Positions 1 through 20,427 of a DNA stretch of 20,427 nt are shown here, in pieces. The notes under the pieces were generated by a model that ran no database searches, was not told the origin of the DNA, and saw only the letters and a program-made list of their open reading frames with translations. The position numbers and the translations under genes are program-made. The stretch is from a candidate division WOR-3 bacterium (GTDB lineage Bacteria; SDB-A). The stretch is taken from NCBI GenBank assembly GCA_016926475.1, contig JAFGON010000105.1:1-20427 (forward strand), given 5' to 3'. Numbering within the stretch: the stretch's first letter is position 1; each line of letters begins with the position of its first letter.

Positions 1-6
1 AGTCTC

Positions 7-3000
7 ATGCGAGATTTGATGCCTGGTTTCATTGCCCAGAAATATTCCGAAGGAGTAAAATCCGGATTTTTTGAAGCGGCAGTCCTTTTTACCGACATAT
101 CAGGTTTCACAGAGATGACGTCAAAATTGATGGGCAGGGGCAAAGAAGGAATTGAAATACTCACCCTTACAATAAATGAAGTCTTCTCCCCCGCAATTTC
201 AGTTGTCAGGACTTCAGGAGGATTTATTTCAGTTTTCGGAGGAGATGCATTTTACGCGATTTTTGGGTCGGAAAACGCAAATTTCCGTGAAAACGCAATA
301 TACGCAGGTCAAAGAATTGCTCAGATTTTCAGAGAACAAGGATTAAAAAAAACAAAGGGAGGGACTTTCTCCCTTTCCGTGAAAACAGGCATCTCCATTG
401 GAGAAATTCAATGGGGTATAATAGAAAATCCTAGACAAAACTCCTACTACTTCAAAGGCAATCCAGTCGATCTTGCCGCTCAAGCTCAAAATCATTGCCC
501 GAAGAATTCTGTATCAATTGACAAATCATTGAAACGTAGCCTTAAAAACTTTAAATTCAAAAAAATCAGACCTTTAGCTTACGCACCGCTTTTTACTATT
601 AACACTCCCCGGGTATCACAAACCACTAAAAACTGTTCGGAACAGGTTTCAAAACTTTTCTTCCCCTCAAATCTGCTTGAAAGAAATCTGATGGGAGAAT
701 TCAGAGAAGTGGCAAGCGTTTTTATGTCGTTTATGGATACAGAGCTTGTAAAAGACAATATCTCAAGAGTAATAGACCTGGTTCACGAAACAGGAGGATA
801 TTTCAACAGGATAAGCTACGGAGACAAAGGAGGGTTTCTGCTCGTTTTCTACGGAGCTCCTGAAGGTAGAGAAATGCTCTGCGAAAGAGCTGTAAAGATG
901 TCTCTTTCCGCTTCAGAAATTCCCCGTTTTTTGATTTGTACAGGCATATCTTTCGGCATGTGTTTCTCTGGATTTTCCGGAAGCGAAAAAAGAGCTGAAT
1001 ATACCTGTCAGGGTGAAAAGGTAAACCTCGCCGCGAGGCTGATGAGCTATAAATCCGAATACCTCCCGCCCCAGCCAAGAATACTGGTAGAAAATTCGAT
1101 CTTTCAAAAACTGAAAGACGCGTACATTTTCGATAAAATCGGCGAATCGGTTTTGAAAGGGTTCAAAGACCCGATGCCAATATTTTCCTTGAGGGGTGAG
1201 GAAAAAAAGAAAATACCTGGAACTGATAAATCCGGATTTGTTGGAAGAGGACATCAACTATCAAAAAACCTGAAAATGCTCGAAGAAAATTTAAACAAAA
1301 ACCATTTCGGGGGAATTGTCAAAATCGAGGGAGAAGCCGGCGTAGGAAAGAGTTTTTTCGTTTCTGAAATAAAGGAAAAGACCTCCTATATGCAATGGAT
1401 TTCGATTTCTTGCGATCAAATTTACAGGTATTCGCTAAATCCGCTTAAACAGTTTTTGGGAGATTTTTTCATTTTCGACCAGACTCAATCCAACGAAGAT
1501 AAAATATCGTCCATGAAAGGTAAAATAGAAAGTTTGTTTTCAGGCAAAGACGCTTTCAGCATATTTGAGATGGAAAAAATGCTCTATATTTTTTCTGATT
1601 TTCTGGGCATAAAATCCAAATCTTCCCCTTACGGGGATTTAGACTTAAAAAACAAAAAAGCCGAACTTTTCTATTTCATTAAATCAATCATAAAAAAAAT
1701 GTCTTTACGTTCGCCACTTGTAATTTTCATCGACGACATCCATTGGATAGACACCGATACTCTTGAATTCATAAAAACACTCTGCAGAAATGTCGAAAAT
1801 TACCCTTTCGCGGTTATCCTGACATCGAGGCCTTCGGTCGACGGCAACAGAATCGATTTATTTGAAGAGGAAGACTGCAAAAACATAAAACACCATTTCA
1901 TTCACCTCGGACCGTTGAGCCAGGAAGATTCTTACGATCTGATAAAAAAATTTCTCAAACAAAAAAACATTCCTGGGTCTACACTCGAATTTGTCCAAAA
2001 AAAATCCGAAGGCAATCCTTTTTACATCAAACAGACTTTGAGCTTTCTCCTCGAGAACAATCTGCTCGATGAAAACTTCAGAATATCATACGGATCTGCC
2101 TTCATCCCTTCCGGAATCAGAGCTATATTGGTTTCGAGGTTTGACAAGTTCAATGAAGACCTAAAACAAACCGTAGTAAAAGCCTCTGTCCTCGGATTTG
2201 AATTTCAACTGGAGACGCTAAAAAAAATGAATCTGGAAAATGACCTGGTGAAATTGCTCACCGATGGTGAAAAAAACGGAATTTGGTCACCATCCAAAAA
2301 AGGTTTTTACGAATTCAGCCACTCTCTCATCAGAGAAACAGTATATGAAATGCAGCTTTTGACCGAGAGAAGAAAGTTGCACCTACAAGCGGCGACTATA
2401 TATGAAGATTTAGAAAAGGATCAATCGGCTAAATACACGAGTATAATAGCCTACCATTACGACCTTGCTGAAGACAGGGATAATGCTCCCAAGTATTTAA
2501 AAAAAGCTCTGGAACTCGCCGAAAAGGCTTTCTCCAACTCCGATTCTCTAAGGTTTTGCGAAGCTCTCGACAAGTACCTTCCCGGCGGAAGTGAGAAAAT
2601 ACGGAATTGTTTGAGAAGAGTACAACTCTTGAAGCTTACGGGAAGCCTTAAAAGAGCCGAAGTTTTAGCTGAAAAAACGATCGTTGAAAGCGAAAAGGAA
2701 GATTTGCCGGATTTGACCATAAAGTGTCTTCTGGCGCTTTCGGAAATATCTCTGAAAAGATTCGAATTCGAAAAATCCTTTGAAGCTCTAAAAAAATCGG
2801 AAAAAATCCAAACCGTGGACGAAAACCTGAAAGCTTACATACATGAAGTTTTCGGAATTTATTTTCATGGAATTAACAACGAAGAAAAAGCTCTGCCGCA
2901 CTTCAAAAGAGCTCTGAGCTTTTACAGAAGAACTAAAAACAAATCCGGCGAAGCAAAGGTTTTATCGAACATAGCCATACTGTGCGGCAGAGAAATCGGT

Positions 3001-3858
3001 TTTTCAAACGTTTTGACGTATCTTTTTGACGCCCAAAAAATTGCTGAAGAAACTGGAAATCTTTACGACCTTGAAATCATCTATTCGAGCATTGCCCTGA
3101 CTTACACGGAATTGTATCTCGAACTGGAAAAAAGTTTAGAATTTTACCACAAAGCGATTGAAATCTCCCAAAAAATCGGAAACAAATCAACTCTTATGAA
3201 CAACATAAACAACATGGCCAATGTTTACCTTGCTGTCTATCAACATACAAAAGCCGAACAATTGTACAGGGATTCACTGGATTTAGCTCTTGAAACAGGG
3301 CGCAGTCAGGGGATTTTCAACTCTCTTATGAACCTCTCAATTTTATACAAAGATTTGGGCGATTTTGACAGGTGCGTCGAACACATCGAAAAAGCTGAGT
3401 CATTGCTCAGTTTAGAATACAACAGAGACTTGTTGAAGGATGTTTTTACGCTGAAAACAGAGGTTTTATCCTTAAAGGGAGATTTCGTGAAAGCAGAAAA
3501 AAATCTTGACAGAATAAAAGATATCGAAGCCGAAACTCAGAGTGAAGACAACTTGGAGGAATTAGCATTACTCAAAATGAGGATTTCTTTTCTAAAAAAT
3601 CCAGACCAAGAAACCGTCAAAGCCATGATTAGTTCAGCGAAAAAGATAAACTCTCTGTCGTCAAGAGCCCGAGCTTTTTACTCGATATGGGAAAGTACGA
3701 AATCCAAGGACAGCGCGGAAGAAGCTCTTAAACTTTACAATGAAATAATAGAAATGCCTCCTGATGTCTACCAGAACTTTAAATCCGCTGAATATTTAAA
3801 AATAAGGAACGAACTTGAAAGGTTTTTAGGTAAATTTACGAGACCACAGGAAAACTGA
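7..3858 (+). CDS. Soluble adenylyl cyclase-like protein: two class III cyclase domains, P-loop ATPase, TPR array
   Basis: Predicted cytosolic class III nucleotide cyclase (ATP to cAMP), built like animal soluble adenylyl cyclase. Seen: cyclase domain 1 at about residues 20-200, with FTDISGFT (D30) and FGGDAF (D80), the two metal-binding aspartates. Cyclase domain 2 at about 230-395 lacks them but has GDKGG (K274), YTCQG (T333) and VNLAAR (N340, R344), matching adenine-binding and transition-state residues. A single composite active site is therefore likely. A P-loop ATPase follows: Walker A GEAGVGKS (442-449), Walker B VIFIDD (D576, D577), then HWID. From about 780 to the end the sequence is helical TPR repeats. 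No membrane segment or signal peptide. The frame is open to the window edge, so ATG at 7 may not be the true start; MRDLMPGFI does fit the family N-terminus. The 3' end overlaps the convergent kinase gene by 23 bp. cAMP rather than cGMP as product is inference. Confidence 0.88.
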   Translation: MRDLMPGFIAQKYSEGVKSGFFEAAVLFTDISGFTEMTSKLMGRGKEGIEILTLTINEVFSPAISVVRTSGGFISVFGGDAFYAIFGSENANFRENAIYAGQRIAQIFREQGLKKTKGGTFSLSVKTGISIGEIQWGIIENPRQNSYYFKGNPVDLAAQAQNHCPKNSVSIDKSLKRSLKNFKFKKIRPLAYAPLFTINTPRVSQTTKNCSEQVSKLFFPSNLLERNLMGEFREVASVFMSFMDTELVKDNISRVIDLVHETGGYFNRISYGDKGGFLLVFYGAPEGREMLCERAVKMSLSASEIPRFLICTGISFGMCFSGFSGSEKRAEYTCQGEKVNLAARLMSYKSEYLPPQPRILVENSIFQKLKDAYIFDKIGESVLKGFKDPMPIFSLRGEEKKKIPGTDKSGFVGRGHQLSKNLKMLEENLNKNHFGGIVKIEGEAGVGKSFFVSEIKEKTSYMQWISISCDQIYRYSLNPLKQFLGDFFIFDQTQSNEDKISSMKGKIESLFSGKDAFSIFEMEKMLYIFSDFLGIKSKSSPYGDLDLKNKKAELFYFIKSIIKKMSLRSPLVIFIDDIHWIDTDTLEFIKTLCRNVENYPFAVILTSRPSVDGNRIDLFEEEDCKNIKHHFIHLGPLSQEDSYDLIKKFLKQKNIPGSTLEFVQKKSEGNPFYIKQTLSFLLENNLLDENFRISYGSAFIPSGIRAILVSRFDKFNEDLKQTVVKASVLGFEFQLETLKKMNLENDLVKLLTDGEKNGIWSPSKKGFYEFSHSLIRETVYEMQLLTERRKLHLQAATIYEDLEKDQSAKYTSIIAYHYDLAEDRDNAPKYLKKALELAEKAFSNSDSLRFCEALDKYLPGGSEKIRNCLRRVQLLKLTGSLKRAEVLAEKTIVESEKEDLPDLTIKCLLALSEISLKRFEFEKSFEALKKSEKIQTVDENLKAYIHEVFGIYFHGINNEEKALPHFKRALSFYRRTKNKSGEAKVLSNIAILCGREIGFSNVLTYLFDAQKIAEETGNLYDLEIIYSSIALTYTELYLELEKSLEFYHKAIEISQKIGNKSTLMNNINNMANVYLAVYQHTKAEQLYRDSLDLALETGRSQGIFNSLMNLSILYKDLGDFDRCVEHIEKAESLLSLEYNRDLLKDVFTLKTEVLSLKGDFVKAEKNLDRIKDIEAETQSEDNLEELALLKMRISFLKNPDQETVKAMISSAKKINSLSSRARAFYSIWESTKSKDSAEEALKLYNEIIEMPPDVYQNFKSAEYLKIRNELERFLGKFTRPQEN

Positions 3859-5578
3859 AGGAAAAAACACTTCCCGATCCTTCTTCAGAGAAGACATTGA
3901 TCTGCCCGTTGTGAAGCTCGACAAGCCTCTTGACAATCGATAGACCAAGGCCTGTCGTCTTTTCTCCTTCTGTGCCCATTCTTCTAGCTTGGGTGAATTT
4001 GTCGAAAATTTGGCTTTTTATCTTGTCCGGTATCCCTATTCCGTTGTCGGAGATCGAAATTATTGCCCTTTTCTTCCCTTGGGAAAATTCCTCAGTAAGG
4101 GTTATATCTATTCTGCCTCCTCTTTTCGTGAATTTCAGGGCGTTGGAAAACAGATTCTGCAAAATCTGCCAAAACCTGTTTAAATCAATCATGCAAAGAA
4201 GACTTCCTGACTTGTTTGTCCAGGTGAATTTAATTTCCTTTTTTTCGGATAAATTCTGGAAATCTCTGGAAAATTCGGAAATAAGACAGGCAACGTCGTA
4301 TTTTTCGAGACTTAGCGAAAAGTCTTCGCTTTCTATTTTGTTCACTTCGAGAATATCGTTTACGAGGACAAGAGCTCTTTCGATATAGTGCTTCATCACT
4401 TCAAGGGTATTTTCGGAATCCTCGTCGAAGCCGTTGACTTCCAAAAATATGTCGATGAGAGGCAGAAGGGATCCTATAGTCCCTTTAAGGTCATGCGAAA
4501 CCAAACGCAGTATTACGTCTTTGGATCTGTTCAAAGCAACAAGCTCTTCGTTTTTTTTCTCCAATTCGTCTTTTTGGCTTTGGATTCTGGTGTTGGCCTG
4601 GGCGAGTTCTTCATTTTTCATTTTGTATATGGCGTTTTCTCTCTCCTTTACTTTTATTTCGAATCTCGCGTCCATTTCCGCGATTTTCGCGGCTTTTTCC
4701 TCGTTGAAAATTTCACCCGCTTTTTCCGTGAAAATTCTGCTGTAAAAAAGGGCTTTTTTGTAATTTTTTCTTTTTTCGTAAACGTTGGAAAGGCTTTTCG
4801 CCGTGTTTGCGACACCGAGCTTGTTGCCGATTTCGGAATACGAATCAAAAGCTTTTTTTATGTATTTGAGTGCAGTTTTATACTCGCCCTTTTCTTCCAT
4901 GACAAGGCCTATATTGAAAACGCTCGGGGTCATTCCCAGTTTGTTTTTAATCCCTTTTTTCAGGGACAGAGATTTTTTGTAGAACTTAAGAGATTCTTCT
5001 AAATCGCCTTTCTCCCTGTAAACTTCTCCTATGTTGTTGTAAATGTAAGCAAGAGCTCTCTTGTCATCCGTAGCCAGGTTTTCTGCTCTCCTGAGGTATT
5101 CAAGGCTCTTTTCGAATTCGCCGAAATGCCTGTAGATATTCGCGATATTGTTGCAACTCTGCTGTAGCCACCTTGAGACACCTTCTCTTTCCCTGAGTTC
5201 AAGAGATTTCTTCATCAGGTCGAGAGCCTTTTCCTTTAAACCGATTTTGACAAAAACTATCGCCATACCCTCGTAAGAGCTTGTCAGAGTTTTAATGTCG
5301 GGTGTCCCTTCCGATGCTTTATGAAAATAGCCCAGGGCTTTGTCGAAATCGGACATAGCGTAAGAGACGAAGCCGAGTCTCAGCAAAGCCTGTCTTTTCT
5401 TGTTCTCGATTTTTGCCCTCTCTGATATCTCAAGGGCTTTAACCGCCGCGTTGAAAGAAGAGGCGAAATTTGAATTGTCGAAGTATTCCTTGGCCTTTCC
5501 GAGCAAAAAAGAAGCTTTATCTTCTTCAGTGAAAACATTTTCTTTTTCGTATAAAATCTTACTAACCTTATCCGGCAA
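3836..5578 (-). CDS. Cytosolic TPR-containing sensor histidine kinase
   Basis: Predicted autophosphorylating histidine kinase that senses through protein contacts rather than a membrane domain. Seen in the 580 residues: TPR-type helical repeats from about 20 to 290 (for example NNIANIYRHFGEFEKSLEYL near 143-162), a charged coiled coil at about 295-350, a HisKA dimerisation domain with SHDLKG (phospho-acceptor H362), and an HATPase domain with N box NLFSNALKF (475-483), G1 DNGIGIP (511-517), F box FDKF and G2 GLGLS (543-547). It ends there: no receiver domain, no transmembrane helix, and no response regulator in the window. The start is TTG (Met by initiation), chosen because a perfect TAAGGAG lies 6 nt upstream and no ATG is nearby. 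It has its own candidate promoter and follows a terminator. It converges on the cyclase gene with a 23-bp overlap. Its partner is unknown. Confidence 0.92.
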   Translation of the reverse strand: MPDKVSKILYEKENVFTEEDKASFLLGKAKEYFDNSNFASSFNAAVKALEISERAKIENKKRQALLRLGFVSYAMSDFDKALGYFHKASEGTPDIKTLTSSYEGMAIVFVKIGLKEKALDLMKKSLELREREGVSRWLQQSCNNIANIYRHFGEFEKSLEYLRRAENLATDDKRALAYIYNNIGEVYREKGDLEESLKFYKKSLSLKKGIKNKLGMTPSVFNIGLVMEEKGEYKTALKYIKKAFDSYSEIGNKLGVANTAKSLSNVYEKRKNYKKALFYSRIFTEKAGEIFNEEKAAKIAEMDARFEIKVKERENAIYKMKNEELAQANTRIQSQKDELEKKNEELVALNRSKDVILRLVSHDLKGTIGSLLPLIDIFLEVNGFDEDSENTLEVMKHYIERALVLVNDILEVNKIESEDFSLSLEKYDVACLISEFSRDFQNLSEKKEIKFTWTNKSGSLLCMIDLNRFWQILQNLFSNALKFTKRGGRIDITLTEEFSQGKKRAIISISDNGIGIPDKIKSQIFDKFTQARRMGTEGEKTTGLGLSIVKRLVELHNGQINVFSEEGSGSVFSFSFPVVS

Positions 5579-5584
5579 AGGTTT

Positions 5585-5591
5585 CTCCTTA
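5585..5591 (-). promoter_or_regulatory. Ribosome binding site fixing a TTG start
   Basis: On the minus strand TAAGGAG lies 6 nt before TTG (5576-5578). It supports TTG as the start of the TPR histidine kinase. Confidence 0.75.
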
Positions 5592-5604
5592 GTATCTTAA
5601 TCTG

Positions 5605-5633
5605 ATTTTAAGCGAGTTTACAAATTATTGAAA
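5605..5633 (-). promoter_or_regulatory. Candidate sigma70-type promoter for the TPR histidine kinase
   Basis: On the minus strand TTTCAA (5628-5633), a 17-nt spacer and TAAAAT (5605-5610). The -10 matches consensus at 5 of 6 positions; the -35 is weak but identical to the one before the tRNA. It predicts a leader of roughly 20 nt ending at the AAGGAG site. It lies just after the upstream terminator, where the kinase gene needs a promoter. Confidence 0.45.
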
Positions 5634-5670
5634 GAGAAAATATTTCTTTTGAAAAAGTACTTGTTTCCAT

Positions 5671-5700
5671 AAAAAAAAGGGGAGACAAAGCTCCCCTTTT
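5671..5700 (-). terminator. Rho-independent terminator of the secreted sorting-domain protein gene
   Basis: Stem GGGGAG (5679-5684) pairs perfectly with CTCCCC (5691-5696) around a 6-nt loop. Read on the minus strand it is followed by eight T (complement of 5671-5678), the U-tract of an intrinsic terminator. The AAAA/TTTT flanks extend the stem. It begins about 30 nt after the stop codon at 5732. The T run on the plus side is only four long, so it acts mainly on minus-strand transcription. Confidence 0.92.
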
Positions 5701-5731
5701 ATCACCTCGGATTGAGATTATTTTGTCAAAT

Positions 5732-7615
5732 TTATTTGACTATATTGACTTTCAGAGACCTTTCATTGCCGTTTACAGAAGCTCTTAAGAAGTAAAGCCC
5801 TGAAGAAAGATCTTCCGAGTTGAAGCTGAGTTCGTGATTTCCTGCAGAAAGTTTACCCTGATAGAGGTTCCTGACGTTTCTTCCGGAGAGGTCATAGAGT
5901 GAAATCGTGACGTCGGATTCGGACACGACAGAAATGCTGAAAACAGACTTTGCGGTCACAAACGTTGGACAGGCGAGTCTGAATAGAGAAGGAACGGTTA
6001 TTCCTATTTCATCCACACCGACTGAAGACCAGGTTCCGTGACAAGCCACCCAGACATCCTGCGTAGATGATTCTCTTGAAGGTGCCCATGAACCTGTGAA
6101 CTCGTAAGCTCTTCTGCTTACTGCTCCAGGCGGTACCGCGCTTGTCCCAGTGGAGAAAGTGCTCTCAAGGACAGTGATCTGACCTACGTAAAAAGCTCCG
6201 TCGTTGATGACAACCGCAGGGCTGACAGGAGCTTTGAACCATAAACCTGCTTGTGCCGTCGTCACAGGCAATCTTGTCGAGAAGAGGATAGTTCCAGGGC
6301 CGCCGTCTGTCCCGTCGTCATCCATTATTATCAATTCAACATCGCCGTTGGCTGAGACAGTAGCCGGGAAAAATCCCACAGAGTCAATAGTGAACGGGTA
6401 ATTCGGGGGTTCATACATGTTCCCGTAACCAGATGAATCGCCGTTCCAGGAGGATCCACTGACGGGTATTGTGTCGTTTCCGTAATTATACCATGCGGGG
6501 GGTGAAAATGTTTGCAGCCTGAGTGTTATAGAGTCGTTGGCTGGTGTCATGTCGCCTGTAAGGTAAGTTCTGACCTGGACCCTGTACGTCGTGTCTAGGT
6601 CGGGGAGAAGGAAAGAGTCATAACTGCAAGTAAAAACATCACCAGGATTTAGAGTTGAAGAGATAGCAACCGTGTCAGCAAAAAGTATTGTAGCGCCTGT
6701 TTTTCTGTATATCCTCAGAATTGCATTGAAGTTTGACTCAGGCTGGTTTCCATAGTTTTTAATTTCAGCAACAGGGTAATAAACTGATCCCCTGTCTCTG
6801 AAAATGCCGCCTGTCAAAGGATTGTCAATGTATGAGACACCGACATCGTGAATCTGAAGGGTTGTAGATTCCGGCGGTATATAGGCTACTGCCATGCCGT
6901 CGACAGGTCTTGACGCTCCCGCTCCCGCTGAACCGTCGCGGAAATACTGGAGTCCAATAGTTCCTGTATTATTCTCAATACCCACCATATCATGTTCTGA
7001 GCCTGAATGATTGTAGGTGCCGTTCTGAGGTCCATACTGCATTGTTATACAGCTATCCGCTTTAGTGAGTATTACCTGGAAAGTATGGTAAGTACCGGGT
7101 ACAGCCCATTCCTGAACACTGTCAAAAGTAACTATGAAAGTGTCAAGCGTTGCAGAAGTGTAATAGTAAACCGCCGGGGAACCAACACCAGGAGAATGAT
7201 CGAGATCCCCTGTGAATATTGCCAAAAGATCGTTCGGTGGCGTGCTCAACGGGATGTTGTGAAACGGATCAGCGAGGTTTGCGTTGCTTGAAAATGAAAG
7301 GTATCCGTTCGAACCAATATAAACCTGATCAACATTGTACCAATAGTAGGGAAAATCAAAACCTATGGGAAAAGGGCCTACTACGTTGTCGTCCATGAGA
7401 CCAGTCACGAGAGTTCCCGTGGTTGAAATATCCATCCAGTTGTATGTCGGGCCACCCGGATCTCCGGATTTGACATAGACATAACCATAAGCATCCGGAG
7501 TTCCAGAATCTGGAGCGAGGAAGCTGATACCGGAGTTCAGATTGCTTCCTGTCCACGGCATCGCCGTAATTGCCGCTGCCGTCAAAAAAGCGACGACGAA
7601 AAACATTTTTTTCAT
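5732..7615 (-). CDS. Secreted protein with C-terminal FlgD/T9SS-like sorting domain
   Basis: Predicted exported, probably surface or extracellular protein of unknown function. Seen: signal peptide at residues 1-18 (MKKMFF, a hydrophobic run, then AITA before MPW). An N-terminal beta-rich region (about 30-240) carries GFDFPYYWYNVDQVYIGSNG, a pattern common in large secreted proteins of candidate phyla. An Ig/CARDB-like stretch starts near IHDVGVSYI. The last ~75 residues form a beta-sandwich with YDLSGRNVRNL, a glycine turn (LSAGNHEL) and LSSGLYFLR, the FlgD-Ig/type IX sorting (type A) signature. No catalytic motif was found. The start is ATG with AAGGAG 6 nt upstream. The gene is monocistronic, with a strong promoter at 7653-7681 and a terminator at 5671-5700. 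Type IX export is inferred from the C-terminal domain; no secretion machinery is encoded here. Confidence 0.87.
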   Translation of the reverse strand: MKKMFFVVAFLTAAAITAMPWTGSNLNSGISFLAPDSGTPDAYGYVYVKSGDPGGPTYNWMDISTTGTLVTGLMDDNVVGPFPIGFDFPYYWYNVDQVYIGSNGYLSFSSNANLADPFHNIPLSTPPNDLLAIFTGDLDHSPGVGSPAVYYYTSATLDTFIVTFDSVQEWAVPGTYHTFQVILTKADSCITMQYGPQNGTYNHSGSEHDMVGIENNTGTIGLQYFRDGSAGAGASRPVDGMAVAYIPPESTTLQIHDVGVSYIDNPLTGGIFRDRGSVYYPVAEIKNYGNQPESNFNAILRIYRKTGATILFADTVAISSTLNPGDVFTCSYDSFLLPDLDTTYRVQVRTYLTGDMTPANDSITLRLQTFSPPAWYNYGNDTIPVSGSSWNGDSSGYGNMYEPPNYPFTIDSVGFFPATVSANGDVELIIMDDDGTDGGPGTILFSTRLPVTTAQAGLWFKAPVSPAVVINDGAFYVGQITVLESTFSTGTSAVPPGAVSRRAYEFTGSWAPSRESSTQDVWVACHGTWSSVGVDEIGITVPSLFRLACPTFVTAKSVFSISVVSESDVTISLYDLSGRNVRNLYQGKLSAGNHELSFNSEDLSSGLYFLRASVNGNERSLKVNIVK

Positions 7616-7652
7616 AGCGCACTCCTTTCCTTTTTTTTAAGGATAAAGAAAT

Positions 7653-7681
7653 ATTAAATACAAATAGTTTAACTATGTCAA
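7653..7681 (-). promoter_or_regulatory. Strong sigma70-type promoter with a palindrome in its spacer
   Basis: On the minus strand a perfect -35 TTGACA (7676-7681), a 17-nt spacer and a -10 TTTAAT (7653-7658). Transcription would start near 7646, about 30 nt before the ATG of the secreted protein. The spacer and the edge of the -35 contain ATAGTT-T-AACTAT (7664-7676), a perfect 13-bp inverted repeat placed where a repressor could block polymerase. The promoter call is firm; the operator is a suggestion. Confidence 0.75.
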
Positions 7682-7781
7682 GGTTTATCAATTTTATTTG
7701 ATGAAGCTTCACAAAAAAGTTGCTTAAATTTTAGTTTTATTAAATAAAGAAGTTTTTTTAGTCGCATAAAGTCTTTTATTC

Positions 7782-8999
7782 TTACGTCTTCAGCTCTTTT
7801 TTCTTCGCGGCGGGGAAGAGGACGTTGTTGAGAATCAGCCTGTAGCCGGGCGAATTCGGAAAAAACCTCAGGTCGGTCGGGGGATCTCCGACGTAATGGG
7901 CGAAATCCTCGGGGTCGTGCCCGCCCAAATAAGCGAAACTTCCCTGACCAAGGTTGCCGCTGATGTATTTGATTTCATCCGCTCCGGGTACGTCCCCGAG
8001 AACCGTAATCTCCTGCCTGACACATTGACGCCTGAAACCGGTGCACTGGCCCAAAAACTCCCTTACAACCCCTACATGGTTCTGGACGAGCATAGCTGGG
8101 ACAGGATCTTCTTTAGCATTGAACTCGTAGAGCGCGAAAAACACGCCCTCACCCCTCAGGTGGGCTTCCTGTGACACGTCTATAGTAGAATGCTCGTAGA
8201 TGCCTGGGTCTTGAATGATATCGTAGTTTGTAAACGCCGGTGACCTAGTCGTATCGGGTCCGTAAGGGCCTGACGGATCTCCGTCGAAAGGGGATTCGAC
8301 CACATCCCTTCCATAGCTGGCAATGGCAATTTCCCACGTGTCAGTCGCCGAGCACATCGCGAAAAGGTACCCGCCGTTTTCGACGTATTCGTAGAGCTTT
8401 CTCGCGACTTCGTGCTTTAATTCCCATACTTTTGAAAAACCGAGATTTCCGGCGGTCTCTTCGTTGAACTCGACCTGATCTTTGTACCATTGTGTGTTTC
8501 TGTAAGAAGCCCAGAATTTGCCGTACTGGCCTGTAAAATCCTCGTGGTGAAGATGAACCCACTCGTATTCAGAGAGTTTTCCTTCTATTACTTCCCTATC
8601 CCATATCCTGTCGTATGTTATTCCGGCGTAGTCCAGCGCGAGGACTACGGCGTCGTCCCAGGGTTGTGCGGTTGGAGTTTGATAGACAGCGACTTTCGGA
8701 GCCTTTTGAAGCAAAATCACATCCGCGTTTGAACGCTCAATTTCGGATTTGATCAGTGCTTCTACCTCCGGGGAAATGACCGCATAGACAACCCCGGAAA
8801 TTTTCAGGTCTTCCTCTATTTGCGGATTGTCCTCCATTATGAAACTGCCGCTCCGGTAATTCACAAGCCACTCCACCGAAAGACCGACTTCAAGAGACCT
8901 GTAGGCGACACCGTAGGCTTTTAGGTGGTTTGTCTGTGACAAATCCATCGGAACAAATATTCTTGAAGACAGGCAAGCGCAAAAAACGAAAATATTCAT
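7782..8999 (-). CDS. Predicted secreted protein of a family often labelled asparagine synthetase B
   Basis: Function unknown. The 405-residue protein has a short hydrophobic N-terminus (about residues 1-15) that may be a signal peptide, then FVPMDLSQTNHLKAYG, which I recognise as the opening of a family from Bacteroidetes-like genomes that databases tend to call asparagine synthetase B. None of the expected features of that enzyme is visible: no N-terminal Cys nucleophile domain and no PP-loop (SGGxDS). The middle has a class I amidotransferase-like nucleophile elbow, NGGYLFAMCSATD (C216). Other striking motifs are HLHHEDF (149-155), GGHDPEDF (359-366) and a proline/asparagine-rich end (PNSPGYRLILNNVLFP, 381-396). 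The ATG overlaps the stop of the upstream nucleotidyltransferase gene (ATGA), so it is translated from the same mRNA. A 166-bp gap with no clear terminator follows. Family membership is from memory. Confidence 0.75.
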   Translation of the reverse strand: MNIFVFCACLSSRIFVPMDLSQTNHLKAYGVAYRSLEVGLSVEWLVNYRSGSFIMEDNPQIEEDLKISGVVYAVISPEVEALIKSEIERSNADVILLQKAPKVAVYQTPTAQPWDDAVVLALDYAGITYDRIWDREVIEGKLSEYEWVHLHHEDFTGQYGKFWASYRNTQWYKDQVEFNEETAGNLGFSKVWELKHEVARKLYEYVENGGYLFAMCSATDTWEIAIASYGRDVVESPFDGDPSGPYGPDTTRSPAFTNYDIIQDPGIYEHSTIDVSQEAHLRGEGVFFALYEFNAKEDPVPAMLVQNHVGVVREFLGQCTGFRRQCVRQEITVLGDVPGADEIKYISGNLGQGSFAYLGGHDPEDFAHYVGDPPTDLRFFPNSPGYRLILNNVLFPAAKKKELKT

Positions 9000-10396
9000 G
9001 CGTTTCCTTTGTCCGCTAATATTTTTTTAGCGTAATGAATCCCGCCCTCAACGGACTCAAACACCCCGTCGAGCTGAGCCTCATAGACTTTCGAAAGCAG
9101 TTTTCCCATATCAGGTCCGCTTTCAACTCCGATACCGAGAAGATGTCTCCCCATTACAAGCGGTTTCAGCTGGTCTTCTTCGATTTTCATCTCTTCCAAA
9201 GTTTTTTCGAGCCAGCTTATCTCTTCAGAAAATCCGAGGGCTTGCCCTCTTCCGAATTTGTCGGCGAGGAAAAGAAGTTTTAAAACCGGCAGTTCAGTCT
9301 GGCTCATCAACCTCCTCATGGCGCCTTTTGTCACTTCCCCGCGCGATCTCCACAAGTCGTAGATTCTGTGGTGAGAGACGACCAGCGAAGAAACCCTTTC
9401 TGAAACGATTTTCGAGGCTCTCCACCTGTTAAGCACTGCTTTTGCCATTTTTGCACCCTGGGGTTGATGTCCAGGGGAAATGATCCTGCCGGTTTTTTTG
9501 CCTTCCTGCGCTTTTTTGGAAGTGACTGTTTTTCCTATGTCATGGAGCAGGACGGATAACATAAGTACGAGTTTTGATTCTTCATCCTCAATCCTCTCCC
9601 TTAAAAGAGACGCGATGTTGAGCGACAGGACAGTGTGAACGAAAACGTTACCCTCCGGATGCCACAGAGGATCCTGGCTGCAATCTACCATTCGGAGTAT
9701 TTCAGGCTCCCTCGCCAGCAAAAAAAGAGAATGGGCGGCGAGCAGACCTCTGCCGGCGTAATCCGCCTCCAAAAACATTTTTTTTATCTCCCCGAAAATT
9801 CTCTCAGGAGGCAGTTCGCTTATATCCGTCTTCCTGCAGAGATCCATGGTCGTACTGTCTATCGGAAAACCGAGTGTGGCTGTAAATCTCATCGCTCTGT
9901 AAGGTCTAAGAGGATCTTCAGCAAAATGTTTCCAATCGCAAGCCCTGAGAATCCCTGTTTTGATATCTTTAACCCCTCCAAGGGGGTCTATTATCTCGCC
10001 GTTTAAAGGGTCTTTCAAAATGCTGTTTACGGTGAAATCTCTTCTCCGGCAAGCTTCGGCATAATCCATGCCGGGAAATATCTCGACATCAAACTCTCTA
10101 TGGCTTTTACCGACGCTTCTGTCTTTCCTCGGAAGTGAGACCTCAAGGTCGGCTAATCTGTAAACCGCGAAAGATTTGCCGGTCAAATCAACTTTCCCAT
10201 ATTTCCTCAGTATCCCTTCAAGGGTTTCCGGCATAAGTCCGTAGACCTCGGCGTCTATTTCGACGTTTTTTCTCTCCCTTCCCAATATTTCATCTCTGAC
10301 TGTGCCGCCAACTTCGAAAATCCTGCCACCGGATTTTTTTATCTCTTGCGCAATTTTGGGTAATATTTCTTTTGTCAGGCGAAAATCAGCCGTCAA
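8996..10396 (-). CDS. CCA-adding enzyme / poly(A) polymerase family nucleotidyltransferase with HD domain
   Basis: Template-independent nucleotidyltransferase of the class II tRNA CCA-adding/poly(A) polymerase family, expected to add CCA (or A) to RNA 3' ends in the cytoplasm. Numbered from TTG 10396 (466 aa): GGTVRD (30-35); EID (46-48) where the family normally has DxD; LEVSLPR, supplying the third carboxylate; RRRDFTVNSI near 117-126; and EDPLRPYRAMRF (160-171). A C-terminal HD phosphohydrolase domain has LLHDIGK (H285, D286) and later SPGHQ. Start choice: the frame runs up to ATG 10489, but that would overlap the MazG-like gene by 104 nt. TTG 10396 has AAGGAG 9 nt upstream and an 11-nt overlap, so it is preferred. 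The stop overlaps the next gene's ATG. Specificity for CCA versus poly(A) cannot be told from sequence. The Asp-to-Glu change at the first metal ligand is odd. Confidence 0.88.
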   Translation of the reverse strand: MTADFRLTKEILPKIAQEIKKSGGRIFEVGGTVRDEILGRERKNVEIDAEVYGLMPETLEGILRKYGKVDLTGKSFAVYRLADLEVSLPRKDRSVGKSHREFDVEIFPGMDYAEACRRRDFTVNSILKDPLNGEIIDPLGGVKDIKTGILRACDWKHFAEDPLRPYRAMRFTATLGFPIDSTTMDLCRKTDISELPPERIFGEIKKMFLEADYAGRGLLAAHSLFLLAREPEILRMVDCSQDPLWHPEGNVFVHTVLSLNIASLLRERIEDEESKLVLMLSVLLHDIGKTVTSKKAQEGKKTGRIISPGHQPQGAKMAKAVLNRWRASKIVSERVSSLVVSHHRIYDLWRSRGEVTKGAMRRLMSQTELPVLKLLFLADKFGRGQALGFSEEISWLEKTLEEMKIEEDQLKPLVMGRHLLGIGVESGPDMGKLLSKVYEAQLDGVFESVEGGIHYAKKILADKGNA

Positions 10397-10691
10397 AAAA
10401 ACCCTCTCCTTCGGGGCAACCGCAGGGATTTTCACCGCACGAAGGGCATCTGCCCCAATATTTCCGAACGGCGTTTTCAACATCCACACCCGATAAATTT
10501 GCGCATGTCATCATCCACGCCAGCACGTCAGCGAATTCACCCTCACAATCTCCAATATCTTTTTTTCTAAGGGCTTGAGCAAGCTCTCCGACCTCTTCGA
10601 CAAAGTGGTTGAAGCTTTTGGAGACACCGCGTTTTTTGTCCCTTTCACCGAATATTCTGTTTATGTTTTCCTGGAATTCTCTAATGCTCAT
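10386..10691 (-). CDS. MazG-like nucleotide pyrophosphohydrolase with C-terminal cysteine motif
   Basis: Predicted small all-alpha NTP pyrophosphohydrolase, hydrolysing (d)NTP to NMP and pyrophosphate, likely as an oligomer. Seen in 101 residues: VEEVGELAQAL at about 31-41 (the EExxE metal motif) and EFADVLAWMM at about 51-60 (the ExxD motif), as in single-domain MazG proteins. After the helical core, the last ~20 residues hold CPSCGENPCGC, four cysteines that look like a small zinc-binding tail. The ATG has a GGA-containing ribosome site (AAAAGGAT) upstream. It is the first gene of a minus-strand run with the nucleotidyltransferase (11-nt overlap). The true substrate is unknown. A house-cleaning role is inferred from the family. 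Confidence 0.82.
   Translation of the reverse strand: MSIREFQENINRIFGERDKKRGVSKSFNHFVEEVGELAQALRKKDIGDCEGEFADVLAWMMTCANLSGVDVENAVRKYWGRCPSCGENPCGCPEGEGFFDG
10406..10411 (-). promoter_or_regulatory. Ribosome binding site inside the MazG-like gene
   Basis: AAGGAG on the minus strand, within the last codons of the MazG-like gene and 9 nt before TTG (10394-10396). It supports the short form of the nucleotidyltransferase with translational coupling to the upstream gene. Confidence 0.5.
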
Positions 10692-10733
10692 TTTTTATCC
10701 TTTTTTATTTTCACTTGATTGCTTGAAGAATAT

Positions 10734-10739
10734 ATTATA
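10734..10739 (-). promoter_or_regulatory. Candidate -10 box for the MazG-like gene cluster
   Basis: Perfect TATAAT on the minus strand, 42 nt before the ATG at 10691. At 17-nt spacing the -35 position reads TCTTTT, which is poor, so the call rests mainly on the -10 and on its place in the 98-bp divergent region before 10790. Confidence 0.3.
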
Positions 10740-10789
10740 TCTCTTTGGTTGAACGAAAAAGATTTTTTTATTCGTTTAAAGTTCATTCA

Positions 10790-11659
10790 ATGAAAAGAGC
10801 TATAAAAGAAATATCCGTCCAGGTGTTCGCCACGAGGGAAGCTCTCGTTTTCTGGACTTCCACATACATAATACTCGTCCTGATGTACAGGTCGGCTCCC
10901 TACTGGAGTTCTCTTTCGCTTAACTACACGTATTCAACGTTCCTTTTTCTTCTTTTACCTTTAGTTGTCGCTTCTTTCCCTCAGAAAAAAAACTCGGTGA
11001 ATATTGTTTTCTGGGCAATCGCCTTTACCTTTGTGATCTTGCCCTTGCTCGCGGGGGAATTTCTGCCTGAGATCAGAAACAGGTATTTTCCGCCCTACAA
11101 CCCGGAAACAGGCCCGCTTAATTCAATCGAAAAGGGTATAATCCTCGTCGTGCCGAGCTTTCTTCTTGTTTTGCTCTACTGCAGGTTTTCAGGCTTCGAC
11201 CCTAAATCACTCGGTTTGGGAATTGGCAAATGGAAGTTTTGGATCCCTTTGACCGTGGTCCTGGTTCTGGTCATGACTCCGATACTTTTTATCTTCTCCA
11301 AAAAGCCCGATTTCATACAGACCTACCCTCTTTTCAAAAGCATGATAAAGAGCGATGCCGATTTCTGGTCTGTCGATTTGACATGGTTTTATTACTTGTA
11401 TATTTGGGAGTTTTTCTTCAGAGGTTTTATCCTCTTTTCTCTCGCAAAAAAAATGGGGCCCGCGAGAGCCATATTCGTGCAGGCGATCATCTTCTCTTTC
11501 GCTCATTTGGGTAAACCTGAAATAGAGGTGTATTCTTCCATGGTTGGAGGGGTTTTGGTCGGAATTTTGTCCTACATCTCAAATTCGGTTCTGCCCGGCG
11601 CTATAATACACTGGCTTATAGCCCTCATAATGGATTTTTTCGTGTTTTTTTCAGCTTGA
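10790..11659 (+). CDS. CPBP-family intramembrane protease-like protein
   Basis: Predicted inner-membrane protein of the CPBP (CAAX protease/bacteriocin-processing) family. Seen in 289 residues: several hydrophobic helices and, in the C-terminal half, the family motifs WEFFFRGF (the EExxxR box with Trp in place of the first Glu), FSFAHLGKPE (the FxxxH box) and GAIIHW (third motif). WEFFFRG seems to be a recurrent variant of the family (from memory). Because the first Glu is the proposed general base, proteolysis is uncertain. Start: the frame also has an upstream TTG at 10745, but that falls next to the divergent -10 box and has no ribosome site. ATG 10790 gives a natural N-terminus (MKRAIKEISVQVF), though its own ribosome site is also weak. 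It stands alone between the divergent MazG cluster and the promoter of the next run. Substrate unknown. Confidence 0.83.
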   Translation: MKRAIKEISVQVFATREALVFWTSTYIILVLMYRSAPYWSSLSLNYTYSTFLFLLLPLVVASFPQKKNSVNIVFWAIAFTFVILPLLAGEFLPEIRNRYFPPYNPETGPLNSIEKGIILVVPSFLLVLLYCRFSGFDPKSLGLGIGKWKFWIPLTVVLVLVMTPILFIFSKKPDFIQTYPLFKSMIKSDADFWSVDLTWFYYLYIWEFFFRGFILFSLAKKMGPARAIFVQAIIFSFAHLGKPEIEVYSSMVGGVLVGILSYISNSVLPGAIIHWLIALIMDFFVFFSA

Positions 11660-11668
11660 AAGCCTCGT

Positions 11669-11697
11669 TTGATTAAGTTCGAAAATAGTGATATAAA
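11669..11697 (+). promoter_or_regulatory. Promoter of the Roadblock/peptidase-barrel/ABC transporter run
   Basis: TTGATT (11669-11674), a 17-nt spacer and TATAAA (11692-11697) with TGA before it (extended -10). It predicts a leader of about 15-20 nt before AAGGAG (11707-11712) and the ATG at 11720. The downstream genes overlap or nearly touch, so this promoter may drive everything to 18053. Confidence 0.65.
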
Positions 11698-11719
11698 CTG
11701 AACAAAAAGGAGATAAAAA

Positions 11720-12121
11720 ATGATCGAATACGCAATATCTTCACACGCGGAAGAGACAATAGCCATGCTTCGAAAATTCGTCAGCGATCACAATTTTGTA
11801 GAGGGAATGACAATAGCAGACAAAGACGGGCTTTCCATTGTCAGTTATTTTCATTCAGAGACGCAGGAAGAAATTTTAGCGGCGATATCTCCCGTCATAA
11901 TCAAAGATCTCTCGTCTCTCCCCCTGGGTGAAATCAGATATTTTATAGCTATGGGAAAAGACGCTTTCGCAGTGGTCAAACCCCTTGATTCACAGACTTT
12001 TCTATCTATGTTCTCTCAACTCGACGTCTGGAACGGACTTATGGGGCAAAAAGACATAATCACTGATTTTGAAATTTTGACCGCGCAGTTGATGAGGCTG
12101 GGTAACAAAAATGACTCATAA
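11720..12121 (+). CDS. Roadblock/LC7-like domain protein
   Basis: Predicted 133-residue cytosolic protein with the Roadblock/LC7 fold. In bacteria such proteins (MglB-like) usually regulate Ras-like GTPases. Seen: an N-terminal helix, then GMTIADKDGLSIVSY (the beta-hairpin that opens the fold, with the typical DKDGL turn), a long helix (EEILAAISPVIIKDLSSL), and paired strands (EIRYFIAMGKDAFAVVKPL) before a C-terminal helix. No GTPase partner is present in the window. The start is ATG with AAGGAG 7 nt upstream. It is first after the promoter at 11669-11697 and overlaps the next gene by 11 nt, so the two are translationally coupled. The domain call rests on pattern only. A regulatory or scaffolding role is inference. 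Confidence 0.65.
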   Translation: MIEYAISSHAEETIAMLRKFVSDHNFVEGMTIADKDGLSIVSYFHSETQEEILAAISPVIIKDLSSLPLGEIRYFIAMGKDAFAVVKPLDSQTFLSMFSQLDVWNGLMGQKDIITDFEILTAQLMRLGNKNDS

Positions 12122-14963
12122 ATTACTATCTCTAAAGCTTTACATATCGCTCGTACTTGCATTTTCCCTGTCCTCGCCGATTTTAGGACAATACTTCGGG
12201 CAAAACAAACTTCAGTACAGAAGCTTTGAATGGAAAATCACAGAAACCGATCATTTCAGAATATACTACTATCAGGGAATGGACGAAATCACAAATTTCG
12301 CGTGCCAGGTCGCCGAGGACGCCTACGCCACTCTTGCAGTCAACTTCAACCATGAATTCAAAGATAAAATACCCGTCCTCGTCTATCGAAGCCCCAACGA
12401 TTTCGCCCAGACAAATGTGATTCTCGAGTTGATTTCCGAATCGGTGGGCGGTTTTACGGAATTTTTAAAAAACCGTGTTGTTGTACCCTTTGACGGCTCT
12501 TACTCAAATTTCAGGCACGTCATCACACATGAAATAACCCATGCTTTTCAAAACGACGTGCTCTACGGAAATTCAAATATTTTCACCAAAATATATTCAA
12601 TGGATATACCCCTCTGGTGGTTCGAGGGTTCAGCTGAGTTTGAATCCATGGGTTGGGATTCAGAGTCATACATGTACGTCAGGGATCTCGTCTTTTCAAA
12701 CAAATTGGTGAGCCTTCCCGAGCTCGACTATTACGGCGGATACATTATCTACAAAGAAGGCCAGTCCGTTATGTATTTCATTTCCCAAAAATACGGAAGG
12801 CAGAAAATAGCAGAAATATTCCACAACATAAAAGTCACCGGTTCTCTGAGAAGAGCCATTGAGAGAACCTTGAACGTCGATTATGAGACATTCAGCGAAG
12901 AATGGTCGAAATTTCTGTATTCTCTTTACTGGCCTCAATACAATTTTTACGAAGAAATTGACGACTATTCCGTTAAACTGACTGATACGGAAAAACAGTT
13001 CAACTACATAAACCTCTCCCCCGTCATATCTCCCGACGGACTCGAGGTCGTGTACATCAGCGACGCGGGTATCTATATTGACGTTTTGAAAATGTCTGCA
13101 CTAACAGGTAAAATCAAAAAAAAACTCGTCGGTGGTCAGAGAACTCCTCAGTTTGAAGGCCTTCATATACTTACAAGCCATGCTTCATGGTCGCCCGACG
13201 GGGATAAAATAGTGCTGTCTTCGTTGAGCGAGGGCAGAGATCTTTTTTGGATAATCGACGCCGAAACCGGCAGAAAACTCGACAATCTCGACTTCGACCT
13301 CGACATCGCCAGATCTCCTTTTTGGTCAAATCAAAATTTGATATACTTCGTCGGCACGGTTGACGGCAAAACCGACATATACGTTACTGACCCACAGGGT
13401 ATGTCCCTGAGAAGGATTACCGACGATTTTTTTGACGACACAGACCCCTATGTTTCCTCGGACGGAAAATTCCTCTACTGGTGCAGCGACAGAAACCAAT
13501 CCCAGAACTGGGCATACGGAGATTACGCTGTGTTCGAGATGGACCTTGAAAATGGCACGACAAGAGAACTCACCCCGAGAAACCCTTCCGTCTCAAATCC
13601 TTTCCTTTCAAACCAGCCAAACGATTCCTCGCCCAAACTGGTTTTTTTAGCCACCTACAGTCCTGGAAGCAATTTGTATTCCTGCGACCTTGTCACCGGC
13701 GAAATCTGTCAGTTGACCAACTTACCCGGAGAGATTCAGAGTTTTTCCATGGATTCATCCTCAAACAGAATGGTCCTCAGCGTCTACACATCGGGGAAAT
13801 GGGAAATTTTCACAATCGAAAATCCTCTGAATACCCTCGACACTGTCCAATTCGCCTTTGATACGACTTCTTATGTTGACGTATATTCCGAAGTTTTTCA
13901 AGCAGAGGATACTCTCTCATGGGAAAAACCAGGGCTTGACATAACCGCCGACTGGGGACAGGCGTCTATGGCTTATTCAAGTCTTTACGGCTTCGCCGGT
14001 CTTTTGACGATTTATCTCAGCGATTTCATGGGCGACCACAGGTTCCTGATACAGACAGATCTAGCTCAGGACATCTTAAAATCGAATTTCAACCTTATTT
14101 ACTACTACCTGCCGAAAAGGTGGGATCTGGGTTTCGGTATATACCAGCAAAGTTTCGCATACTGGTCCGCGGAAGACACCATTTACGTTGACAAATATTT
14201 CGGCGGTGAAATGCTTTTTATGTATCCTTTCAATAGATTTCAGAGGTTCGACCTTATGCTCGACGCTTATCAGGTGGAGAGAAAACACTACTTCTACGAC
14301 TCTTTTCAGGATGAAGTTTCCTTCACCGGCGACACATCAGAGTTTTTTATTGCCCCGTCTCTTTACTACGTGATGGACAATACAATCTGGGGATACACTT
14401 CTCCCTTCATCGGTTCGAGAATTCGCTTCGGAGGAGGCGTCGCTCAAAGAATATCGGCGAATTCGAGATACTACTGGGGCAGTTTCGATTTCAGAAAATA
14501 CTGGCGCTTGACCCCGAGAAGCAATTTGGCCTTCAGACTCTATCTATCAGGTATAAGAGGAACGGATCCCCCGAACCTCTACCTTGGTGGATACAACAAC
14601 CTCAGAGGATACGGAATAAATGAACTCACGGGTTTCAACACCGGATTTTTATCCCTCGAAGCCCGTTTCCCTTTTATCGACTATCTTGACGTCATGTTTC
14701 CCCTGCCTATCCTTCTTGGAGACATCAGGGGATGCCTTTTTGTTGACGCGGGAGGAGTTGTAGACGATATAGAAAGTTTCAGGGTCTTTTCAGACGATCC
14801 GGAAAAAGGGTTCGGCCTTGAAGATCTGAAACTCGACGTGGGTTGGGGTATTAGAATGTTTTTCATGTCAGCGGTTCTAAAACTCGACTTCGCCGTGCCG
14901 ACAGACTTAAGAAATTTAAACAACAGAACAAGAATTCATTTTTCCATAGGGGAAGATTTCTGA
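12111..14963 (+). CDS. Outer-membrane fusion: HExxH metallopeptidase domain, TolB-like propeller, Omp85-type barrel
   Basis: Predicted exported outer-membrane protein of 950 residues. Seen in order: signal peptide (about 1-26, ending PILG before QYFG). A peptidase-MA-like domain (about 40-275) has HEITH (140-144) and WWFEGSAEF (169-177); the EG glutamate (E172) is the likely third zinc ligand. Next come about six TolB/PD40-type propeller repeats (about 290-590) with blades such as ISPDGLEVVYISD and WSPDGDKIVLSS. A beta-strand-rich barrel (about 620-950) contains GGYNNLRGY (826-834), the Omp85 RGY loop motif, and a final strand ending in Phe. The propeller and peptidase would sit in the periplasm, or outside if the topology is reversed. 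It overlaps the Roadblock gene by 11 nt, and its stop abuts the permease gene. The peptidase substrate, and whether the barrel exports or only anchors, are unknown. Strength differs by part: HExxH and RGY are clear; domain borders are approximate. Confidence 0.85.
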   Translation: MTHKLLSLKLYISLVLAFSLSSPILGQYFGQNKLQYRSFEWKITETDHFRIYYYQGMDEITNFACQVAEDAYATLAVNFNHEFKDKIPVLVYRSPNDFAQTNVILELISESVGGFTEFLKNRVVVPFDGSYSNFRHVITHEITHAFQNDVLYGNSNIFTKIYSMDIPLWWFEGSAEFESMGWDSESYMYVRDLVFSNKLVSLPELDYYGGYIIYKEGQSVMYFISQKYGRQKIAEIFHNIKVTGSLRRAIERTLNVDYETFSEEWSKFLYSLYWPQYNFYEEIDDYSVKLTDTEKQFNYINLSPVISPDGLEVVYISDAGIYIDVLKMSALTGKIKKKLVGGQRTPQFEGLHILTSHASWSPDGDKIVLSSLSEGRDLFWIIDAETGRKLDNLDFDLDIARSPFWSNQNLIYFVGTVDGKTDIYVTDPQGMSLRRITDDFFDDTDPYVSSDGKFLYWCSDRNQSQNWAYGDYAVFEMDLENGTTRELTPRNPSVSNPFLSNQPNDSSPKLVFLATYSPGSNLYSCDLVTGEICQLTNLPGEIQSFSMDSSSNRMVLSVYTSGKWEIFTIENPLNTLDTVQFAFDTTSYVDVYSEVFQAEDTLSWEKPGLDITADWGQASMAYSSLYGFAGLLTIYLSDFMGDHRFLIQTDLAQDILKSNFNLIYYYLPKRWDLGFGIYQQSFAYWSAEDTIYVDKYFGGEMLFMYPFNRFQRFDLMLDAYQVERKHYFYDSFQDEVSFTGDTSEFFIAPSLYYVMDNTIWGYTSPFIGSRIRFGGGVAQRISANSRYYWGSFDFRKYWRLTPRSNLAFRLYLSGIRGTDPPNLYLGGYNNLRGYGINELTGFNTGFLSLEARFPFIDYLDVMFPLPILLGDIRGCLFVDAGGVVDDIESFRVFSDDPEKGFGLEDLKLDVGWGIRMFFMSAVLKLDFAVPTDLRNLNNRTRIHFSIGEDF
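14948..14962 (+). promoter_or_regulatory. Ribosome binding site and possible CTG start for the first permease
   Basis: AGGGG (14948-14952), 7 nt, then CTG (14960-14962), which overlaps the TGA stop (14961-14963) of the peptidase-barrel gene in the same way as an ATGA junction. CTG would restore the complete first membrane segment of the permease. No ATG, GTG or TTG in this frame lies between here and GTG 15014. Confidence 0.4.
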
Positions 14964-15013
14964 GGGTTTTAAAAAAGCATTCTCACTGGCTTTACCTTGT
15001 TCCGGCTCTTTCG

Positions 15014-15895
15014 GTGCTGATTATATTCAAGATTTTTCCAATAGTATTGTCCTTCGGCGTCAGTTTTTTCAAATGGAACATGGCTGGTCCTAGCGATTTT
15101 ATTGCTTTCGGCAATTATTTTTCTGTTTTTTCGGATTCTCTTTTTTGGCGTTCTTTTCTCAACACTTTTTATTACACCCTTTTCAGCCTTCCCTTTTCCA
15201 TTGGATTATCTATGTTTTTCGCAATCCTGTTGAATTCCGTTACAAGAGGAAAGACGCTTTTCCGCGTGATCTACTATCTTCCCGTCGTCACTTCCATAGT
15301 GGCGGTATCGGTTGTCTGGAAATGGGTCTATCATCCTAAAGTCGGCCTTCTGAATTCTTTTCTTTCCCTGTTCAACGTAAAAGGTCCTGAGTGGCTCGAT
15401 GAATACAGGGGAATATTTGAACTGATCATGAAAATAGATCTTCCGCGCGGTCTGGAAGGCCCTTCTCTGGCACTGTTGAGTCTTGCCGCCATGTCTGTCT
15501 GGAAAAGTCTCGGATACGATATCCTGATTTTTCTCGCCGGTCTCCAAAATATTCCGCAGACTTATTACGAAGCCGCTAAACTTGACGGAGCTGGGGTTTG
15601 GAACACTTTTAGGCACATAACTTTTCCTTTGCTCTCTCCGACGACTTTTTACGTTTTCATAATGTCGACAATTGGTTCCTTTCAAGTCTTCGCTCCTGTT
15701 TGGCTCATGACAGGACCCCCCGCGGGAGGTCCTGTCGACAGCACGAATGTTATTGTTTTTTATCTTTACGAGAAAGCCTTCCAGTTTTTCAAATTCGGCG
15801 CGGCAAGCGCCACCGCGTTTATTTTGTTTTCGCTTCTTCTAACACTGACGGCGATTCAGAGAAAATATTCCGAGAGAAAAGTTTTCTATGGATAA
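15014..15895 (+). CDS. Sugar-type ABC transporter permease (MalF/UgpA-like)
   Basis: Inner-membrane permease subunit of a carbohydrate-uptake (CUT1-type) ABC importer. Seen: about six hydrophobic helices and the EAA loop that docks the ATPase (YYEAAKLDGAGVWNTFRHITF, about residues 183-203), then LPLSP-like proline (FPLLSP). Annotated from GTG 15014 (293 aa), the first canonical start. The frame continues upstream with 18 more codons of family-like N-terminus (KKHSHWLYLVPALS), so the real start may be CTG 14960 with an AGGGG site. The window has no ATPase; such permeases often share an MsmX/MalK-type subunit encoded elsewhere. The next permease lies 83 bp downstream, bridged by a small ORF. 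Substrate cannot be read from sequence; sugar or oligosaccharide is the family norm. Confidence 0.88.
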   Translation: MLIIFKIFPIVLSFGVSFFKWNMAGPSDFIAFGNYFSVFSDSLFWRSFLNTFYYTLFSLPFSIGLSMFFAILLNSVTRGKTLFRVIYYLPVVTSIVAVSVVWKWVYHPKVGLLNSFLSLFNVKGPEWLDEYRGIFELIMKIDLPRGLEGPSLALLSLAAMSVWKSLGYDILIFLAGLQNIPQTYYEAAKLDGAGVWNTFRHITFPLLSPTTFYVFIMSTIGSFQVFAPVWLMTGPPAGGPVDSTNVIVFYLYEKAFQFFKFGAASATAFILFSLLLTLTAIQRKYSERKVFYG

Positions 15896-15986
15896 AGCGT
15901 CAATCCAAAAGCATCTCTCGGCTAAATTTCCGGACAGAAATATTTTTATGCATGAAAACAGGGCCATAAAAACACTGTATGGCTAA
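15888..15986 (+). CDS. Possible 32-residue coupling peptide between the two permease genes
   Basis: A short ORF from ATG 15888 to TAA 15986 (MDKASIQKHLSAKF and so on, ending LYG). Its start overlaps the upstream permease's stop by 8 nt (ATGGATAA) and its stop overlaps the downstream permease's start by 8 nt (ATGGCTAA). It fills exactly the only real gap in the operon. No membrane segment, no known domain, and no clear ribosome site of its own, so it would depend on reinitiation. It may be a chance ORF. Confidence 0.25.
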   Translation: MDKASIQKHLSAKFPDRNIFMHENRAIKTLYG

Positions 15987-16797
15987 GTCAAAAAAAATAA
16001 TTTCCTACACAGTGCTGGTTTTAGGAGCAATTTCCATGGTTGCACCCTTTTACTGGATGTTGATCACGGCTTTCAAGACACCTGCAGAGGCGATAGCCAT
16101 TCCTCCCACGTGGATGCCATCAGAGTTCACCTTCACGAATTTCAAAGAAGCTTGGACAAAAGTGCCTTGGTTCAGGTATTTCTTCAACACCGCCATAGTG
16201 GCGGTGTTTGTCCTGATAGGAAATTTGGTCACTTCAATCACAGCGGGTTACGCGTTTTCGAATTTCGAGTTTAAAAGCAAAAACAAAGTATTTCTTCTTT
16301 TTCTTGCCACGCTGATGATCCCTATGCCTGTTTATATAATACCGGGGTATCTCATATTGACTTACATGAATTGGATAGACACATACGCAGCTCTCATCGT
16401 GCCATGGACAGTCAGCGTTTTCTCGATTTTCCTTGTCCGTCAGCACATGAAATCGATTCCCTCCGAACTTTGGGACGCTTCGAGGATAGACGGCTGCGGG
16501 AGATTCTGCTACCTTTTCAGAGTCGTCGTCCCCCTTATAAAACCCGCCCTGGCAACAGTTTCAATTTTTTCAATCGTCAGTTCCTGGAACAGTTTTTTGT
16601 GGCCTCTTGTGGTGACTAATTCCAAAAACCTGAGACCCATTCAAGTCGGCTTGGCGTACTTCACCCAGGAACAAAGCACCGATTATACTCTTTTATCCGC
16701 CGCGGCTACATTTACAGCTTTTCCTCTCGTCATTCTTTTCCTGTTCGCTCAGAAACAGATAATAAACAGTTTCACCCGATCAGGACTGAAAGATTGA
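15979..16797 (+). CDS. Sugar-type ABC transporter permease (MalG/UgpE-like)
   Basis: Second inner-membrane permease of the same importer, pairing with the upstream one to form the channel. Seen in 272 residues: an N-terminal helix (SYTVLVLGAISMVAPFYWML), the typical periplasmic stretch with IPPTWMPSEFTFTNF, five more hydrophobic helices, and an EAA loop variant (ELWDASRIDGCGRFCYLF, about residues 160-177). It ends in FTRSGLKD, typical of MalG-type proteins. ATG 15979 is the only sensible start because an in-frame TAA lies 12 nt upstream at 15967; the ribosome site is poor. Its stop overlaps the next gene's start (TTGA). EAA-type contacts imply an ATPase subunit, which must be encoded elsewhere. 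Confidence 0.92.
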   Translation: MAKSKKIISYTVLVLGAISMVAPFYWMLITAFKTPAEAIAIPPTWMPSEFTFTNFKEAWTKVPWFRYFFNTAIVAVFVLIGNLVTSITAGYAFSNFEFKSKNKVFLLFLATLMIPMPVYIIPGYLILTYMNWIDTYAALIVPWTVSVFSIFLVRQHMKSIPSELWDASRIDGCGRFCYLFRVVVPLIKPALATVSIFSIVSSWNSFLWPLVVTNSKNLRPIQVGLAYFTQEQSTDYTLLSAAATFTAFPLVILFLFAQKQIINSFTRSGLKD

Positions 16798-18053
16798 AAA
16801 AGATTCGCCTGTTGTTGCCGCTTTTTTTGACTGTTCTAATATCTACCTGCTCCAACCATTCACGGGATAAAGTCACCGTGACTTTCTGGCACGCCATGGG
16901 AGGCAAGTTGGGGACCACGCTCGACAGCCTTGTGGAAGAATTCAACTCTCAGCACGCTGAAATTCGTATTGTAGCGACTTCCGTAGGAAACTACGGAGCG
17001 CTCGCGCAGAAACTCATGGCATCAGTAATGGCTGGAAAACCGCCCGTGATAGCCCAGAGCTACGAATCCTGGACGGACCAATTCAGGGAGGCCGGCGCAA
17101 TAGTCCCTCTCAACTCTTTCGTGAATTCAGACGCCGGGTACACAGAAGTCGAAATTAATGACTATTTCACGCCTATCTGGAACAATAATATATGGGGCGA
17201 CACCATTTGGAGCATGCCGTTTAACAAAAGCCTCGGCGTCGTATTTTACAACTACGACTACTTCGATTCTCTGGGCACAGGATTCCCCTCCACATGGGAA
17301 AACATGCTCGGAGCGTGTTCGGTTTATTCTTCTCCCGAAAATGAACTTTACGCTTTCGCAATGCCTTCCAATACATGGTTTTTCGAAACAGCTCTTTTCC
17401 AAAGAGGGGGCGCCCTGCTGGAAGAAACAAATGGCGAAGTCTTCTTCGACGACAGTTTAGCCGTTTCACTTCTCGAAGAGCTCAAAAAACTCACAGACGA
17501 AGAAAGAATTTGCTATCTCGGTTCCGGCTACCAGTCTCAGGATGAATTTGTCACGGGCAGAACAATAATTTCATGGGGAAGCGTGGTCTCATACTCTTAT
17601 ATGATGAAAAAAAATCCTTCTTTTAGAATCGGGGTCTCGACACTCCCCCCGCCGACCGGCGGAAAAGATGTCAGCGTGATTGCGGGCACGAATATTATAA
17701 TATTCTCCAAATCATCCCCCGAGCAGCAAGTTGCCGCGTGGGAATTCATAAAATGGTTCAACTCACCTGAAGTTCAAGCTGTCTGGGCCATAAACACAGG
17801 ATACATCCCGACTCGACGTAGCTCCTTGCGGATCGAGGAAATGGTGAACTACCTCTCTGAGATTCCCGGGTCAGATGAAGTCTACCGTAAGATTGACTGG
17901 GCGGTTTCAGAACCTAAAATCGGGGCTTGGTTTTCAGGCAGGATTTACCTCTCACAGGCGATAGAATACACACTCAGAGGCGTCATGCCCGCAGATCAAA
18001 GCCTTAAAATGGCGAGTGAAAAACTCAGACACGACATCTCGGAGAGTTTTTAA
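16794..18053 (+). CDS. ABC transporter solute-binding lipoprotein (family 1, sugar type)
   Basis: Periplasmic, lipid-anchored binding protein that delivers substrate to the two permeases. Seen in 419 residues: KK-rich start, hydrophobic run and a lipobox-like LISTCS with C19 as the lipidation site (Thr at -1 is unusual but tolerated). Then the family opening VTVTFWHAMGGKLG and the conserved binding-protein core (FNSQHAEIRIV, KLMASVMAGKPPVIAQ, GFPSTWENM, ending with WEFIKWFNSPEVQAVW). Start: TTG 16794 overlaps the permease's TGA (TTGA), with AGGA 8 nt upstream. No ATG fits the signal peptide. It is the last gene of the run, an unusual place because binding proteins are commonly encoded first. 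Substrate is unknown; the UgpB/MalE-type fold is likely. Confidence 0.92.
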   Translation: MKKIRLLLPLFLTVLISTCSNHSRDKVTVTFWHAMGGKLGTTLDSLVEEFNSQHAEIRIVATSVGNYGALAQKLMASVMAGKPPVIAQSYESWTDQFREAGAIVPLNSFVNSDAGYTEVEINDYFTPIWNNNIWGDTIWSMPFNKSLGVVFYNYDYFDSLGTGFPSTWENMLGACSVYSSPENELYAFAMPSNTWFFETALFQRGGALLEETNGEVFFDDSLAVSLLEELKKLTDEERICYLGSGYQSQDEFVTGRTIISWGSVVSYSYMMKKNPSFRIGVSTLPPPTGGKDVSVIAGTNIIIFSKSSPEQQVAAWEFIKWFNSPEVQAVWAINTGYIPTRRSSLRIEEMVNYLSEIPGSDEVYRKIDWAVSEPKIGAWFSGRIYLSQAIEYTLRGVMPADQSLKMASEKLRHDISESF

Positions 18054-18163
18054 TCCAAGGAAGGCTCCCCCAAAAAATCGACCCATAATTGATGTATTTT
18101 ATGAGCCTCTTGATTTGAATTCTCAATAGGTGTCCGATCTGGCAAAAAGAGAGTTTGTAATCC
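18042..18163. repeat. Imperfect 15-bp direct repeat around the gap before the tRNA
   Basis: GAGAGTTTTTAATCC (18042-18056, covering the stop of the binding-protein gene) recurs as GAGAGTTTGTAATCC (18149-18163), 14 of 15 identical, 107 bp apart. The 92 bp between the copies hold AGGCTC and GAGCCT, a 6-bp inverted pair with a long loop. I see no gene or terminator in this 156-bp gap (18054-18209) beyond the tRNA promoter. Confidence 0.4.
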
Positions 18164-18170
18164 TAAAATG

Positions 18171-18199
18171 TTTCAACTCCGAAAAAATAATGCTATAAT
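18171..18199 (+). promoter_or_regulatory. Promoter of tRNA-Leu
   Basis: TTTCAA (18171-18176), a 17-nt spacer and a perfect TATAAT (18194-18199) with TGC before it (extended -10). Transcription would begin within a few bases of the tRNA 5' end, giving a very short leader. The same transcript may run on into tig, since no terminator separates them. Confidence 0.75.
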
Positions 18200-18209
18200 G
18201 TTTTTTTTT

Positions 18210-18290
18210 GCGAGAGTGGCGGAACTGGCAGACGCGCTGGACTTAGGATCCAGTCCTAAACGGGTAGGGGTTCGATTCCCCTCTCTCGCA
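18210..18290 (+). tRNA. tRNA-Leu, anticodon UAG
   Basis: Complete class II tRNA. Acceptor GCGAGAG (18210-18216) pairs with CTCTCGC (18283-18289), discriminator A at 18290. D stem GCG/CGC. Anticodon stem CTGGA/TCCAG around loop CTTAGGA, anticodon TAG (18244-18246), which reads CUN leucine codons. A 12-nt variable arm fits leucine. T arm AGGGG-TTCGATT-CCCCT. The 3' CCA is not encoded (GTA follows), so it must be added enzymatically, consistent with a CCA-adding type enzyme being encoded in this window. Confidence 0.97.
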
Positions 18291-18318
18291 GTAGAAATTT
18301 TATTCTCTTTTTTGAAAT

Positions 18319-18323
18319 GGAGG
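18319..18323 (+). promoter_or_regulatory. Ribosome binding site deciding the trigger factor start
   Basis: GGAGG overlaps the first in-frame ATG (18317) and sits only 2 nt from the second (18326), but 5 nt from TTG 18329. It therefore points to TTG as the start, giving MRISVEKL, the usual trigger factor opening. Confidence 0.6.
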
Positions 18324-18328
18324 AAATG

Positions 18329-19603
18329 TTGAGAATTTCTGTTGAAAAATTGTCTTCTACCAAGAGAAATCTGACAATCGAAGAATCTTCCGAGATAATT
18401 GACCAAGAAGAAAGCAAGATAATTTCTGAAATAGCTTCTACGCACAGTTTCCCCGGTTTCAGAAAGGGTAAAGCTCCTGTGTCTATGATAAGAAAACTTT
18501 ATGAAAATGACATTGCCGAGACAAGCCTTAACAACGTGATTAACGACCTGTCGCATAAAGCTATTGAAAAAGAAAATCTCGCGCCAATAGGAAACATAGA
18601 AGAAAAAAACGTTAAAATTGAAAACGGCATGCTCAGCTTCACTATAACTTTTGAAGTTCTCCCGGAAATACAGGACACACCTCTTGAAAACCTTGAAATT
18701 GAAAAACCCGTTTATGCCGTCAACGATACTCTTGTCGAAAAAAGACTCGATCTGGTAAGAGAGAGGTCTTCTTTCCTCGTCTCAGTCCAAAGAGAATCCC
18801 AAAAAGAAGATTTTCTCCTGTGCGACTTCTCCGTCAAAGATGAAGACGGAAATGTCCTTGACGATTTGTCCTTCAAAGAGAAAATGCTGGTCATCAACGA
18901 AAATTCATTTTGGAAAGGATTTCACGAAAATCTGGTTGGAAGAAATAAAGACGCCCGATGCAATTTCGAGTTTATGGTGCCTGAAGAAGATTCGAAATAC
19001 GGGGGTAAAAAACTCCTTTTCAATATTTTGATAAAAGAAATCAAACAGAAAGCCTTGCCTGAGTTAAACGACGAACTCGCCAAAGAATTCAATTTTAACA
19101 GCCTTGAAGAAATGAAAAATGACATAGAAAAAAATTTAGCCGAAGAACTGTCGCGTAAAAGCGAAATAGATTTTGAAAACAATATCATGAAATCTTTGGA
19201 AGAATCCTACAATTTCGAGACCCCACTTTCGCTAATCGAAATCGAGACCAAAGAAATGATATCCTCTCTTAAAAAACATTTCGACATTGATAACAACCGC
19301 GATTCACTGCGCTCGGAGATAGACGAATCAGCTCGAAAAAGAGTGAAACAGAATCTTATTCTCGACCATTTAGCAGAAAAACTCCATGTTGAAGTATCCG
19401 ATGATGAATTGAAAGAAAATCTTATAAAGACAATTTCAAACGAAGTCGGTTACGATAATTTAAGCAGACCGACAATCAAAAGCAAACTAAACGACACCAA
19501 GTTCATAAGAGAAATTTATTCAAGGGTCAAGAGAACCAAAACACTTGACGAAATCAAAAAAATGATAAAGCTTAAGGAGGTTCGGGAAAATGAACCGCAA
19601 TGA
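18329..19603 (+). CDS. tig: Trigger factor, ribosome-associated chaperone
   Basis: ATP-independent chaperone that binds the ribosomal exit tunnel and shields nascent chains. Seen: N-terminal ribosome-binding domain with the signature [10 protein letters not shown] (about residues 41-50 from the TTG start), a central PPIase-like domain (about 150-240), and a long helical C-terminal chaperone domain. Length (424 aa) is normal. The PPIase region ([17 protein letters not shown]) is poorly matched to the active FKBP-type pattern, so isomerase activity may be weak or lost. Start: TTG 18329, favoured by GGAGG 5 nt upstream; ATG 18317 or 18326 would add 4 or 1 residues. It follows tRNA-Leu by 38 nt and overlaps clpP by 14 nt. 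Confidence 0.93.
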
Positions 19604-20234
19604 AAATTATTCTTATGTCGTACCTCTCGTCATCGAGAGAACATCAAGAGGCGAGCAGGCTTACGATATATACTCCAGACTGCTGAAAGACAGGATTATA
19701 TTCATAGGCTCTCCTATAGACGACAATGTCGCCAACGCCGTCGTAGCCCAGCTTCTGTTCCTCGAAGCCGATGATCCTGAAAAGGACATCAACCTATACG
19801 TCAACTCCCCTGGAGGGAATATATCCTCTGGGCTTGCTATTTACGACACGATGCGGTTTATTAAACCCGATATTTCAACGACCTGCGTCGGTCAGGCGAC
19901 TAGTATGGCGGCGGTTCTTTTGGCGGCTGGAAAAAAAGGCAAAAGATACGCCCTCCCGCATTCAAGAATAATGATCCATCAGCCATGGGGAGGAGTTCAA
20001 GGACAAGCCGTCGACATAGAAATTGAAGCAAAAGAAATCATAAAGATGAGGAAGGAACTCGAAAACATACTTTCTCACCACACCGGTCAAACAATCGAGA
20101 AAATATCCACTGATTCCGACAGGAACTATTGGATGAATGCCGAAGAAGCCAAAAATTACGGAGTCGTAGACGAGGTTATACTCTTCAGAGCAAAAGACTC
20201 GGTCAATGAGAAAGAAAATGAAAAAGAAAGATAA
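19590..20234 (+). CDS. clpP: ATP-dependent Clp protease proteolytic subunit
   Basis: Serine protease subunit that forms the tetradecameric barrel degrading proteins fed by Clp ATPases in the cytoplasm. Seen in 214 residues: N-terminal [20 protein letters not shown], the glycine-rich [15 protein letters not shown] strand, and the full catalytic triad S105 (GQATSMAA), H130 (MIHQPWGG) and D177 (DSDRNYWM). Thr before the Ser replaces the usual Ala or Ser; the rest is standard. Start ATG with AAGGAGG 9 nt upstream, inside the end of tig (14-nt overlap). The charged tail (KENEKER) overlaps the clpX start by 17 nt. The tig-clpP-clpX order is the common one. Confidence 0.97.
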
Positions 20235-20427
20235 AACCGGTATTGAAAGGTCATGTTCCTTTTGTAATTCCAGGGAAAATATCGGCAACTATTTAATTCA
20301 AGGCAAAAACGCCTATATATGCCTGAACTGCGTTAAAAATTTATATGAATCAATTTTTAAAACTCCCAACAAGACAATAGATTTTAACTCAAAGAGCCAT
20401 TCGCTTCCTCTTCCGGCTGAAATAAAA
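20218..20427 (+). CDS. clpX: ATP-dependent Clp protease ATP-binding subunit ClpX (5' part)
   Basis: The first 70 codons of the AAA+ unfoldase that feeds substrates to ClpP; the frame runs off the window. Seen: the N-terminal zinc-binding domain with C13, C16, C35 and C38 (CSFC, 18 residues, CLNC), the sequence YICLNCV, and then LPLPAEIK, matching the LPTPxEIK stretch that precedes the AAA+ domain. The ATPase motifs lie beyond the window. ATG 20218 overlaps the end of clpP by 17 nt; the ribosome site is weak (GAGAAAG), so translational coupling to clpP is likely. Confidence 0.93.

Follow-up and report, generated by a model that had tools for sequence, protein, structure and literature searches.

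Known Omp85 architectures and the present protein

Omp85 proteins are usually seen as assembly or translocation machines that work via POTRA domains. WD40-Omp85 proteins depart from this plan, carrying an N-terminal TolB-like propeller directly before the barrel and no POTRA domain, and the paper by Heinz and Lithgow (2014) proposes that these propeller-barrel proteins are akin to BamA fused to BamB (PMC4104836). A 2024 paper rated the subfamily as not well characterised. In patatin-like Omp85 proteins, an enzyme stands ahead of the barrel. Their representative PlpD is a homodimeric phospholipase with one POTRA domain and no propeller; it was long believed to be secreted, yet its patatin domain has been shown to be periplasmic (PMC11116518). 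Proteolysis at the site of outer-membrane assembly is known from BepA, a periplasmic M48 zinc peptidase whose action on LptD takes place at the BAM complex (PMC8423444).

The protein described here is encoded in a window of 20,427 nucleotides (the whole stretch of DNA analysed) from the 2.15 Mb genome of a candidate division WOR-3 bacterium. It has the WD40-Omp85 arrangement, in which a TolB-like propeller leads straight into an Omp85 barrel with no POTRA domain, but places a HExxH peptidase ahead of the propeller, whereas the main text on WD40-Omp85 proteins describes no peptidase (PMC4104836). The 'Metallo' Omp85 subfamily, as presented in that text, is defined by PF00149, a fold unlike that of this peptidase. 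As in PlpD, an enzyme precedes the barrel, although here it is a peptidase joined to a propeller, with no POTRA domain (PMC11116518). The barrel is homologous to the 16-stranded type of BamA and TamA and carries the same RGF/RGY loop motif, yet the protein, unlike those two, has no POTRA domain, and it coexists with BamA and a TamA-like protein. The likeness to BepA, a zinc peptidase at the outer-membrane assembly site, is a functional analogy only: BepA is a free-standing soluble protein from a different peptidase family, with HExxH as the recognised common feature. Our search of the open-access literature found no paper on the combination of peptidase, propeller and Omp85 barrel.

Domain architecture

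The open reading frame starts with ATG, is uninterrupted and encodes 950 residues. The closest named relative, a candidate division WOR-3 bacterium, has a protein that is 77% identical. The chain runs from a signal peptide through a Peptidase_MA gluzincin domain and a TolB-like propeller to a full Omp85 barrel (Table 1). A preliminary description, made from the letters alone, had placed HEITH, a downstream EG glutamate, TolB-like blades and an RGY barrel in one exported chain, and Pfam, NCBIfam and profile alignments bear this out. Its suggestion that the peptidase and propeller take the place of POTRA domains is supported too: Pfam finds no POTRA domain in the chain, and the 25-40 or so residues free between propeller and barrel leave no room for one. 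No curated Pfam or NCBIfam family describes the whole chain; matches cover parts of it, those from NCBIfam falling under their cut-offs.

Table 1. Features of the peptidase-propeller-Omp85 gene and its upstream neighbours (positions in the window).
Feature	Residues	Position	Strand	Basis
Rce1-like CAAX endopeptidase gene		10745..11659	+	Upstream neighbour conserved within the WOR-3 family
133-aa upstream gene, overlapping the start of the 950-aa gene by 11 bases		11720..12121	+	Same position in three WOR-3-family relatives
Whole gene, peptidase-propeller-Omp85 protein	1-950	12111..14963	+	Pfam/NCBIfam; same full-length architecture in homologues
Signal peptide without lipobox Cys, probably cleaved ahead of Q27	1-26	12111..12188	+	Sequence reading; homologues likewise
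FGQNKLQY motif, mature N-terminus	29-36	12195..12218	+	84-homologue alignment
Peptidase_MA_2 gluzincin domain	68-270	12312..12920	+	Pfam PF13485; found in 21 of 22 family members
GFTE...R, putative substrate edge strand	114-122	12450..12476	+	G114 and R122 99% conserved
HEITH zinc motif	140-144	12528..12542	+	H140, E141, H144 invariant, 84/84
PLWWFEG	167-173	12609..12629	+	W169, E172, G173 invariant, 84/84
Invariant tyrosine	214	12750..12752	+	84/84 homologues
TolB-like beta-propeller	about 300-590	13008..13880	+	Pfam PD40, NCBIfam, profile alignment to TolB
Omp85 barrel, C-terminal Phe	about 616-950	13956..14960	+	Pfam, NCBIfam, profile alignment
LRGY, loop-6 hallmark of Omp85	831-834	14601..14612	+	R832 94%, G833 93% conserved

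About six PD40-type repeats can be counted by eye in the propeller. Pfam recognises PD40 there (1.6e-14), NCBIfam reports TolB-propeller similarity at residues 359-536, under the equivalog cut-off, and a profile built from the family alignment aligns to TolB at about 1e-27. The protein as a whole is no TolB, which pairs an N-terminal domain with its propeller: its score of 72 bits falls below the cut-off of 343.

The C-terminal barrel and its RGF/RGY loop-6 motif place the protein in the Omp85 superfamily. Pfam matches Omp85 (PF01103) at residues 665-950 (6e-15), and NCBIfam finds BamA similarity at 617-950, again under the equivalog cut-off. The family's barrel profile spans PDB 9ccg end to end (3e-20) and matches BamA barrels at about 1e-11. 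BamA and TamA have at least one POTRA domain ahead of the barrel and PlpD-type proteins have a patatin domain; Pfam detects neither here. Judging from its length and the end-to-end profile match, the barrel probably has sixteen strands; a rough alternation scan, on which we place no reliance, showed 19 peaks. Full-chain AlphaFold2 prediction without homologues returned a pLDDT of 32, far too low for use.

The peptidase domain

Peptidase_MA_2 is recognised with an E-value of 9e-8, barely above the Pfam cut-off. HExxH with a conserved downstream glutamate, the signature of gluzincins (clan MA(E)), is present in 84 of 84 homologues. The spacing is HExxH-X27-E, which makes E172 the putative third zinc ligand. 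M9 collagenases have this same spacing, whereas in M1 aminopeptidases it is shorter. Y214 is a candidate transition-state residue, and the GFTE...R segment, if M1 and M9 peptidases are a guide, would form the substrate edge strand. Taken together, these residues suggest a domain that binds zinc and cleaves proteins.

In a profile search of solved structures, the peptidase part ranked M9 collagenases at the top (9e-4), with M1 enzymes next. Both groups are gluzincins and share HExxH and the downstream glutamate with this domain, but they are soluble, have no barrel and match it weakly (E about 1e-3 or worse). A model of the domain built with one close relative reached a pLDDT of 50 (low confidence), and the hits that Foldseek ranked for this model were largely M1 aminopeptidases and collagenase H, without any significant match.

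Distribution and conservation

Full-length homologues occur far outside the protein's own phylum (search of 60 relatives). The preliminary description had called for homologues with the same domain order, and these proved plentiful: across bacteria, 123 of 386 widely sampled genomes contain a profile match at 1e-60 or better, mostly over the full model length, and many have two copies of the gene. Every full-length homologue examined has the HExxH peptidase ahead of the propeller. Some Omp85 protein was found in 359 of the 386 genomes, so the protein is present in about one third of the sampled genomes that bear an outer membrane. A minority of the 123 matches are weaker and divergent. Those inspected in full keep HExxH, with lower similarity in the barrel. 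In the divergent relatives L147-L155, peptidase and propeller are accompanied by a barrel whose similarity is weaker or unrecognised; HExxH is still kept.

HExxH was kept in all of the first 22 homologues aligned. The final alignment comprised 84 homologues, down to about 24% identity, and H140, E141, H144, W169, E172, G173 and Y214 are invariant across it. Identity at this distance indicates that HEITH and the EG glutamate are not chance resemblances, and loss of HExxH from most homologues, set in advance by the preliminary description as fatal to its reading, is not what the alignment contains. Conservation extends into the barrel, where G768 is invariant and P706, Y797, D638 and G911 reach 99%.

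The mature N-terminus is conserved about as tightly as much of the active-site region. Right behind the predicted signal peptide, nearly all homologues carry F-G-x-N-K-[VI]-x-x together with a tryptophan at position 41. Among the 84 homologues, identity is 92% at F29, 95% at G30, 95% at N32 and 96% at K33, and FGxNKVQY is approximately 95% conserved across very distant homologues. The motif may have a structural or a regulatory role. Within this genome it does not behave as a general sorting tag, matching 8 times where the control matches 5 times, nor as a shared one, since no other match lies at the start of a protein in a long frame.

Pairwise distances of the peptidase and the barrel are correlated (r 0.79), a value that no permutation out of 999 approached. 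Such co-variation indicates that the fusion is old and has been kept, the three domains having travelled together instead of being fused repeatedly. No relatives were found in viral contigs, which argues against a phage-borne gene.

Genomic context

The same genome encodes BamA (816 aa, several POTRA domains), a TamA-like POTRA-Omp85 protein of 616 aa whose gene adjoins a TamB homologue, LptD, a distinct TolB-like protein (425 aa) and two M48 peptidases, one of 434 aa. It also encodes a second enzyme-Omp85 fusion, a patatin-Omp85 protein of the PlpD kind (720 aa, L156 2990-5149). The 950-residue protein is consequently an additional Omp85, and its barrel need not be a general insertase. We rejected it as a replacement for BamA or TolB, given that both are encoded alongside it. 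A BAM-like insertase whose peptidase domain is a non-catalytic scaffold for binding substrates would suit the BamA-like barrel with its RGY motif and the usual assembly role of the Omp85 family; we regard this as highly improbable, because strictly kept catalytic residues (84 of 84) would be needless in a dead enzyme and because the genome already has BamA and TamA.

The product of the 133-residue upstream gene looks Roadblock/LC7-like by eye and has no Pfam or NCBIfam match. Neither this gene nor the CAAX endopeptidase gene is a general partner, as their conservation is limited to the WOR-3 family. Elsewhere, neighbours vary widely between lineages and are often envelope genes. In L040, L043, L113, L145 and L146, the next gene downstream encodes a BamB-like PQQ propeller, and GWxTD proteins are also among the neighbours. 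In L095 and L098, only a 4-base gap separates the gene from those for MlaE and an MlaF-like ATPase downstream, and an MCE protein gene lies directly upstream in L117 and L119. All of these neighbours are leads, selected after inspection and with statistics that ignore kinship.

The Mla and MCE genes raise the idea of a lipid-homeostasis device that works at the outer membrane with the Mla/MCE transport system. We consider this very unlikely: the association covers just 4 of about 80 loci, picked post hoc, a peptidase has no obvious role in lipid handling, and the window's own locus has no Mla or MCE gene.

Other genes of the window deserve mention. A conserved protein, 'MDLSQTNHLKAYG' (7782-8999, - strand), has no Pfam or NCBIfam match; its homologues are found close to the peptidase-Omp85 gene in L024 and L025, and in L117 and L119 they lie two genes upstream of that gene, next to an MCE gene. 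A large regulatory protein with an adenylate-cyclase domain, AAA and TPR (7-3858, + strand) is adjoined by a TPR histidine kinase (3836-5578, - strand).

Association with type IX secretion

The protein might instead mature secreted cargo, as a protease auxiliary to the type IX secretion system (T9SS) or to another export route. It occurs in 70 of 76 genomes with SprA, compared with 53 of 283 Omp85-bearing genomes without it, an odds ratio of about 51 (386 genomes, statistics ignoring kinship). The genome studied here encodes a divergent SprA, and its window includes a secreted protein with the T9SS sorting domain Por_Secre_tail (5732-7615, - strand). The correlation is, however, confounded by phylogeny: SprA and the peptidase-Omp85 protein are both concentrated in related lineages, for which reason the idea stays a rival. 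Further, SprA was not detected in the 53 other genomes that carry the protein, and among the families listed no T9SS gene recurs beside the peptidase-Omp85 gene. We therefore hold a T9SS-dedicated role to be quite unlikely.

A proposed tethered periplasmic protease

We propose, with moderate confidence, that the protein is a specialised extra Omp85: a zinc endopeptidase that faces the periplasm, is tethered to the outer membrane and cleaves proteins assembled or exported there. It would be exported by Sec and lose its signal peptide, after which the barrel would insert into the outer membrane while peptidase and propeller remained in the periplasm. The propeller would stand in for POTRA domains as a docking and spacing platform. 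The gluzincin active site would cut polypeptides presented at the membrane, its likeliest substrates being outer-membrane or exported proteins that are stalled, misassembled or in pro-form. In overall action it would resemble BepA, BamB and a BamA-type barrel combined in one chain. The periplasmic position of the peptidase and its class of substrates are suggested by analogy with known systems.

The invariant zinc ligands, catalytic glutamate and Y214 support the proposal, as do the profile match of each domain to its expected family, the co-variation of peptidase and barrel, and the BamB-like genes directly downstream in several homologues. Support also comes from BepA, which shows that a periplasmic zinc peptidase can process barrel proteins during their assembly on BamA (PMC8423444), and from PlpD, the one studied enzyme-Omp85 fusion, whose enzyme domain is periplasmic (PMC11116518). 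Counting against the proposal, the 434-residue M48 protein may already occupy the niche of BepA, and the neighbours are variable, some of them (MlaE, MCE) belonging to lipid transport and not to protein assembly.

The preliminary description envisaged a processing and translocation or anchoring device. Anchoring at the outer membrane finds support and translocation does not; the precedent of PlpD, with its enzyme domain kept in the periplasm, favours the former (PMC11116518). This precedent also bears on a surface protease, in which the barrel would export its own N-terminal peptidase and propeller, and external protein would be degraded at the cell surface. Secreted M9 collagenases are indeed among the peptidase domain's nearest relatives in sequence, and patatin-Omp85 proteins were initially believed to work in that way (PMC11116518). 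Yet PlpD proved otherwise, the folded propeller, about 290 residues long, would need to be unfolded and threaded through a small pore without ATP, and an even-stranded barrel has its N-terminus facing the periplasm. We judge surface display unlikely.

Implications

We tentatively speculate, while regarding it as doubtful, that the tethered protease represents a widespread and unrecognised class of single-chain outer-membrane proteases. In these, a periplasmic gluzincin would be controlled by the propeller and barrel, FGxNKVQY would have a gating or regulatory part, and the role would lie in protein quality or export maturation, both inside and outside the T9SS-bearing (FCB-like) lineages. Found in 123 of the 359 sampled genomes that bear an Omp85 protein, this ancient family joins a propeller on an Omp85 barrel to a complete zinc active site. 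WD40-Omp85 proteins may consequently be membrane-tethered proteases instead of BamA-BamB fusions.
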